Source: Shimia marina (GTDB lineage Bacteria > Pseudomonadota > Alphaproteobacteria > Rhodobacterales > Rhodobacteraceae). From it: a DNA stretch of 64,000 bases. The DNA lies in contig NZ_CYPW01000024.1 in the NCBI RefSeq assembly GCF_001458175.1, positions 1-64,000 on the forward strand. The letters are read 5' to 3'. The notes beneath the pieces were generated by a model that was not told the DNA's origin, made no database searches, and worked only from the letters and a program-made list of their open reading frames with translations. Below are positions 1 to 64,000 of the stretch, piece by piece. The translations under genes were made by a program, and so were the position numbers. Each line of letters opens with the position of its first letter. Position 1 is the stretch's first letter.

Positions 1-122
1 GCTCTTCTCTAAATCGGCTTCTCTTCATCGTCTGTATCCTCAGTTGGGGAACAGGCTAACCTCAAAGTGAGGACTCTAAGGGGAGCACGTCAGCTTGGGG
101 GAGATCCGAAATTTCTTCTCAA

Positions 123-1130
123 CTATCGTTGGCGTGATCCTAATAGCAAAACAAATACAAATGCAGCTCCGAGAGAAGTCGTTACGATACCAACGGGCAG
201 CTCCTGTGGCGCTAATAAAAGTCGAGACAGAATATCTGATGCGGTCAGCAAAATCGCCCCGACTAAAGCTGCGGTGGGCACCAGTAAACCGTGTAGCGGT
301 CCAACGATACCCCGGGCGAGATGGGGTACCATCAGGCCAACAAAGCCAATGACACCTGCGACTGAAACAAAGGCAGCGGTTGCGAGCGCCGACACCATGA
401 AGGACATCACTCGCAGCCGGTGTACCGGCACACCAAGACTGGTCGCGGTCAAATCCCCGGCCAGCAACGCGTCAAACCATCGGCGGCGATAGAAAGCATA
501 GAAGAAGATCATAAGCAAAGCGCTGAGAACCAGTGGTAAGGACGCCCAGCGGGACAGGCCAAGCCCTCCCAGCATCCAGAAAATGACGGAATGCGCAGCA
601 CGATTGTCACCTGAGAAAATCAGATAGTTGGTCACTGCCGAGAATAGAAATGATACAGCCAGGCCAGACAATATGAGCTTTTCGGGAGCGCTGGTACGGA
701 GACGTTGCACCAGCAGCAGCACGATGCCGGAGGCGATCATCCCCCCCACGAAGGCGGCTATTGGCAAGGTCCAGATCCCCAGCACATCGCCCGTGATCGT
801 AATCACGAATACCGCCCCTGCTGCGGCTCCGGAGGAGAGGCCAAAGAGGAACGGATCCGCCAGATCATTGCGCGTGGTTGTTTGCAACACAACGCCCACA
901 ATCCCCAAGCCCGCGCCGATGATGGCGGAAAATAGCGCGCGCGGGAAGCGCAGATCAAAGACGATACGTCCCATTGGCGTTGGGTCTGCACTGCTCAGGC
1001 CAAGCCCTGTCGCAATTGCCGACAATGCATCTGCAGCTGGGATAGAGGTTGTTCCATAAAGCACGGACAGAAGAATGAGGGCGGCCAGAACGGCCACCCC
1101 CAAGATCAGTATCAGACCGGTTCGGCGCAT
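123..1130 (-). CDS. btuC: Cobalamin-type ABC transporter permease (BtuC/FecCD family)
   Basis: Integral membrane subunit of a binding-protein-dependent importer, about 335 aa with nine to ten hydrophobic helices. FecCD-family signatures are visible: RNDLADPFLFGLSSGAA in the N-terminal half and GVIGFVGLMVPHLAR in the C-terminal half, the loops that contact the ATPase in this family. The ATG at 1130 lies one base after the stop of the binding-protein gene; a longer reading to 1181 would overlap that gene and adds a non-hydrophobic tail, so it is rejected. It is the last gene of the riboswitch operon. Iron-siderophore permeases belong to the same family; the cobalamin call rests on the upstream B12 riboswitch, not on this sequence. 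Confidence 0.86.
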   Translation of the reverse strand: MRRTGLILILGVAVLAALILLSVLYGTTSIPAADALSAIATGLGLSSADPTPMGRIVFDLRFPRALFSAIIGAGLGIVGVVLQTTTRNDLADPFLFGLSSGAAAGAVFVITITGDVLGIWTLPIAAFVGGMIASGIVLLLVQRLRTSAPEKLILSGLAVSFLFSAVTNYLIFSGDNRAAHSVIFWMLGGLGLSRWASLPLVLSALLMIFFYAFYRRRWFDALLAGDLTATSLGVPVHRLRVMSFMVSALATAAFVSVAGVIGFVGLMVPHLARGIVGPLHGLLVPTAALVGAILLTASDILSRLLLAPQELPVGIVTTSLGAAFVFVLLLGSRQR

Positions 1131-1131
1131 A

Positions 1132-2076
1132 TTAGAACAGATCCGGATGCATCGCGGACGCGACTTTCTGGATGGCATCAATATTGGCGGGTCCAGGTGT
1201 CAGCTCTTCGTAGCGCAGACCAATCCAGCGGCCATTTTTGACAGCATCTGTGTGCTGCATCACAGGATGTTCCTGCAGGAATTTAAATGTGCCCTCTGCG
1301 CCATCACCATTGGAGTAGTCCAGCAGGATCAGGAACTCAGGATTGGATGCGGCAACAGCCTCCCAAGAGGAACGGCCCCAGCTGGTGTCCATGTCATGGG
1401 TGACATTTGTTCCGCCCGCTGCGGCGATCATGGCATCAGGAATAGCGAACTTCCCAGCGGTGAATGGTGCATCGGCTGGACCATCAAGCAGGAATACGCG
1501 TGGCTTTGCCTGATCAGCGGTTTTGGCTTCAATCGCAGCAAGTTGCTCCTTCCAGCCAGACACCAATTCATCAGCTTTCTCAGACACGCCCATTACGGTG
1601 CCGAGACGGGTCACATCATCAAAGAGCAGGTCCATGGTGGCTTCTGGACGGTCCTTGTCCATATGGACACAGCTTTCGGTGAGGACCATGGTCTTGATGC
1701 CAAATGGTGCAAGCGTATCTGGGGTCACGTCACCACCGGGTTTCATGCCGTAATACCAGCCCGCGAAGAACATCTCCGGGGACACAGCCACAAGATTTTC
1801 AACAGTTGGGTATTTGGGGGCCAGTTCGGGGATGTCGCCACGCTGCGTGTCAAAATCTGGGCTTGTTTTGTACCAGCCGGTGATGCCGGTCAGACCAACG
1901 ATCTTGTCCTGCAGGCCCAGCGCAAAGGCCATATCGGTCATGTTCATGTCATGCACAACGATACGTTCAGGGGATTTATCGAAGGTGAGAGTGTCGCCGC
2001 AGTTATCGACGCTGATTTCAGCCGAAGCTGCGCCAGCCAGCCCCAGCACAATTGCTGTGGACCAGAGAGTTTTCAT
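1132..2076 (-). CDS. btuF: Periplasmic corrinoid-binding protein of ABC importer (BtuF-like)
   Basis: A 314-aa substrate-binding protein of the Peripla_BP_2/BtuF fold. It has a signal peptide (basic start MKT, hydrophobic stretch, cleavage after AGAASA). The early motif TFDKSPERIVVHD is typical of the first strand of these proteins, and the 300-aa size fits. Its start is preceded by AAAGGAG, and it lies 12 bases after the ATPase gene. It should capture the ligand in the periplasm and deliver it to the permease encoded next. Heme, iron-siderophore and corrinoid binders share this fold; B12 specificity is inferred from the riboswitch. Confidence 0.85.
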   Translation of the reverse strand: MKTLWSTAIVLGLAGAASAEISVDNCGDTLTFDKSPERIVVHDMNMTDMAFALGLQDKIVGLTGITGWYKTSPDFDTQRGDIPELAPKYPTVENLVAVSPEMFFAGWYYGMKPGGDVTPDTLAPFGIKTMVLTESCVHMDKDRPEATMDLLFDDVTRLGTVMGVSEKADELVSGWKEQLAAIEAKTADQAKPRVFLLDGPADAPFTAGKFAIPDAMIAAAGGTNVTHDMDTSWGRSSWEAVAASNPEFLILLDYSNGDGAEGTFKFLQEHPVMQHTDAVKNGRWIGLRYEELTPGPANIDAIQKVASAMHPDLF

Positions 2077-2088
2077 TTTGTTGCTCCT

Positions 2089-2865
2089 TTAGCGGGTTAT
2101 TTCAGTTTTACGAATATCGAGCGCCGGTATTTGCCGTCCCTCATGGGGTAAAAGCAGATAGTCGACGCCGAATGTCTGGCGTACGGCTGCGGGGGTTAGG
2201 ACCTTTTCAACGGTCCCGAAATCCGTCAGCCGGCTGTCTTTGATGAGAGCCACATGGGTGGCAAATTCCGGGATCATTACCAGATCATGTAAGATTGTGA
2301 CCACCGTGATCCCTAATCCTGCCACCAAGGAGAGCATGCGCCCTTTGGCATCTGGATCTAGGTGATTGGTCGGTTCATCCAGAAAGAGAAGCTTGGGGCG
2401 CTGTACCAAGGCGCGTGCAATATGGGCGCGTTGCTTTTCACCACCGGACAGACGGCCCATCGGCTTGTTCGCGAGATGGTGGATGCCGGTCAGATCCAAA
2501 ATACTGGCAAGTGCCTCTGTGTGCTCGGCATTGGAAAAATCGCCCCAGATCGGCATTTGTCCCAGTGCTACGTAATCTCGCAACATAAGCCGCCCGTCGG
2601 GTTCTGATTGCTGCGAAACGGTGGCTATTTTGCGGGCGCGGTTGAGCGCGCTGAGGCTACGCAGGCTTTGGCCCTCAACCCTGACATCTCCATGGGTGAT
2701 GTCAGCCATACCGGAAAGAAGATTGAGCAGCGTTGTCTTTCCTGCACCATTTGGTCCGGCGATGGCCAGCACAGCGCCTTGCGGCAAATCAAAGCATACA
2801 TCGCGCAGCATCGCATTGCCATTTGGGGCAAAACATTCCAGCCCTTCAACGTGGAGAAACAACAT
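2089..2865 (-). CDS. btuD: ABC transporter ATP-binding protein (BtuD/FecE-like)
   Basis: A 258-aa cytoplasmic ATPase that powers the importer. Walker A is GPNGAGKTTLL near residue 38, the ABC signature is LSGGEKQRAHIARAL near residue 138, and Walker B is LLFLDEPTNHLD near residue 158, followed by the switch histidine in TILHD. This is the normal length and motif order for FecE/BtuD ATPases. It sits six bases downstream of the DUF1636 gene and 12 bases upstream of the binding protein, so all four genes are almost certainly one transcript. Confidence 0.9.
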   Translation of the reverse strand: MLFLHVEGLECFAPNGNAMLRDVCFDLPQGAVLAIAGPNGAGKTTLLNLLSGMADITHGDVRVEGQSLRSLSALNRARKIATVSQQSEPDGRLMLRDYVALGQMPIWGDFSNAEHTEALASILDLTGIHHLANKPMGRLSGGEKQRAHIARALVQRPKLLFLDEPTNHLDPDAKGRMLSLVAGLGITVVTILHDLVMIPEFATHVALIKDSRLTDFGTVEKVLTPAAVRQTFGVDYLLLPHEGRQIPALDIRKTEITR

Positions 2866-2871
2866 CAGGTC

Positions 2872-3225
2872 TTACCTCCCAATAAATAGGGCAGGGAGGC
2901 GGGCAAGGGTCTTGTCTTGTAATGCTACCGGCCGCTCTGTGCTGCTGGTCCATCCAGTTTTGCTGTCAGCATATTGCAATGAGAACTCGGCAAATCCTGC
3001 GATTTCTTGTGGGGTGCTGATCGCGCCAAACAAATAACTGGCTTTGCCTGCGCCCTGAAGGCCAATCACCGGAGGGAAATCGCAGCCAGCGAGGCAATCC
3101 ACCGCCCGAAACTTTGTTCCACTTGGCACATGGCCTGTCAGCGCGGCTTTGAGGTGGCGAGCTTCGCTAGCACCGCAACAGCGGCTACAGATCAAAATGG
3201 TTTGTTCAGATAAGTTTGTCACCAC
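2872..3225 (-). CDS. DUF1636 family predicted metal-binding protein
   Basis: A 117-aa protein of the DUF1636 type, recognised by a CSRCCGASE motif near residue 13 and a second cysteine motif CLAGCDFPP near residue 45, which together resemble a metal or cluster-binding thioredoxin-like site. Proteins of this family are often linked to cobalamin genes; the biochemical role is unknown. Translation appears to begin at GTG (3225), four bases after the stop of a 20-codon leader ORF that carries the only good ribosome binding site nearby, so coupling of the two is likely. It is the first full-length gene of the B12-riboswitch operon. Confidence 0.8.
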   Translation of the reverse strand: MVTNLSEQTILICSRCCGASEARHLKAALTGHVPSGTKFRAVDCLAGCDFPPVIGLQGAGKASYLFGAISTPQEIAGFAEFSLQYADSKTGWTSSTERPVALQDKTLARLPALFIGR

Positions 3226-3229
3226 GACC

Positions 3230-3292
3230 CTAACGTAAAGCCAAACGTGGATCGAAGGTGCCTATTGCGTAAAGTGACTTACGTGGGTCCAT
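3230..3292 (-). CDS. 20-residue leader ORF between B12 riboswitch and operon
   Basis: A short ORF, ATG at 3292 to TAG at 3230-3232, preceded by a near-perfect Shine-Dalgarno AAGGAGG four bases before the ATG. It encodes MDPRKSLYAIG... and ends ...DPRLALR; the DPR tripeptide appears twice. It starts about 43 bases after the B12 box and stops four bases before the GTG of the DUF1636 gene, which has no comparable ribosome binding site. The simplest reading is a leader peptide whose ribosome binding site is the riboswitch's control point and whose translation carries ribosomes onto the operon. Whether the peptide itself has a role cannot be told from one sequence. Confidence 0.5.
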   Translation of the reverse strand: MDPRKSLYAIGTFDPRLALR

Positions 3293-3334
3293 AAAGCCTC
3301 CTTCCAAAGCGCCCCGCCCTGGGTTGGTGAAAGT

Positions 3335-3521
3335 GCAATGGCAGGTCTCCTGACTCGCGGGTCGTAGCTTGGCCAGCCTTCCCAGGAAGCACCCAGTGGC
3401 ATGTATTGGCCTCGCTCTCCGCTCACAGTTGCGGGGGCAGTCACGGATTTGGCGCGTTTGAAAGGCACCGCACCGTGTTCCCTTTTCATTCTTTCAGGCA
3501 TTTGCCTGTCAGAAACCATCG
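3335..3521 (-). ncRNA. Cobalamin (B12) riboswitch
   Basis: On the minus strand this leader carries the conserved blocks of the cobalamin riboswitch in order: AAAGGGAA followed by CGGTG, then GACTGCCCCCGCAACTGTGA, then GCCACTGGG and TGGGAAGGC, and finally the B12 box AGTCAGGAGACCTGCC at about 3340-3355. The 5' edge fits a transcription start near 3520. It represses in response to adenosylcobalamin in this family. It precedes the leader ORF and the DUF1636/ABC importer operon, which identifies that importer as a corrinoid uptake system. Confidence 0.97.
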
Positions 3522-3526
3522 CGGCC

Positions 3527-3555
3527 TAGGTGCAGTACCAAAGAGTTTCTGTCAA
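3527..3555 (-). promoter_or_regulatory. Candidate sigma-70 promoter for the B12 operon
   Basis: On the minus strand a perfect -35 hexamer TTGACA (3550-3555) is followed 17 bases later by CACCTA (3527-3532), a weak -10. Initiation just after this would begin right at the 5' edge of the riboswitch, which supports the assignment. The -10 match is poor, as is common in alphaproteobacteria. Confidence 0.5.
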
Positions 3556-3560
3556 TAAAA

Positions 3561-3580
3561 AACTCCCGGTAGGCCGGAAA
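3561..3580 (-). terminator. Possible weak terminator after the dehydratase gene
   Basis: On the minus strand, downstream of the dehydratase stop, a short CCGG-CCTA-CCGG hairpin is followed by AG and then a run of six T. The stem is only four to five base pairs, so this is a tentative call; it would separate the dehydratase transcript from the B12 operon promoter that begins immediately afterwards. Confidence 0.35.
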
Positions 3581-3621
3581 GCGCGCTTGATAGATCCGTC
3601 ATGCAGGGGCGCACGTCCTAT

Positions 3622-4596
3622 CTACAGGGTGTTTTTAATCTGATCTTGATCAAAATTGGCACCACATAGGAGGACGGCACTTGTTTGGTTTTTGTACTTT
3701 TCTGGAGCGTTCAGGTAAGGTGCTAGGGCAAGTGCGGCGGCGCCTTCGACAAGCATGTTGTCTTGCCAAGCGAGTGCTTTCAGGGCCTCGGCGATTTGAG
3801 CTTCATCGCAGTGAATGATTTCGTCGATAACCTCTGTGGCCATGGGGAGAGTCACAGACCCTTCATCCACACCGCCGGCAACGCCATCGGCCAGCGTATC
3901 GAAATGATCTGTTTCGACGATTTTACCTGCATTGATGGAGGCAGCCAAGGCCGCGGTGTTTAAGGCGCTTACGCCAATCACCTGTGTATGTGGCGAGAAG
4001 GCCTTCAAGACCGCGCCAATACCAGAAATGAGGCCCCCGCCGCCCATGGAGATAAAGATGTTATCAAGCCTTGGGAGTTGGTCGAGCAACTCGAGACCGA
4101 TGGTGCCCTGACCTGCGATGACCCCAAGATCGTTGTATGGGGAAATATAGGTGTATCCTTCTTGCGTGGCCAGCTTTCGTGCATGTACTTCCGCGAGCGA
4201 AGAATCTGCGCCTGCGATGATCACGCGTGTCCCATAGCTTTCGATGGTTTCGCGTTTTTGTGTCACGACATTTTCTGGTAGGACCACCGTCAATTTATGC
4301 CCGGTTTTTTGCGCTGCAAAGGAGCAGGCGATGCCGTGATTGCCGGAGGAGGCTGTGATGACGGGCCGCTCTGTCGGAGTCGTGGTGAGCTTGGCTGTGG
4401 CACCGCGCAGCTTGAAAGATCCGGTAAACTGGAAGTTTTCCGTTTTATAGACCAGTTGCGTTCCCTCAGGCTGTGTCAGTCGGGATGGGATGATTGGTGT
4501 TTTGTTGATCAGCGGCGCGATGCGCTTGTGTGTGGTTACGGAAGCGGCAGCGGAGCGTAGGATTAGTTCGGAAGGCTTGGACATGGAGGGGCTCAT
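3622..4596 (-). CDS. PLP-dependent threonine/serine-dehydratase family enzyme (EutB/BhcB-like)
   Basis: A 324-aa fold-type-II PLP enzyme. FTGSFKLRGA near residue 57 carries the Schiff-base lysine, SSGNHGIA near 83 binds the substrate carboxylate, and MGGGGLISG near 184 is the phosphate-binding glycine loop. It lacks the C-terminal ACT domain of biosynthetic IlvA, so it is catabolic. Its start overlaps the stop of the OCD-family gene by four bases (ATGA). The pairing with an EutC-like reductase matches eutBC of ectoine catabolism and bhcB/bhcD of the beta-hydroxyaspartate cycle, where the dehydratase makes iminosuccinate from 3-hydroxyaspartate. The substrate here is inferred; the rest of neither pathway is in the window. 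A second possible start is at 4584. Confidence 0.85.
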   Translation of the reverse strand: MSPSMSKPSELILRSAAASVTTHKRIAPLINKTPIIPSRLTQPEGTQLVYKTENFQFTGSFKLRGATAKLTTTPTERPVITASSGNHGIACSFAAQKTGHKLTVVLPENVVTQKRETIESYGTRVIIAGADSSLAEVHARKLATQEGYTYISPYNDLGVIAGQGTIGLELLDQLPRLDNIFISMGGGGLISGIGAVLKAFSPHTQVIGVSALNTAALAASINAGKIVETDHFDTLADGVAGGVDEGSVTLPMATEVIDEIIHCDEAQIAEALKALAWQDNMLVEGAAALALAPYLNAPEKYKNQTSAVLLCGANFDQDQIKNTL

Positions 4597-5546
4597 AAAG
4601 ATGTGTTTTGAAGATTGGCCGCGCGCAAGATCGCGAGGGACACGGCGGCATCCTGTACGGCCAGTCCTGTCAGGTCCGCGATGGTGATTTGAGTATCATT
4701 TGTGCGGCCGGGGTGATCCTGGTTTAGAACGTGACCGAGGCAGATTGGGCGGCTGTTTGGCGGGAGGTGTTGAAACTCGCCCAATTGCAGAGATTGAGAG
4801 GAAGCGTCACAAATCAAAAGCTCCGCAGATGTGATCAGGTTGATGGAGAGTTCCTGTTTGCCGGGGCTATCCGCACCAAGAGCCGTGATATGGGTGCCGG
4901 GCTCGATCCAGTCGCTTGTGATCAATGGCTTTCTTGAAGGCGTGCATGTGATAATGACCTCAGCGGCGCCACAGGCTTCAGCCAGATCTATGACCGACAC
5001 GGCATCAATTCCGTGTTTCCGAAGATCTTCAGCGGTTGAATGAGCTTTGGCGGTGTCTCTTCCCCATATTTTAAAAGAGAGGCTCCGATCGGGGGTCAGC
5101 TGTTGCAAGCACCGGGCTTGATGACGGGCCTGCAAGCCTGTTCCAATCACCAGGACGGTGCCGAAGCCTGATTTTGCCAATGCCTTCGTGGCAAGTGCGC
5201 CGCCAAGTCCGGTGCGAATGTCGGTGAGCCAGCCTTCATCCCTAAGTATCGCCAAAGGCGCGCCTGTTTGGGCGCAAAAGACAAGGTTCATTCCATTTGA
5301 AGAGGGCAGGCCATTGTCTGGATTGCGGTAAAAGCCGGTTGAGACTTTCACAACAAAACCTTCTGTCCCCTCAATAAACCCGGTTTTGACACAGCATTCC
5401 CCTTGGGAGGCTGGAAATGCCAGTTGCGCTATGGGTGGGGTCTGTGTGTGGTTTTGAGCGGACGCGATAAAGGCGTTTTGGATCGCCTCTGATGCAATCG
5501 AAAAGTCGAACAGCTCTTGAATTTGGTCTTTGTTAAGGTCGATCAC
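4593..5546 (-). CDS. Ornithine cyclodeaminase/mu-crystallin family reductase (EutC/BhcD-like)
   Basis: A 317-aa NAD(P)-binding protein of the OCD/mu-crystallin family. The stretch CCVKTGFIEG...FVVKVSTGFY followed by GLPSSNGMNLV is characteristic of the EutC/BhcD branch. The dinucleotide site is VLVIGTGLQARHQ near residue 130, and the catalytic-region aspartate is in ALGADSPGKQEL. BhcD reduces iminosuccinate to aspartate, so with the adjacent dehydratase this could convert a 3-hydroxy amino acid to the saturated amino acid. It is the first gene of a two-gene operon divergent from the YheO-type regulator. A true ornithine cyclodeaminase activity is less likely. Confidence 0.82.
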   Translation of the reverse strand: MIDLNKDQIQELFDFSIASEAIQNAFIASAQNHTQTPPIAQLAFPASQGECCVKTGFIEGTEGFVVKVSTGFYRNPDNGLPSSNGMNLVFCAQTGAPLAILRDEGWLTDIRTGLGGALATKALAKSGFGTVLVIGTGLQARHQARCLQQLTPDRSLSFKIWGRDTAKAHSTAEDLRKHGIDAVSVIDLAEACGAAEVIITCTPSRKPLITSDWIEPGTHITALGADSPGKQELSINLITSAELLICDASSQSLQLGEFQHLPPNSRPICLGHVLNQDHPGRTNDTQITIADLTGLAVQDAAVSLAILRAANLQNTSL

Positions 5547-5673
5547 TGGAAAGTCTCTGTGGCGGCTCTGTCAGCGGGATTGACCGTTGACCTCTGTTTT
5601 GGACTAAAATATCTAAAATAGACATATGAGTCAATTGGGCGTGTCGCCAGACGTGCGTTGAAAGGACAGTTTC

Positions 5674-6294
5674 TTGTCTCTGATAACCTTGCGGGCCAAC
5701 GCCTGTGCCACTGCGGATGCAATTGGATCTTTGTTTGGTCAAAGTGTCGAGGTTGTGGTGCATGATTTGGAAGCGGGCACGATTGCCCATATTGTGAACC
5801 CTTACTCACGTCGTGTTCCTGGAGATCCCTCAAACGTGCAGGACGTGGATTTCCGCGCTATGGATATGGTGATTGGCCCATATGAGAAAATCCACTGGGA
5901 TGGCTCCATCTTACGTTCGATCAGTATTGTGCAGCGTACTGAGGAAGGGCGTGCGGCTTATATGATTTGTGTGAATTCGGATCAGTCTGGATTGCTGTCT
6001 CTACAGCGCGCTGTGCAAGCACTGCTTCCGAGCAAGGCCGCAGGATCGGATGTAGGGGATGTATTTCGCAATGACTGGCATGAGCGGCTCAATATCTTTG
6101 TTAGCGACTGGTGCCGCGTACGGGATGTTTCAATCGAACGGCTCGACCGTAGTATGCGTCGCGCGCTTTTAGCTGAGCTTGATGTGTCAGGCGCATTGAA
6201 TGAACGCAATGCAGCCGCTTATGTTGGCCGCCTCTTAGGCGTGAGCCGCGCCACTATTTACAATGATCTAAAAGCAGGAGCCACTGATGTCTGA
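5674..6294 (+). CDS. YheO/DauR-type transcriptional regulator (PAS_6 plus HTH)
   Basis: A 206-aa regulator. The N-terminal 110 residues (VVVHDLEAGTIAHIVNP) resemble the YheO-type PAS domain, and the C-terminal AAAYVGRLLGVSRATIYNDLK is a helix-turn-helix. Members such as DauR control amino acid utilisation genes. The start appears to be TTG at 5674, preceded by AAAGGA at an eight-base spacing; no in-frame ATG exists nearby. It is divergent from the dehydratase/reductase pair and overlaps the deacetylase gene by eight bases, so it probably controls both. Confidence 0.8.
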   Translation: MSLITLRANACATADAIGSLFGQSVEVVVHDLEAGTIAHIVNPYSRRVPGDPSNVQDVDFRAMDMVIGPYEKIHWDGSILRSISIVQRTEEGRAAYMICVNSDQSGLLSLQRAVQALLPSKAAGSDVGDVFRNDWHERLNIFVSDWCRVRDVSIERLDRSMRRALLAELDVSGALNERNAAAYVGRLLGVSRATIYNDLKAGATDV

Positions 6295-7441
6295 TCTCCA
6301 AAATACGTTGAGCATTCTGGAACTCTTGGTTGGCTTTGCGACAGTTTCTGAGCGGTCCAATACAGACCTGATTGTCTATGTTGCCGAGTATCTCGAAGAG
6401 TTGGGGGTTGAGGCACATGTCTTCCCCGATGCAACCGGACAGAAACATGGCCTCGTTGCACACATCGGTCCCTTGGTCCCCGGCGGCGTTGTTTTGTCTG
6501 GACATACAGATGTTGTGCCGGTGACAGGACAGGATTGGCATAGTGATCCTTGGACCTTGACTGAACGAGGTGGCTGCTACTACGGGCGTGGCACATGTGA
6601 CATGAAAGGGTTTCTGGCTCTGGTATTGGCGGCTGTTCCTAAAATGCTTGCCGCGCCTCTGCAAAAGCCGATTCAGTTGGCGTTGTCTTTTGATGAGGAA
6701 GTTGGCTGTACCGGGACTGTTCCATTGCTTGCAGAACTGCAGGCGCAGTATCCCATTGCCGACCGAGTGATTGTTGGTGAGCCGACCAACTGGCGTGTTG
6801 TGACAGGCCATAAGGGGGGCATTGATGTGACAACTGACATCAAGGGAAAGGCGGCCCACTCTTCCATGCCGCATTTGGGGGTTTCTGCGATCTCCGCCGC
6901 AGCCCGTCTTGCGGCATGGCATGAAGAAGAAATGCGGCGTTGTGCAGAACATGCGGATTTGACATCCGGTTTCATGCCTCCGCACAGCACATTACAGGTA
7001 GGGACCATTCATGGGGGTGTTGCCATGAATATTGTCCCTGACGCTTGTGTGATGGAGACGGATATTCGCTTTACGCCACCTGAAACGGCAGAGGAGTGGC
7101 TGCAACGCTACGGATGTTTTGCGGCTGAGGTTGAGCGTGACATGCAGGCACTGCACCCTGAAGTCAGCATCAACTTGCGTGGCATCGAGGTGATTCCCGC
7201 GATGATGCCGGAAAAAGAGGGGCCGGCGGAACGTTTGGCGCGTCAATTGACAGGAGACAATGCTGGTCATTGTGTGTCCTATCAGACGGAGGCGGGCCAT
7301 TTTCAGAGTGCTGGGTATTCCACGGTGGTCTGTGGGCCGGGAGATATCGCACAGGCACATCAACCCAATGAATTCATCACGGCAGAACAGCTGCGGCGTG
7401 GGCAGGATGTGATGGAAAAGCTGATCGACAGATTGTGTTAA
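6287..7441 (+). CDS. argE: M20-family deacetylase, acetylornithine deacetylase-like
   Basis: A 384-aa zinc peptidase/deacylase of the M20 family. Metal and catalytic motifs are present in order: SGHTDVVPV near residue 70, GRGTCDMKGF near 102, FDEEVGCTG near 133 with the catalytic glutamate, and VGEPTN near 163; the last metal ligand lies in EAGHFQSAG near 350. The closest named relatives are ArgE-type N-acetylornithine deacetylases. Its start lies inside the regulator gene, with GGAG just upstream. Clustering with catabolic amino acid enzymes rather than arg genes suggests removal of an acyl group from an amino acid used as a nutrient; the substrate is not known. Confidence 0.83.
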   Translation: MSDLQNTLSILELLVGFATVSERSNTDLIVYVAEYLEELGVEAHVFPDATGQKHGLVAHIGPLVPGGVVLSGHTDVVPVTGQDWHSDPWTLTERGGCYYGRGTCDMKGFLALVLAAVPKMLAAPLQKPIQLALSFDEEVGCTGTVPLLAELQAQYPIADRVIVGEPTNWRVVTGHKGGIDVTTDIKGKAAHSSMPHLGVSAISAAARLAAWHEEEMRRCAEHADLTSGFMPPHSTLQVGTIHGGVAMNIVPDACVMETDIRFTPPETAEEWLQRYGCFAAEVERDMQALHPEVSINLRGIEVIPAMMPEKEGPAERLARQLTGDNAGHCVSYQTEAGHFQSAGYSTVVCGPGDIAQAHQPNEFITAEQLRRGQDVMEKLIDRLC

Positions 7442-7451
7442 AGTCGGTTGA

Positions 7452-7478
7452 GCAAAGGGCCCAAGGCGGGCCCTTTGC
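7452..7478. terminator. Bidirectional hairpin between convergent genes
   Basis: A perfect 11-bp inverted repeat, GCAAAGGGCCC and GGGCCCTTTGC, with a five-base loop, fills most of the space between the convergent deacetylase and aminotransferase genes. It lacks a strong T run, but CTTTG follows on both strands. Confidence 0.75.
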
Positions 7479-7486
7479 TGCGCAGG

Positions 7487-8611
7487 TCAGATGGCGTGGC
7501 GCTTGAGGAAGGCAGAAAACTTGGCCAAGCCAGCAACCAGATCAGCTGTTGGATTGGTGTAGCCAAGTCGCAGCCAGCCCTCCATGTCCATTGCGCTGCC
7601 GGGGGTGAGCATCACACCTTCTTCTTTGAGCAATGTGACGCAGAGCTCGCGGGAGGTCATGGGCAGGTTGTACTTCAAGAGCGCGGTGGTGCCCGATTTT
7701 GGTTTGACCCAGCTGATCAGAGGCTCGTTTTCGAGCCAATCCTCAACAATCTGAAGGTTTTTGCGAGTGATGCTCTGCGCGCGCGCAAGAATTTTTTCGC
7801 GGTTTTCCAAAGCCATCGCCGCCAAGAGTTCATCAATCTGACCAACGGAAATTGTGTTGTAGTCACGATGGATCATCACATCATGCAGCATGTCTTTGGG
7901 GCCTGCGATCCAGCCGACCCGCAGGCCCGCGAGAGAATAGGCTTTGGACATGCCCGCAGTGCTGATGCCTTTTTCATACAGATCAGCGACTGCTGCGGTC
8001 ATACCATCGCCGTCCTGATCTGTGCCGCGGTAGACTTCGTCACACAGCAGCCACGCATCAACTGACCGTGCGATTGCGACTATCTCTTCCAGCAGAGCCT
8101 TATCCATCAGCGCGCCGGTGGGGTTGTTGGGATTGTTGATGGCGATCAGTTTTGTGTCAGGGCGCACCATGCTGCGCAGTTTGTCCAGATCTGGTAAGAA
8201 GGCCTGCTCTGGGCGCAGATGCAGCAGTTCGATATCTGCCCCGATGCTTTCAGGGATGGAGTAATGTTGTTGGTAGGTGGGGATGACCGAAATCACATGA
8301 TCGCCACGTGCAACAAGTGCTTGATGCACCAGAGAGTTGGCCCCAATTGTGCCATGGGTTGTCAGCACATTTTCACGATTTTGGGTGGTGTAGAGGCTGG
8401 CAATGGCATCGCGCAGCCGGTCAGAACCTTCGATGGCTCCGTATGTCATCTTCATGCCTGACAGTTGGTCTAGAATGCTGTCTTGCACGCCCGCCATCTC
8501 AAAGAGTTCACCAAGAGTGATGGATTCAACGCAGGTTTCAGCGAGATTGAGATCACATTTCGTCTCATACTCGTTCATCCACATTTCGACGCCAAAGGGA
8601 CGAATATCCAT
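7487..8611 (-). CDS. Class I/II aminotransferase
   Basis: A 374-aa fold-type-I PLP enzyme. The PLP aspartate lies in AWLLCDEVYRG near residue 200, the Schiff-base lysine in SMSKAYSLAGLRVGW near 230, and NNPNNPTGA near 160 is the family's substrate-site loop. It follows the second OCD-family gene by 14 bases on the same strand and so is the distal gene of the LysR-controlled set. The likely role is transamination of an amino acid or its keto acid; the specific substrate cannot be read from the sequence. Confidence 0.85.
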   Translation of the reverse strand: MDIRPFGVEMWMNEYETKCDLNLAETCVESITLGELFEMAGVQDSILDQLSGMKMTYGAIEGSDRLRDAIASLYTTQNRENVLTTHGTIGANSLVHQALVARGDHVISVIPTYQQHYSIPESIGADIELLHLRPEQAFLPDLDKLRSMVRPDTKLIAINNPNNPTGALMDKALLEEIVAIARSVDAWLLCDEVYRGTDQDGDGMTAAVADLYEKGISTAGMSKAYSLAGLRVGWIAGPKDMLHDVMIHRDYNTISVGQIDELLAAMALENREKILARAQSITRKNLQIVEDWLENEPLISWVKPKSGTTALLKYNLPMTSRELCVTLLKEEGVMLTPGSAMDMEGWLRLGYTNPTADLVAGLAKFSAFLKRHAI

Positions 8612-8625
8612 TGGTTTGTCCTTTC

Positions 8626-9585
8626 TCAGCTTTGGTTCTTTGCCGCGTCATAAACGGCGCGGGCCATGAAAATATCTTCGAGCCCCAAGCCAATGGAGCG
8701 GAAGAAAATCGGTTTGTCGCCTGAAGGACTGGCACAGGATGCGGTTTGCAGCTCTGCAAGATCGCCACGGATGCTGTCAGCGGACCAGCCGGCTTCCGTT
8801 GCCAGCTTCATGTCACCGGCGGAGGCTGGAGTGGTTGCGCGATAATCGCAATAGACGTCGGCTTCAGAGAGAAATGCCGGGTCAACCTCATGTGCGTTGG
8901 CCACATTGGTGCTGATCGAGGTCACCAGTGTTGCGGGCGGGAGGTCGTTTGTGTTGAGGACAGGCGTGCCCGAAGAGGTGCAGAGCATGATCACATCGGC
9001 ATCACGCGCTGCGGCTTCGGCGCTTTGGGCGCATTGCACGCGCGTGTCGAGAGCGTGCCAGTGTTGCTGAAGTTCCTGGTTCTCGTTCAGAGAGGGGGAG
9101 AAGACGTGAATGTCTGACCAGTTCCGCAAGGCTGCCGTATGGCGCAGGTGCGCTTGGGCCACTTTGCCCGACCCGATCATGGCCAGCTTTTTTGCATCCG
9201 ATTTGGCAAGATGGTCGACCGCCAGAGCGGTGGTGCCCGCAGTGCGTTCTGTTGTCAGCTCGCCGGAGTCACACAGCAGGAGGGGTTGCCCGGTATCCAT
9301 GGACATAAGAACGGTCCAAGCGGTGATCACCGGTTTGCCCGGTTGCACAAGATAGGGGGAAAGCTTGGCTCCAAAGAGGTTGGCACCGGTGCTGGCTCCC
9401 TGGTAGGTGATGAAATCCCCTTTGTCTTCGGGGAAAAGTGTCAGGGTTTGTGACGGTTGCACGGCCTGACCTTTGCCCAGCTCTGTAAAAAGTGCACGCA
9501 TGGCACCAAGGGTGTCCACCTCGGGTAAAATTGACTGAACTGCAGCGGCATCCATGACCAAAGGGGTGGGGGAGGCGGTTGACAT
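8626..9585 (-). CDS. Second ornithine cyclodeaminase-family protein (pyrroline-carboxylate reductase-like)
   Basis: About 319 aa when started at the ATG at 9585, which has AGGAGA nine bases upstream; a longer reading to 9660 adds 25 residues with no ribosome site. The dinucleotide motif is LAMIGSGKVAQAHLRH, and GAKLSPYL with TAWTVLMSMDTGQPLLL is typical of the OCD/mu-crystallin fold. Members include ornithine cyclodeaminase, alanine dehydrogenase of archaea, and delta-1-pyrroline-2-carboxylate reductase. It is clearly diverged from the EutC-like paralogue at 4.6-5.5 kb. Pairing with an aminotransferase fits reduction of a cyclic or linear imine in amino acid catabolism. Confidence 0.8.
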   Translation of the reverse strand: MSTASPTPLVMDAAAVQSILPEVDTLGAMRALFTELGKGQAVQPSQTLTLFPEDKGDFITYQGASTGANLFGAKLSPYLVQPGKPVITAWTVLMSMDTGQPLLLCDSGELTTERTAGTTALAVDHLAKSDAKKLAMIGSGKVAQAHLRHTAALRNWSDIHVFSPSLNENQELQQHWHALDTRVQCAQSAEAAARDADVIMLCTSSGTPVLNTNDLPPATLVTSISTNVANAHEVDPAFLSEADVYCDYRATTPASAGDMKLATEAGWSADSIRGDLAELQTASCASPSGDKPIFFRSIGLGLEDIFMARAVYDAAKNQS

Positions 9586-9736
9586 GTCTTTGTCTCCTGA
9601 ACGGTTGGTCGCTTTTGAAGCTATATTGATTGGGCGGAGCGAAGGGATGGCTTGAACCAAATGCCTTTCGCAAATGTGCTTGGCGCTGCTTTATTCTGTG
9701 GGTTTCTTTGGGAACATTCGAAATATTGACCGGATG

Positions 9737-9753
9737 CATCGAAAATCTCGATG
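9737..9753 (-). promoter_or_regulatory. Candidate LysR operator upstream of the OCD/aminotransferase operon
   Basis: CATCGA-N5-TCGATG is a perfect six-base dyad containing the T-N11-A core typical of LysR-type binding sites. It lies directly after the end of the LysR gene and about 150 bases upstream of the OCD-family gene. A near-identical copy occurs at 10745-10761 in front of the LysR gene. Confidence 0.55.
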
Positions 9754-10719
9754 TTATGTCTCTAAGGGGGCCACCGCACCTGATTGTACAAGGTGATCTG
9801 TGAGCAATGGCTGTTCGCGTACCCGATTGATGAAGGATCGTAAGATGATGTTATGCTCAGCATTCTTGCGGTGGGCGAGATAGATTGGGGAAAAATACTG
9901 AAGCTCAGGTCCAGTTTTCAACGCAACGAGATTGGGGAGAGATGCACCGTAGTAATCTGGCAGAAACCCTACGAAGCGACCGCTGCGGATCAGAATGGCA
10001 TGGGTTTCCATTTGATCTACCGTTGCCGAAGACGTGATGCTGCCATCGCTTGCATGGGCCGTTTTGCGTTTGTCTTTGCGAATGAAGGGGAAGCGTTGCA
10101 GTTCGCCGGGTGTAACAATCAATGAGTGCTGACTGAGCTCTTCGAAGCCGATGTGAGGCAGTTTCGTCAAGGGGTGGTGCGGCACCGCGTAGAGTGAGTG
10201 GCGTTCTTGAAAGAGGGGGATGTATTCAAGTCCAATACGTTTTTGCGGGAAGGGCCCAATAACAGCGTCCTGCTGCCCCTCTAGGATCTGGGCTTCCATG
10301 GTTGAGGGTGAGATGAGCGACAGGTCCACATGCGTGTCGGGCGCGCGTTCAGAAAAGCGTCCAAGCACATTGGGCAGCGGCCATGCCGTGTTGGCCAGCA
10401 TCGCATCCATGATCCCAATGCGAAGCACGCCGCGCAGGTCACCTGAGATTGTCGCTGTTGCGTTTTGAAACCGGTCTGCTGCGGAGAAGAGATCTTCCAG
10501 CGCTGTCAGCAGCTTTTTACCCTCTGGGGTCACCGAAAAGCCGCTGCGCCCACGCTTGCACACCCTGAACCCAAGGCGCTTTTCCAGATCCGCCAATTGC
10601 GTCGACAGTGTGGATTGTGAGCAGTTCAGCGTTGCTTGGGCACCTGTGATCCCCCCCGCGTCCACGATGGCCTTAAAACTGCGCAGGAGTTTGAGATCAA
10701 TGTCTTGTAGGCGTTTCAT
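9754..10719 (-). CDS. LysR-family transcriptional regulator
   Basis: A 321-aa regulator of normal LysR length. The N-terminal winged helix-turn-helix is in LLRSFKAIVDAGG...NCSQSTLSTQLADLEKRLG (residues 10-50), and the remainder is a type-2 periplasmic-binding-like effector domain starting at LRGVLRIGIMD. It lies upstream of and on the same strand as the OCD/aminotransferase pair, with a 168-base gap that contains a dyad also found in its own upstream region. It is therefore the likely regulator of that operon and of itself. The inducer is unknown. Confidence 0.88.
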   Translation of the reverse strand: MKRLQDIDLKLLRSFKAIVDAGGITGAQATLNCSQSTLSTQLADLEKRLGFRVCKRGRSGFSVTPEGKKLLTALEDLFSAADRFQNATATISGDLRGVLRIGIMDAMLANTAWPLPNVLGRFSERAPDTHVDLSLISPSTMEAQILEGQQDAVIGPFPQKRIGLEYIPLFQERHSLYAVPHHPLTKLPHIGFEELSQHSLIVTPGELQRFPFIRKDKRKTAHASDGSITSSATVDQMETHAILIRSGRFVGFLPDYYGASLPNLVALKTGPELQYFSPIYLAHRKNAEHNIILRSFINRVREQPLLTDHLVQSGAVAPLET

Positions 10720-10744
10720 CTATGTTTCTCACCGGGGCTATTTG

Positions 10745-10761
10745 CATCGAAAAAGTAGATG
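10745..10761 (-). promoter_or_regulatory. Candidate LysR autoregulatory operator
   Basis: CATCGA-N5-TAGATG, followed by TTA, lies 26 bases upstream of the LysR start. With its flanks it matches the dyad at 9737-9753 at GCATCGAAAA and again at GATGTTA. Repetition of this unusual sequence in front of both the regulator and its presumed target supports a shared binding site. Confidence 0.5.
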
Positions 10762-10960
10762 TTACAGGCGTATTCCTCGACAAAAAAGATGAAATCAGTG
10801 CGCAAGGCGTGTCGCGCAGAAACCCACAAAAGCGCTCAAAAGTTGGAGACGGCCACTCGTATTTAGGGAGTAACTCAAAAATATACGGAGTTTTTGGTTG
10901 CATTGTTGGGTGGTTTTGTGGGTTATTGCCGGAAAATGACTGAATTTGGTTTTGGGTTCT

Positions 10961-11782
10961 ATGGACGCTGGAAATTTTTCGCATCGGGAGCTGGAACTCC
11001 TCTCTGCTTTGCGCAACCTCGGAGGATCTGCACGTTCTTCCGAGTTAGCTAAGCACATGAATGTATCGGAAGAAACGATCCGTCGTGGCATTAAATCTCT
11101 GTCTAAGGCCGGTGCCTTGGAGCGCGTACACGGGGGGGCCTATCTGATTGGAGGGGTTGGGGATCCCAGCTACTTTCAGAGAATGGGGTTGTTTCAACAA
11201 GAGAAACGGCGCATTGCGAAACATGTGGCCAAGCAAGTTCGTGGGAATATGACCGTTTTTCTCGATGTTGGCTCGACCACGGCTTTTGTTGCAGAGCGGT
11301 TGCGCAAGCTGTCGGGGCTGACAATTGTCACAAACTCCATGGGGATTGCTCAGACACTGATGGGTACAAGCGACAACAGGGTGCATTTTTTGGGCGGTGA
11401 AATGCACAGCAAAGAGCGTGGTACTTTCGGGACGCAGACCGAAAAGCAGGCGCAGCGGTTTGTGTTTGACGTTGCTGTTCTGAGCGTGGACGGCCTTTCG
11501 GCAAAGCGTGGAGCGTCTTTTGCGAATGTGGCCGAAGCGACCTTGTCAGAAGTGGTGGCCGACTGCTCTGAGCGGGTCGTAATCGGTATGGATCATAACA
11601 AATTTGGCCTGAAGGCCCCGCATGTCGGGCTGTCGCCTAAGGCCATTCACAGTCTGATTGTGGATAAAAAGCCAGAAAAAGAAATGGCGCGTGCGCTGAA
11701 GTCTTGGGATGTGGCCCTTGTGGTTGTGCCCGATGAAAAAACGGATGGCGAAACGGATGCGTGTCTGGAGGACAAAGAGTGA
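10961..11782 (+). CDS. DeoR-family transcriptional regulator
   Basis: About 273 aa. The N-terminal HTH carries SSELAKHMNVSEETIRRGI and the family hallmark ERVHGGAY near residue 60. The rest is the DeoR sugar-phosphate sensor (DVGSTTAFVAERL; FLGGEMHSKERGTFG). A TTG at 10946 would add five residues, but the ATG at 10961 is preferred. It overlaps the next gene by four bases (GTGA) and so heads a three-gene operon with a phosphatase and a Na/Pi transporter. DeoR sensors usually bind a phosphorylated sugar or polyol, which fits a neighbour that hydrolyses phosphomonoesters. Confidence 0.88.
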   Translation: MDAGNFSHRELELLSALRNLGGSARSSELAKHMNVSEETIRRGIKSLSKAGALERVHGGAYLIGGVGDPSYFQRMGLFQQEKRRIAKHVAKQVRGNMTVFLDVGSTTAFVAERLRKLSGLTIVTNSMGIAQTLMGTSDNRVHFLGGEMHSKERGTFGTQTEKQAQRFVFDVAVLSVDGLSAKRGASFANVAEATLSEVVADCSERVVIGMDHNKFGLKAPHVGLSPKAIHSLIVDKKPEKEMARALKSWDVALVVVPDEKTDGETDACLEDKE

Positions 11783-12552
11783 CAAACCTAGAAGAACTGG
11801 CCCAGCACGCGGCAACCATGGCAAAAACGATTGTGCCCACGGCGCTGTCGCATTTTCGCGGAGAGTTGGGTGTTGAATTTAAGTCCGATGAGAGCCCGGT
11901 GACACAAGCGGATAAAGCTGTGGAGGCGGATGTCAGAGCGTATCTTTCCAAGCATTTCCCGGAACACGGAATTTTCGGGGAAGAAGAGGGTATGGATCTC
12001 AAAGACAGTGCGCATCTTTGGGTGATTGATCCGATTGATGGGACGCGGTCGTTCCTTTCCGGAAATCCTTTGTTTGGGTTTCTGCTTGCGCATTTGATTG
12101 ATGGGCGGGTGGAGATCGGGGTGATTGGTATGCCTGCGCTGGGGGAGGTCTTTATTGGTGTGCGGGGCACCGGTGCGCGGCTGAATGATGCGCCAGTCTC
12201 TGTGTCTGCACAGCGTGATCTGTCTAAAAGCGTTCTTTATGTGAATGAGGGTGACAAGATCTATCACAACCACCCGGAAGTTTTTGCGCGGTTGATGCAG
12301 GCAGGTCAGACGCGGCGCATGGCCTATGATTGCTATCCGCATGCGCTTTTGGCGATGGGGCATGTGGATGTGGTGGTTGACTATGATCTGCAACCTTATG
12401 ACTACCTCGCGGTGTCCGCCGTCATCGAGGCCGCGGGTGGGATCATGACGGATTGGTCTGGCGCTCCTTTGACTCTGGAAAGTGATGGGCGCGTGGTTTC
12501 TGCTGCCACGCCTGAACTGCATGCACAGATTTTGAAAGTGTTGAACGACTGA
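11779..12552 (+). CDS. Inositol-monophosphatase family phosphatase (HisN-like)
   Basis: A 257-aa Mg-dependent phosphomonoesterase. Motif 1 is FGEEEG near residue 70, motif 2 is WVIDPIDGTRSF near residue 87, and the C-terminal metal aspartate is in YDLQPYDYLAVSAVIEAAGG near 210. The start is GTG at 11779 with GGAGG nine bases upstream, overlapping the DeoR stop. HisN-type histidinol phosphatases of alphaproteobacteria belong to this group, but no histidine genes are nearby, so an inositol or sugar phosphate substrate is equally possible. Confidence 0.85.
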   Translation: MTNLEELAQHAATMAKTIVPTALSHFRGELGVEFKSDESPVTQADKAVEADVRAYLSKHFPEHGIFGEEEGMDLKDSAHLWVIDPIDGTRSFLSGNPLFGFLLAHLIDGRVEIGVIGMPALGEVFIGVRGTGARLNDAPVSVSAQRDLSKSVLYVNEGDKIYHNHPEVFARLMQAGQTRRMAYDCYPHALLAMGHVDVVVDYDLQPYDYLAVSAVIEAAGGIMTDWSGAPLTLESDGRVVSAATPELHAQILKVLND

Positions 12553-14228
12553 TGGAAATCTTGAGTTTTCTGCTGAGCCTGGCCGGTGCCACAATGCTCC
12601 TACTATTTGCCGTTCGTATGGTGCGTACGGGCATTGAGCGCAGTTTTGGGGCGTCATTTCAGAGGGTTATGACTGGCTCGCGCGGGCCTCTGGCGAATTC
12701 GTCTCTTGGTTTGGGGTTGGCGATGGTGCTGCAGAGTTCCGCAGCTGTCGCACTGTTGGCCACGGGGTTTATGGCGAGCGGATATCTGCAATTTCCCGCA
12801 GCCTTGGCGATTGTTTTGGGGGGAGATCTTGGATCTGCTTTGGTGATCCAGATCCTGTCTTTCCGCCTCGATTGGTTGGTGCCTCTGCTGCTTGCAGTGG
12901 GGGGATGGCTTTTTGTCAAAGTAGAAGAACGACGCTGGCGGCAGGCTGGGCGGATCCTAATGGGAGTTGCGTTCATCCTGATTTCGTTGCGCTTTTTGCG
13001 GGAAGCTATGGATCCGATACGGGACAGCGCTTTTTTGCCAGCGATTGCCGAGTATTTGGCGCGTGACTATGTGACTGCGTTCCTTGTTGGGGCAGCTTTG
13101 GCGTTTGTTATGCATTCCTCTGTGGCAGCTATTTTGATGTGTGTGACACTGGTTCAAATTGATGCCATTCCTTTCGCTGCGGGACTGTCGCTTGTCTTGG
13201 GGGCTAATCTGGGGTCTGCGTTTATCCCGGTCTGGCTGGCGCGTGGCATTGAGGGCGAGGCAAAGCTTTTGCCTTACACGAACTTGGTGCTACGCGGCGT
13301 TTGGGCTGTGATTTCTCTGTTTGTGGTTAATGTGTTGCTGCCAGAGGGCTTTTGGGGTGCCTCGCAATCTGGTCAGATGCTCGTTGTCGCGCATGTGACC
13401 TTCAACGCGGTTCTGGTTGTTTTGGCGATGCCTTTTGGCAAATTAATCGCGGCCACTGCTTTGCAATTCGCTCCGAAAAGGAAGACCGCCGCTGATTTCG
13501 TCGCTGATATTCGCCCGGGGTCAGCCTTGGACATTGAGAATGTTGGCACACCTGCTCAGGTGATTGCCAGCTTGAAGAAAGAGCTGCTGCGCATGTCAGA
13601 ATTGGTGGAAGTGATGTTCCGACCAACACTTACGCTTTACCGAGATGGGGATCCTGAGCAGATCAAAGCGGTTCAGGAGATGGATCTTGAAGTGAACGCT
13701 TGCTTGCAGAACATTCGTGAATTTGTCGCCGTACTGCCGACCAAGAGCCTGGACAAAAGCAAGCAAAGGATGGCTCGCGATTTGATGGAATACGCCATCC
13801 GCCTGGAAACCGCTGGAGATGTCGTTGCAAAGCGCTTGTGTGTATTGGCTCAGGACCTGAATGAAGTGCACACCACGTTCTCAGATGATGGTTGGGCAGA
13901 GCTTACACGTATGCATGAAGCTATTCGCGCGAACCTCACGTTGGCGAGCAACACGCTTGTGTCCGATGATCTGGAAAGTGCACGTGTTTTGAGTTTGGAG
14001 AAAACCGAGATCAAACGCGCGGAGCGCAAGAGTCGAAAGCGGCATCTGAAGCGTCTACAGCTGGGGCAGGAAGACAGCTTTGCTACGTCGGACATTCATT
14101 TGGAAACACTGAGGGCTTTTCGCGAGTTCAACAGCCATATTTCCGCGATTGCTTACCCGCTGCTTTATAAACACGGTCAGTTGCTGGAGACCCGTTTGAT
14201 TGAGGACATGCCGCCAGCCGAGGCTTGA
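12552..14228 (+). CDS. Na/Pi cotransporter family protein with PhoU-like domain
   Basis: A 558-aa membrane protein. Two inverted Na_Pi_cotran repeats carry QSSAAVALLATGF near residue 60 and HSSVAAILMCVTL near residue 190; about eight to nine hydrophobic helices span the first 310 residues. The last 220 residues are charged, helical and PhoU-like. The ATG overlaps the phosphatase stop by one base (TGATG). It would move phosphate with sodium across the inner membrane, and coupling to a phosphatase gene suggests disposal or recovery of the released phosphate. Direction of transport is not shown by the sequence. Confidence 0.88.
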   Translation: MEILSFLLSLAGATMLLLFAVRMVRTGIERSFGASFQRVMTGSRGPLANSSLGLGLAMVLQSSAAVALLATGFMASGYLQFPAALAIVLGGDLGSALVIQILSFRLDWLVPLLLAVGGWLFVKVEERRWRQAGRILMGVAFILISLRFLREAMDPIRDSAFLPAIAEYLARDYVTAFLVGAALAFVMHSSVAAILMCVTLVQIDAIPFAAGLSLVLGANLGSAFIPVWLARGIEGEAKLLPYTNLVLRGVWAVISLFVVNVLLPEGFWGASQSGQMLVVAHVTFNAVLVVLAMPFGKLIAATALQFAPKRKTAADFVADIRPGSALDIENVGTPAQVIASLKKELLRMSELVEVMFRPTLTLYRDGDPEQIKAVQEMDLEVNACLQNIREFVAVLPTKSLDKSKQRMARDLMEYAIRLETAGDVVAKRLCVLAQDLNEVHTTFSDDGWAELTRMHEAIRANLTLASNTLVSDDLESARVLSLEKTEIKRAERKSRKRHLKRLQLGQEDSFATSDIHLETLRAFREFNSHISAIAYPLLYKHGQLLETRLIEDMPPAEA

Positions 14229-14247
14229 TAGGCCCTCTTGGGGCCTA
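14229..14247 (+). terminator. Hairpin after the Na/Pi transporter operon
   Basis: TAGGCCC-TCTTG-GGGCCTA is a perfect seven-base inverted repeat directly after the stop. A second dyad, AATGTCG...CGACATT, follows at 14248-14280. There is no T run, so termination is plausible rather than certain. Confidence 0.5.
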
Positions 14248-14440
14248 AATGTCGGGCTGGTTGCTCGTGTACTCGACATTTCAAAATCCTGTGGTACGGA
14301 GGTCTTTGCCAGGAGACTCCTAGCCTCAACATACGGCGGTGCCTAAGTCCGGAAGATTGCGAAACCAGCCCTTTGGGGTGTGCCGTCTGAGGCGTATGTC
14401 CGCCTTATGTTGTTTTTCTTGAGCGAGGGAAGGCAGTATC

Positions 14441-15844
14441 ATGTTTCAGACACCAAAAATGAATCGGCGCAATTTCTTGTGCGGGGCAGGTGCCTTGGCA
14501 TTGGGGGGCTTGGCGGGTGTCAGTCAGATCCGAGCCAGTGCAGGGACGCCGCTGTCTTTTAGGACCCAAAAAACGGCCTATGCGATTGGGGAGCGCCCGG
14601 CGACAGAAGGGCTGTTCAGCTTCGCGGAAAACGCACCGCCTCCAGTTCTGCGCCTGAAACGCAATCAGGTGGCGCGGATTGATGTGACCAATGGATTGGA
14701 GGATTACACGAGCATCCATTGGCATGGGCTTAGGATTGCCAATGCAATGGATGGGGTGCCTTATTTGACCCAGTTTCCGATTGCTTCAGAAGAGACCTTT
14801 TCCTACGAATTTACGCCGCCAGACGCTGGCACGTTCTGGTATCATCCGCATTGCAACACGATGGAGCAGATGGCCTATGGGCTGACTGGCATTCTGATTG
14901 TGGAAGAGGATGAAGATCCTGGATTTGATGCGGATGTGCCGATCAATCTCAAAGACTTTCGCTTGGATGATGACGGCAGCTTGTTGCCGTATTTTACGGC
15001 GAGAGGCGCGGCGCGTGGTGGAACGTTAGGGACTGCGCGGACTGTGAATTGGCAGAGCGCACCTGAGTATGAGATCCCATCTGGAGGTTTGGTGCGGTTG
15101 CGCATTGTAAATACGGACCTCACGCGGGTCTATAAGGTGTTCCTGCCCAATACAGAGGGGCACATTATCGCTTGGAATGGCAATCCTCTGCGTGAAGGCA
15201 TTGCTTGGCCGACCCAGGAGGCCCCCCTTTGGTTGGCACCTGGGGAGCGTGTTGATATTGCTCTGCGCGCGCCAGATGTGGCTGACGAGGTTGTGCAGGC
15301 ACAAACCCTCATTGCGCGGCAAGCACAGCCCCTGTTTTCATTGCGGACCACTGGGGTCTCCAAGAAGCGCGATTTGGGAGAGTTGAAACCACTGGTTCCT
15401 GTGGAGGTGCGGGAGCCAGATCTCAGAACTGCCGAAACAAAGGACATCCTATTTGGTTGGTCGCCAGAGGGCACGGGCAGTAACAACGGTTTGTGTGGAG
15501 ATTTCGGCTATACGTTTTGGTCCATAAACAGAAACCCATGGCCCGGGGATGCGATGAAGCGCAGTGGGCCGGTGGTCGAGCTCAAGCAAGGCGAGAGTTA
15601 CATCCTGAAGCTCACCAACAAATCGCCAAATCTACATCCGATCCATTTGCATGGGCTCATTTTCCGCCCTCTCAGGTCTAACCGTAGGGCGCTTCCAAGC
15701 AACTGGACCGATACGATTTTGTTGTTGAAAGGTGAAGTGATTGAGGTCGCTCTCTTCGCGGATAATCCCGGAGACTGGGCATTTCATTGCCATGTCATTG
15801 AGCATCAGAAGTCGGGGTTGTCCGGCTATATCAGCGTTGTTTGA
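14441..15844 (+). CDS. Tat-exported multicopper oxidase (laccase-like)
   Basis: A 467-aa three-cupredoxin-domain oxidase. A twin-arginine signal MNRRNFLCGAGALALGG lies near the N-terminus, so the folded protein is exported to the periplasm. All copper motifs are present: HWHG near residue 97, WYHPHC near 133, HPIHLHG near 399 and HCHVIEHQKSGL near 448. The residue in the type-1 axial position after the last motif is leucine rather than methionine, as in higher-potential laccases. The start has GAGGGAAGG seven bases upstream. It is transcribed alone; no copper-resistance genes are adjacent, so substrate and role remain open. Confidence 0.9.
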   Translation: MFQTPKMNRRNFLCGAGALALGGLAGVSQIRASAGTPLSFRTQKTAYAIGERPATEGLFSFAENAPPPVLRLKRNQVARIDVTNGLEDYTSIHWHGLRIANAMDGVPYLTQFPIASEETFSYEFTPPDAGTFWYHPHCNTMEQMAYGLTGILIVEEDEDPGFDADVPINLKDFRLDDDGSLLPYFTARGAARGGTLGTARTVNWQSAPEYEIPSGGLVRLRIVNTDLTRVYKVFLPNTEGHIIAWNGNPLREGIAWPTQEAPLWLAPGERVDIALRAPDVADEVVQAQTLIARQAQPLFSLRTTGVSKKRDLGELKPLVPVEVREPDLRTAETKDILFGWSPEGTGSNNGLCGDFGYTFWSINRNPWPGDAMKRSGPVVELKQGESYILKLTNKSPNLHPIHLHGLIFRPLRSNRRALPSNWTDTILLLKGEVIEVALFADNPGDWAFHCHVIEHQKSGLSGYISVV

Positions 15845-15985
15845 AACGCGTTTAGGTTACAGAGAGCAGACCGCCAAAAGAACGCGACCATGGCATATCA
15901 TGCGGGTTGGGGGCAGCTGTGACGAGCCAAGAAAACAAGGCGCGCCGGCGCCTTGTACATTTGTCTTTCTGTCCCAATTCAGCGT

Positions 15986-16210
15986 TTACTGCGCAGCGTA
16001 ATGCTGCGGTGTGTCCCAAGACGCAGGGAGGCGGTGCTTTGTTTGGAAGGAGATCGCATGTGATGCAGGCAGGCGGCAGGTAACAACAAAGTCGCCCTCT
16101 GCGTTAATCTGTGTTTCCATTTCGCCGCCGAGCGCGCTGCAGTTTGCGTGAAGTTCGCTCAGTTGCTCCACCCCGATGTTGAGGTAAGGGCCTAATAGTA
16201 CATGTGTCAT
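15986..16210 (-). CDS. Small protein of unknown function (74 aa)
   Basis: I do not recognise this protein. It has a strong ribosome site (AAGGA six bases before ATG), no signal peptide and no hydrophobic helix. Two cysteines (near residues 24 and 45) and a His/Trp-containing tail are the only notable features. It is transcribed in the same direction as the extensin-like gene, 33 bases downstream of it, and may belong to that transcript. Confidence 0.55.
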   Translation of the reverse strand: MTHVLLGPYLNIGVEQLSELHANCSALGGEMETQINAEGDFVVTCRLPASHAISFQTKHRLPASWDTPQHYAAQ

Positions 16211-16243
16211 TGGTTTCCTTCCTGATGGATGTTTTTATGTGTC

Positions 16244-16996
16244 TTAGCTGAAGGCTTTGACGATGGCGGGCATCGAGAGGCGTTCTTCCAAAGCTTCGAT
16301 ACTCGCGGTTAAGAAGTGATCCCAGTTGTCGCGAATAGACAAAGCGCCGAGATTCAGCTCCGCGCGTACAGCGCGCTCTGCTTGTTGGGTCTCTGGACCG
16401 TATGTTCCGTCACATTCCAGTTCTTGGTCGAAGAGATAGCGCAGAGCATTTTGCAAAAACAAAGTACGGCTCTTGGAGTGTTTGCGAAATCCTATGGGAT
16501 CACCGTTGTCAAAATGGATATGATCCTCAAATCTTTGATCGTAGCCATAGGTCAAAACGGTGCCAAAGGCGCGCCGTAGGTGGGCTTCGATGATCAGATA
16601 TTCAAATCGCCGGGTGTTAAAGCTGTTTGCAACCCAAGTCTGACCGTCAGAAAAAACGAGGCCGTCCAAATCAAAGGCGCGCTTTCTTTCATGATAGCCA
16701 ACGCCGCCACCTGAACGGGAGATGCCACCTGTGAGGATGGATGTCACCTCACCAACGCCCGCCGCAGCGAGGCTCAGGAACATCTCCTGAAATGCGCGGT
16801 CTGCCGCGACTGCAAATTTTGCATCGACATAAGGGCGTAGCGGGTACCCGGTGTGTCCATAATTGGAGTCAGGTTCGCGATCATATAGGATCGGAACACC
16901 TGCCAGAGCTTTGATGCGCTGAATTGGCATTTGGTCTTGTTTCCCGAAGAGGTTGCCTGGCGGATAAGCGTCAGGAGTAGGGTTCGAGGTCTCCAT
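16244..16996 (-). CDS. Extensin-like/M15-type peptidase candidate with C-terminal PG-binding-like segment
   Basis: A 250-aa protein. Residues 100-125 contain SRSGGGVGYHERKRAFDLDG, in which a histidine and an aspartate are spaced as in extensin-like C and M15 D,D-peptidases; EDHIHFDNGD near 170 supplies a further histidine pair. Residues 195-220 (ELECDGTYGPETQQAERAV) resemble a peptidoglycan-binding repeat. It therefore could cleave or bind cell-wall peptides, but no signal peptide is visible. The start at 16996 overlaps the small ORF upstream by 26 bases and has a weak ribosome site; MPIQRI at 16930 is an alternative. The family assignment is by motif only. Confidence 0.6.
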   Translation of the reverse strand: METSNPTPDAYPPGNLFGKQDQMPIQRIKALAGVPILYDREPDSNYGHTGYPLRPYVDAKFAVAADRAFQEMFLSLAAAGVGEVTSILTGGISRSGGGVGYHERKRAFDLDGLVFSDGQTWVANSFNTRRFEYLIIEAHLRRAFGTVLTYGYDQRFEDHIHFDNGDPIGFRKHSKSRTLFLQNALRYLFDQELECDGTYGPETQQAERAVRAELNLGALSIRDNWDHFLTASIEALEERLSMPAIVKAFS

Positions 16997-17153
16997 CCAT
17001 GGAGAGCCTGAGTGGGGTGTCTATCGGCATGTAGTGCCCCTGCATAAGCCCGCATGCTGCGGATGGTGCAAAAGAGGCAGAGCTCAATAAACGCAAGATT
17101 GGTGCGGCACTTCCCCGCCCGCCTTTGCGATACTTCGGGAGAGGCCAGAGCAT
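16971..17153 (-). CDS. Small ORF upstream of extensin-like gene (60 aa)
   Basis: Unrecognised. The ATG at 17153 has GAGGA seven bases upstream. An extended reading to a TTG at 17273 would run into a transcription terminator and is rejected. The peptide begins MLWPLPKYRKGG and contains SAACG near residue 34, which looks like a lipobox, although the stretch before it is only weakly hydrophobic. It overlaps the next gene by 26 bases, suggesting coupled translation. Coding status is uncertain. Confidence 0.4.
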   Translation of the reverse strand: MLWPLPKYRKGGRGSAAPILRLLSSASFAPSAACGLMQGHYMPIDTPLRLSMDGDLEPYS

Positions 17154-17270
17154 ATCGATTTCCTCAATTGTGAGTCGCTTCTGCAACTTCGGTTCTTGAG
17201 TCAAATTAGAGATAGGTCGTGATGGCAGCGTGATTTTCCGCAAGAAAAAGCGCAGCATGTGTGGGGTGCA

Positions 17271-17302
17271 CAAAAAAACGCCCGCTGTTAGGGAAGCGGG
17301 CG
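17271..17302 (-). terminator. Intrinsic terminator after the subtilase gene
   Basis: On the minus strand CGCCCGCT-N8-AGCGGGCG forms a perfect eight-base stem followed directly by seven T. It lies about 30 bases past the subtilase stop, so it ends the PAP2/subtilase transcript and separates it from the extensin-like gene downstream. Confidence 0.9.
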
Positions 17303-17332
17303 CAGGTACAGGGATTGATTGAAGGGGTTGCT

Positions 17333-19432
17333 TTACCGAGGCACTTTCGTGGCGCGCCCTTCTGGCACTACCCGCCCGGAGCCAATTTTTCTATCCACAA
17401 CAGGGCATTTGAACCACCCGTCCTCAGCACGTTGACGCGTTGCTATGTTGGAGAGGAACCGATCAATCGAGATCGTTCCATACGGATCATGCTCCTTGTC
17501 CAGCCAAGCCTGCAAGATCACGCGTGTGGCCTGCGCGCTGGCGAAGCTGGTGCCTTGCATGGCAACGATTGACCCATCGCTTGCACCGTCGGCGAGAATG
17601 CCTAGATGGGCATACCCATCATCTGTTGGGAAGGCTGCGGTGGGTTGCGCGCGGCGATTTGCATTTGTCACCACACGTGGTCCAGTACTCGAGTAGGGCG
17701 CAGGACGACCGTCATTTGCGCGATATCCGGCAATGGTTGCGACAGCTTTGTTAGCCGAATAGCTATTCAGGCTGCCATGACGGCTTACCATATCTGCGGT
17801 GTCCAGATCCTTTGCTGGATCTGCGGACTGTGCCATTGTTCGGAACCCATAGCTGTAGGTGTCGCGGATCCGCCCATCGTCATTATAGGCTATGTATGTC
17901 GGATCAATGAGATAGGAGCTTCGTGGTTCGCTGGCACCCGGATGAGCGGCCTGATCCGTCTGGATCAGCAAGGATACAGTCACGGGGACACTTGTGGGGT
18001 TCTTGAGGTAAATGCGCCAGCGCCCGCTTGGTGGAGAGCTCCAAGTGTCGCTGCGGTAGCGATCTGGCGCAAGGCAGACCAGATACCGGAAACGCGTCAT
18101 TGAACTGTCCGCAGTGTCGACACGTGCGCAGAAAATCTGCCCAAGGGGTTTGGCGGCGTTAGGCCCGCCTGCAAGCGTCTTGATTTGTGCGTCCATGCCC
18201 GCGGATGTACCTGATTGGGGCTGTCCTGGAGGGACAAGTTCAATTTCCAAGGGCGCGGTTGCTTGCGGCGCCGCGCTGGGCTGTTCGTTCCAGATCTCCA
18301 GAAAGTTGGAGGTGTCGTCATTTGGGGGGACCATCCAATCCAGATGCTTTTCTTCCCCCGGCTGAAGTATGACATGCGCGGCCGCGCGCTCAAGGTTTGA
18401 GTTTCCAGCTGCCAAGATTGCGTGAAAAGGCTCCGTACTGACCGCAGCATCCAGCGGCGGCACGTGATCCTGATCCAAGAGCTCGGCAACAAAGGGTTCT
18501 GCCGCATCTTTGGCACCCGCATGTTTCCCAATGGAAATATTGGTGACCAGAGGCAAAGGTTTGGACAATCCGGATTTCGCAGCAATGCGGGCATTCATTT
18601 CCAAAATCCAGCGCAACGCATAGATAAGGTAGAAATCCAGAAAAGTGCCACCTTCACCGAAGGCAAACTCTGGTGGCAGCGTCACCAAAAGGAAGCGCGT
18701 ACGCTTGCTGAAGGTGCTTTGTAGTGGATCTTTGGCGTCTGCGCCGCCCACAAGGCCCATGACATGAGCGCCATGTGTTGCCCGCGTTGCCAAGCCTCGC
18801 TCGCCTTCTGGCAAATGAAAGTTCACCAGACCAGTGGCGCGGTTGAAGCCGTCTTGATCCAAGGGGCGGGAGAGATCTTGATCAACGCTAAATGCTTGGA
18901 GGGTGGCATTGATGTCAGCTTCCATCAATTGAGCGCCAAAAGGCAAGAAGGGTTGTTTTGGCGTGCCTGTGGTATCTGTTGGTACGGGGGCGCCTTGAAG
19001 CCAATGCCCTAAGACCCGTGTCTGGCCGTTTTCAAGTCGGAAGCGGCTGTGCCCCATTGGGAGCCCAATATCGATGATACCTGCGAGAAGCGTGTCTGCA
19101 GGAACCGTTGGGCACTCAAAATCCTTCGCAGGTGGCAACCAAGTGGATTTGTCGCTGCGATTATTCCACCATTTTGCAAACTTCTGGTTGGTCAGGTACG
19201 CCGGGGCGCGGATTACGAAAGGCGTAGATGGGCCGGCGGTCGTTTCTTCGGGGGCTGCAAGCGTGGTTTCAGCATGATCTAAAGTGTGAAACTGGTTCAC
19301 AGCGCGCGGGACAACCTGTCTCACAAATTTCGGTTTGGGGCCAAGGCGGCCTTTATGGACCTTACGAAACCACGCCACATAGGGCGTTTCAGCCCCTTGT
19401 GGATGATCTCTCCAATTATTCCAGCTGTACAT
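17333..19432 (-). CDS. S8-family (subtilisin-like) serine protease
   Basis: About 699 aa. The catalytic triad of subtilases is visible: aspartate in AGIIDIGLPMG near residue 121, histidine in THGAHVMGLVGG near 220, the oxyanion asparagine in ILAAGNSN near 350, and serine in MQGTSFASAQ near 629. A long insert (residues 350-600) separates the last two. No signal peptide or propeptide is evident. The ATG at 19432 is best placed: GGAGG lies seven bases upstream, inside the end of the PAP2 gene, with which it overlaps slightly. It is translationally coupled to the GGGI-repeat protein, implying a joint function; maturation protease or effector are both possible. Confidence 0.85.
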   Translation of the reverse strand: MYSWNNWRDHPQGAETPYVAWFRKVHKGRLGPKPKFVRQVVPRAVNQFHTLDHAETTLAAPEETTAGPSTPFVIRAPAYLTNQKFAKWWNNRSDKSTWLPPAKDFECPTVPADTLLAGIIDIGLPMGHSRFRLENGQTRVLGHWLQGAPVPTDTTGTPKQPFLPFGAQLMEADINATLQAFSVDQDLSRPLDQDGFNRATGLVNFHLPEGERGLATRATHGAHVMGLVGGADAKDPLQSTFSKRTRFLLVTLPPEFAFGEGGTFLDFYLIYALRWILEMNARIAAKSGLSKPLPLVTNISIGKHAGAKDAAEPFVAELLDQDHVPPLDAAVSTEPFHAILAAGNSNLERAAAHVILQPGEEKHLDWMVPPNDDTSNFLEIWNEQPSAAPQATAPLEIELVPPGQPQSGTSAGMDAQIKTLAGGPNAAKPLGQIFCARVDTADSSMTRFRYLVCLAPDRYRSDTWSSPPSGRWRIYLKNPTSVPVTVSLLIQTDQAAHPGASEPRSSYLIDPTYIAYNDDGRIRDTYSYGFRTMAQSADPAKDLDTADMVSRHGSLNSYSANKAVATIAGYRANDGRPAPYSSTGPRVVTNANRRAQPTAAFPTDDGYAHLGILADGASDGSIVAMQGTSFASAQATRVILQAWLDKEHDPYGTISIDRFLSNIATRQRAEDGWFKCPVVDRKIGSGRVVPEGRATKVPR

Positions 19433-19434
19433 GA

Positions 19435-20607
19435 TCATACCTCCGGATCGGTGCCGTTTTGTGGGAAGGCGGAGTTTTCGTTCCACGCTTTTGTGGCTTT
19501 TCTCCACTGCTGTGCGAGGAAGGATGGTGGTGCGGCGAATGCCGTGCCGTCCGCCCCCACGATGGCGCGTTTGAGCGTATCCGTTGTGCAGTCTTCATTG
19601 GTGATCACAGTGCCGTCTGGATCCAGTTTCACAAAACTGTCCGAGCGGAAGTTGAACGCCTTTGGTGCAGTTTCTGTGGCGTAGGCGGCAATCGCTTCGC
19701 CGATGCTGCACCCCAAAGTCGCACCAGCCAAGGAATCTACTGGATAGTGTACACCAGCAACGGTGCGATTAACCGCGATGCGGTGGGCGAGTTGAAAGAC
19801 TTGTTTGCCTTCGGCGATGCCTTGCTGCGCGCTCTGTCCGAACTCTAGGCGGTTAAGAACCGTTGCGATGGCAAAGGCCTCAGTCGCGTGACCGGAAGGA
19901 TAAGCACTGTGGTCTGGCGTATCGATCACCGGTTGGACCTTGTCTGAAAATAGTGCGGGGCGGGGGGATTGCAGCAGGTGTTTGACCTGCATTTCCACCA
20001 TGATGCACAGGCTTTGTGTCAGTGCAACCAGCTCTGCGGATCCTGCGAACGTTGGCAATCCAAGTGGGCGTACAGCCATGAACGCAGTTGTGATATCATC
20101 CGCTTGCAGCAAAATTTCCGTCAGGCGGTCCGCGCGCAAATCTGCATAGGCTCTGAGCCAGGTCATTTGTGCGCCAAACTCGGCCACAGTCGGTTTTGTC
20201 ATTGTGCAAATCGTGTTGTTGGGGTGACCTACGCTCACTTTTCCGCTGACATCTATTGATACCGGGAAAAGGGGCATCAGTGCGCCCAGCATGACGGTCA
20301 GGCGTCGTTGCACGCTCAGGTAATCCAGTTTCGCAGCATCAGGTTTCCAATGTGCACCGACATTCAGATTGCCTTCTGGTGGGGCCCAGTAGTTGGCCAG
20401 CGCGTCATGCGTGCTGATGCGAGCAGCGGCCACTGCGCCCGGGCTCCCCCCGATACCACCACCGATGCCACCACCAATACCGCCGCCGATGCCACCCCCG
20501 ATACCGCCGCCGATGCCACCACCAATACCGCCGCCGATGCCGCCACCAATACCACCGCCGATACCGCCACCAATACCACCGCCAAGAAGATTGCCACCAT
20601 TGCTCAT
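19435..20607 (-). CDS. PAP2/vanadium-haloperoxidase-fold protein with N-terminal GGGI repeats
   Basis: A 390-aa protein. After MSNGGNLL come 11 perfect GGGI tetrapeptides (residues 9-52), an unusual glycine-zipper-like tail. The rest has the three acid-phosphatase/haloperoxidase motifs: KHLLQSPRP (209-216), PSGH (237-240) and R281-x5-H287-x3-D291. Soluble PAP2 relatives include vanadium haloperoxidases and class A acid phosphatases; no transmembrane helices or signal peptide are visible in the catalytic part. It is first in an operon with the subtilase and divergent from a SARP-like regulator. Start ATG has AGGGG nine bases upstream. Whether it is a phosphatase or a haloperoxidase cannot be decided here. 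Confidence 0.8.
   Translation of the reverse strand: MSNGGNLLGGGIGGGIGGGIGGGIGGGIGGGIGGGIGGGIGGGIGGGIGGGIGGSPGAVAAARISTHDALANYWAPPEGNLNVGAHWKPDAAKLDYLSVQRRLTVMLGALMPLFPVSIDVSGKVSVGHPNNTICTMTKPTVAEFGAQMTWLRAYADLRADRLTEILLQADDITTAFMAVRPLGLPTFAGSAELVALTQSLCIMVEMQVKHLLQSPRPALFSDKVQPVIDTPDHSAYPSGHATEAFAIATVLNRLEFGQSAQQGIAEGKQVFQLAHRIAVNRTVAGVHYPVDSLAGATLGCSIGEAIAAYATETAPKAFNFRSDSFVKLDPDGTVITNEDCTTDTLKRAIVGADGTAFAAPPSFLAQQWRKATKAWNENSAFPQNGTDPEV
20452..20583 (-). repeat. 12-bp tandem repeat encoding (GGGI)11
   Basis: Eleven contiguous 12-base units within the 5' end of the PAP2 gene. Third positions vary between units, and a 24-base higher-order unit recurs, with alternating ATT and ATC isoleucine codons. 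Amino acid identity is perfect despite the silent differences, which suggests selection on the protein repeat rather than a very recent expansion. Confidence 0.9.
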
Positions 20608-20776
20608 TGAAGTGCCCCTTTAAAAATCGTTTAAAATCCTGACCTCACCATCAAGATGGAACCCTCCCTCCGTCAATTCTTAATTGTGTGGTTCACGCTG
20701 CGCTCACAAATGGCATTCCAACGTTCATGGGTTTCGCGTAAGGTTTTCCGGCATCTCTGAAGTGGGTTTTGATTGG

Positions 20777-22393
20777 GTGAAACAGACGTTGGAATATACT
20801 GGCACGCTAACCCTGCAGTTGACGGGACCTTTCTCTGTTACCGACGAGAGTGGCGTGGATTTTACCCCTCGTAGTCGGAAAGCACAGGCGTTGTTGGCAC
20901 TCATTGCCACCTCCACGAAGCTCAGACGTAGCCGTACGTGGCTTCAGGACAAGCTCTGGAGCCAAAATGATGCGGCGCAAGGCAGTGCAAACCTGCGCCA
21001 AACTCTGACGACGTTGCGCAAAACACTGGGGCCCTATGCTCATGTTTTAGAAGCGACACGTTTGGATGTCGCTTTGAGCCCTACGGCCGTTGAAATTGCT
21101 TGGAACAGCGCAGAAAATGACGTGCAGGGGGAATTTCTGGAAGGTCTCGATGTTTCTGACCCTGAGTTTGAAACTTGGCTTCGGGTCATGCGTGGCAAAG
21201 ATAAAGTTGTCGAGCCGGTAAGATCCGTTGCCGCACCGAGCGGCACTCGATGGAAGGTTGTGTTGCAGCATGAGGGTGGCGGGGAACACGCCGCTTTGGT
21301 GCAAAGCTGTGTTGATATGGTTGCACGCGTACTGCGCGAGCAAGGTGAACTGGAAATTACGGAAGATCCCCGAGATGTCGGTGAGGACCGCTTGGTCAGT
21401 GTTTATGTCAACATGGTGCCGGGGCCAAAGGGGGTATCGTCGTTACGCCTTGTCGCGCAAGATTTACAACTCAACAGGCAGATTTGGGCCCAGACATGGT
21501 CTGGCAGCATCACAAACCCCTACGAGTTGCAGGATCTGGACCTTCTGGGCATGATTTTCCAGCTGCAATCTGAACTCAGCCGTTACATGGCGCAATCACG
21601 CAATTTGTTGGAGGGAGATGGCGCGTCCCCGCTCGTTTTGGGTGCTGCGATCCCGCGCATTTTTTCTTTTCAGCCTGAGGAATTGGATCAGGCTGCGTTG
21701 ATGTTGTCGGATGCGATGGACAGTCGCAATGCAGCTCAATTTCTTGGCTGGCAGGCGCAGATTGCGGTTATCAATCTGATCGAACAATTCACGGATGCGC
21801 CTGAGGCCTGCGTCGAGCAGGGCAAGATGCTGGCGGCTAAGGCCATCGAGATGGACCCTATGAACTCAGTGGTGTTGTCCACTGCGGCAAACGCACAGGT
21901 GTTGCTTGACCGTGGGGATGCGTCTGCTGGTGGGGATTTGGCCAAATTGGCGGTGCAGGTTAATCCAGCCAATCCCTTGGCTTGGTGGGCGTATGCAAAT
22001 GTGGCGATCTATGCGGGTAAGACCGATGAAGCCCTTAAAAGTGCGCGGGTGGCTTCCAGGCTTGCTGCGCGCACCCCTCTGCAATTTTGGTGTGATTTTC
22101 AATTGGGATTGGCTGCCTTTAAGGCTGGTGATTTTAATGCCGCGCGCCGCGCGCTTGAAACTTCCGCAAGTCTGGCTCCGCAGTTTCGCCCGCCGCGCCG
22201 TTATTTACTGGCAATCTATGCCAATGAAAAAGAATTCGACAAGGCAGCACGTGTGCTTGTGCAGTTAAAAAAGCTGGAGCCGGGGTTCTCGTTGGATCAC
22301 TTTGTCAATGATCCCAACTATCCCATTAGTCTTGTGCGGAAGCGAAACATGCTGTCCTGGAACCAGTTCCAACACCTTAGTACTATTGGTTAG
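20777..22393 (+). CDS. SARP-like regulator with C-terminal TPR region
   Basis: About 538 aa. An N-terminal OmpR/SARP-type winged helix (LTLQLTGPFSV, then SRKAQALLALIATS and LQDKLWSQNDAAQGSANLRQTLTTLRKTLG) precedes a middle domain and a C-terminal tetratricopeptide-like stretch from about residue 380 (PANPLAWWAYANVAIYAGK, then FNAARRALETSASLAPQF). The start is uncertain: GTG at 20777 or 20762 are preferred over a TTG at 20684, because the upstream residues look non-coding. It is divergent from the PAP2/subtilase operon with about 170 bases between, so it is the likely regulator of that operon. Confidence 0.75.
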   Translation: MKQTLEYTGTLTLQLTGPFSVTDESGVDFTPRSRKAQALLALIATSTKLRRSRTWLQDKLWSQNDAAQGSANLRQTLTTLRKTLGPYAHVLEATRLDVALSPTAVEIAWNSAENDVQGEFLEGLDVSDPEFETWLRVMRGKDKVVEPVRSVAAPSGTRWKVVLQHEGGGEHAALVQSCVDMVARVLREQGELEITEDPRDVGEDRLVSVYVNMVPGPKGVSSLRLVAQDLQLNRQIWAQTWSGSITNPYELQDLDLLGMIFQLQSELSRYMAQSRNLLEGDGASPLVLGAAIPRIFSFQPEELDQAALMLSDAMDSRNAAQFLGWQAQIAVINLIEQFTDAPEACVEQGKMLAAKAIEMDPMNSVVLSTAANAQVLLDRGDASAGGDLAKLAVQVNPANPLAWWAYANVAIYAGKTDEALKSARVASRLAARTPLQFWCDFQLGLAAFKAGDFNAARRALETSASLAPQFRPPRRYLLAIYANEKEFDKAARVLVQLKKLEPGFSLDHFVNDPNYPISLVRKRNMLSWNQFQHLSTIG

Positions 22394-22504
22394 GATCAGG
22401 TTCTGTTTTCGACATCTCCTCTCTTGAACTTGGTTTGATCAATTTGCATTTTCGCGCGGTTGCGGCCATGTACGATGGCGCGCCGCCCAATAGCTGAGGA
22501 GCCA

Positions 22505-23746
22505 ATGACGTCCATTCCCAACTCCCATTTGTCTTTGGATCCGCACGGCGCAGAGTTCGCCCGAGATCCTTATGCGATCTATGAAGCCATGCGCGCTTTG
22601 CGTGAGCCATTTTACTATGATGACATCGAGACTTGGATGTTGACGCGCATGGCGGATGTCGAAGCGGTGGCTCTGAATAAGACGATGCTGCGCAACAACG
22701 AGGAGTATATTTCTGAGCAGGCGCGTTTGGCGCAGCAGAAAGCGCTGAATTTTCACGATATGCCTCATCACGAACGCTTCGTGCAGATCAACCTTTTGGA
22801 AAGTGAAGGCGACACCCACGCCCGCTTGCGCAAGGTTGTTTTCCGGGAGTTCACGCCAGCAATGATTTCCCGGCAGAGAGCGGCCATTCAGGCCTATGTG
22901 GATCACTTGCTGGATCAGCTCTCAGATCACGAGGAAATTGATTTTGTCGGAGATTTTGCAGCGCATGTGCCAGGGCATATTATTGGCCGCGTGCTCGGGG
23001 TTCCTGATGAAGATTGCGATCAGTTGCGCCATTGGTCTGAAGAGGTTGTGCGCTTCTTTGATCCGGGACGGGATGATGCGGACAAAGCGCGGGCGGAGCA
23101 GGCGACCAAAGAGTTTTACGAATATCTGCTGACGCTTTTGACAGAACGGGAGAAAAAACCGCAGGAAGATCTGCTTTCACGCCTTGTAGAGCAACGCAAT
23201 GCGGGCAATCTCAGTCAAGATGAGTTGATTTCAACGGCAATGTTGATCCTTATGGCCGGGCATGGTTCGACCATTGATGTATTGGGCAGCGGCATGCATG
23301 CTCTCTTGCGTTTCCCTGATCAGCATGTGCGTCTGTGCGAGGATCCAAGCCTCATGAAGACAGCCGTGCAGGAGATGTTCCGCTTTGAATCCCCGCTGCC
23401 CTTTTTCCACCGCTTTGCGACGGAAGAAACGGAAGTTGGGGGGAAGACTTTCCCAGCAGGTACGCGCTTTGGTTTGCTCTATGGCGCGGCAAACCGTGAT
23501 CCGGAACGCTTTGAAAATGCAGATCAGTTTGATGTGGGGCGGGTGCCCAACAGGCATATGGCCTTTGGAGGCGGTGCCCATTTTTGCCTTGGCAACCATC
23601 TCGCACGTCTCGACATGGATGTGATTTTCACAACTCTGAATACGCGGTTTTCTCAGATTGCTCTGGCAGACCCATCACCTGAATACAAACGCGGCCTGTC
23701 CGTGCGCGGGCCGAAGGCTCTGCGTGTGGGCTGGACCCGTGCCTGA
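22505..23746 (+). CDS. Cytochrome P450
   Basis: A soluble bacterial P450 of about 413 aa. The heme loop FGGGAHFCLG has its cysteine near residue 361, and the ExxR pair is EMFR near residue 289. The I-helix reads AGHGST near 250, so the usual acidic residue of the acid-alcohol pair is glycine and the following threonine is serine. The ATG at 22505 has GAGGAG just upstream; a start 45 bases earlier is less likely. A [2Fe-2S] ferredoxin gene follows by 15 bases and is its probable electron donor; no ferredoxin reductase is adjacent. The substrate is unknown. Confidence 0.92.
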   Translation: MTSIPNSHLSLDPHGAEFARDPYAIYEAMRALREPFYYDDIETWMLTRMADVEAVALNKTMLRNNEEYISEQARLAQQKALNFHDMPHHERFVQINLLESEGDTHARLRKVVFREFTPAMISRQRAAIQAYVDHLLDQLSDHEEIDFVGDFAAHVPGHIIGRVLGVPDEDCDQLRHWSEEVVRFFDPGRDDADKARAEQATKEFYEYLLTLLTEREKKPQEDLLSRLVEQRNAGNLSQDELISTAMLILMAGHGSTIDVLGSGMHALLRFPDQHVRLCEDPSLMKTAVQEMFRFESPLPFFHRFATEETEVGGKTFPAGTRFGLLYGAANRDPERFENADQFDVGRVPNRHMAFGGGAHFCLGNHLARLDMDVIFTTLNTRFSQIALADPSPEYKRGLSVRGPKALRVGWTRA

Positions 23747-23761
23747 GGAGGGCAATACCCA

Positions 23762-24082
23762 ATGGTTAAAGTGATTTTTATCGAGGCAAGTGGCAACCGT
23801 ATTGAGGCGGAAGGCTCGGTTGGTGATAGCGTGATGCAGGTGGCGGTTGCGGCTGGGGTTGAAGCGATTTCTGCGGATTGCGGTGGTGCCTGTGCGTGCG
23901 GCACTTGCCATTGCGTAATGAGCGAAGACTGGTTTGCCCGTTTGCCAGCACCTCAGAGCGATGAGGTGGATATGCTGGAATTTGTGATTGATCCCCAAAA
24001 AAACAGCCGTCTGAGCTGTCAGGTGACGCTTTCTGATGCGATGGAGGGGATCGAAATTCAGGTGCCTGCCAGTCAGATCTAA
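23762..24082 (+). CDS. Adrenodoxin-type [2Fe-2S] ferredoxin
   Basis: A 106-aa ferredoxin. Cluster ligands lie in DCGGACACGTCHC (residues 40-52) with the fourth cysteine in LSCQV near 86, the spacing of adrenodoxin/putidaredoxin-type proteins. It is co-transcribed with the P450, to which it should pass electrons in the cytoplasm. Length and motif spacing are normal. Confidence 0.93.
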   Translation: MVKVIFIEASGNRIEAEGSVGDSVMQVAVAAGVEAISADCGGACACGTCHCVMSEDWFARLPAPQSDEVDMLEFVIDPQKNSRLSCQVTLSDAMEGIEIQVPASQI

Positions 24083-24098
24083 GCAGCACTTGGCGTAG

Positions 24099-24118
24099 CG
24101 GCCCCTTTCAAGGGGCCG
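24099..24118. terminator. Bidirectional hairpin between ferredoxin and moaA
   Basis: CGGCCCCTT and AAGGGGCCG form a perfect inverted repeat in the 48-base gap between convergent genes. There is no T run, so efficiency is uncertain. Confidence 0.6.
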
Positions 24119-24130
24119 AAGCGCTTAACG

Positions 24131-25135
24131 TCATCCGCCTGTGTGGCTCATGTGGCGCGACATTTGGCCGTCAACTTTCTGACGGGAATAGTCAAAGTCA
24201 TGGCCTTTCGGTTTGAGCGCAATTGCGGCACGGATCGCCTCTTCCAGAGCCGCGTCGCTTTCGCTGCCTCTGAGAGGTGCGCGCAGATCGGCCATGTCTT
24301 CTTGCCCAAGACACATAAAGAGCTGCCCGGTACAGGTCAGGCGGACACGGTTGCAACTCTCACAGAAATTATGGGTCATGGGCGTGATAAAGCCGATTTT
24401 TTGCCCCGTCTCTTCCAGACGTACATAGCGCGCTGGGCCGCCAGTGCGCTCTTCCAGATCCGTGAGCGTATAGCGCTCAGCAAGCCGTGCGCGCAGATCT
24501 TCAAGGGACCAGTACTGATCCAGACGATCTTCGTTGCCAAGATCGCCCATGGGCATAACTTCGATCCAGGTCATGTCCATGTCCCGCTCCGCGCACCATT
24601 CGGCCATGGTGAATAGCTCGTCCTCGTTAAAGCCCTTGAGGGCAACAGCGTTGATTTTGATCCGTAGGCCGGCTTTTTGGGCCGCATCAATGCCGCGCAA
24701 TACCTGAGGCAGGCGGCCCCAGCGGGTGATGTCGGCAAATTTGTTTTCGTCGATTGTGTCCAGAGAGACATTCACACGGCGCACGCCACAATCGTATAGC
24801 TCATCTGCAAAGCGTTCGAGCTGGGACCCATTTGTGGTCAGCGTCAGCTCTTTGAGATCACCACTCTCCAAATGCCGGGTCATACCACGGAAGAAAGTCA
24901 TGATATCGCGGCGCACAAGCGGCTCACCGCCGGTAATCCGCAGCTTTTGCACGCCGAGACGCACAAATGTTGAACACATACGGTCGAGTTCTTCGAGCGT
25001 CAGCAGCTCTTTCTTGGGCAGAAATGTCATGTTCTCCGCCATGCAATAGACGCAGCGGAAATCACATCTGTCTGTGACGGACACACGCAGGTAGGAAACG
25101 GCGCGATGGAAGGGATCAATCAAAGGAGCGGTCAT
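24131..25135 (-). CDS. moaA: GTP 3',8-cyclase MoaA
   Basis: A 334-aa radical-SAM enzyme that converts GTP to 3',8-cyclo-GTP, the first step of molybdenum cofactor synthesis. The radical-SAM motif is CDFRCVYC near residue 24, and the second cluster site is in [18 protein letters not shown] near 260. The C-terminal double glycine needed for activity is present. It is convergent with the ferredoxin gene; no other moa genes are adjacent. Confidence 0.95.
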
Positions 25136-25260
25136 AGCCCATAATTAGTGGGCACCACTGAACAGGACAAGGGCGGCTAAAGTTGTAGGGCGATAAGTTT
25201 GCTGTAGGGGCGAAAATAGGGACAAAATGTCCAGCCCATTGCGTATCATCGCCCTATTGA

Positions 25261-25941
25261 TCAGGTAAGATGCCTAGACGCTTCTTTCACAGCAAAGGGT
25301 TTCATTTCAGCGCTATTTGCCGTGAGAAAAGCGCGGGTGCGGTCTGGATCATGTTTGGAAAGGTCACGCAGCCACCAGGCCACCGCCTTTTGGATGAACC
25401 AGTCCTGATCCTGCACATAGCGCGCCGCCCAGCCCAAAACGCGATCCCGAATTTCGAGATCGGCGGGTTTGGGGAAATTCTGTTTGGTCCATGGCAGGGT
25501 GATGACCAAAGCGGCGCGGCGCGTCCACATGTGATCTGACTGTGTCCAGCTTTCCACGGTGTCGATCCGGCTAGGATCCGCCAAAAGACGGCGCTGCCCC
25601 GCCATACAGGCGTGGTCGGCGATCGCCCAACTGTCAAAATTGGGAACCCAGTGGCAAATCAACTGCCACGCCAGGTCATCCGGACGCAACCGTGCCTGCG
25701 TCAGCATCTTGGCGGCGACAATGCGCGCCTCAAAAATATCGGTGTCCCAAAGGCTTTCTGCCAACGTGACTCGGTCTTCAACCGAGAAGGACTGACGCCA
25801 TGTCTTGCTGATGTCATTCAGCGCAGGATTGGTAATGCCTAGAACCTGTCGCGTCTGCTTGTGGTACGTGGCCATCCCTTCGGCGCGTCCCGGCTCGATG
25901 TGGTCACGCAAAACAGAGAGCGCGTCATCCAATGAGATCAT
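25261..25941 (-). CDS. DNA alkylation repair protein (AlkD-like)
   Basis: A 226-aa all-helical HEAT-like-repeat protein of the AlkD family. The pattern of repeated tryptophan- and arginine-rich helices (WQLICHWVPNFDSWAIADH; WTRRAALVITLPW; WFIQKAVAWWLRDLSKHD) is characteristic. AlkD removes bulky alkylated bases such as 3- and 7-methylpurines. It is seven bases upstream of, and on the same strand as, a gap to glmS whose stop lies at 25949, so it may be read through from glmUS. Confidence 0.82.
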   Translation of the reverse strand: MISLDDALSVLRDHIEPGRAEGMATYHKQTRQVLGITNPALNDISKTWRQSFSVEDRVTLAESLWDTDIFEARIVAAKMLTQARLRPDDLAWQLICHWVPNFDSWAIADHACMAGQRRLLADPSRIDTVESWTQSDHMWTRRAALVITLPWTKQNFPKPADLEIRDRVLGWAARYVQDQDWFIQKAVAWWLRDLSKHDPDRTRAFLTANSAEMKPFAVKEASRHLT

Positions 25942-25948
25942 AGAGTGC

Positions 25949-27772
25949 TTACTCCACCGTCACAGACTTGGCGAGATTTCGAGGCTGGTCCACGTCGGTG
26001 CCTTTGGCGATAGCTGTGTAGTATGCCAGAAGCTGCGCAGGAACGGCATAGAGGATTGGCGACAGCACTGGAGAGACCTGCGGCATCTGGATCGTTTGCC
26101 AAGTGCCTTCCGCGCCTTCCTTCAAGCCAGCGCTATCTGTGATCAGCAGGACCTTACCAGCGCGTGCCATCACTTCTTGCATGTTTGAGATCGACTTATC
26201 AAACAGCTCATCATGCGGCGCCATTACAACAACCGGCACATGTTTGTCGATCAGCGCGATCGGGCCGTGTTTGAGCTCGCCGGAGGCATAGGCTTCGGCA
26301 TGAATGTAGCTGATTTCTTTAAGTTTAAGCGCGCCTTCAAGGGCAAGGGGGAACATGCGTCCGCGCCCCAGAAAGAGAATGTCACGTGCTTCTGAGAGCT
26401 TCTGAGCCACATCTTTGATGTGCGCCTCAGCACCCATGGCCTGGTTGATCAGGCCGGGAATGCCGCGCAGATCGCTCAGATGTTGCGCAAGTGCATCCGC
26501 AGAGAGGGCGCCACGATCTTCCGCAGCTTTCAGGGCCAGCATCAACAACACGGTCAGCTGGCATGTGAAAGCTTTGGTTGAGGCCACGCCAATTTCGGCA
26601 CCTGCCAGAATGGGGAGAGCCAGATCGCTTTCGCGTGCGATGGAGCTTTCAGGCACGTTTACAACGGAAACAATGCTGTCCGCCTTGCCCGCACAATAGC
26701 GCAGAGCTGCGAGCGTGTCGGCGGTCTCGCCAGATTGCGATACAAACAAGGCCACGGTGCCATCCGTGATGGGCGGTTCACGGTAACGGAACTCAGAGGC
26801 CACGTCGACTTCGACGGGGATGCCTGCGATTTGTTCAAACCAGTATTTTGCAGTCAAGCAGGCGTAGTAGGCGGTGCCGCAGGCCACCATCGTCAAGCGG
26901 TTGATTTTAGTGAAATCCAACCCGTTGCCCGGCATGTTGACGGATTTACCGTCTTTGGACAGATAATGATCAATGGCCTGACCAAGGACCATTGGCTGTT
27001 CGCCAATTTCTTTGGCCATGAAGTGCTTGTGATTGCCTTTGTCCACCATCGATTGATCTATATTGATGATCTTGGCCTCGCGGGTCACTTCTTGGCCAGC
27101 TTCGTCCCGGATCAAAAGGCTGCTGCGTGTCACAACCGCGCTGTCGCCTTCTTCAAGATAGGTGATCTCATTGGTCAGCGGCGCAAGGGCAATGGCGTCA
27201 GAGCCCACATACATTTCCCCGTCGCCATGTCCAATGGCCAGCGGTGATCCTTTGCGTGCAGCGACGATCAGATCGTCCTCGCCTTCAAACAGAAACGCCA
27301 GGGCAAAGGCACCCTCAAGGCGGGACAGTGTTTTTAGGGCTGCATCGACAGGGGCGAGACCTTCGCTGACATAGCTTTGTGCCAGAAGCGCCACTGTTTC
27401 TGTGTCCGTTTCTGTGACGAAGGAAAAGCCCTTTTGGGCCAGTTCTTCTCGCAGATCGCGGAAGTTTTCGATAATACCATTGTGGACAACAGCGACAGGT
27501 CCTGCGCGATGTGGATGGGCGTTGACCACTGTTGGCGCGCCGTGGGTGGCCCAACGGGTATGGCCGATCCCGGATTTGCCGCGCAGCGGGTCATGCACCA
27601 GCAGGTCAGACAAGTTGACCAGCTTGCCCACGGCACGGCGTCTATCCAGTGCGCCGTCGTGCACAGTCGCAATGCCAGCACTGTCGTAGCCGCGATATTC
27701 CAGCCGTTTTAGGGCTTCTACAAGGATTGGGGCAGCTTCATGTGATCCAAGAACACCTACGATTCCGCACAT
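25949..27772 (-). CDS. glmS: Glutamine-fructose-6-phosphate aminotransferase
   Basis: A 607-aa enzyme that makes glucosamine-6-phosphate for cell-wall and lipopolysaccharide precursors. The glutaminase domain begins with the nucleophile Cys in MCGIVGVLG; two SIS domains follow (SQSGETADTLAALRY near 350, ELKHGPIALID near 500), and the protein ends PRNLAKSVTVE as usual. Its ATG overlaps the glmU stop by one base (TAATG). Confidence 0.97.
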   Translation of the reverse strand: MCGIVGVLGSHEAAPILVEALKRLEYRGYDSAGIATVHDGALDRRRAVGKLVNLSDLLVHDPLRGKSGIGHTRWATHGAPTVVNAHPHRAGPVAVVHNGIIENFRDLREELAQKGFSFVTETDTETVALLAQSYVSEGLAPVDAALKTLSRLEGAFALAFLFEGEDDLIVAARKGSPLAIGHGDGEMYVGSDAIALAPLTNEITYLEEGDSAVVTRSSLLIRDEAGQEVTREAKIINIDQSMVDKGNHKHFMAKEIGEQPMVLGQAIDHYLSKDGKSVNMPGNGLDFTKINRLTMVACGTAYYACLTAKYWFEQIAGIPVEVDVASEFRYREPPITDGTVALFVSQSGETADTLAALRYCAGKADSIVSVVNVPESSIARESDLALPILAGAEIGVASTKAFTCQLTVLLMLALKAAEDRGALSADALAQHLSDLRGIPGLINQAMGAEAHIKDVAQKLSEARDILFLGRGRMFPLALEGALKLKEISYIHAEAYASGELKHGPIALIDKHVPVVVMAPHDELFDKSISNMQEVMARAGKVLLITDSAGLKEGAEGTWQTIQMPQVSPVLSPILYAVPAQLLAYYTAIAKGTDVDQPRNLAKSVTVE

Positions 27773-29127
27773 TATTTTGCCTCCGATACCAATTTTTGTT
27801 TCTTTTTCTTTAACAAGTCGAACAATTTTCGTGCAACGCCGTGTTTGTTCACCTGATCAGTACGCGCCAAAGCCAGAGCTGCTTCTGGCACATCTTTGGT
27901 GATGACAGAGCCAGAGCCTGTCATGGCTTCGTCCCCTACAGTTACCGGGGCCACCAGCATTGTGTTGGACCCGATGAAGGCCCGGTTCCCGATGGTGGTG
28001 TGGTGTTTCATCACGCCGTCATAGTTGCAGGTGATGGTGCCCGCGCCAATGTTGGTGCCATTGCCCAAAGTGGCGTCGCCGATATAGGACAGGTGGTTGA
28101 CCTTGGTGCCAGCGCCAATCTGTGCATTTTTGATTTCCACAAAATTGCCAATGTGCGTGTCCTCAGCAAGTTCCGCGCCGGGGCGTAGGCGCGCATAGGG
28201 CCCGACGGTGGCCCCACGAGAGACGTGACAGCCCTCGAGGTGAGAAAACGCACGAATGCGCGTGCCGCTTTCAACGGTCACGTCCGGGCCAAAATACACA
28301 TTTGGCTCGATCACAGTGTCGCGCCCGATCACCGTGTCAAAAGACAACATGACGGTTTCAGGTTGTTGCAGGGTCACGCCTAAATCGAGCAGAGTGTCAC
28401 GGGCGCGTGCCTGAAAAATCGCTTCGGCCTGTGCAAGATGCGCCCGCGAGTTGATACCCATGGTTTCGGCTTCGTCGCAAGCCACAGCGGTTACGCTCAG
28501 GCCTTGCGCGCGGGCCAGTCCAACCACATCCGTGAGGTAATACTCTTCTTGCGCGTTATTGGTTTCAATGGCTGCGATCAGATCGAACAGTGTTTTGCCA
28601 TCTGCAAGCATGACTCCGGAATTGCAGAAGCTGACGGCACGTTCGGCTTCTGAAGCGTCTGCAAACTCGACAATACGCTCCAGACTGTCGCCCTGCATGA
28701 TCAGGCGACCATATTTGCCCGGATCGGCTGCTTCAAACCCGAGGACCACAACGGCATTCTCCGCCTTTGCCGCAATCATTTTTTCAAGCGTTTCAGAAGA
28801 GACAAAAGGCGTGTCGCCGAACAACACAATGACGTCTCCGTCAAAATCTGCAAGCGCATCACGGCACATGTCAACAGCATGGGCGGTGCCCTTCTGCTCT
28901 TCCTGCAGCACAACCTGCGCGTCCGGATCATAAGTGGCGACGGCGGATTGGACCGCGTCAAAACCATGACCTGCGACGACCAGGATCCGCTCAGGTGCAA
29001 GCGCTTGACCCGCCTGAAGGGCATGGATCAACATAGGGGCGTTGGCGACCGGGTGCAGAACCTTTGGAAGGTCTGAGTTCATCCGGGTGCCTTTGCCTGC
29101 GGCCAGGATGACAAGTGCGATGCTCAT
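27772..29127 (-). CDS. glmU: Bifunctional GlmU (acetyltransferase/uridylyltransferase)
   Basis: A 451-aa enzyme that acetylates glucosamine-1-phosphate and couples it to UTP to give UDP-GlcNAc. The nucleotidyltransferase motif LAAGKGTRMNSDLPKVLHP opens the protein; the C-terminal half is a left-handed beta-helix with hexapeptide repeats and YDGVMKHHTTIG. It is translated directly before glmS, giving a two-step pathway in one operon. Confidence 0.97.
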   Translation of the reverse strand: MSIALVILAAGKGTRMNSDLPKVLHPVANAPMLIHALQAGQALAPERILVVAGHGFDAVQSAVATYDPDAQVVLQEEQKGTAHAVDMCRDALADFDGDVIVLFGDTPFVSSETLEKMIAAKAENAVVVLGFEAADPGKYGRLIMQGDSLERIVEFADASEAERAVSFCNSGVMLADGKTLFDLIAAIETNNAQEEYYLTDVVGLARAQGLSVTAVACDEAETMGINSRAHLAQAEAIFQARARDTLLDLGVTLQQPETVMLSFDTVIGRDTVIEPNVYFGPDVTVESGTRIRAFSHLEGCHVSRGATVGPYARLRPGAELAEDTHIGNFVEIKNAQIGAGTKVNHLSYIGDATLGNGTNIGAGTITCNYDGVMKHHTTIGNRAFIGSNTMLVAPVTVGDEAMTGSGSVITKDVPEAALALARTDQVNKHGVARKLFDLLKKKKQKLVSEAK

Positions 29128-29263
29128 GTGTTTTCTCTTTGAATTTCGATTGTGCCCGTTTTATCGCAGTGCAGATAGGGTGCAAGGCTCTGAAGGATCA
29201 ATTCAGGTTGCGCCCTGTAACAGCGGTGCGCGGGATATCGCGCAATAACCTAAGGAAATGCGC

Positions 29264-29938
29264 ATGAAAACCGTGATTTTTGATCTCGATGGTACGCTGG
29301 CAGATACCAGCGGCGATCTGATTGCCGCTGCGAATGTATGTTTTCGCGATATGGGGCATGGAGATGTGCTCACGGTGGCGCGGGATGCGGGCGTGGCTCT
29401 GCGGGGGGGGCGGCGCATGTTGACAGAAGGGCTGACGCGATTGGGCTGCATGGATGAGGCGGTGGTCTCGCAATACTATCCCGTGCTGCTGGAAGCTTAT
29501 GGCGGTGCCATCGCTGAGCACAGCTATCTCTATGATGGGGCTATGGATGCTGTGGATGCTCTGAAATCCGCGGGGTACGGCGTAGGAATTTGTACCAACA
29601 AACCGGAGGCTTTGGCGGATCAATTGCTGAAAGCATTGGGCGTAAGAGACGCGTTTGGCGCGCTTGTCGGAGCGGACACTTTGCCGGTGCGCAAACCGGA
29701 TCCTGCACCGTTGATCCAAACGGTAAGACGCCTTGGGGGAGATCCAGCGGCCACCACATTGGTCGGTGACAGCGATACAGATCGCAACACCGCAAAAGCA
29801 GCAGGTGTGCCCAGTATTCTTGTCACCTTTGGCCCAAGTGGGGAGGATATGGCGGCGCTCGAGCCTGAGGTCTTGCTACATGACTATGCGCGCCTTCCTC
29901 AGGTTGTGGATCTTTTGCTCGGACCGGCGGGCGCTTGA
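29264..29938 (+). CDS. gph: HAD-family phosphoglycolate phosphatase
   Basis: A 224-aa haloacid dehalogenase-type phosphatase. The nucleophile motif is FDLDGTLADTSGD at the N-terminus, motif II is CTNKP near 110, and motif III/IV is GADTLPVRKPDP with LVGDSDTDRNTAKAAG. Phosphoglycolate is the usual substrate of this branch. The second ATG (29264) is preferred because AAGGA lies seven bases upstream of it and is too close to the first. It is divergent from glmU. Confidence 0.87.
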   Translation: MKTVIFDLDGTLADTSGDLIAAANVCFRDMGHGDVLTVARDAGVALRGGRRMLTEGLTRLGCMDEAVVSQYYPVLLEAYGGAIAEHSYLYDGAMDAVDALKSAGYGVGICTNKPEALADQLLKALGVRDAFGALVGADTLPVRKPDPAPLIQTVRRLGGDPAATTLVGDSDTDRNTAKAAGVPSILVTFGPSGEDMAALEPEVLLHDYARLPQVVDLLLGPAGA

Positions 29939-29995
29939 TTGCAGGGCAGCAAGCTTTGCCCTAATGCTTGAGCAACGACAAAGGGCGCAAACCAG

Positions 29996-31201
29996 ATGAG
30001 TGACGTGTTTACCGGCAATTTTACGCAGCAAGAGTCGATTTCCGAAGAGGCCATCGAGGCGGCTGTTGCGGTGCTGCGCAGTGGGCGGTTGCATCGCTAT
30101 AACCTCACCGAAGGGGAAGTGGGCGAAACGTCCTTGCTGGAGCGTGAGTTCGCCGCTTATGTCGGTGCAAAATATTGTCTTGCTGTGGCCTCTGGCGGCT
30201 ATGCGATGGGCTGTGCCCTGCGTGCTATGGGGGTAGAGCCGGGTGACAAAGTGCTGACCAATGCCTTTACGCTGGCACCGGTACCTGGGGCCATCGCCAG
30301 TGTTGGTGCGGTGCCCGTGTTTGTTGGTGTGACCGAGGATCTGGTGATTGATCTGGAAGATCTCAAGGCCAAAGCGGATCAGGCCGATGTGCTCATGCTG
30401 TCTCACATGCGGGGGCATATCTGCGACATGGAGGCGCTTATGGCGCTGTGTGATGCGACGGGCGTGCGCGTGGTTGAAGATTGCGCGCATACCATGGGAG
30501 GGGCCTGGAAAAGCACCGCATCGGGGCGTTGGGGCAGAATGGCTTGCTATTCGACGCAAACCTACAAACATATGAACTCAGGCGAAGGTGGGCTATTGAT
30601 CAGTGATGATCCGGAGCTCATGGCGCGGGCGACGATGTTGTCGGGCAGCTATATGCTTTATGGGCGCAATGGCGCAGTGCCAGAGGCAGAGGTGTTTGAG
30701 GCGGTGAAATATGACACGCCTAATGTGTCCGGCCGTATGGATCACCTGCGCGCCGCAATTTTGCGCCCACAGCTGCGCAATTTGGATCACCAAGTTGCTG
30801 CGTGGAATGTCCGGCATGACGTCATTCTACAGGAACTGCGCGGCACACCGGGCTTAACGGTTGTGGAGCGCGCAGAGCACGAACACTACGTGGGAAGCTC
30901 CATTCAGTTCCTCCTGTTGGATTGGACTGAGCATGACATCCACGAGGCTTTGGCGCGTTGCGCGGCGCGTGGTGTTGAGTTGAAATGGTTTGGTGGGGCG
31001 GAACCTGTGGCCTTCACCTCACGCTATGACAGCTGGCGGTATGCCCCGAGCGCGCCGATGCCGAAGACGGATCGGATCCTGAAGGGTATTGTAGATATGC
31101 GCATCCCTTTGACGTTTTCGGTCGAGGATTGTGCCTTTATTGCCCAGATTATTCGCGCAGAGGTTGGCGCGGTCTTTCAGGGACAAAAGGGAACAGTTTA
31201 A
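29996..31201 (+). CDS. DegT/DnrJ/EryC1/StrS-family aminotransferase
   Basis: A 401-aa PLP enzyme of the sugar-aminotransferase family. The PLP lysine is in STQTYKHMNSGEGG near residue 192, and VVEDCAHTMGG near 158 carries the PLP-contacting aspartate. These enzymes usually make amino sugars for polysaccharide or antibiotic synthesis, but no sugar pathway genes are adjacent. It lies 57 bases after gph and may share its transcript. The substrate is unknown. Confidence 0.85.
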   Translation: MSDVFTGNFTQQESISEEAIEAAVAVLRSGRLHRYNLTEGEVGETSLLEREFAAYVGAKYCLAVASGGYAMGCALRAMGVEPGDKVLTNAFTLAPVPGAIASVGAVPVFVGVTEDLVIDLEDLKAKADQADVLMLSHMRGHICDMEALMALCDATGVRVVEDCAHTMGGAWKSTASGRWGRMACYSTQTYKHMNSGEGGLLISDDPELMARATMLSGSYMLYGRNGAVPEAEVFEAVKYDTPNVSGRMDHLRAAILRPQLRNLDHQVAAWNVRHDVILQELRGTPGLTVVERAEHEHYVGSSIQFLLLDWTEHDIHEALARCAARGVELKWFGGAEPVAFTSRYDSWRYAPSAPMPKTDRILKGIVDMRIPLTFSVEDCAFIAQIIRAEVGAVFQGQKGTV

Positions 31202-31247
31202 GCACAGTTTGAGTACGGGGGCTGATTGTGCATGGGCCTCAGGGTAG

Positions 31248-31280
31248 GTGGGGGCCAGCCCCCACACCCCCGGAGTATTT
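31248..31280 (+). repeat. Hairpin plus CCCCCGGAGTATTT element
   Basis: GTGGGGG and CCCCCAC form a seven-base stem with a four-base loop, followed by CACCCCCGGAGTATTT. This arrangement resembles an intergenic element that I recall as common in Rhodobacteraceae genomes. Here it sits between the convergent DegT aminotransferase and arsC genes and could serve as a terminator. The repeat status cannot be tested in one window. Confidence 0.45.
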
Positions 31281-31313
31281 CCTGTCAGAAGAAGTGCTGG
31301 AACACCGCTGGTT

Positions 31314-31652
31314 TCAGAGGATGTCCAGCACAGCTTCGGGAGGGCGCCCGATGGCGGCTTTGTTGTTGTCCATCACGATCGGGCGTTCGATCAGTATCGG
31401 ATTTTCTGCCATCGCTTTGAGCAATGTCTCTTCGCTGTCCGCTTTGGAAAGCCCCATTTCTTTGAAGCGAGCTTCTTTGGGGCGCATCATGTCGATGGCA
31501 TTTCCTCCCAGCAAAGACAGAACCTTCTGAAGCTCTTGCAGATTGGGCGCATCTTCGAGGTAACGGCGCACGGTCACTGTGCCGTTTTCTTCCAGAAGGG
31601 CCAAGGTCTGGCGTGACTTGGAACAGCGCGGGTTGTGCCAGATGGTGATCAT
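31314..31652 (-). CDS. arsC: Arsenate reductase, glutaredoxin-coupled type
   Basis: A 112-aa ArsC/Spx-family protein. The catalytic cysteine is in HNPRCSKSR near residue 11, and the arginine-containing RYLEDAP and RPPEAVL stretches are typical. It would reduce arsenate to arsenite using glutaredoxin. Its start overlaps the pyrD stop by four bases (ATGA). No arsenite pump is adjacent, so a more general thiol role is possible. Confidence 0.88.
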
Positions 31653-32716
31653 AGCCAGTCCTTTCGTTTGCTGCCAATCGCTTCAGACACGTTTGCAAAC
31701 CCATCACGCGCGAGAAGGGCATCAAGATCGCGGACAATTTTTTCTGCCAAAGAAAAACCGCCATAGACCAGCGCGGTGTAAAGCTGCACTGCGGAGGCAC
31801 CAGCACAGATTTTGGCATAGGCCTGCTCTGCGGAGCTGATGCCGCCAACACCGATCAGAGGCAGCTTGCCTGCGCTTATGTCGGAAAGACGGGCGAGCAC
31901 TTTGGTGGATTTCTCAAACAAGGGGGCTCCGGAGAGGCCGCCGGCTTCGCCTTTGTGAGCGCTGGCCAGACCGTCGCGAGAGAGGGTGGTGTTGGTGGCG
32001 ATGATGGCGTCCAGATTGGCCTCCAGAGCGACTTCTGCAATTTCGGAGATTTCTGCGTCACTGAGGTCTGGAGCAATTTTCAGGAAAATCGGGATTTTGC
32101 GGCTTAGGCTGTCTCTGGTTTCCATCACGCCTTTCAAGAGCGCAGCAAGCGCGGCCTTGCCTTGCAGATCGCGCAGCTTTTCGGTGTTGGGCGAGCTGAC
32201 ATTGACTGTCGCGAAGTCCAGATGTGTGCCACAATGGGCCAGTACGCGCGCAAAATCTTCGGCGCGGTTGTCACTGTCTTTATTCGCACCAAGGTTCAGA
32301 CCAATGACGGCGTTTTGGGGGCGTTTTGCAAGACGAGCGCCAATGGTCTCCATGCCGTCATTGTTAAAGCCAAAGCGGTTAATAGCCGCATGATCTTCGG
32401 AAAGACGAAACAGGCGGGGCTTCGGATTGCCAGGCTGAGGGCGTGGTGTAGCGGCCCCGACCTCGACGAAGCCGAAGCCGGATTTCGCCAACCCATTGAG
32501 GGCGGTGGCGTTTTTGTCAAAACCGGCGGCCAAGCCCACAGGGTTGGGCAGCGACAGGCCTGCAACGGTTGTTTTCAGTCGGGAAGAGGTGATTTCGCCC
32601 GGCGCATTGGCAAGGCCCATTTCCAACGCCCGAATGGCGAGGCCATGGGAATGTTCAGGATCAATATTGCGCAGGGCTTTCATGCCCAAGCCTTCAAACA
32701 TTTTTGCGAGACTCAT
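31649..32716 (-). CDS. pyrD: Dihydroorotate dehydrogenase (quinone), class 2
   Basis: A 355-aa flavoprotein that oxidises dihydroorotate in pyrimidine synthesis and passes electrons to quinone. [11 protein letters not shown] near residue 60 and [11 protein letters not shown] near 175, with the catalytic serine of class 2 enzymes, are diagnostic; the N-terminal helix [11 protein letters not shown] is the membrane-associated region. The ATG at 32716 is used; the ORF open to 32845 runs into the upstream gene. It overlaps both neighbours by ATGA. Confidence 0.95.
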
Positions 32717-33066
32717 GACAGACTTCCTTCGGGGAATTGGTGATGACCATCGATCAGGGGCAGCTCTTTGGCCCAGAGAACATCGCTGAGTTTGAGTGTG
32801 CGATAGAGATGCGGGAAGAGGGCGCCGCCACGTGAGACCTCCCATTTAAGCGCATCGCCAAGCGTGTCTGCATCCACAGCCAGAAGGGTGAGGTCAGCTT
32901 CGCTTGCAAAATGCTTTGCGGCTGTCTCAGCAGCCTGTTCAGCGGTGGAGAAATGCACGTAGCCATCAGCCACATCGATAGGCGCGCCGGCGGTTTGCCC
33001 GTCTTCGCGCAGGGCCGACCATTCGTCGGCGCGGAAAATCTTGAAGATCAGCATGGTCTTGCTCAT
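32713..33066 (-). CDS. DUF952 family protein
   Basis: A 117-aa small cytoplasmic protein. [28 protein letters not shown] and [15 protein letters not shown] are the conserved DUF952 blocks; the biochemical role is unknown. The start at 33066 is chosen because the protein sequence upstream is not conserved-looking; MLIFKIF at 33054 is an alternative. It is first in a three-gene overlapping unit with pyrD and arsC. Confidence 0.82.
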
Positions 33067-33178
33067 GCAACGCGCGTCAGGCAAGGTCAAGCACAGTAAG
33101 GGGGTGTTAATGTTTTGACATCTGTTGCTTTGAAACTGCACGATATTGATTGACTTATAAAACCTGAAGGGATTCTCC

Positions 33179-34741
33179 ATGTTTGCTCGTTTGATGACTG
33201 GGGCGGCTGCGCTGGCCGTGACCGCCGGAATGGCCGCTGCCGATTACACTCTGCACATCGTTCACATCAACGATTTGCACAGCCGCATCGAACCCATCAA
33301 CAAATATGATTCCACCTGTAAAGCTGAGGACAATGCGGAAGGTAAGTGCTTTGGCGGTTATGCCCGTGTGGCGAGTAAAGTTGCCGAGCTGCGCAAAGAC
33401 TTGGAAGGGCAGAACCTGCTCGTACTGGACGCGGGCGATCAGTATCAAGGCTCCTTGATGTACACGACCTATAAAGGGGACGTGGAAATCGAAATGATGG
33501 AAAAGATTGGCTTTGATGCCATGGCCGTGGGCAATCACGAATTTGACGACGGACCAGAAGGTTTGCTGAAGCTCGTGGAGGGTGTCTCTTTTCCGGTGAT
33601 TTCTGGCAATATTGATGTCTCACAATCGGATGTTCTGGCTGGCAAAGTCGCCAACCATGTTGTGCTTGAAGTGGGCGGCGAGAAAGTGGCCATCATTTCT
33701 GCCTTGGCAACGGACACGGCGGAGACCTCGAGCCCTGGTGAGGCGGTGATTTTTGAAGATGAGATCGCAGCTCTGCAAGCGGATGTGGATGCACTGTCCG
33801 CGGAAGGTGTGACCAAGATTATCGCCCTGAACCATGTCGGTGTGAACAAGGACATGGCGATTGCGGCAGCGGTGTCTGGCATCGATGCTGTGGTTGGTGG
33901 GCATTCGCATACGGAGTTCTCCAACACCAAGGAGGGCGCGATGGCCTATCCCACCATGGTGGGCAATGTGCCGGTCGTGCAAGCTTATGCCTATTCGAAA
34001 TATGTTGGGCATCTTACGCTGACATTTGATGACGCGGGCAATGTGACGGCGGCGACAGGCGACACTATCCTACTAGATGCATCGGTTGCCGAAGATGCAG
34101 ATATCGTGGCGCGTGTGGCTGAGCTTGCGGGGCCGATTGAAGACATGAAATCGCGCGTTGTGGCTTCAACGGATGCGGCGATTGATGGTGATCGCGGTTC
34201 TTGTCGGGCTGGTGAGTGTGCGATGGGCAACCTGATCACGGATGCGATGCTGGACCGCGTCAAAGATCAAGGTATTGAAATCGCGATCCAAAACGGAGGC
34301 GGTATCCGCGCGTCTATCGATTCCGGTGAAGTGACAATGGGCGAAGTGCTGACCGTTCTTCCATTCCAGAACACGTTGTCCACGTTCCAAGTGAGCGGTG
34401 AAACCATTGTGGCTGCGCTGGAAAATGGTGTGAGCCAGATTGAAGATGGCGCAGGGCGTTTTCCGCAGGTCTCTGGCATGACCTATACGTTTGACGCAAG
34501 CGCGGAAGCGGGCAGCCGTATCAGTGACGTGATGGTCGCAGGCGCGCCAATTGACCCCGCCAAAGTCTATGGGGTCGTTTCAAACAACTATGTGCGCAAC
34601 GGGGGCGACGGCTATAAAATGTTCCGCGATGCCATGAATGCCTACGATTATGGCCCGGACCTTGCAGATGTGACGGCGGAGTATCTGGCGGCCAATGGCG
34701 CGAAGGCTGCTGTGTTGGATGGGCGTATCTCCAAGAAGTAA
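33179..34741 (+). CDS. Periplasmic 5'-nucleotidase/2',3'-cyclic phosphodiesterase family
   Basis: A 520-aa exported metallophosphoesterase. A signal peptide (cleavage after GMAAA) precedes the metal-site motifs HINDLHSR near 30, LDAGDQYQGS near 80, GNHEFDDG near 118 and GGHSHTEF near 240. The C-terminal 5_nucleotid_C domain begins near 330 and contains QNGGGIRASIDSG and NYVRNGGDGYKMF. It should release nucleosides and phosphate from extracellular nucleotides. GAAGG lies upstream of the ATG, and a strong terminator follows the gene. Confidence 0.92.
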   Translation: MFARLMTGAAALAVTAGMAAADYTLHIVHINDLHSRIEPINKYDSTCKAEDNAEGKCFGGYARVASKVAELRKDLEGQNLLVLDAGDQYQGSLMYTTYKGDVEIEMMEKIGFDAMAVGNHEFDDGPEGLLKLVEGVSFPVISGNIDVSQSDVLAGKVANHVVLEVGGEKVAIISALATDTAETSSPGEAVIFEDEIAALQADVDALSAEGVTKIIALNHVGVNKDMAIAAAVSGIDAVVGGHSHTEFSNTKEGAMAYPTMVGNVPVVQAYAYSKYVGHLTLTFDDAGNVTAATGDTILLDASVAEDADIVARVAELAGPIEDMKSRVVASTDAAIDGDRGSCRAGECAMGNLITDAMLDRVKDQGIEIAIQNGGGIRASIDSGEVTMGEVLTVLPFQNTLSTFQVSGETIVAALENGVSQIEDGAGRFPQVSGMTYTFDASAEAGSRISDVMVAGAPIDPAKVYGVVSNNYVRNGGDGYKMFRDAMNAYDYGPDLADVTAEYLAANGAKAAVLDGRISKK

Positions 34742-34764
34742 GTATGGGGTTGCTTGACCTTTTG

Positions 34765-34798
34765 AGCCTTCGCCGGGACACTGGCGAAGGCTTTTTCG
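34765..34798 (+). terminator. Intrinsic terminator after the 5'-nucleotidase gene
   Basis: AGCCTTCGCC and GGCGAAGGCT form a perfect ten-base stem with an eight-base loop, followed by TTTTTCGTTT. Confidence 0.92.
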
Positions 34799-34810
34799 TT
34801 TGGGGGTTTT

Positions 34811-35116
34811 ATGGATCATCCGCTGATCGACCTGATCAATCAGAAAATTCGCGAAGCCGAAGAGGCGGGAGCGTTCGACAATCTGGAAGGGGCGGGAAAG
34901 CCTTTGCCCAGAGAGGTGGACCCTGAGAATGCTTTGCTCAATCGCCTTGTGAGGGAAAGCGGCGCGGTGCCAGAGTTTGTTTCTCTGTCGCGAGAGCTTG
35001 CGCGGTTGCGGGCAGAGCTGCGCGAGACGGGGGATCGCACCAAGCGGCGCGTCATAATGAAAGAGATGTCGCTGATGGAGGCCAAAATAGAGGTGGCGCG
35101 AAGGGCGCATCGCTAA
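34811..35116 (+). CDS. DUF1992/DnaJ-associated (DnaJC28-like) small protein
   Basis: A 101-aa protein with the conserved DUF1992 core: LIDLINQKIREAEEAGAFDN, GAGKPL and the downstream arginine-rich helix REL-ARLRAELRE. The family occurs in bacteria and as eukaryotic DNAJC28, function unknown. Its stop overlaps the start of the SRAP gene by one base (TAATG). It lies just after a terminator and has a GGGGG stretch upstream. Confidence 0.82.
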   Translation: MDHPLIDLINQKIREAEEAGAFDNLEGAGKPLPREVDPENALLNRLVRESGAVPEFVSLSRELARLRAELRETGDRTKRRVIMKEMSLMEAKIEVARRAHR

Positions 35117-35775
35117 TGTGTGGACGCTTTGCAATCACGCTGCCCAACGATGCAATGGCGCAGATGTTTGGGGCTATGCCCGCCAATGATCTCCCGGAGG
35201 TGCCCAACTATAACGTTTGTCCCACGACCAAAATTCATGTTGTTTTGGGTGGCTCAGATATCGGTCGCCGGTTGGTATCGATGCGGTGGGGATTCCTGCC
35301 CAGCTGGTATAAATCACCGAGCGATGGGCCTTTGTTGATAAATGCAAGAGGGGAAACGATTGCCGAGAAGCCAGCTTTCCGAAACGCGTGTCGCGCGCGC
35401 CGGTGTCTGATCCCTGTCTCCGGGTTTTATGAATGGACCAAAGATGCCGCAGGGGAGCGTTGGCCGTGGTTTATACACAGTCACGGCACTTTGGCGTTGG
35501 CGGGTGTTTGGCAGAGTTGGGGGCAGGGTGAGGAGCAGGTGAATACCTGTGCCGTGGTCACGACCGCCGCAAATGAGACCATGTCTGACATTCATCACCG
35601 CATGCCTGTGGTCATAGATGAAGAAGATTGGGGGCTTTGGCTGGGGGAGAAGGGCCATGGAGCCGCGACTTTGATGTCAGCAGCGCGAGAAGATCTGTTA
35701 TCTTTTCATCGGGTTGACCGCGAAGTGAATTCCAATAGGGCTGCAGGGGCTGAGCTTATCGAGCCGATCAAGTGA
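35116..35775 (+). CDS. SRAP-family abasic-site DNA-protein crosslinker (YedK/HMCES-like)
   Basis: A 219-aa protein. After removal of Met, Cys2 (MCGRFA) is the residue that forms a thiazolidine link to abasic sites in single-stranded DNA. NARGETIAEKPAFRNA carries the active-site asparagine and glutamate, and SDIHHRMPVV the catalytic histidine. All key residues are present. Function is protection of abasic sites at replication forks. It is translationally coupled to the DUF1992 gene. Confidence 0.92.
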   Translation: MCGRFAITLPNDAMAQMFGAMPANDLPEVPNYNVCPTTKIHVVLGGSDIGRRLVSMRWGFLPSWYKSPSDGPLLINARGETIAEKPAFRNACRARRCLIPVSGFYEWTKDAAGERWPWFIHSHGTLALAGVWQSWGQGEEQVNTCAVVTTAANETMSDIHHRMPVVIDEEDWGLWLGEKGHGAATLMSAAREDLLSFHRVDREVNSNRAAGAELIEPIK

Positions 35776-35893
35776 TCGGAAAGCGATTTTCAAGAAATCC
35801 GCAATAATCCTTCAGCTTCCTTGGGGACGCTTCGGAGTTGGCTGCGATGACGCTCTTGAGGATGATGGGACAACCATATTCGGAGAGTTTTGC

Positions 35894-36712
35894 ATGTCCC
35901 GTGCTCCTTACTATGCCCCTCAGGGGGGGCTGCCACCTCAGACACAATTGCTGACAGATCGTGCGATGTTCACGGAGAGCTTTGCAGTCATTCCAAAGGG
36001 CACATTGACCGATATTGTGACGTCCAATCTGCCGTTTTGGACAGGTACGCGCGTCTGGGTCATCGCCCGGCCCATGAGCGGGTTTAGCGAGACGTTTTCG
36101 CACTACATTGTTGAACTCAGCGCAGGGGGCGGCAGCGATCGGCCCGAGTTGGAGCCTCTGGCGCAAGGCGTGCTGTTTGTGGTGGAAGGGCAGATCTCCC
36201 TGACCATTGACGGCAAGGAACATGATCTTGCAGAGGGCGGATACGCCTATTTGCCTGCCGGTTGCCATTGGCAGGTTACAAATGCCAGTGATATTGCCGC
36301 GAAGTTCCATTGGATACGTAAGAAATATCAGGCTGTTGACGGGCTTGAAGCGCCGGAGGCTTTCGTCACCAGTGATGCAGACACCCCCATCCGTTTCATG
36401 CCAGATACAGATGGTGCCTGGGGCACCACACGCTTTGTGGACCCAGACGATATCCGCCATGATATGCATGTGAATATCGTGACCTTTGAGCCCGGCGGGG
36501 TGATCCCATTTCTGGAAACGCATGTGATGGAGCATGGGCTCTATGTGCTTGACGGCAAGGCGGTTTATAAGTTGAACAGGGAATGGGTCGAAGTGGAAGC
36601 CGGGGATTACATGTGGTTGCGCGCCTTCTGTCCACAGGCGTGTTATGCCGGTGGTCCGGGCAAATTTCGCTATCTGCTGTACAAGGATGTAAATCGCCAC
36701 ATGCCGCTTTGA
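35894..36712 (+). CDS. allE: (S)-ureidoglycine aminohydrolase
   Basis: A 272-aa bicupin that releases ammonia from (S)-ureidoglycine in purine/allantoin breakdown, Mn-dependent. Two cupin halves are visible: HYIVELSAGGGSD...LEPLAQGVLFVVEG and then VNIVTFEPGGVIPFLETHVMEHGLYVL with the metal-binding histidines and glutamate in the second half. GGAGAG is upstream of the ATG. No other purine-degradation genes are present in the window. Confidence 0.88.
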   Translation: MSRAPYYAPQGGLPPQTQLLTDRAMFTESFAVIPKGTLTDIVTSNLPFWTGTRVWVIARPMSGFSETFSHYIVELSAGGGSDRPELEPLAQGVLFVVEGQISLTIDGKEHDLAEGGYAYLPAGCHWQVTNASDIAAKFHWIRKKYQAVDGLEAPEAFVTSDADTPIRFMPDTDGAWGTTRFVDPDDIRHDMHVNIVTFEPGGVIPFLETHVMEHGLYVLDGKAVYKLNREWVEVEAGDYMWLRAFCPQACYAGGPGKFRYLLYKDVNRHMPL

Positions 36713-36773
36713 TTTGCTCAAGCTGGTCTGGTTCCGTCGGGGCAGGGGGCTTTTGCGGCATGATCATCACAAA

Positions 36774-36787
36774 TGATAGCGATAACA
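36774..36787 (+). promoter_or_regulatory. LacI-type operator upstream of gap
   Basis: TGATAGCGATAACA fits the LacI-family consensus (TG....CG....CA dyad) and lies 93 bases upstream of the gap start codon. In related bacteria a LacI-family regulator of central carbon metabolism (PckR/CceR type) uses a similar dyad. Assignment is by eye. Confidence 0.45.
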
Positions 36788-36880
36788 TGTGTTTTCTGTG
36801 CTCTTTCGCGCCTGATTTGGGCTGGCCTTTGCCGATCAAAACCGATCAATTGGCCATTCAAGACGCATGGGACTCAGATC

Positions 36881-37879
36881 ATGGCAGAGCGCAGGATCAA
36901 AATCTTTATCAACGGTTTTGGACGCATCGGGCGAACGGTCCTGCGCATTCTTGCTACGGGGCAACATCCTGAGTTTGAGATTGTTGGCATCAACGATATC
37001 GAGCCGTTGGAGACCTGCGCCTATCTTTTTGAATTCGATAGTGTTTTTGGTGCCTATGCGGGAGAGGTGGAGAGTGACGCGGGGAAACTGTATGTGGACG
37101 CGCTCTCCATTCCGTTTTACGCGGAACGTGACCTAAGCGCATTGGATCTCAGTGACGTTGACGTCGTGCTGGAATGCACGGGCATGGCGGGCGCGCGTGC
37201 GATTGCGGAGCGCGGGCTGAGTGCTGGGGCTTCTAAGGTATTGATTTCAGGTCCGTCTGACGAAGCGGATGAGACGATTGTGTTAGGTGCGAATGATCAT
37301 TTTCTGACCGATCAGAGGATTGTCTCTAATGCCTCTTGCACCACCAATGCACTGGCGCCTTTGATGCGCGCTCTGGATGATAGCTTTGGGTTGATCAGCG
37401 GGCATATGACAACGGTGCATTGCTATACCGGCAGTCAGCCCACGGTGGATAAGCCACGGGGGGATCTGGCGCGCAGTCGGGCTGCGGCTCTGTCGATGGT
37501 GCCGACGACCACTTCGGCACAACGGATGATTGATAAGGTTCTGCCGGCCTTGAAAGGGCGCGTGGAAGCGCGTGCTATCCGTGTGCCGACGGCGAGTGTT
37601 TCGGCAATTGATCTGACGATTCAGACGGAAAAAGACGTTTCTGTTGAAGCTGTTAACCGCGTGCTAAAGGCCGCGGCTGACCGCGATGGAATTCTGGGCT
37701 GGACGCAAAAACCGCTGGTCTCTACCGACCTGCGGGCGCGTCCTGAATCCCTGATTGTGAGCGAGAGAGAGACCAGTGTTTCTGTGGGCGGGCTGCTGCG
37801 CGTCTTTGGCTGGTATGACAACGAATGGGGCTTTTCCAACCGCATGTTGGATATGGCCAAACGTATGGGGCGGCGGTGA
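36881..37879 (+). CDS. gap: Glyceraldehyde-3-phosphate dehydrogenase
   Basis: A 332-aa NAD(P)-dependent enzyme. FINGFGRIGRT opens the Rossmann fold, the catalytic cysteine is in SNASCTTNALAP near residue 150, and the C-terminus has WYDNEWGFSNRMLDM. The ATG at 36881 is used; an earlier in-frame ATG adds 36 residues that do not fit the family. It lies 28 bases before maeB, so glycolytic/gluconeogenic and malate nodes are co-transcribed. It may be one of several GAPDH paralogues. Confidence 0.92.
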   Translation: MAERRIKIFINGFGRIGRTVLRILATGQHPEFEIVGINDIEPLETCAYLFEFDSVFGAYAGEVESDAGKLYVDALSIPFYAERDLSALDLSDVDVVLECTGMAGARAIAERGLSAGASKVLISGPSDEADETIVLGANDHFLTDQRIVSNASCTTNALAPLMRALDDSFGLISGHMTTVHCYTGSQPTVDKPRGDLARSRAAALSMVPTTTSAQRMIDKVLPALKGRVEARAIRVPTASVSAIDLTIQTEKDVSVEAVNRVLKAAADRDGILGWTQKPLVSTDLRARPESLIVSERETSVSVGGLLRVFGWYDNEWGFSNRMLDMAKRMGRR

Positions 37880-37907
37880 GCCGAGCGAGGGGACTTGGAG
37901 AGATAGA

Positions 37908-40184
37908 ATGACGAGCACTAAAGATCAGGATCGCGCGCGCGAGGCTGCGCTGAAATATCACGAGTTTCCCAAGCCAGGTAAGCTGGAAATCCGGGCGACC
38001 AAACCGATGGCGACAGGCCGTGACCTGAGCCGAGCTTACAGCCCCGGGGTCGCGGAAGCCTGTCTTGAAATTGAAAAGAACCCTGCGGATGCAACGCGTT
38101 ACACGGCTAAGGGCAATCTCGTTGCGGTGATTTCCAACGGCACGGCTGTGCTGGGGCTTGGCGACATTGGCGCGCAGGCGTCCAAGCCGGTGATGGAAGG
38201 CAAAGCGGTTCTCTTTAAGAAGTTTGCTGGCATTGATTGCTTTGACATTGAGGTCAATGAATCTGATCCGGAGAAACTGGCGGATCTGGTATGCCGCTTG
38301 GAGCCGACGTTTGGGGCGATCAACCTTGAAGACATCAAGGCGCCGGATTGCTTTTTGGTCGAGCGTCTCTGCAAAGAACGTATGAACATTCCTGTGTTCC
38401 ATGACGATCAGCACGGCACGGCGATTGTGGCGGCGGCAGCAGCCTATAACGCGTTGATTGTTGCCAAGAAAAACGTCGAAGACATCAAGGTTGTGGCGCT
38501 GGGCGCGGGGGCGGCGGGGATCGCTTGCCTGAAGATGCTGATGACCATGGGTGTGCAGCATGAAAACATCCTCATGCTGGACAGCAAAGGCGTGGTGCAC
38601 AAGCAGCGTAACGACCTGACACCAGAGAAGGCGGAATTTGCGCAAGCTACTGAAAAGCGGACCACAATGGAGGCCATGGAGGGCGCAGACCTGTTCCTTG
38701 GTGTGTCCGGTCCGGGGCTTTTGACCAAAGAAATGGTCGAGCAGATGGCGGATGATCCGATCATCTTTGCGCTGGCGAACCCGACGCCTGAGATCATGCC
38801 AGAGGAGGCGCGTGCGGCGGCGCCGGGGGCTTTGATCGCCACAGGGCGGTCAGACTACCCAAATCAGGTGAACAACGTCCTGTGCTTCCCCTTCATCTTC
38901 CGGGGCGCGCTTGATGCCGGGGCGACAGAGATCAACGATGCGATGAAGCTGGCCTGTGTGGAAGCGATTGCCGGTCTGGCGCGCGAAACCACCAGTGCGG
39001 AAGTGGGGGCGGCCTATAAGGGGGAAACTCTCACATTTGGTCCTAACTATCTGATTCCAAAACCGTTTGACCCACGTCTCTTGCCGACAATTGCGGTGGC
39101 TGTGGCCAAGGCTGCGATTGACTCTGGTGTGGCGACCAAGGAGCTGGATCTGCATGCCTATGAAGACAAGCTTCAGGCGCAGGTGTTCCGCTCTTCGATG
39201 ATCATGCGTCCGGTCTATGAGGCGGCGAGCATGTCGCGTCGCAAGATCGCTTTTGCAGAGGGCGAGGATGAGCGGGTGCTGCGCACGGCGCAGGCGATGC
39301 TGGAAGAAACCGTGGACACGCCCGTGTTGATCGGGCGTCCGGAAGTTGTAGCGCATCGTATTGAAAAGGCTGGACTAAAGATCAAACCCGGCGTGGATTT
39401 TGAACTGATCAACCCGGAAAATGATGCTCGGTATCGGGACTATTGGACCCACTATCATGCCAAGCTGCGGCGGCAGGGGGTGAGCCCGGACAGTGCGAAG
39501 GCGATCCTGCGTACAAACAATACGGCGATTGCCGCGATTGCGGTGGACCGGGGGGATGCGGACAGCATGATCTGCGGCACCTTTGGCGAATATCGCTGGC
39601 ACCTGCGCTATGTGACGGAAGTGTTGGAAAACAAAAACTTGCACCCAATTGGGTCGCTGTCTCTGATCATTTTGGACAAGGGGCCGTTGTTCCTTGCGGA
39701 CACGCATATTCACATTGAACCCAATGCGGAGCAGATTGCGGAGACCGTGATTGCGGCGGCGCGCCATGTGCGGCGGTTTGGGGTCGATCCGAAGATTGCC
39801 CTGTGTTCGGGAAGCCAGTTTGGCAACCTTGACAGCCACTCTGGCCGGGTGATGCGCGGGGCGCTGGATGTGCTGGATCAGAGTGAGCATGACTTTGAAT
39901 ATGAAGGAGAAATGCACACTGACGCGGCGCTGGATCCAGAGTTGCGCGAGCGTCTGTTCCCCGGTGGGCGTCTTAACGGAAAAGCCAATGTTCTGGTCTA
40001 TTCCAACACCGATGCGGCGGGGGCGACCCGCAACATTCTGAAGTCGGTGGCCGATGGGCTCGAAGTGGGGCCGATCCTGATGGGGATGGGCAACCGGGCG
40101 CATATTGTGACGCCATCTATCACGGTGCGGGGCCTGCTGAACATTGCCGCGCTGGCGGGCACTGAGGTTTCCACCTACGGGTGA
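37908..40184 (+). CDS. maeB: NADP-dependent malic enzyme with phosphotransacetylase-like C-terminus
   Basis: A 758-aa fusion. Residues 1-430 are malic enzyme ([28 protein letters not shown]; the dinucleotide motif [12 protein letters not shown]), which decarboxylates malate to pyruvate. Residues 430-758 resemble phosphate acetyltransferase ([18 protein letters not shown]), usually inactive and regulatory in this family. The ATG at 37908 has GGAG upstream. An intrinsic terminator follows. Length is normal for the fused MaeB type. Confidence 0.94.
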
Positions 40185-40209
40185 CAAACGCAATATTTTA
40201 GAGTGCGCA

Positions 40210-40246
40210 ACAGCCCCCGTTAACCTTGGTTTTCGGGGGCTGTTTT
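40210..40246 (+). terminator. Intrinsic terminator after maeB
   Basis: ACAGCCCCCG and CGGGGGCTGT form a perfect ten-base stem with a 14-base loop, overlapping a T-rich end (TGTTTTG). Confidence 0.9.
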
Positions 40247-40369
40247 GCGTCGGTATCCCGTCGGTATTGCGGAGGTGCGATTTTCGGGCCGTTCAAAAGG
40301 TTAAGGTAGCGCACGGTCGGATGCGCAATGGAGGGTGCGGGCGCGGTCCGGCTTTGTCGGGGGATTGGG

Positions 40370-42142
40370 TTACAGGGGCCAAAACACCAGAATGGCGGGG
40401 ATCGACACGGCGACCACCAAGATCTCCAGCGGCAGACCCATGCGCCAGTAGTCGCCAAAGCTGTAGCCGCCGGGGCCGAGGATCAGGGTGTTGTTCTTGT
40501 GGCCGATGGGCGTGAGGAAAGCCGAGGAGGCCGCCACGGCCACTGCCATCAGGAAGGGATCCGCAGAGACACCCATGGCCTGTGCCATCTGAATGCCGAC
40601 CGGGGCGGCGACGATGGTGGTGGCGGTGTTGTTGAGCACATCAGAGAGCGTCATGGTCACCAGCATGAGCACCGTCAGCACGGCCCAGGCGGGCAGGCCC
40701 GCAGTGAGAGACACAAGGCTGTTGGCGATGAGGGCGGTGCCGCCCGAGCTGTCCAGCGCGGCCCCAAGTGGGATCATCGAGCCCAACAGGACGACCACGG
40801 GCCATTCGACGTGATCATAAAGTTCGGAGAGCGGCACGATCTTGGCGAGCACATAGGCCACCACCACCAGCCCGAGCGCGATGGGCAGATAGATCACCCC
40901 CAGAGAGGCGGCGGCGACTGCGCCAACAAAGAGCCCAATGGCGAGCCACATCTTGCTATTGGCGGTGACCACCAGACCGCGGTCGGCCAATGGCAGACAG
41001 CCGAGCCAGTCGGTCACATCCGGGCCGCGATCTTTGTGGACAAGGATCAGGAGGATGTCGCCCGGCTGCACCACGGTTTTGCGGATCTGACTGCGGATGC
41101 GGCGGCCTTCGCGGGAGATCCCCATCAGGAGCGCGCCCTGACGCCAGGCCAGACCAAGTGCTGCGGCGGTTTTGCCCGCGATGCGGGCGGTTTCCGGCAC
41201 CACCACTTCGATGATGTCCAGACCGTCGCCTGCAGCTTTGAGCTGTTCTTCGCGTTTTGCGTCCGAGAAGTTCAATGACAGCGCAGCGCGAAATTCATCC
41301 AGCGCGTCGGGGCTTGCCTCAAGCACCAGCGCATCGCCTTCGCGCAGGATGTTGTTGCGGGCGGTGCCATACATGCGTTTACCGCCCCGCATCAGGCCGA
41401 GGATTTGCACATCGGCCTCTTCGGCCTGTGGGTCGAGCTCTGCCAGACGTTTGCCGATCAGTTTGCTGTCGGCGGGCACGGTGAGTTCGGCGATGTATTG
41501 GCCCAGATCAGAGACTTTTTGGCCTGCGTCGTCGCGATCTGGGATCAGACGCCAGCCGATGAGGGCCACAAACAGCAGTCCCGCGATGGCGGTGAGACCA
41601 CCTACAGGGGCGAAATCAAACATCTTGAAGGGCGCACCAAGCGCGTCTTCGCGGATGGAGGCGATGATGATGTTGGGGGGCGTGCCGATCAGGGTAGCCA
41701 TGCCGCCAAGGATGGTGGCAAAGGACAGGGGCATGAGCGATTTGGCGGGGCTGCGGCCTGCTTTGCGTGCGGTCTGGATATCCACCGGCATCAGCAGGGC
41801 GAGCGCTGCGACATTGTTCATGAAGGCGGAGAGCAGCGCGCCGATGGCGCCGATGATGGCGATGTGGCTGCCCAGTTTGCGCGCGCTGTCCACAAGCGTG
41901 CGGGTGATCAGAAACACCGCGCCGGAGCGCACCAGCCCTGCGGAGACAATCAGCACCAAGGCGACAATCAGCGTGGCCGGGTGGCCAAAGCCGGAAAAGG
42001 CCTCTTTGGTGGGGACCACGCCAAGCACAACGCCCAGAAGCAGGGCGGTAAACGCCACCAGATCATAGCGAAACCGTCCCCAGAGCAGCATGACAAAGAC
42101 GCCGCCAAAGAGGGCAAAGAGAATGATCTGATCGGTGGTCAT
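40370..42142 (-). CDS. SLC13-family anion transporter with RCK_C domains
   Basis: A 590-aa inner-membrane transporter. The two halves of the DASS/ArsB-like fold are split by a cytoplasmic insert (residues 200-370) with two TrkA-C/RCK_C-like domains (SKLIGKRLAEL...GGKRMYGTARNNILREGDALVL). The motif LIGTPPNIIIAS near 150 and TPIGHKNNTLILGPGGY near 555 are typical. Sulfate, dicarboxylate or other anions are possible substrates. The ATG at 42142 is chosen over an upstream extension that is rich in unlikely residues. Confidence 0.88.
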   Translation of the reverse strand: MTTDQIILFALFGGVFVMLLWGRFRYDLVAFTALLLGVVLGVVPTKEAFSGFGHPATLIVALVLIVSAGLVRSGAVFLITRTLVDSARKLGSHIAIIGAIGALLSAFMNNVAALALLMPVDIQTARKAGRSPAKSLMPLSFATILGGMATLIGTPPNIIIASIREDALGAPFKMFDFAPVGGLTAIAGLLFVALIGWRLIPDRDDAGQKVSDLGQYIAELTVPADSKLIGKRLAELDPQAEEADVQILGLMRGGKRMYGTARNNILREGDALVLEASPDALDEFRAALSLNFSDAKREEQLKAAGDGLDIIEVVVPETARIAGKTAAALGLAWRQGALLMGISREGRRIRSQIRKTVVQPGDILLILVHKDRGPDVTDWLGCLPLADRGLVVTANSKMWLAIGLFVGAVAAASLGVIYLPIALGLVVVAYVLAKIVPLSELYDHVEWPVVVLLGSMIPLGAALDSSGGTALIANSLVSLTAGLPAWAVLTVLMLVTMTLSDVLNNTATTIVAAPVGIQMAQAMGVSADPFLMAVAVAASSAFLTPIGHKNNTLILGPGGYSFGDYWRMGLPLEILVVAVSIPAILVFWPL

Positions 42143-42284
42143 GAAAGCGGCCTGTCGCGAAAATTGTTTCGCAGAGTCAATCGCAGGGGCGCAGGAAACG
42201 CAAGCGACTTGCGGATTTTGGTCGCTCTGACGTATAGAGACCCCTGACATAGAAAGACTGCCAAGAGTAACCCGGAGGCGAACC

Positions 42285-43025
42285 ATGGCCGGCCATAGTA
42301 AATGGGCAAACATTCAGCACCGCAAAGGGCGTCAGGACGCTGCGCGGTCCAAGCTGTTTTCCAAACTTTCCAAAGAGATCACCGTTGCCGCGAAAATGGG
42401 CGACCCGGATCCTGAAAAGAACCCGCGTCTGCGTCTGGCGGTGAAAGAAGCCAAGAGCCAGTCCGTGCCAAAAGATGTGATCGAACGCGCGATCAAGAAA
42501 TCTGTGGCGGGTGAAGGCGACGAATACGAAGAAATCCGCTATGAGGGCTATGGCCCCAACGGTGTGGCCGTGATCGTGGAAACCATGACCGACAACCGCA
42601 ACCGCACCGCCTCGACCGTGCGCTCCACCTTCACCAAGAACGGCGGCAATCTCGGCGAAACCGGCTCTGTGGGCTTTATGTTCGACCGTAAGGGCGAAGT
42701 GACCTATCCGGCCGCTGTTGGGGATGCGGACACGGTGTTTGAAGCGGCGATTGAAGCCGGTGCGGAAGATGTGGAAAGCTCTGAGGAAGGCCATGTGATC
42801 TGGTGTGAAGACACCGATCTGAACGAGGTCTCCACCGCGCTGGAAGCGGCACTGGGGGAATCTGACAGCACCAAACTGGTGTGGAAGCCGACCACCACGA
42901 CTGAAATGGATCTGGTGAGCATGCAGAAGCTGATGAAGCTGATTGATGCGCTGGAAGATGACGATGATGTGCAGCGTGTGACCACCAACTTTGAAGCCTC
43001 TGACGAGGTGATGGAGCAGCTCTAA
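42285..43025 (+). CDS. YebC/PmpR-family regulator or translation factor
   Basis: A 246-aa protein starting [14 protein letters not shown], the hallmark of YebC. The conserved core NKRTASTVR-type segment reads [18 protein letters not shown], and the protein ends with [12 protein letters not shown]. Family members act as transcriptional regulators and, more recently, as factors that rescue stalled ribosomes. CCGGAGG lies upstream of the ATG. It usually neighbours ruvC, which is not in this window. Confidence 0.94.
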
Positions 43026-43047
43026 GCGCTGTGCTCCGAGATGTGTG

Positions 43048-43083
43048 AAAAGGCCCGTAGCGATATGCTGCGGGCCTTTTGCT
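43048..43083 (+). terminator. Terminator after yebC
   Basis: AAAAGGCCCG and CGGGCCTTTT form a ten-base stem with a 13-base loop, and the second arm ends in TTTTG. It sits between convergent yebC and sodC and could serve both. Confidence 0.85.
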
Positions 43084-43106
43084 TTGTAGAGATTCGTTAG
43101 AGATGA

Positions 43107-43658
43107 TCAGTTGGCCGTGATCACACCGCAGGCGATACGCCCGCCGGAGCCGCCAATTGGCTGGGTGAAATGATCATCCGGGTTGGCGTGGATGACCAGC
43201 GTGGAGCCGTCTTCATCGAGCACTTTGCCTGCGCCCTGATCCAGCATCAGCAGGTTGGTGTAGAGTTCCACCTCAGCTGTGCCATCGGCGCCAACAATGA
43301 GGTTGGGCAGGTTGCCCGCATGGGGCCCATCCACGTGAAAGAACCCATGCGGCAGGTTGCCGGGCATGATGTGGCCATGCGCACCTTTGAAACTGTCCAG
43401 CGGCGCGCAGTTGCCGACCGCGTGAAAATGCATGCCGTGTTTGCCGGGAGGCAGCCCTTCCACCGAGAGCTGGATCAGAATACCGCGCGGGCCTTGCATG
43501 AAAGAGGCCGCGCCGATGGTCTCGCCGGCGTTGTTGATCAGGGAGCTGCTGGCGGAAGCGGTGATCTGTGGGGCGTCGCCTGCGTGCAGCAGAGAGGCGG
43601 GGACAAGCATGGCTGCGATGAGTGCCCCTGTGCGCAGAGAGGTGTTCAGAATGGTCAT
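43107..43658 (-). CDS. sodC: Periplasmic Cu-Zn superoxide dismutase
   Basis: A 183-aa exported enzyme. A signal peptide ends near SLLHA. Copper and zinc ligands lie in KHGMHFHAVGNC near residue 80, LPHGFFHVDGPHAGNL near 110 and STLVIHANPDDH near 150; the C-terminus GGSGGRIACGVI holds the disulfide cysteine. It removes superoxide outside the cytoplasm. The ATG at 43658 is used; the upstream extension lacks sense as a signal. Confidence 0.93.
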   Translation of the reverse strand: MTILNTSLRTGALIAAMLVPASLLHAGDAPQITASASSSLINNAGETIGAASFMQGPRGILIQLSVEGLPPGKHGMHFHAVGNCAPLDSFKGAHGHIMPGNLPHGFFHVDGPHAGNLPNLIVGADGTAEVELYTNLLMLDQGAGKVLDEDGSTLVIHANPDDHFTQPIGGSGGRIACGVITAN

Positions 43659-43977
43659 CAAAGCGTTCCTTCGCGTTTGGGTGTCAAGCTGACGGTGTCT
43701 GGGCGAGGTGGGCGGACCAAGCGCGGGATGTGTCCCCAAGGGCAAAGAGCGCAGGGGACGCAAGTGGCGCTGGCGAAGCTGGCCTCATGATACAAACGCG
43801 AGGGGGCCGGATTTTATGCAAATTTTTTACAAATTCGCTTGGATGTGCGCGCTGGTGGTGTGTGACCACTGATCAACTGCGGCGGAGAAGGACTGTTTTT
43901 GTACCAAGTTTCGCCGTAATTTGGGGCTAGTCCGTTCTCTGACGGTAACGAGAATTAAGTGTGTGAGGGGGACGGCC

Positions 43978-45063
43978 GTGCGGTTTGACCTTCTGGATGG
44001 GGTGCGGGGGCACCTGTTGTTCATGATGATGCTGGCCCATTTGGCGGCGCAACCGGGCATGAGCTATCTGATGGATGTGCACCATGCGCGGGTGTTTCAG
44101 ATTTTGGATGCTGAGTTTCTGGTGGTGCTCTCCGGCCTGTTGGTGGGCATTCTCTACAGTCTCAAGTTTCAGGATCCGGGGCGTTTGGCGCAGTTCCTGA
44201 GGCAGCGGATTGGCAAGATTTACCGCTATTACCTGATCTCGGCGGGGCCGTTTCTGATCCTGTTGGTGCTGGAGGGGGCGGGCTTGGGGCCGTTGGCTTT
44301 TGGGTTGGGGGAGGTGCTGCTTATTCAGGATGGCGGCGCGTATTCGGATATTCTGCCGATCTATATCTACTGTTTTGCGCTGCTGTTTGTATTGAGCTTT
44401 GCGCTGCGATTTGTGCCGCAGGGGGCGCTGTTGCTGCCCTCTGGGCTGATCTATCTGGTGAGCCTGTTCAACTACGAAGGCGGTGTCTTTGGCTGGGGCG
44501 GCAAGTTTCTGGTGTTTGATATCGCCGCCTGGCAGTTTCTGTTTTTCATTTCCTATTACCTTGGCCTGCATTTTCGCCAGATTTTGGACTGGCTGAATGG
44601 GGTGTCGGCGGGAGCGTATCTGTTTTTGGTGCTGGGCACGGGCGTGCTGGCACTGGGGCAGCGCTGGGCGTTTTGGTATCCGGTGATTGGCAACCTGCCG
44701 GAGGGGGTGGCGGAGAATTGGTTCCGCATGCAGCTGCATCCGGTACATTTGTTGCGCACTCTGGCAGTGGCTGCGTTTTTCACGGTGGCGCTTGTGCGGG
44801 CGGTGCGGGGCACAGCGTGGCTCACGGCCGTGCTGCGGTGGTATTTTTCACTGCCGCTGCTGCGCTATTGCGGGGTTTGGGCGATCCAGATGTTCGTGGC
44901 GCATGTGTATATGATTGCCCTATTTGCCGCCTTGCTGCCGACATGGGACGCGGGGCAGAGCTTTGTCTGGGCTGTGCTGTTTCAAGGGGCCTATATGGTT
45001 CTGCCCTTTGGCATCCACTATGTGATGGCATGGCAGAGACGGCGGGCGGCGGCGCTCAGTTGA
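43978..45063 (+). CDS. OpgC-domain membrane protein (acyltransferase-like)
   Basis: A 361-aa membrane protein with about ten hydrophobic helices. It opens VRFDLLDGVRGHLLFMMMLAH, the conserved start of OpgC-type proteins, which succinylate periplasmic glucans in Enterobacteria. The GTG at 43978 has GAGGGGG six bases upstream; the longer reading to 43921 is not needed. In alphaproteobacteria many OpgC-domain proteins have no assigned substrate. It converges with the LysR gene and overlaps it by eight bases. Confidence 0.82.
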   Translation: MRFDLLDGVRGHLLFMMMLAHLAAQPGMSYLMDVHHARVFQILDAEFLVVLSGLLVGILYSLKFQDPGRLAQFLRQRIGKIYRYYLISAGPFLILLVLEGAGLGPLAFGLGEVLLIQDGGAYSDILPIYIYCFALLFVLSFALRFVPQGALLLPSGLIYLVSLFNYEGGVFGWGGKFLVFDIAAWQFLFFISYYLGLHFRQILDWLNGVSAGAYLFLVLGTGVLALGQRWAFWYPVIGNLPEGVAENWFRMQLHPVHLLRTLAVAAFFTVALVRAVRGTAWLTAVLRWYFSLPLLRYCGVWAIQMFVAHVYMIALFAALLPTWDAGQSFVWAVLFQGAYMVLPFGIHYVMAWQRRRAAALS

Positions 45064-45931
45064 GATGCTGACGCGCAATCTGTTGTAGGGCCTTGCTCAA
45101 GGGGGCCAATGCAGGGGCCAGCAGGCGGCTGGATTGCCAGAACAGAGGCGTGTCAAAGGGGGTGTCGGGCAAGAGCGGCACCAAGGCCCCGCTGTTGAGA
45201 TGCGGGCGCACCAAAGGTTCCGGGTTCATGCCCCAGCCCAACCCGAGCAGGGAGGCGTCCACAAACCCCGGTGCCGAGGGCAGGTGATGGCTGGGCGGCG
45301 TGGGGGTGATGCCAAGGGTTTGTTGCATCCATTGGTGTTGCAGGCGGTCTTTGGAACTGAAGATCAATACGGGGGCTTTGCTGATCGCCTCCGGGGTCAC
45401 GCCATTGGCAAAATGCTGTTTGACAAAGGCTGGGCTGGCAGAGGCGATATAGCGCATGGCCCCAAGCGGGAGGCTGTCGCAGCCTGCAATGGGCGCTTCA
45501 TGGGCGGTGACCGCTGCGACCACCTCGCCCCGGCGCAGCCAGTCGGCGGAAAAATCCTGATCATCGACAACCAGATCCACCAGCAGGTCGGGCACCTGCG
45601 CCACCGCTTTGAGAAAGAAGGTGGCAAGGCTGTCTGCGGTGACAGCGATGCGCAGGCGGGCGCTGCGCGGTGACAGGGCGGCAAGGTCGCGCGCCAGAGC
45701 GCCTTCCAACAGGCCAACCTGATCCAGATGGGCGGCAAGGCGGCGGCCGGTTTCCGTGCCCACGCAGGGGCTGCCGCGCAGCACCAGCGGCATGCCAATG
45801 CGTTCTTCAAGCGCCTTGAGACGTTGGGAAATTGCGGATTGGGTCACGCCGAGATCCTGCGCGGCAGCGTCGAAACTGCCGGTGCGCAGGATGGCCGCCA
45901 GCGCGGCGAGATGAGCGTAGTCAATCTGCAT
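45056..45931 (-). CDS. argP: LysR-family regulator ArgP/LysG
   Basis: A 291-aa regulator. The HTH is in YAHLAALAAILRTGSFDAAAQDLGVTQSAISQRLKALEERIG. Divergence from a LysE exporter with 85 bases between is the standard LysG/LysE arrangement, in which the regulator senses lysine or arginine and activates the exporter. The ATG at 45931 is used; an upstream extension to 46225 crosses the divergent promoter and the lysE start and is rejected. Confidence 0.9.
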   Translation of the reverse strand: MQIDYAHLAALAAILRTGSFDAAAQDLGVTQSAISQRLKALEERIGMPLVLRGSPCVGTETGRRLAAHLDQVGLLEGALARDLAALSPRSARLRIAVTADSLATFFLKAVAQVPDLLVDLVVDDQDFSADWLRRGEVVAAVTAHEAPIAGCDSLPLGAMRYIASASPAFVKQHFANGVTPEAISKAPVLIFSSKDRLQHQWMQQTLGITPTPPSHHLPSAPGFVDASLLGLGWGMNPEPLVRPHLNSGALVPLLPDTPFDTPLFWQSSRLLAPALAPLSKALQQIARQHLN

Positions 45932-46016
45932 TAGAGTTCCTAATGTGAGTGAAGATCTTTTAATTTGAGTAATTTTGATCGCTATCTTAGTCAAGACGCA
46001 CGAACAGGAGAGACAG

Positions 46017-46634
46017 ATGGCAGAGATGAGTATTTTGGGACCAGCAATCGCAGGGTTTGCACTTGGGTTTTCGCTGATCATGGCGATTGGGGCGCAGAAT
46101 GCCTTTGTGCTGCGCCAAGGGTTGCGCGGCGAATATGTGCTGCCTCTGGTGCTGACCTGCGCCATTTCTGATGCCATCCTGATCACCGCCGGGGTTGCAG
46201 GCTTTGGGGTTCTGATCGCGGCCAATCCGGCCTTGTTGGACTGGGTGCGCTATGCGGGGGCGGCTTTTCTAATTGTTTATGGGGCGATGAATTTTCGCGC
46301 GGCGCTGAAAGGTGGGGATGCCTTGCAGGATAAGGGCGGCACAGCAGGTAGCCTTGGTGCGGCGGTGACAACCTGCCTGCTGCTGACTTGGGCGAACCCG
46401 CATGTCTATCTCGACACGGTGGTGCTGCTTGGGGGGATTTCGGCACAATATAGCCCAACATGGGCCTTTGGGTTGGGCGCGGCCGTGGCGAGTTTTACCT
46501 TTTTCTTCATGCTGGGGTTCGGCGCGCAGCTGTTGCGGCCGCTGTTTACCAATCCGCGGGCCTGGCAGGTGTTGGACGTTGTGGTGGGGGCCACTATGTG
46601 GGCGATTGCCGCCAAGCTGATCTGGGGCATGTGA
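46017..46634 (+). CDS. lysE: LysE-family amino acid exporter
   Basis: A 205-aa membrane protein with six hydrophobic helices. GFSLIMAIGAQNAFVLRQGL near residue 15 and WANPHVYLDTVVLLGG near 130 are LysE signatures. It exports basic amino acids, controlled by the divergent ArgP/LysG. AGGAG lies six bases upstream of the ATG at 46017; a start 42 bases earlier is less likely. Confidence 0.93.
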   Translation: MAEMSILGPAIAGFALGFSLIMAIGAQNAFVLRQGLRGEYVLPLVLTCAISDAILITAGVAGFGVLIAANPALLDWVRYAGAAFLIVYGAMNFRAALKGGDALQDKGGTAGSLGAAVTTCLLLTWANPHVYLDTVVLLGGISAQYSPTWAFGLGAAVASFTFFFMLGFGAQLLRPLFTNPRAWQVLDVVVGATMWAIAAKLIWGM

Positions 46635-46729
46635 GGCGGCTGCACAGGATCTGTGCGCGCGTGCGGATTTGGGCGCATGGTGTTTTGGCGTAGGTTGAGG
46701 GCAGCCACAGCCCCAAGAGGAGATGCGCC

Positions 46730-47662
46730 ATGAGTTGGAACCCCGCCCTTGACCCCACATTGCCTGATGCGACGGCCTTGGAGGCCATTGAGACCGTGAT
46801 TGTGCCGCGCGCCCGTGATTTGGGGGGCTTTTCCGTGCGGCGCGCCTTGCCTGCGCCGAGGCGGCAGATGGTGGGGCCGTTTATCTTTTTTGATGCGGTT
46901 GGGCCAGTGGAGTTTCTGACCGGGCAGGGCATTGATGTGCGCCCCCATCCGCATATCGGTCTGGGGACGGTGACCTATCTCTATCGCGGCGAGTTTGAGC
47001 ATCGCGACAGTTTGGGCACCCATCAGATGATTTATCCCGGTGAGGTGAACTGGATGGTGGCGGGACATGGCGTGACCCATTCAGAGCGCACCAGTGCTGC
47101 CACACGTGCCGCTCCGAGTTCGCTGTTTGGCATTCAGACATGGGTCGCGTTGCCGGAGGCGCGCGAAGATGATCCGGCGATGTTTGAGCATCATGGCAAA
47201 GAGGCGCTGCCGTTTCTTGAAGGCGAAGGCAAAGAGGTCCGGCTGATCCTTGGGGATGCCTGGGGGGCGCGTGCGCCGGTGACGATGCTGTCAGAGACGT
47301 TTTATGCGGATGTGACGCTTGCGCCGGAGGCCAAGTTGCCGATGCCAGACAACCATGAGGATCGCGCGCTTTATGTGGTTTCCGGTGCGGTGGAAATCGC
47401 CGGGGATGTGTTTGAAGCGGGGCAGATGATGGTGTTTCGTCCCGGCGATGCGATTACGGTCACCGCAGGACCGTTGGGTGCGCGGTTGATGGCGTTGGGC
47501 GGGGCCACAATGAACGGACCACGGTATATTTCATGGAACTTTGTGAGCTCCAGCAAAGAAAAAATCGAAGCCGCCAAGGCCGATTGGGCCGCAGGGGACT
47601 GGGCGCATGGGCGGTTTCAACTGCCACCGGGGGATGCGGAGGAGTTTATCCCGTTGCCATAG
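46730..47662 (+). CDS. Pirin-family bicupin protein
   Basis: A 310-aa protein. RRALPAPRRQMVGPFIFFDAVGP and RPHPHIGLGTVTYLYRGEFEHRD carry the conserved metal-binding histidines and glutamate of pirins. Bacterial pirins include quercetinases and proteins of unknown role. GAGGAG precedes the ATG. Its 3' end overlaps that of the convergent chemoreceptor gene by 17 bases. Confidence 0.9.
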   Translation: MSWNPALDPTLPDATALEAIETVIVPRARDLGGFSVRRALPAPRRQMVGPFIFFDAVGPVEFLTGQGIDVRPHPHIGLGTVTYLYRGEFEHRDSLGTHQMIYPGEVNWMVAGHGVTHSERTSAATRAAPSSLFGIQTWVALPEAREDDPAMFEHHGKEALPFLEGEGKEVRLILGDAWGARAPVTMLSETFYADVTLAPEAKLPMPDNHEDRALYVVSGAVEIAGDVFEAGQMMVFRPGDAITVTAGPLGARLMALGGATMNGPRYISWNFVSSSKEKIEAAKADWAAGDWAHGRFQLPPGDAEEFIPLP

Positions 47663-48806
47663 CCTTGTGTGGTTCGTGCGGTGTGTTGTGCGGTGTCTCG
47701 ACCGTCAGCAGAGAGAGCGCCTCGCCGCAAAGGGTGATGTTGTTCTGAGAGCCTTGCACGGCGGCTTCGGTGTTGTCGCGAATGGATTTGATCTCAGAGA
47801 CAATGCCGGAATAAAGCGGCAATTGCTGACGGGTTTCATCGCTGTTTGAGGCGATGTCGGCGACGAGACTGGTGATGGTGGCCTGAATGTTATGCGTCAG
47901 GCTGCGACAGGCCTCGCCGCGTGCGAGGCTCTGCTGGGCGGCTTTGGCCACATTGGCGACGGTGGTGGAGAGATCGGCCTGCGCGTCGGTGAGATCATCC
48001 ATGCGCGACAGAATGCGGGTGATGTCTGCATCTGCCATATCGGCCAGCTCGCGCACTTCGCCTGCGATGATGGCAAAGCCGCGTCCCTTTTCGCCAGCGC
48101 GCGCCGCCTCGATGCCGGAATTGAGCGCCAGCAGGCGAATACGGTCAGCCAGGCCGCGAATGGCCTCAGAGGCATTGGCCACCTCGGCCAGGGTTGTTTC
48201 GATCTTCTGCACCGGTTCAGCGATATGGGTGATCTGTTGGGTGGCGTCAGAGGCGAGATCAAGGAAACCATCGACCTCGCGGGTGACCTCCTGCACGGCA
48301 GTGCCTACGTCAGAGGCGGTGGCCGCAGAGTGGCTGGCCCCGTCGCAAAGTGTGTCAAAGGTGGTGCCGAGGGTTTCGGCCTGATCAATCAGGTTTGAGA
48401 TGAAGGTGACCCGTTCGCGCGACGTGCGGTTCACGTTGGTGGCATTGTCGCGGATCGTTTCAACGCGCGCTGTGGCGTCGGTGAGCCCGTCTGGATAGAT
48501 CAGACGCTCTTCCACGACGGTTTGCACCATAGGCTCTGCGGGGGGCATCGCCTCTGAGGTAGCCGGCTCTTGTGGCGCGGGTGGTGTCTTGGGTTGTGCC
48601 AGATAGGTGGAGAGTGCGCTGACGCAGAAAGGGACCAGAGTGGTGAGGCCAGCGGCGAGCCAATCCAGCGGTGCGCCCTGCGCGATATCCGCACTCTGAT
48701 TGATAAAGGTCAGCACAGGGCCTACGATGCTGGCCGCAATCAGGCCGCGCTTGAGAGATATGCGCAGGGCGGAGCGGGGCGGTTTGTGGTGTGTTGCTTG
48801 GGACAT
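47646..48806 (-). CDS. Minimal methyl-accepting chemotaxis protein (no ligand domain)
   Basis: A 386-aa protein with two closely spaced hydrophobic helices (residues 19-32 and 46-65) and only a short loop between, so there is no periplasmic sensor domain. No HAMP domain is evident. The signalling hairpin is clear: LALNSGIEAARAGEKGRGFAII near residue 240. It should act on CheA/CheW from the membrane, sensing either an internal or a membrane cue. It overlaps the convergent pirin gene at the 3' end. Confidence 0.85.
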   Translation of the reverse strand: MSQATHHKPPRSALRISLKRGLIAASIVGPVLTFINQSADIAQGAPLDWLAAGLTTLVPFCVSALSTYLAQPKTPPAPQEPATSEAMPPAEPMVQTVVEERLIYPDGLTDATARVETIRDNATNVNRTSRERVTFISNLIDQAETLGTTFDTLCDGASHSAATASDVGTAVQEVTREVDGFLDLASDATQQITHIAEPVQKIETTLAEVANASEAIRGLADRIRLLALNSGIEAARAGEKGRGFAIIAGEVRELADMADADITRILSRMDDLTDAQADLSTTVANVAKAAQQSLARGEACRSLTHNIQATITSLVADIASNSDETRQQLPLYSGIVSEIKSIRDNTEAAVQGSQNNITLCGEALSLLTVETPHNTPHEPHKAMATG

Positions 48807-49006
48807 GCGCGGGGCCTGTTCATTTCACAAGGGTGTCTATTTGCTAACAAGAAGAGGCAAAAACTTGGTAAACAGCAAATCACCTTTGCGCGCGCAGAGG
48901 CTGCGGAAAACCATTGTAACAGCCTTTCTCAGGGCGATCTCGGGGGGAAGACCGTTAACCTGTTTCCTATCTCGACTTTCCTGGTGACGCATGTCTATGT
49001 GGCGTC

Positions 49007-49912
49007 ATGACGGATGAAGCAGCTTCTTTCCCGCTGAAGGGGGTCTTTTGGATGCTTGTCACGGGGCTTTGCTTTGTGGCGGTGACAGCTTTGGTGAAGC
49101 TGGTGGGCACCCGATTGCCTGCGGCGGAAACCGCGTTTTTGCGCTATGCGCTGGGGGCTGTGTTTCTGATCCCGATGATCCGCCCGATTGTGCAGGCACG
49201 GCTGAGCCGACGACAGCTTGGGCTGTTTGGCCTGCGCGGCGTGTTGCACACCGGCGCGGTGGTGGCCTGGTTTTTTGCGATGACGCGGATTCCGATCGCG
49301 GAAGTGACGGCGATGAACTATCTCTCGCCGGTCTATGTGACGGTGGGGGCTGCGCTGTTTTTGGGAGAAAAATTGGCGTTTCGCAGGATTGCGGCGGTGA
49401 TTGTCGCCCTGATCGGGGTGGCGATTATTCTAAGGCCCGGATTTCGGGAACTCAGCCCCGGGCATTTTGCCATGTTGTTCACGGCGCTGGGCTTTGCCGG
49501 GGGCTATCTGATTGCAAAGAAGCTGAGCGAGGAGGTGAGCCCTACTGTGGTTGTCGGCATGTTGTCTGTCACCGTCACCATCGGGCTTGCGCCGCTAGCG
49601 TTGTCGGTTTGGGTGGCACCCACCTTTGAAGAACTGGTGATCCTGTTTGCGGTGGCCTGCTTTGCCACGGCGGGCCACTATACGATGACGCTGGCGTTCA
49701 AGGCGGCGCTGGTGACTGTGACACAGCCGGTGAGCTTTTTGCAGATGGTCTGGGCGGTACTGCTGGGATGGCTGGCCTTTGGGGAGCAGCCGGATGTCTG
49801 GGTGTTGGTGGGCGCGCTGGTGATCATTGGAGCGATCAGCTTTATCACCTGGCGGGAAGCGGTGCTCAAGCGGCGCCAGATCACACCTTTGGTGGGGCAG
49901 ACCAAACTCTGA
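49007..49912 (+). CDS. DMT-superfamily (EamA) transporter
   Basis: A 301-aa inner-membrane protein with about ten helices in two EamA repeats: first half with AAETAFLRYALGAVFLIP, ending ALIGVAIILRPGF; second half with ALGFAGGYLIAKKL. Such proteins export or import small metabolites, substrate unknown. It lies 114 bases upstream of betC and may or may not be part of the choline locus. Confidence 0.88.
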   Translation: MTDEAASFPLKGVFWMLVTGLCFVAVTALVKLVGTRLPAAETAFLRYALGAVFLIPMIRPIVQARLSRRQLGLFGLRGVLHTGAVVAWFFAMTRIPIAEVTAMNYLSPVYVTVGAALFLGEKLAFRRIAAVIVALIGVAIILRPGFRELSPGHFAMLFTALGFAGGYLIAKKLSEEVSPTVVVGMLSVTVTIGLAPLALSVWVAPTFEELVILFAVACFATAGHYTMTLAFKAALVTVTQPVSFLQMVWAVLLGWLAFGEQPDVWVLVGALVIIGAISFITWREAVLKRRQITPLVGQTKL

Positions 49913-50026
49913 GAGCGGACGGCGCGCTTCGGCAATCCGCGACATGCTTCGTGTCGCGTTTGCGATTGTGTTTGCGGCCCGTGCGGCCCTAGTGTTGCGG
50001 CAGACAGCGCAGAAAGAGGAGCCGCC

Positions 50027-51535
50027 ATGACCCGTCCTAATATTCTCATTTTCATGGTGGATCAGCTCAATGGGACGCTGTTTCCCGATGGGCCGGCAGA
50101 CTGGCTACATGCGCCGAACCTGAAAAAGCTGGCAGCGCGGTCTACCCGCTTTCAGAATGCCTATACCGCCAGCCCGCTGTGTGCGCCGGGGCGGGCGAGC
50201 TTTATGACCGGGCAACTGCCAAGTGACACGCGGGTCTATGACAATGCGGCGGAGTTTGCCTCCTCCATCCCGACCTATGCCCACCATCTGCGCCGGGCGG
50301 GCTATCAGACCTGCCTGTCCGGGAAGATGCATTTTGTCGGGCCAGACCAGCTGCATGGTTTTGAGGAGCGGCTGACCACGGATATTTATCCGCCGGATTT
50401 TGGCTGGACGCCGAATTATCGCAAACCGGGCGAGCGGATTGAGTGGTGGTATCACAATATGGGTAGCGTCACCGGCGCGGGTGTTGCGGAAATCTCCAAC
50501 CAGATGGAATATGACGACGAGGTGGCCTACCACGCCACGCGCAAGGTCTATGATCTGGCGCGGGGGCATGACGCGCGGCCCTGGTGTTTGACTGTCAGTT
50601 TCACCCACCCGCATGATCCTTATGTGGCGCGCAAGAAATATTGGGATCTTTATGAGGATTGCGAACATCTGCTGCCGGAGGTGGGGCCGATCCCTTATGA
50701 GGAGCAGGATGCGCATTCCAAGCGCATCTTTGATGCCAATGACTGGCGCAGCTTTGACATCACCGAAGAAGATGTGCGCCGCTCCCGCCGGGCCTATTTT
50801 GCCAATATCAGCTATCTGGATGACAAGATTGGCGAGGTGATGGAGGCGTTGGAGGCGACCCGTCAGGAGGCCATCATCCTGTTCGTGAGTGATCACGGCG
50901 ATATGCTGGGCGCGCGCGGGCTGTGGTTCAAGATGAGCTTTTATGAAGGCTCGAGCCGGGTGCCGATGATGGTGGCGGCGCCGCAGATGCAGCCGGGGCT
51001 GGTGACAACGCCAGTGAGCAATATCGACGTCTGCCCCACGCTGTGTGATCTGGCGGGGGTGAGTATGGAGGAGGTCATGCCCTGGACCACGGGGGAGAGC
51101 CTTGTGCATCTGGGGCAGGGCGGCACGCGAGACACGCCGGTGGCGATGGAATATGCGGCGGAGGCCTCTTATGCGCCGATGGTCTCGCTGCGCTATGGCA
51201 AGTGGAAATACAACCGCTGTGCGCTCGACCCCGATCAGCTGTTTGATCTGGACGCCGATCCGCATGAGCTGACCAATCTGGCCGAAGTGGCGGACCATCA
51301 GGGCACGGTGCAGACGTTGCGTGCCAAATCAGAGGCGCGCTGGGATCTGGCGGCGTTTGATGCGGCCGTGCGGGAAAGTCAGGCGCGGCGCTGGGTGGTT
51401 TATGAGGCGTTGCGGCAGGGGGGATATTACCCTTGGGATTATCAACCGCTGCAGCAAGCCTCTGAGCGCTACATGCGCAACCACATGGATCTGAATGTGG
51501 TGGAAGAAAACCAGCGGTTCCCGCGCGGAGAATAG
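50027..51535 (+). CDS. betC: Choline-sulfatase
   Basis: A 502-aa type I sulfatase that cleaves choline-O-sulfate to choline and sulfate, feeding betaine synthesis. PLCAPGRASFMTG near residue 60 holds the cysteine (CxPxR) that is converted to formylglycine. ILFVSDHGDMLG near 290 and SFYEGSSRVPM near 305 are metal and substrate-site motifs. The C-terminus ends with the choline-sulfatase-type tail RRWVVYEALRQGGYYPWDYQP. GAGGAG precedes the ATG. It is near betI, betB and betA, which confirms the assignment. Confidence 0.95.
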   Translation: MTRPNILIFMVDQLNGTLFPDGPADWLHAPNLKKLAARSTRFQNAYTASPLCAPGRASFMTGQLPSDTRVYDNAAEFASSIPTYAHHLRRAGYQTCLSGKMHFVGPDQLHGFEERLTTDIYPPDFGWTPNYRKPGERIEWWYHNMGSVTGAGVAEISNQMEYDDEVAYHATRKVYDLARGHDARPWCLTVSFTHPHDPYVARKKYWDLYEDCEHLLPEVGPIPYEEQDAHSKRIFDANDWRSFDITEEDVRRSRRAYFANISYLDDKIGEVMEALEATRQEAIILFVSDHGDMLGARGLWFKMSFYEGSSRVPMMVAAPQMQPGLVTTPVSNIDVCPTLCDLAGVSMEEVMPWTTGESLVHLGQGGTRDTPVAMEYAAEASYAPMVSLRYGKWKYNRCALDPDQLFDLDADPHELTNLAEVADHQGTVQTLRAKSEARWDLAAFDAAVRESQARRWVVYEALRQGGYYPWDYQPLQQASERYMRNHMDLNVVEENQRFPRGE

Positions 51536-51611
51536 CGCGACGGGCGACATCACCCAATCTTAAAGGGTTTGCGCTTAGGCTCCGACCGGCCTGTCAGAGG
51601 AGAGCGCAAAG

Positions 51612-52268
51612 ATGGGGAAATTAGGTGTATGGATGATGTCAGCCATGGCCGCTTGGGCGGGTGGGGCTGAGGCGCAGATGGTGATAGACAGTGGTATGCA
51701 GAGCGGGACCTATGGTGAGCCGCTCGAAGATGTGGCGCTGTTGCAGGGCTGTGTGTTTGAACAGGAGGTGCCCAGCTGTGAGCTTGCCAGCAATGGGTTT
51801 ACCTATTGGGTGAGCTGGGATGACCCGACGCCGGGATACATCCTTGAGGCCATGGGCGCGCTTTATGTGAGTGCACCACTTTGGATCCGCGCGGATATTG
51901 TCTCTATGGGGGATATGTCTGCGGAGATTGCGGTGCATGCGCTGCGCCATGATGCGGCGCTTGATCCCTTTGCTGAGATCCGGGCCAATTTGCAGGGCAG
52001 CTGGGTGTTTGATGCGGATCCGGCCTATACGTCACGTGTCTGGGGAGATCGGGTCACTGAGGAGATCAACGGGGATTTTTCTGCGGAGTATAGCATGCAG
52101 ATTGCCGAGAGCTGTGAAGCGTCACAAGGGCAGGGGCCTGTGCTGATCGCCCATATGGATCCATGGAGCACGCCGCCCTGTATGATCCTTGAGGCAGTGA
52201 CGCCACAAAAGCTGATCCTGCAGATGGCGGGCGGCGATGGCACGTTGTTTAAATACCGGCGTCCGTAG
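51612..52268 (+). CDS. Exported protein of unknown function (218 aa)
   Basis: Not recognised. A signal peptide ends after GGAEA, and the mature part has cysteines near residues 47, 56, 165 and 190 that could form disulfides in the periplasm. It is acidic and aromatic-rich. It sits between betC and betI, transcribed with betC and 76 bases after it, so it may be co-expressed, but no link to choline is shown. AGAGGAGAG lies upstream. Confidence 0.65.
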   Translation: MGKLGVWMMSAMAAWAGGAEAQMVIDSGMQSGTYGEPLEDVALLQGCVFEQEVPSCELASNGFTYWVSWDDPTPGYILEAMGALYVSAPLWIRADIVSMGDMSAEIAVHALRHDAALDPFAEIRANLQGSWVFDADPAYTSRVWGDRVTEEINGDFSAEYSMQIAESCEASQGQGPVLIAHMDPWSTPPCMILEAVTPQKLILQMAGGDGTLFKYRRP

Positions 52269-52293
52269 CGCGCTCAGGTTCTGAAAGAATGGA

Positions 52294-52905
52294 TCAGCTG
52301 GCGAGGCCTGTTTGCAGATGACAGCCATGGTTTTCCAGCATGAGAGCCGCCACATCGCGGGCCTCGGCACGGGCCTGCGCCGGGTTAAGTGGCGTGTCAG
52401 ACTGCGCCGCTTCCAGCCAGACACCATCCATGTAGCATTGCAGCGCTTCGCGGAGGGTCTCGCGCCGCTCTTCGGGCACAAGGGCGCGCAATTCGGCGCG
52501 GAAATGCGCATTCACGCGGGAGCGGTTGATGCGATGCAGGCGCTGCAGGCTTTGGGAATAAGGGGCGTTGGCCCAGAACTGCATCCAGAGCGAGCATTGC
52601 TCATTGGTGAAGAGCCGGTCTGAAAAGTTGGCATCCAGCACCGCAATCAACCGCTCATGTGGGGTTGTGGCGGTGGCGTAACGCTCCAGCATGGCGTCTT
52701 TGAGCAGGGACAGGAGACGGCGCATGGTCGCCTCCATCAGTTTTTCCTTGGAGCCAAAGTAATAGTTGATCGAGGCGGCGGAAGCGCCTGCCTCGGCAGC
52801 GATTTCCGCCATGGTCACAACGGCATAGCCACGTTTGTGCACCGCCGTGATGGTGGCGTTGATCAACTCTTCATGACGGATATCGCGGATACGTGTACGG
52901 CCCAT
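52294..52905 (-). CDS. betI: TetR-family repressor BetI
   Basis: A 203-aa repressor. The HTH lies in TMAEIAAEAGASAASINYYFGSKEKLMEATM, and the C-terminal part has LWMQFWANAPYSQSLQRLHRINRSR, characteristic of BetI. BetI represses the choline-to-betaine genes and is relieved by choline. It is divergent from betB with 150 bases between; a dyad there may be its operator. Confidence 0.93.
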   Translation of the reverse strand: MGRTRIRDIRHEELINATITAVHKRGYAVVTMAEIAAEAGASAASINYYFGSKEKLMEATMRRLLSLLKDAMLERYATATTPHERLIAVLDANFSDRLFTNEQCSLWMQFWANAPYSQSLQRLHRINRSRVNAHFRAELRALVPEERRETLREALQCYMDGVWLEAAQSDTPLNPAQARAEARDVAALMLENHGCHLQTGLAS

Positions 52906-52947
52906 GACGCCACTTTAACGTGCCCGGCGTCAGGAGCAATATCGTTG

Positions 52948-52966
52948 TTTCATGAAAAAAATGAAA
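52948..52966 (+). promoter_or_regulatory. Candidate BetI operator
   Basis: TTTCAT-N7-ATGAAA is a perfect dyad in the middle of the betI-betB intergenic region, embedded in A/T-rich sequence that could also contain the promoters. Confidence 0.4.
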
Positions 52967-53055
52967 TGGTCATTTAAAAAATAATAAGCCAGTGCTAGTC
53001 TGCCTCTCAAATTGAGATTCCGTGCCTTGAGCGCGGGCGAAAAAAGGAACGCGCC

Positions 53056-54507
53056 ATGCAATTGCAACCGACGGCCAGTCACTTCATCAACGGCGCCTAT
53101 GTGGAAGACACCGCAGGGGCGCAAATTGACATCATCTACCCGGCCACAGGCGCGGTGATTGGCAAGGTGCATGCGGCGACGCCGGCGATTGTGGAGCAGG
53201 CTCTGGAAAGCGCCAAGGCGGGTCAGAAGATCTGGGCGGCGATGACGGGGCGGGAGCGTGGCCGCATCATGTCCCGTGCGGCGGCCATGATCATGGAGCG
53301 CAACCATGAGCTTTCCGTGCTTGAGACCTATGACACTGGCAAGCCTTATCAGGAGACCAGCGTCGCGGATGCCACCAGCGGGGCCGATGCGCTGGAATAT
53401 TTCGGCGGTCTTGCGGGCAGCCTGACCGGGGAGCACATCCCGCTGGGCGAAGACTGGGTCTATACGGTGCGCGAGCCGCTGGGGGTTTGTGTGGGCATCG
53501 GGGCCTGGAATTACCCGACGCAGATTGCCTGCTGGAAAGGCGCGCCTGCGCTGGCCTGCGGCAATGCGATGGTGTTCAAACCTTCGGAAACCACACCGAT
53601 GTGTGCCTTGAAAGTGGCGGAGATCCTGCATGAGGCCGGAGTGCCTGCCGGGGTCTACAATGTCATTCAGGGGATGGGAGACCTGGGGGCCGCGTTGGTC
53701 AATGATCCGCGTGTGGACAAGGTGAGCCTGACCGGATCTGTGCCCACCGGCAAAAAGGTCTATGCGGCGGCCGCCAGCCACATGAAACATGTGACCATGG
53801 AGCTTGGCGGGAAATCTCCGCTGATCATCTTTGACGATGCGGATGTGGAGAACGCCGTGGGCGGGGCCATTTTGGGCAATTTCTACAGCTCTGGTCAGAT
53901 CTGCTCCAACGGCACACGGGTGTTTGTGCAAAAAGGCATCAAGGAAAAGTTCCTGGCGCGGTTGGCCGAACGTCTGGGCACGGCGGTGATTGGCGATCCG
54001 CTGGATGAGGCCACGAGCTTTGGACCGATGGTCTCTGAGCGTCAGATGAACATCGTGCTGGGCTATATGGACAAAGGTGTGGAAGAGGGCGCGCGGCTGG
54101 TGTGCGGCGGTAAACGTCTGGCGCGGGATGGGTTCTATCTTGAACCCACCGTCTTTGCGGATGTCACCGATGAGATGACCATTGCCCGTGAGGAGATTTT
54201 TGGCCCGATCATGTCGGTGCTGGATTTTGAGGACGAGGACGAGGTGATTGCCCGCGCCAATGACACGGAGTTTGGGCTTTCTGCTGGGGTGTTCACCGCC
54301 GATCTGTCGCGTGGTCATCGGGTGATTGGCAAGCTGGATGCAGGCAGCTGTTTCATCAACTCCTACAATGACGCGCCGGTGGAGGCCCCTTTTGGCGGGG
54401 TGAAAGCCTCCGGTGTGGGCCGCGAAAACAGCAAGGAAGCCATAAAGCACTACAGTCAGGTTAAGTCGGTCTATGTGCGCATGGGTGACGTGGAAGCGCC
54501 TTACTAA
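53056..54507 (+). CDS. betB: Betaine aldehyde dehydrogenase
   Basis: A 483-aa NAD(P)-dependent aldehyde dehydrogenase making glycine betaine. The general-base glutamate is in [10 protein letters not shown] near residue 252, the nucleophile cysteine in [12 protein letters not shown] near 286, and GAWNYP near 150 binds the cofactor. The normal BetB length and tail ([14 protein letters not shown]-type) are present. AAGGAA is upstream of the ATG. It is the first gene of betBA. Confidence 0.95.
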
Positions 54508-54600
54508 CAACGCGCTTTTGCGGCGCTCCCGCCCACCCACACCGCACCGCCAAAGCGCGTTGGGGTTGGGTGCTGGCGGCTCTGTCAGAGAAAGAAGATC

Positions 54601-56256
54601 ATGCAGGCAGATTATGTGATTGTGGGCGCCGGTTCGGCCGGCTGCGCGATGGCCTATCGGTTGAGTGAGGCCGGGAAGTCGGTTTTGGTGATTGAGCATG
54701 GCGGCACGGATGCCGGCCCGCTCATTCAGATGCCTGCGGCGCTGAGCTATCCGATGAATATGCGCCTGTATGATTGGGGCTATAAATCTCAGCCGGAGCC
54801 GCATCTGGGCGGGCGGCGTCTGGTGTGTCCGCGCGGCAAGGTGATCGGCGGCTCCAGCTCCATCAACGGCATGGTCTATGTGCGCGGCCATGCGGGGGAT
54901 TATGACCATTGGGCCGAAAGTGGCGCGGATGGCTGGTCTTATGCGGATGTGCTGCCCTATTTCAAGCGGATGGAGACCTGGCACGAAAGTGGGCAGGGGG
55001 GAGACCCGGATTGGCGTGGGAATGGTGGCCCGCTGCACATCAGCCGCGGCCCGCGTAACAATCCGCTGCATGCGGCCTTTGTGGAGGCCGGACGTCAGGC
55101 TGGTTACCCTGTGACCGATGATTACAACGGCGAGCAGCAGGAGGGCTTTGGCCCGATGGAGATGACGGTCTACAAAGGCCGTCGCTGGTCTGCGGCAAAT
55201 GCCTATCTCAAGCCCGCGCTCAAACGTCCCAACTGTACCCTGATCAAAGGGCTGGCCCGCAAGGTGGTGCTGGAAAACGGCCGTGCGGTGGGTGTGGAGA
55301 TCGAACGCGGTGGCAAGGTGGAGGTGATCCGCGCCAACAGCGAGGTCATTCTGGCGGCAAGCTCGCTCAATTCGCCCAAGCTGCTCATGCTCTCAGGCAT
55401 TGGGCCTGCGGCGCATCTGGCGGAACATGGCATTGAGGTGGTCGCAGATCGCAAAGGTGTGGGCCAGAACCTGCAGGATCACCTTGAGGTCTATATGCAG
55501 GTGGCCAGCAAACAGCCGATCACGCTGTACAAATACTGGAACCTCTTTGGCAAAGGTATGATTGGGGCACAGTGGCTCTTCACCAAGAAAGGGCTTGGGG
55601 CCTCCAACCAGTTTGAAAGCGCGGCGTTCATTCGTTCTCGTCCGGGCATTTCTTATCCGGATATCCAGTATCACTTCCTGCCGATTGCCGTGCGTTATGA
55701 TGGGCAGGCAGCGGCCGAAGGGCATGGATTTCAGGCGCATGTGGGGCCGATGCGCTCGCCCTCACGGGGGGCGATCACGCTGGCCTCCAAAGATCCGAAA
55801 GCGGCCCCAAATATCTTCTTCAACTACATGTCCACTGAGCAGGACTGGGAAGATTTCCGCGCCTGTATCCGCCTGACACGTGAGATCTTTGCGCAGGAGG
55901 CCTTTGCGCCTTATGTCAAACATGAGATCCAACCGGGCGCGGATTTGCAAAGCGATGCGGAGATCGACAGCTTCATTCGCGAACATGCAGAGAGCGCCTA
56001 TCACCCCTGTGGCACCTGTAAGATGGGGCGCGCGGATGACCCGATGGCGGTTGTGGACAGTGAATGTCGGGTGATTGGTGTTGAGGGCTTGCGGGTGGCG
56101 GACAGTTCGATCTTCCCGCGCATCACCAATGGCAACCTCAATGGGCCGTCGATCATGACCGGGGAAAAGGCCTCAGATCATATTCTGGGCCGTCGCCTGC
56201 CGTCATCGAACGCGGCTCCGTGGTTTCATCCGGAGTGGGAAAATGCGCAGCGGTGA
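54601..56256 (+). CDS. betA: Choline dehydrogenase
   Basis: A 551-aa GMC flavoprotein that oxidises choline to betaine aldehyde. [17 protein letters not shown] binds [23 protein letters not shown] is the GMC signature, and [12 protein letters not shown] near 460 holds the catalytic histidine. It is 93 bases downstream of betB. AGAAAGAAG is upstream of the ATG. Confidence 0.96.
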
Positions 56257-56350
56257 TGCGTCTTTTATTCGGCGGATTTGATCGGAGTCAAAGTGGCGGC
56301 AAAACAGAGCGGGATAGGGTGTGTTCAAGCAAGACAAAAGGAGCGAACAC

Positions 56351-56590
56351 ATGTCCCATACCCCGCATGAGCTGTCCGAAGAATTCCCTGAATTCGTTGA
56401 GAAAATGAGCGAGCTGAAAGTCAGCGATGCGCATTTTGCCAAGATGGCGGCAGAGTATCACGAACTGAACCGCAAGGTGCACAATGCGGAGACCAATGTG
56501 GCCCCGCGTGAGGAGCTGGCGGAAGTGGATCTGCGCAAGCGGCGTGGCGTTCTCAAAGATGAGATCTACGCCTATCTGAAAGCCAATTAA
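56351..56590 (+). CDS. YdcH family (DUF465) small protein
   Basis: A 79-aa helical, charged protein with the YdcH/DUF465 core SHTPHELSEEFPEFVEKM, HFAKMAAEYHELN and LRKRRGVLKDEIYAYL. Its function is unknown. AAAAGGAG lies ten bases upstream of the ATG; a start 30 bases earlier adds an unsupported extension. It is 94 bases after betA and probably separate from it. Confidence 0.88.
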   Translation: MSHTPHELSEEFPEFVEKMSELKVSDAHFAKMAAEYHELNRKVHNAETNVAPREELAEVDLRKRRGVLKDEIYAYLKAN

Positions 56591-56605
56591 GGCTTAGGGC
56601 ACGCG

Positions 56606-56640
56606 AAAAACACGCCGCCAAGGGGACACTTGGCGGCGTG
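56606..56640 (-). terminator. Terminator for the outer-membrane protein gene
   Basis: CACGCCGCCAAG and CTTGGCGGCGTG form a perfect 12-base stem with a six-base loop. On the minus strand it is followed by TTTTTCGC, so it is oriented to end the outer-membrane protein transcript; it may also stop the YdcH transcript. Confidence 0.85.
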
Positions 56641-56717
56641 AAGTTGCATTTTCAGGCAGGCGGGGCGCTCAGGCCTGAAAACACCGAGGGAAAGACCCGG
56701 TCAGAGACCCGGATGTC

Positions 56718-57398
56718 TTAAAACTTGAAGCGCACCCCAAAATTCACAGATGTGTTGGAGATGTCGTCAGAGACACTGGCCGTGGTGCCATTGGGCGCGG
56801 TGCGGGTGCCGGTGACGTCAAAGCTGCGGGCGTAGCGCACATCCCCAAAGAGCGACGTGGTGTCGTTGAGCGCATAAGAGGTGCCCGCGATCAGCTGTGC
56901 GGTGAAGGCTTCGTCATCGCCACGGATGGTGACGTTGTTGTTGGCACCATAGACCACGTTTTGATCAATAAAGCCCACGCCGATACCGCCGCCCACATAG
57001 GGGGTGAATTTGCTGTTGGTTTCAAAATCCACGATGGCATTGGCCATCAGGAAGGTCGAACTGATGTCGCCACCCGGGTTGGCTTCTGCCCCTGCGCCAT
57101 TGCCGGAGAAGTCCACGGCGTCGATGTCGTTGGAGCGGTAGGAGAGTTCGATCTCACCGCGCAGGGAGGCACCGTTGCCGATGCTGCCAAAACCGCGCCC
57201 AACGGAGATGCCGAGGTTCAGGTCTTCGTCAAAGTCGGTGGCAACAGTATTCGGGTTGCCGCCGATGTTGCCTGCGAATGTGGCGTCATCGGCATAGGAA
57301 TACCCAAGGAAGCCCTGCACGTACCAGTCTTCGGCAAAGGCAGGGGCGGCGAGGGCGGCGGAGGCGATGAGTGTGGCGCTGAGGAGGGTGTGTTTCAT
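56718..57398 (-). CDS. Outer-membrane beta-barrel protein
   Basis: A 226-aa exported protein. A signal peptide ends after APAFAE; the remainder is an OmpW/OmpA-like eight-stranded barrel with alternating hydrophobic residues (WYVQGFLGYSYAD; KFTPYVGGGIGVGFID) and a C-terminal phenylalanine (NFGVRFKF), the signal for BAM insertion. The ATG at 57398 is used rather than an upstream one. Function could be porin, adhesin or structural. Confidence 0.88.
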   Translation of the reverse strand: MKHTLLSATLIASAALAAPAFAEDWYVQGFLGYSYADDATFAGNIGGNPNTVATDFDEDLNLGISVGRGFGSIGNGASLRGEIELSYRSNDIDAVDFSGNGAGAEANPGGDISSTFLMANAIVDFETNSKFTPYVGGGIGVGFIDQNVVYGANNNVTIRGDDEAFTAQLIAGTSYALNDTTSLFGDVRYARSFDVTGTRTAPNGTTASVSDDISNTSVNFGVRFKF

Positions 57399-57656
57399 GA
57401 GGGATGGCCTTATGTGGTAGGTTGCGTTTAATGTTGTTCGCAACCCACCACGCGGGCCGAGCGATGTCATTTCACAAGGACAAAAGACATCGTGTGGCCC
57501 TGTCAGTGAATAAAAAAGGACAGACAGGCGTTATGATTTTAAGCTTTTGTTTTAATTGAATTTAATTTCTCGTGCGCCCGTCAGATGGGCTCACATCGCG
57601 CGCAGGGGGGCTTATCTGTTGCAAAAAACCTCACGCAAAGCGGAGCGGGTGTGAGC

Positions 57657-59057
57657 CTAGCCAACATCATAGGGCAGCACGTCACGGGTGTTTTCGTTGA
57701 TGGTCAGGCGGCGTTCCAGTGGCGGTACGGAGCGTTGGTGGCAATGGGTGCGCTCGCAGATGCGGCAGGAGATGCCGATGGGTTCAAAGGCCTGTGGATT
57801 GTCCAGCTCCATATGGTCGGCATATACCAGAGCGTCAGCATGGCGGATTTCGCAGCCCAGAGCGATCGCATAGCGGCGCACAGGGGCGCCGAAATGGCCG
57901 CCTGATTTGGACACATCTCGCGCGAGAGAAATATAGCGGACACCGTCCGGGGTTTCGGCCAGTTGGCGCAGGAAGCGGCCCGGCGTTTCAAAGGCGCGGT
58001 GCACGTTCCAAAGCGGGCAGGCCCCGCCAAAGCGGGCAAATTGCAGGCGGGTGGCAGAGTGACGTTTGGTGATGGTGCCAGCCTGATCGACGCGCACAAA
58101 GAAGAAGGGGATCCCTTTGTTGCCGGGGCGTTGCAGGGTGGAGAGGCGGTGGGCGACCTGTTCGATGGAGGCCCCAAAGCGATTGGAGAGCAGCTCCAGA
58201 TCATGACGGGTTTCCCGCGCCGCTTCCAGAAAGGTCATGTAAGGCATGAGCGCGGCGCCTGCGAAATAATTGGCGAGGCCAATTTTTGCGATGGCGCGCG
58301 CGGCATCAGATTGAAAGCGGGCGAAATCCAGTGTGGCTTCCAGGAGTTTGCCATGTTGCAGTAGAGCAACCTGCAGGAGGAGCTGAAAGGTCTGGGTTTC
58401 GGGCTGTGCATAGCGCGAGATCTGAAGGCGCTGGGTTTCGGCATCAAAGATGCGGAGTTGCTCGATGTCGGTGAAGGCCACGGCAATGCCCGTGTCATGC
58501 AGGCTGGCGACGGCGGCGGCGCGGATGCCGCCGTGGTCGATGGCCTGCTGGGCAAAGCGCTCGGCCGCATGATCGACCGCGTCAATGTAGTTGTCACAAT
58601 AGTGGAAGAAGTCGCGCACCTCATCCCAGGGGCTGGCCTGCATCTGAACGTCCTGACGCCCCAGCGCTTCGTCCAGCGAGGCGAGCCGTTCATGGGTCTG
58701 GCGATAGGCGCGGTGGAGCTCCAGAAAGGCACGTGCCAGTGCCGGGGCATTGGAGGCGGTGAGCCGCAGATCCGCGAGCGGCGCGGAGGTGTCTGCCAAG
58801 ACCGGATCGGCAAGGGCTTCGCGCATGTCAGAGACCAGACGCTCGCTGTCGCCGGTGCTAAGCTCTGTGACATCAAGGCCAAATTCCTGTGCCAAGGCGA
58901 GCACAACCGTGGTGGAGACCGGGCGGTTGTTGTTCTCCATCTGGTTCAGATAGGGCAGGGAGACCCCGAGCTTCTGGGCAAAGTCTTTTTGCGTCAGTGT
59001 CAGCCGCGTGCGGATTTCGCGCAGCTTGGCGCCTGCGTAGAGTTTCTGCGTGGGCAT
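57657..59057 (-). CDS. pccR: Short-chain acyl-CoA responsive XRE/ScfR regulator (PccR-like)
   Basis: A 466-aa regulator. An N-terminal XRE HTH (TLTQKDFAQKLGVSLPYLNQMENN, residues 18-41) precedes an IrrE-type middle domain and a C-terminal ScfR domain with CRICERTHCHQRS near 430. Proteins of this group (RamB, MccR, PccR) control short-chain acyl-CoA genes; PccR of Rhodobacter controls propionyl-CoA carboxylase. pccB lies 1.5 kb away. GAGAGGA precedes the ATG at 59057; an upstream ATG at 59099 would overlap a TTTGCAAA site and is rejected. Confidence 0.88.
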   Translation of the reverse strand: MPTQKLYAGAKLREIRTRLTLTQKDFAQKLGVSLPYLNQMENNNRPVSTTVVLALAQEFGLDVTELSTGDSERLVSDMREALADPVLADTSAPLADLRLTASNAPALARAFLELHRAYRQTHERLASLDEALGRQDVQMQASPWDEVRDFFHYCDNYIDAVDHAAERFAQQAIDHGGIRAAAVASLHDTGIAVAFTDIEQLRIFDAETQRLQISRYAQPETQTFQLLLQVALLQHGKLLEATLDFARFQSDAARAIAKIGLANYFAGAALMPYMTFLEAARETRHDLELLSNRFGASIEQVAHRLSTLQRPGNKGIPFFFVRVDQAGTITKRHSATRLQFARFGGACPLWNVHRAFETPGRFLRQLAETPDGVRYISLARDVSKSGGHFGAPVRRYAIALGCEIRHADALVYADHMELDNPQAFEPIGISCRICERTHCHQRSVPPLERRLTINENTRDVLPYDVG

Positions 59058-59078
59058 GGCTGTCCTCTCGGTTGCATA

Positions 59079-59100
59079 GCTGCAAAGATAGCTTTGCAAA
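59079..59100 (-). promoter_or_regulatory. TTTGCAAA-type site upstream of pccR
   Basis: TTTGCAAA (59093-59100) and GCTGCAAA (59079-59086) lie 22 to 43 bases upstream of the pccR start. The perfect palindrome matches the half-site I recall for PccR in Rhodobacter and suggests autoregulation. Confidence 0.5.
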
Positions 59101-59136
59101 CTGCTGGAGGCCAGAGCAAGAATGCGGGCCGGTGCG

Positions 59137-60357
59137 TTACAGGCCCAGCATCTTCTCGCGGCGGATCACCATGGCAATGGCCGTGACCCCCAAAACGGAG
59201 GTGGCCAGCATCAGCCAGAGCAGGGGGAAGGCCCCGGTTTCGGTGGTGAGCAATGCGCCCGCCAGTGCGGAGAGGGCGGCACCGCCGCCAATCATGATGG
59301 CACCAGAGAGTCCCGCAGCTGTGCCAGCGAGATGAGGGCGCACGGACAGGGCGCCGGCGGTGGCATTGGGGATGGCGAGGCCATTGCCGATGCCCACAAA
59401 TGTCATGAAACCAAAAAAGATTTCAGCGGAGCCAAGGCCTGCCGCAAAGATCGAGAGCGACGCGGCAATACCCAATCCGCAGATGGCGCAGCCGGTGAAG
59501 ACCATGCGGTTTACGCCAAAGCGCGCGGAATAGCGGCCCGACAGGAAGTTGCCGATAAAATACCCCAAGGCTGGGGCGCCAAAGTAGACGCCCATTTTGG
59601 TTGCGCTCATGCCGAAAAATTCGGTGGCCACAAAGGGGGCACCGCCGAGGTAGGCAAAGAAGGCTCCGGAGGTGAAGCCATTGGCCAGGGAGTAGCCCCA
59701 GAAGCGCGGGGAGGTCAGGAGTTCGGGGTATTCCCGAAACTGTTGCGGCAGTGTGAGGCCGGATGAGGTTTTTGTTTCGCCCAGATCGCGGTAGGTGATC
59801 CAGAAGATGGCGAGCCCCAGTAAAAAGAGCATCCAGAAGCTGGCCTGCCAGCCAAAGGTCGCATCCAGCAAGCCGCCAAGCGCCGGGCCGATCATGGGCA
59901 CCACGGTCATGCCCATGGTGACATAGCCGATCATGGAGGCGGCCTGATCTGTGGGCACCATATCGCGCACCACGGCGCGTGACAGCACCATGGCGACGAC
60001 CACGGCGGCCTGTAGCATGCGGAAGGTCAGAAAGATGGCGGCATTGGGCGCGTAGATGCAGCCAAGCGTTGCCAATAGGAAAATCGCCATTCCGCTCAGA
60101 ATGACCGGGCGGCGGCCAAATTTGTCAGAGATTGGGCCAACGACGATCTGAAGCACCGCATTCACAGCGAGATAGACTGCGATGGACAGCTGCATGACGC
60201 CATAGTCTGTGTCAAAGTAGGCCGTCATGGAGGGCAGGCTGGGCAGGAAAATATTCATGCACAACGCAGAGACCCCTGCCAGCAGGATCAATGTGAAGAT
60301 ATTTGGTGGCGACCGGCGGTCCAGAAACTGACCCCGTGGCGATGTTTGTGAGCTCAT
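59137..60357 (-). CDS. Bcr/CflA-family MFS efflux transporter
   Basis: A 406-aa 12-helix major facilitator. The A-motif GPISDKFGRRPVILSG near residue 75 and SRAVVRDMVPTDQAASMIGYV near 120 are typical of Bcr/CflA drug exporters. It lies between pccR and pccB, transcribed with pccR direction, 79 bases upstream of the pccR start. Why it sits in a propionate locus is unclear. Confidence 0.9.
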   Translation of the reverse strand: MSSQTSPRGQFLDRRSPPNIFTLILLAGVSALCMNIFLPSLPSMTAYFDTDYGVMQLSIAVYLAVNAVLQIVVGPISDKFGRRPVILSGMAIFLLATLGCIYAPNAAIFLTFRMLQAAVVVAMVLSRAVVRDMVPTDQAASMIGYVTMGMTVVPMIGPALGGLLDATFGWQASFWMLFLLGLAIFWITYRDLGETKTSSGLTLPQQFREYPELLTSPRFWGYSLANGFTSGAFFAYLGGAPFVATEFFGMSATKMGVYFGAPALGYFIGNFLSGRYSARFGVNRMVFTGCAICGLGIAASLSIFAAGLGSAEIFFGFMTFVGIGNGLAIPNATAGALSVRPHLAGTAAGLSGAIMIGGGAALSALAGALLTTETGAFPLLWLMLATSVLGVTAIAMVIRREKMLGL

Positions 60358-60417
60358 GGCGTAAGAGGTAGGAGGCGGCGGGCGGAATGTCCATCGACAA
60401 GATTAAACTGTGAAGTA

Positions 60418-60433
60418 TTTGCTAATTTGCAAT
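60418..60433 (+). promoter_or_regulatory. PccR-like box 1 upstream of pccB
   Basis: TTTGCTAA directly followed by TTTGCAAT, two near-matches to TTTGCAAA in tandem. It is in the 242-base divergent region between the MFS gene and pccB, about 170-180 bases upstream of pccB. Confidence 0.5.
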
Positions 60434-60457
60434 TCGCAGCCCCTTTATTCTGTTCGA

Positions 60458-60473
60458 TTTGCAAATTTGCTTA
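60458..60473 (+). promoter_or_regulatory. PccR-like box 2 upstream of pccB
   Basis: TTTGCAAA directly followed by TTTGCTTA, repeating box 1 exactly 40 bases downstream (start to start). A 40-base spacing places both on about the same face of the helix. Confidence 0.55.
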
Positions 60474-60599
60474 ATAAGTCTTTTGCCGAGTCGGTCTGGC
60501 CCCTATGATCATTTAAAATCCGCCTAATTCGGGGGCATTTGCGCCTTGGGTGGGGGAAGAGATCAACGAGAGATCATAGAGAGATCACGGGGAACCGCC

Positions 60600-62132
60600 A
60601 TGAAAGACATTTTGGAACAGTTGGAAGAACGCCGCGAGATTGCCCGTTTGGGGGGTGGTCAGCGCCGCATTGACAGTCAGCACGCCAAGGGCAAGCTGAC
60701 GGCGCGTGAGCGGATCGAGCTGTTGCTGGATGAAGGCAGCTTTGAAGAGTTTGACATGTTCAAAACACACCGCTGCACCGAATTCGGCATGGAGCAGGAA
60801 AAACCCGCAGGTGATGGTGTGATCACGGGCTGGGGCACGATCAATGGTCGTGTTGTTTATGTGTTCTCTCAGGACTTTACCGTGTTTGGCGGCTCTCTGT
60901 CTGAGACCCACGCCCAGAAGATCTGCAAAATTCAGGACATGGCGATCCAGAACGGCGCGCCCATCATTGGTCTGAATGACTCCGGCGGCGCACGTATTCA
61001 GGAGGGTGTGGACTCTCTGGCGGGTTATGCCGAAGTGTTCCAGCGCAACATCATGGCGTCCGGTGTGGTGCCGCAGATCTCTGTGATTATGGGGCCATGT
61101 GCCGGTGGTGCGGTCTACTCGCCCGCAATGACCGACTTCATCTTTATGGTGAAAGACAGCTCTTATATGTTTGTCACCGGCCCGGATGTTGTGAAGACCG
61201 TGACCAATGAGGTTGTCACCGCCGAGGAACTGGGCGGGGCGTCTACGCACACCAAGAAGTCTTCTGTGGCGGATGGGGCGTTTGAAAACGACGTGGAGGC
61301 GCTGGCCGAAGTGCGCCGTCTGGTGGACTTCCTGCCGCTCAACAACCGCGAAAAGCCGCCGGTGCGCCCGTTCTTTGATGAGCCGGGCCGGATTGAGAAA
61401 AGCCTCGACACGCTGATCCCTGAAAACCCGAACACGCCTTATGACATGAAAGAGCTGATCACCAAGGTGGCAGACGAAGGCGATTTCTACGAAATTCAGG
61501 AAGATTACGCCAAGAACATCATCACCGGTTTCATCCGTCTGGAAGGGCAGACTGTGGGTGTTGTGGCCAACCAGCCGATGGTGCTGGCGGGCTGTCTGGA
61601 TATCGACAGCTCTCGCAAGGCGGCACGGTTCGTGCGCTTCTGTGATTGTTTTGAAATTCCGATCCTGACGCTTGTGGATGTTCCGGGCTTCCTGCCGGGC
61701 ACCTCACAAGAATATGGTGGCGTGATCAAACACGGTGCGAAGCTGCTGTTTGCCTATGGGGAAGCCACTGTTCCAAAGGTGACCGTGATCACCCGCAAAG
61801 CCTATGGTGGGGCCTATGACGTGATGGCGTCCAAACACCTGCGCGGTGATTTCAACTACGCTTGGCCCACGGCGGAGATTGCGGTGATGGGCGCGAAAGG
61901 CGCAACCGAGATCATTCACCGTGCGGATCTGGGCGATGCGGAGAAAATTGCGGCACACACCAAAGATTATGAAGACCGGTTTGCAACGCCATTTGTGGCG
62001 GCAGAGCGGGGCTTTATCGACGAGGTGATCATGCCGCAGAGCACACGCCGCCGTGTGAGCCGGGCTTTTGCGTCATTGCGCAACAAGAAGCTCGAAAACC
62101 CGTGGAAGAAGCACGACAACATTCCGCTGTAA
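60600..62132 (+). CDS. pccB: Propionyl-CoA carboxylase beta subunit
   Basis: A 510-aa carboxyltransferase that transfers CO2 from biotin to propionyl-CoA, the entry to the methylmalonyl-CoA route. [20 protein letters not shown] opens the protein; [17 protein letters not shown] near residue 130 and [16 protein letters not shown] near 165 line the N-terminal acyl-CoA site, and [20 protein letters not shown] near 365 with [11 protein letters not shown] near 400 the C-terminal one. GGGGAA precedes the ATG at 60600. The alpha (biotin) subunit is not in the window and is expected downstream. Confidence 0.95.
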
Positions 62133-62136
62133 AAAA

Positions 62137-62532
62137 ATGCCGTCTAGCTCCTATCCCATAAGCTACGAGACCGAGAAGTACATTGCGGCCTCCATCGAGA
62201 ACAATAAGTTTGCGATTGTTTTTGCTGGTGCTCCCTTCTTGTCAGTTTTCCTTTTCACATCGTTGAATGTGGATGGGTTGGAACTGGAGACTCTCGTTGC
62301 CTTGGCGATTGGAGCTAGCGGCCTCTTCTTGACGTTGGTTTATAGCATGTATCGCCTTGTAACCTTGCACCGATACCGTGCGCTCGTTTTGAGTGCTCTT
62401 GCTAGAGGGGAACGCGGGGAGATGGACATATCTCGTTCTCCTGCATGGCTAAGTGTGCTGCCGGGGGTAGCGCTTTTTATTGGCTATGGTTCATCTTTTT
62501 TCGCGCTCATTATCCAGTTGGTGCGGTCATGA
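62137..62532 (+). CDS. Small membrane protein of unknown function (131 aa)
   Basis: Not recognised. Three hydrophobic segments (about residues 25-43, 50-73 and 105-127) indicate an inner-membrane protein, with a short basic loop LHRYRALVLSALARGERGE. The ATG lies four bases after the pccB stop, with no good ribosome site, so it may be coupled to pccB. Its codon use is more A/T-rich than pccB, which could mean a separate origin. Its stop overlaps the next start by ATGA. Confidence 0.6.
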   Translation: MPSSSYPISYETEKYIAASIENNKFAIVFAGAPFLSVFLFTSLNVDGLELETLVALAIGASGLFLTLVYSMYRLVTLHRYRALVLSALARGERGEMDISRSPAWLSVLPGVALFIGYGSSFFALIIQLVRS

Positions 62533-62636
62533 CCCAACTCCTCCAAGGCCAAACACTGACGATTTCCTATGCTGAGAGCTTGGGGTCATATGCCGCTGCG
62601 ATTGTGATCGTATCTGGCGCGGCGTTGCCCGGATGA
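62529..62636 (+). CDS. Tiny membrane peptide (35 aa)
   Basis: An ORF of 35 codons starting at an ATG that overlaps the previous stop (ATGA) and ending in an ATGA overlap with the next gene. Residues 17-33 (SLGSYAAAIVIVSGAAL) are hydrophobic enough for one helix. The double overlap is the main argument for coding; no family is recognised. Confidence 0.4.
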   Translation: MTQLLQGQTLTISYAESLGSYAAAIVIVSGAALPG

Positions 62637-62986
62637 GCCGCAGCCGGTGGCATATCTTGCGTGAGGGCAATGCGCTTATCATGACGCGGCGGTTGCCGGT
62701 GCGTTGGGATGTGGTGGCGGAGACCACGCTGCCGGACGGTGGCCTGTTGCGGACAGCCCAGCAGGTGCGCCAGGACATGTGGCGGGCCTTGCAGGATCTG
62801 CGTGGCTTTGCGCCGATTGTCGAAGTGCGCCGATCTGGCGGGCTATTGCATCTGCGCGCCGGAGGCGCGGTGGATGGGAAGCTGGCCCAAGCCCATGTGG
62901 AAACGGTGATTTCTGAGCTTCTGAGCTGTTCAGATCGGCGGGCACGCTGGTGCCGTCATGCGCAACACAGAAAGGTTGTGGCATGA
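62633..62986 (+). CDS. Protein of unknown function (117 aa)
   Basis: Not recognised. A basic protein with no hydrophobic helix and many arginines (RRLPVRWDVVAETTLPDGG; QQVRQDMWRALQDLRGFAP). It overlaps both neighbours by four bases. The tail RRARWCRHAQHRK with a Cys/His pattern is notable but too short to name. Confidence 0.55.
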   Translation: MSRSRWHILREGNALIMTRRLPVRWDVVAETTLPDGGLLRTAQQVRQDMWRALQDLRGFAPIVEVRRSGGLLHLRAGGAVDGKLAQAHVETVISELLSCSDRRARWCRHAQHRKVVA

Positions 62987-63477
62987 TGATGCAGCCTGAA
63001 AATGCGCGGTTTGATCAAAAAACTCCTGCTGAGTGCACAATTTTTGGAGCTTTTACAAAAAATCTGTGCAAGCCTGCGACTCACGTTGCAGTTTCCGCCG
63101 CGTTAGGAGGGGCCCTTTCGGGCGCGGCCACGGCTGGGGTTTTGGAGGAGACCCCGGCCGTGCCCTCGGGCAACGAGATCCATCTTCAGGAAAAGCTTTT
63201 TGAAACCCGTGCCGATGGCACCCGTGTGGCGCGGTTCCGCTATGTCATGCCCCTCATGCGTCAGGGGATCGACTTTGCCGAGATTGAGGAAGACTTCTTT
63301 CACCTGTGCATCGGCGTCGCAGTGCCTTATTTGGCTGTTTCTGAAGAAACAGTCGATCAGGTGATCATATCCATGGCGGACAGAGAAACAGACTTTGGCG
63401 TGACAACACATCTCGCCAAGCAATATTTTGAAGCATTCAGCGTGCAAGATGGCACCTGCATCTGGGAGGGTTTCTGA
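62983..63477 (+). CDS. DUF6497-like protein of unknown function (164 aa)
   Basis: The C-terminal 110 residues (VPSGNEIHLQEKLFE; RVARFRYVMPLMRQGIDF; GTCIWEGF) resemble a family seen in roseobacters and labelled DUF6497; recalled by eye, not searched. A hydrophobic stretch HVAVSAALGGALSGAATAG near residue 40 could be a signal peptide if translation starts later. The ATG at 62983 overlaps the previous stop, with AAAGG upstream. Confidence 0.6.
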   Translation: MMMQPENARFDQKTPAECTIFGAFTKNLCKPATHVAVSAALGGALSGAATAGVLEETPAVPSGNEIHLQEKLFETRADGTRVARFRYVMPLMRQGIDFAEIEEDFFHLCIGVAVPYLAVSEETVDQVIISMADRETDFGVTTHLAKQYFEAFSVQDGTCIWEGF

Positions 63478-63679
63478 TGACACCACTAGATGTTGTCTCC
63501 GCATGCGCACCCGCAGAGCGCAATGCGACTTTGCAGTCACATCAGGTCAACTTGGGCCTGTATCTGTATCTTTTTGCAGAACAAACCCCTATCCTGCGCC
63601 CATGTCACAGTTCCGTGGCACAGAGGCAGGCAGGGTCAACGCGCCCTGCTTCACGTCAAAACAATGAGTGGAGAAACAG

Positions 63680-63826
63680 ATGTCCAAGAGCATCAAGACA
63701 TTCCTCGCGGTTGGCCTGGTGGCCGTGGTTGCCGCATGCGGTCAAAGCGCCCCAGTTGAAGAATACGTTGTGGTCGACCCAGAGCCGATCTCTTCTGAGC
63801 CAACCTACACCGGCAAATACAAGTAA
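63680..63826 (+). CDS. Small lipoprotein (48 aa)
   Basis: The ATG at 63680 has GGAG six bases upstream. The product starts MSKSIKTFLAVGLVAVVAACG: basic start, hydrophobic stretch and a lipobox VAAC, so the mature peptide would be only about 28 residues, acidic and proline-rich, anchored by a lipid. It is too short for usual gene callers but the lipoprotein signal is complete. Function unknown. The 200 bases before it contain no convincing gene. Confidence 0.7.
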   Translation: MSKSIKTFLAVGLVAVVAACGQSAPVEEYVVVDPEPISSEPTYTGKYK

Positions 63827-63928
63827 GGCGCTTTGCCTCACTGGTTCTAAGACCGGCGGGCAGGCTTTGCGGCCTGTTCGCATTTCACACGGCGCAGCGC
63901 CCCTCCAAACCAACGAAGGAGGCGTGGC

Positions 63929-64000
63929 ATGCTAAAGCACCGTGGCTTCCCCGGACGTCTTCCGGGCACAGATTTTCAATTCACCATTCGTCGTGCCAAC
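63929..64000 (+). CDS. Start of a gene that runs off the window
   Basis: The ATG at 63929 has a perfect AAGGAGG six bases upstream and stays open to the end (24 codons, MLKHRGFPGRLPG...). The protein is not recognised from this fragment. It lies in the expected interval between pccB and pccA. Confidence 0.6.
   Translation, partial: MLKHRGFPGRLPGTDFQFTIRRAN

Follow-up and report, generated by a model that had tools for sequence, protein, structure and literature searches.

Organization of the locus

The locus lies on the reverse strand of the window, that is, the whole stretch of 64,000 nucleotides of Shimia marina DNA that was analyzed. Four genes follow one another in the order DUF1636, ABC transporter ATPase, periplasmic binding protein, and FecCD-type permease, an operon that presumably serves the uptake of B12 or a related corrinoid, and a cobalamin riboswitch precedes them (Table 1). 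The riboswitch matches the RF00174 covariance model over its full length, with a score far above the gathering score of 31.5 bits, and is one of seven cobalamin riboswitches in the whole genome. The segment that we take to be the B12 box lies within it. Immediately downstream is a P13 hairpin with a GGGG loop, which is kept in 91 of the 92 riboswitch-DUF1636 loci described below. Cobalamin riboswitches use a kissing interaction, in which the CCCCC loop L5 (within positions 3426 to 3440) would be the probable partner of this loop.

Table 1. Features of the riboswitch-DUF1636 locus in the S. marina window
Feature	Positions	Strand	Basis
Cobalamin riboswitch aptamer (RF00174)	3323..3535	(-)	128.1 bits, E 7.5e-32, full length 1-189
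Presumed B12 box, GCGAGTCAGGAGACCTGCC	3340..3358	(-)	position from sequence
P13 hairpin, GGGG loop	3304..3322	(-)	folds
Leader ribosome site, AAGGAGG	3297..3303	(-)	sequence; four bases from leader ATG
Leader ORF, 20 codons, ATG start, TAG stop, peptide MDPRKSLYAIGTFDPRLALR	3230..3292	(-)	sequence and comparison
Predicted start hairpin upstream of the DUF1636 start, arms GATCCACGT...ACGTTAGGGTC	3226..3253	(-)	folds; covariation in relatives
TGA within DUF1636, relic stop of the leader frame (used by relatives)	3206..3208	(-)	sequence and relatives
DUF1636 gene (likely start)	2872..3222	(-)	PF07845, E 4.2e-16
ABC transporter ATPase	2089..2865	(-)	PF00005, E 4.5e-33
Periplasmic binding protein	1132..2076	(-)	PF01497, E 2.8e-21
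FecCD-type permease	123..1181	(-)	PF01032, E 3.1e-84

The initial annotation had noted that AAGGAGG, four bases before an ATG, serves a 20-codon open reading frame (ORF) rather than the first gene, and the sequence agrees (positions 3303 to 3297 and 3292 to 3230). It was also right that the DUF1636 GTG has no site of its own in this genome, as the anti-Shine-Dalgarno energy is −12.3 kcal/mol at the leader and only −3.3 kcal/mol at the GTG at 3222 and −1.8 kcal/mol at the GTG at 3225. Its placement of the leader stop four bases before the gene holds for the GTG at 3225, which gives a longer reading, but not for the second GTG, at 3222, which is the likely start: this one is supported by homology and lies 7 nt beyond the stop. 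The leader ATG is 70 nt from the GTG at 3222, the same spacing as in most relatives, and the TAG stop of the leader sits in the 3′ arm of the predicted start hairpin.

An out-of-frame ORF follows the riboswitch's ribosome site in most relatives

We collected DUF1636 relatives from 394 family genomes, of which 257 had a match, and from 25 genomes of the genus, of which 22 had one, and added 46 loci from named genomes as well as additional sites. All 29 family loci that were scanned (L009 to L037) have a cobalamin riboswitch immediately before the gene, in the same orientation. Removal of repeats and of loci that lacked a matching B12 box left 92 distinct riboswitch-DUF1636 loci; loci identical over the first 90 or 100 bases of the leader counted as one, and gene starts were chosen by script. 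The set excludes DUF1636 loci with a CCGGGAG-type box (12 loci: 10 with no leader by our rule, 1 in frame, and 1 with a one-codon leader) and loci with no box in the 450 upstream bases (9 of the 20 loci in one added sample; L203 and L210 of the same 20 are also absent). The 12 loci (L007, L097 to L102, L104, L105, and L111 to L113) make up a separate DUF1636 group of the genus, behind a riboswitch whose GCAAGCCGGGAGACC-type box stands about 97 to 108 nt before DUF1636.

At 80 of the 92 loci, here called relay loci, the ribosome site of the riboswitch opens an ORF that is out of frame with DUF1636. The leader start codon is ATG in 78 of them and GTG in 2, and the gene itself starts with ATG in 76. 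Many relatives also have GGAG or GGAGG ahead of DUF1636, unlike the window genome. In 10 further loci, here called direct (L014, L115, L129, L146, L193, L195, L199, L202, L205, and L211; L115 was tested with Pfam), the riboswitch AUG reads in frame into DUF1636 and adds an N-terminal extension (e.g., MDDVPRRPVATPPYSVAQSAPHQILVC); the remaining 2 loci (L022 and L082) have no such site by rule. On a protein tree there are at least four changes among the relay, direct, and no-site states, although the tree is short (about 110 columns) and event counts are approximate.

Four Ruegeria loci (L066, L070, L072, and L079) keep the region of the 28-codon leader described below and have an insert that places the DUF1636 start 205 to 209 nt from the leader AUG; the inserts have in common a word like GTTATAACATTG, which is present in L061 and L063 too. 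Leaders of the kind described here also occur in genome bins labeled Rhizobiaceae, Hyphomicrobiales, and Alphaproteobacteria (L041, L045, and L067).

Selection on the leader frame and stop

Between the leader AUG and the gene start, the leader frame contains a stop in only 3 of 72 loci, compared with 57 and 40 of 72 for the other two frames. By its stop positions, the window is one of the three. Among 30 representatives with less than 75% identity, the corresponding counts are 2, 23, and 17. Four insert-bearing loci were omitted from this 72-locus count, from the folding test of the start region, and from the tree of length changes.

The distance from the leader AUG to the gene start equals 1 modulo 3 in 69 of the 80 relay loci. 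Of the 19 length changes that a tree of 76 relay loci places in this interval, 12 are multiples of three, compared with 2 of 27 in the interval from the B12 box to the leader AUG (P = 7.7 × 10−5 by Fisher's test). The count of 12 of 19 supersedes an earlier tally of 17 of 24, in which ATGATG starts had produced false three-base changes, and one of the 12 frame-keeping changes (L068) depends on a doubtful TTG start. Seven changes break the frame. The leaders of L013, L049, L052, and L061/L063 still stop between −12 and +4 relative to the gene start, and those of L026, L035, and L197 extend 73 to 85 nt into the gene, neither fused to it nor ending near its start.

The end of the leader was traced in the clade to which the window belongs (44 loci with a profile E value under 1e-40, 43 relay and 1 direct; the cutoff omits two loci with similar leaders, L204, which has T at the position discussed next, and L077, which has A and a gene that reads in two frames). 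In 35 relay loci of this clade the leader is in the +1 frame, and in 30 of the 35 it stops exactly 17 nt into DUF1636. The conserved TGA consists of the wobble base of DUF1636 codon 5 and the GA of codon 6. T occupies this wobble position in 34 of the 35 loci with a +1 leader and in 3 of the 9 clade loci without one (P = 7.8 × 10−5), in a recount that no longer chooses loci by stop position, which had made the first count circular. Further along DUF1636, T makes up 20.6% of third positions. On a 30-locus tree, the members of which were picked partly by stop position, codon 5 changed 2 times at the wobble base, 16 times at the first position, and 6 times at the second; 82 other wobble sites changed on average 11.2 times, with a minimum of 4. 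As the third base of codon 5 is frozen while the first base is free, the overlapping stop codon is the best explanation.

The window retains the TGA, although a TAG upstream of it now ends the leader after codon 20, so that the present ORF is what is left of a frame of 28 codons. The 20-residue ORF of the initial annotation is thus present but gives an incomplete picture: it descends from an ORF that ends 17 nt inside DUF1636. Likewise, the proposal that relatives be compared for conservation of this ORF was borne out for an out-of-frame ORF with its ribosome site, at 80 of 92 loci, but not for its peptide codons.

A predicted hairpin at the gene start

The words that recur among leaders coincide with two predicted helices near the gene start. 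In one, GGCA pairs with the region of the start codon; the other is a longer stem that covers the GGAG site. The start structure has a covariation score of 0.268, compared with 0.205 in shuffles (0 of 500 reached 0.268) and at most 0.185 when the structure was slid along the alignment; the scored structure was taken from the fold of a single locus (L057), which favors it against the slid controls. Two cruder covariation measures for this structure, the number of pairs changed on both sides and the number of pair types, did not exceed shuffles. RNAalifold alone predicted only four pairs on the leader, and perhaps sub-clades that use different pairs lie behind this sparse result.

Folding energies point the same way as the covariation score. 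The 42 bases around the gene start fold with a mean z score of −1.51 in 28 loci and −2.04 in 44 others, and gene-interior controls give 0.08 and 0.35. In the window, the start region has a z score of −1.78, and the 166-nt leader taken as a whole does not stand out from shuffles (z = −0.32). Prediction and covariation thus both describe a hairpin that folds the gene start within the leader ORF, as does the coupling hairpin of a ribo-attenuator. As judged by comparison of the relatives, selection keeps the leader frame, its ribosome site, the position of its stop, and the start hairpin, and does not keep the peptide.

A proposed translational relay and its alternatives

These constraints on frame, stop position, and hairpin are those expected if translation of DUF1636 is coupled to translation of the leader, and they lend such coupling indirect support. 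We consider it probable that the riboswitch controls the leader and that translation of the leader gives access to a folded DUF1636 start. The module of P13, AAGGAGG, and AUG would be the single ribosome site under control of the cobalamin riboswitch, and it would start a short ORF without a conserved peptide instead of the first gene, whose own start, 70 nt downstream and in another frame, would be held in the hairpin. When B12 is absent, the leader would be translated and the start hairpin unfolded, and ribosomes would stop at or just past the gene start; these ribosomes, or newly bound subunits, would then initiate DUF1636 and thereby the uptake operon. When B12 is present, the riboswitch would shut the leader site and the gene start would remain folded. 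In the window genome, the shortened leader would release ribosomes 7 nt ahead of the likely start. Translation of the leader, dependence of the gene on it, shut-off by B12, and the respective shares of melting and re-initiation are what we infer from the pattern of conservation.

Two modes seem to be mixed among the relay loci, with a stop near the gene start suiting re-initiation and a long overlap suiting hairpin melting. The leader stops between −15 and +25 of the gene start in 44 of the 80 loci, where the mean strength of the ribosome site is −6.6 kcal/mol for the gene and −11.8 kcal/mol for the leader. The window, with its stop at −7 and its own values of −3.3 (GTG at 3222) and −12.3 kcal/mol, belongs to this mode. 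In the other 36 loci the two sites are about equal (−9.3 for the gene and −8.3 for the leader); 33 of these leaders run 44 to 143 nt into the gene, and 3 end far upstream of it because of inserts. The 33 long overlaps fit poorly with simple stop-start re-initiation. Also weighing against the relay are the three frame-breaking changes with a remote leader end (L026, L035, and L197), the mere four pairs from RNAalifold, and the unremarkable fold of the whole window leader.

The strongest competitor, which we nevertheless regard as doubtful, is a standby site, at which AAGGAGG recruits the 30S subunit for a gene about 70 nt downstream while the leader AUG goes unused and the ORF is incidental. 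There is precedent for this in the Sinorhizobium meliloti metA SAM-II riboswitch, also alphaproteobacterial, whose Shine-Dalgarno sequence, according to the passages of Scheuer et al. (2022, PMC9373788) used here, is needed for a start 74 nt downstream, at AUG2; the 70 nt between the leader ATG and the gene in the window is a similar distance. The metA case differs in that its start codons lie in one frame and its standby model does without leader translation, at least in those passages. A standby site would also leave unexplained the stop-free frame, the frame-keeping length changes, and the conserved stop codon.

It is improbable that the leader matters through its peptide, be it a functional small protein or one that stalls ribosomes. 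Some residues recur in the set of 28-codon leaders (e.g., GTF and RL), but the recurring words overlap the hairpin arms, and leader length varies widely. Mean pairwise differences among 28 gapless loci are 0.41, 0.47, and 0.42 at codon positions 1, 2, and 3, so that there is no third-position excess that would reveal coding selection on the peptide (permutation P = 0.64), and neither a conserved peptide nor a conserved codon run of the kind found in stalling leader peptides was seen in the 28 loci. We rejected a peptide or codon-sensing role on this absence of a third-position excess. Nor is there support for a suggestion in the initial annotation that two DPR tripeptides in the window leader might matter: besides this result, the pair is not shared, and GATCCACGT, which codes for the second DPR, forms the 5′ arm of the predicted hairpin.

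Programmed +1 frameshifting, which would join the leader to DUF1636 and yield an N-terminally extended protein as in the direct loci, is very unlikely. The 10 of 92 loci that read in frame from the same AUG and the single-base offset of the leader in 69 of 80 relay loci would suit it. Against it, the codons at the leader end are variable, with no common slippery word recognizable by eye, the gene has its own ATG in 76 of 80 relay loci, many with a ribosome site, and the window leader terminates ahead of the gene. Equally unlikely is a chance ORF behind an ordinary riboswitch, with DUF1636 starting by itself, because short ORFs are indeed common (15 of at least 20 codons overlap positions 2900 to 3500 on both strands), but a ribosome site, frame, and stop that 80 of 92 loci conserve are not expected of such an ORF.

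Comparison with known systems

The initial annotation knew of no leader ORF in such a position, but one has been published: the B12 riboswitch of Mycobacterium tuberculosis ppe2 acts through an upstream ORF, uPPE2, mainly by termination-reinitiation (Kipkorir et al. 2024, PMC11260477; only passages of this paper are drawn on here). As in ppe2, the ribosome site within the expression platform at our loci belongs to a short ORF in another frame, and the next gene, in the window genome, lacks a ribosome site of its own; these loci would be a variant of the ppe2 type of riboswitch-controlled relay. The differences are several. For ppe2, experiments showed that gene expression needs leader translation (PMC11260477); here such a need is proposed. 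Stop and start overlap as AUGA in ppe2, unlike the stop at +17 here and at −7 in the window. The ppe2 case concerns one organism group with a partly conserved upstream ORF, compared with 80 loci from many genera here. A covarying start hairpin is predicted here and is not described for ppe2 in those passages, and some relatives start the gene directly from the same AUG, unlike ppe2. Stops shifted 3 or 6 codons past the ppe2 gene start lowered expression strongly (PMC11260477). This counts against the relay, as the conserved stop here is at +17; at such loci, hairpin melting may do more of the work than backward sliding of ribosomes.

An engineered ribo-attenuator (Folliard et al. 2017, PMC5496857, passages) likewise combines a riboswitch with a short leader ORF, a hairpin that covers the ribosome site after it, a stop-start junction, and a gene. 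That device is synthetic, with a 150-bp leader, a TAATG junction, and an addA or btuB switch, whereas the leaders here are natural and maintained by selection. In the M. tuberculosis pe20 Mbox, a riboswitch likewise directly controls a conserved small ORF before an operon (D'Halluin et al. 2026, PMC12810186, passages); it differs in sensing Mg2+, in an upstream ORF that is highly conserved and has a homologue elsewhere, and in the use of Rho-dependent termination.

In the literature searched, which excluded most subscription papers and bioRxiv, no description of a leader ORF downstream of a Rhodobacteraceae B12 riboswitch turned up. The principle of a B12 riboswitch acting on an upstream ORF is known from ppe2 (PMC11260477). 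What is new here, at the level of sequence comparison, is the other stop-start geometry, the covarying start hairpin, the wide conservation, and the alternation with a direct form.

Leaders behind other B12 riboswitches

To gauge generality, 85 riboswitch sites from 41 genomes were read by hand, two of them without a recognized box. A ribosome site 46 to 72 nt past the B12 box usually opens a real gene: about 16 are CbtB-like (2 tested with Pfam), 5 are of CbiM type (1 tested), 1 is CobW (tested), and 3 are direct DUF1636 genes (1 tested). At 6 sites it opens a short ORF instead. These are the DUF1636 loci L003 and L117; the binding-protein operons L151 (with an ATGA overlap) and L156, Pfam-tested; L114, ahead of an unnamed family of about 100 amino acids; and L189, with no Pfam match, an ATGA overlap, and a CCGGGAG-type box. 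As a short ORF and a real gene alternate at the same site, the leader ORF occupies the place that a gene takes in the family's other B12 riboswitches.

A follow-up of two families gave a mixed picture that is no more than suggestive. In the family of about 100 amino acids (L002/L212 and L213 to L222 among them), a B12 box is present in 11 of 14 loci and the leader frame is mixed: by our reading of the 11 boxed loci, a +1 leader occurs in 5 (in one of them our rule recognizes no ribosome site), a +2 leader in 3, an in-frame start in 1 (again with no site by rule), and none of these in 2. Among the 12 loci closest to the binding-protein-first operon, 7 have a box, 4 of these 7 (L226, L228, L230, and L233) have a leader with irregular ends, 4 have no box in 500 bases, and L232 has too little sequence.

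Two other riboswitches of the S. marina genome were noted along the way. A second B12 riboswitch (L002/L212, contig C15) precedes a gene of about 100 amino acids that has no Pfam match; the leader there is similar, and the start site reads GCGGAGGGCGC. Another (L006, positions 154867 to 155071 of contig C1) lies ahead of a gene that Pfam assigns to Rieske-type ring-hydroxylating oxygenases; the gene at L158 looks similar.

Biological meaning

We give about even weight to a broader reading, in which the B12 riboswitches of this family, Rhodobacteraceae, share a fixed landing pad for ribosomes, made up of P13, a ribosome site, and an AUG about 48 nt past the box. Evolution would use this pad in two ways: a gene may begin directly on it, or a leader ORF free of sequence requirements may begin there and pass the switch on to a structured gene start downstream. 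They would then form a natural modular ribo-attenuator, present in many genera and before more than one operon. If the relay is real, the target of a translational riboswitch can be a disposable reading frame that selection keeps throughout a family, and such leaders would be missed both by annotation and by surveys that pair each switch with the next gene. Engineered ribo-attenuators would also gain a counterpart in nature, in about 80 variants that differ in stop position, frame, and hairpin, and experiments on these could separate coupling by hairpin melting from re-initiation.
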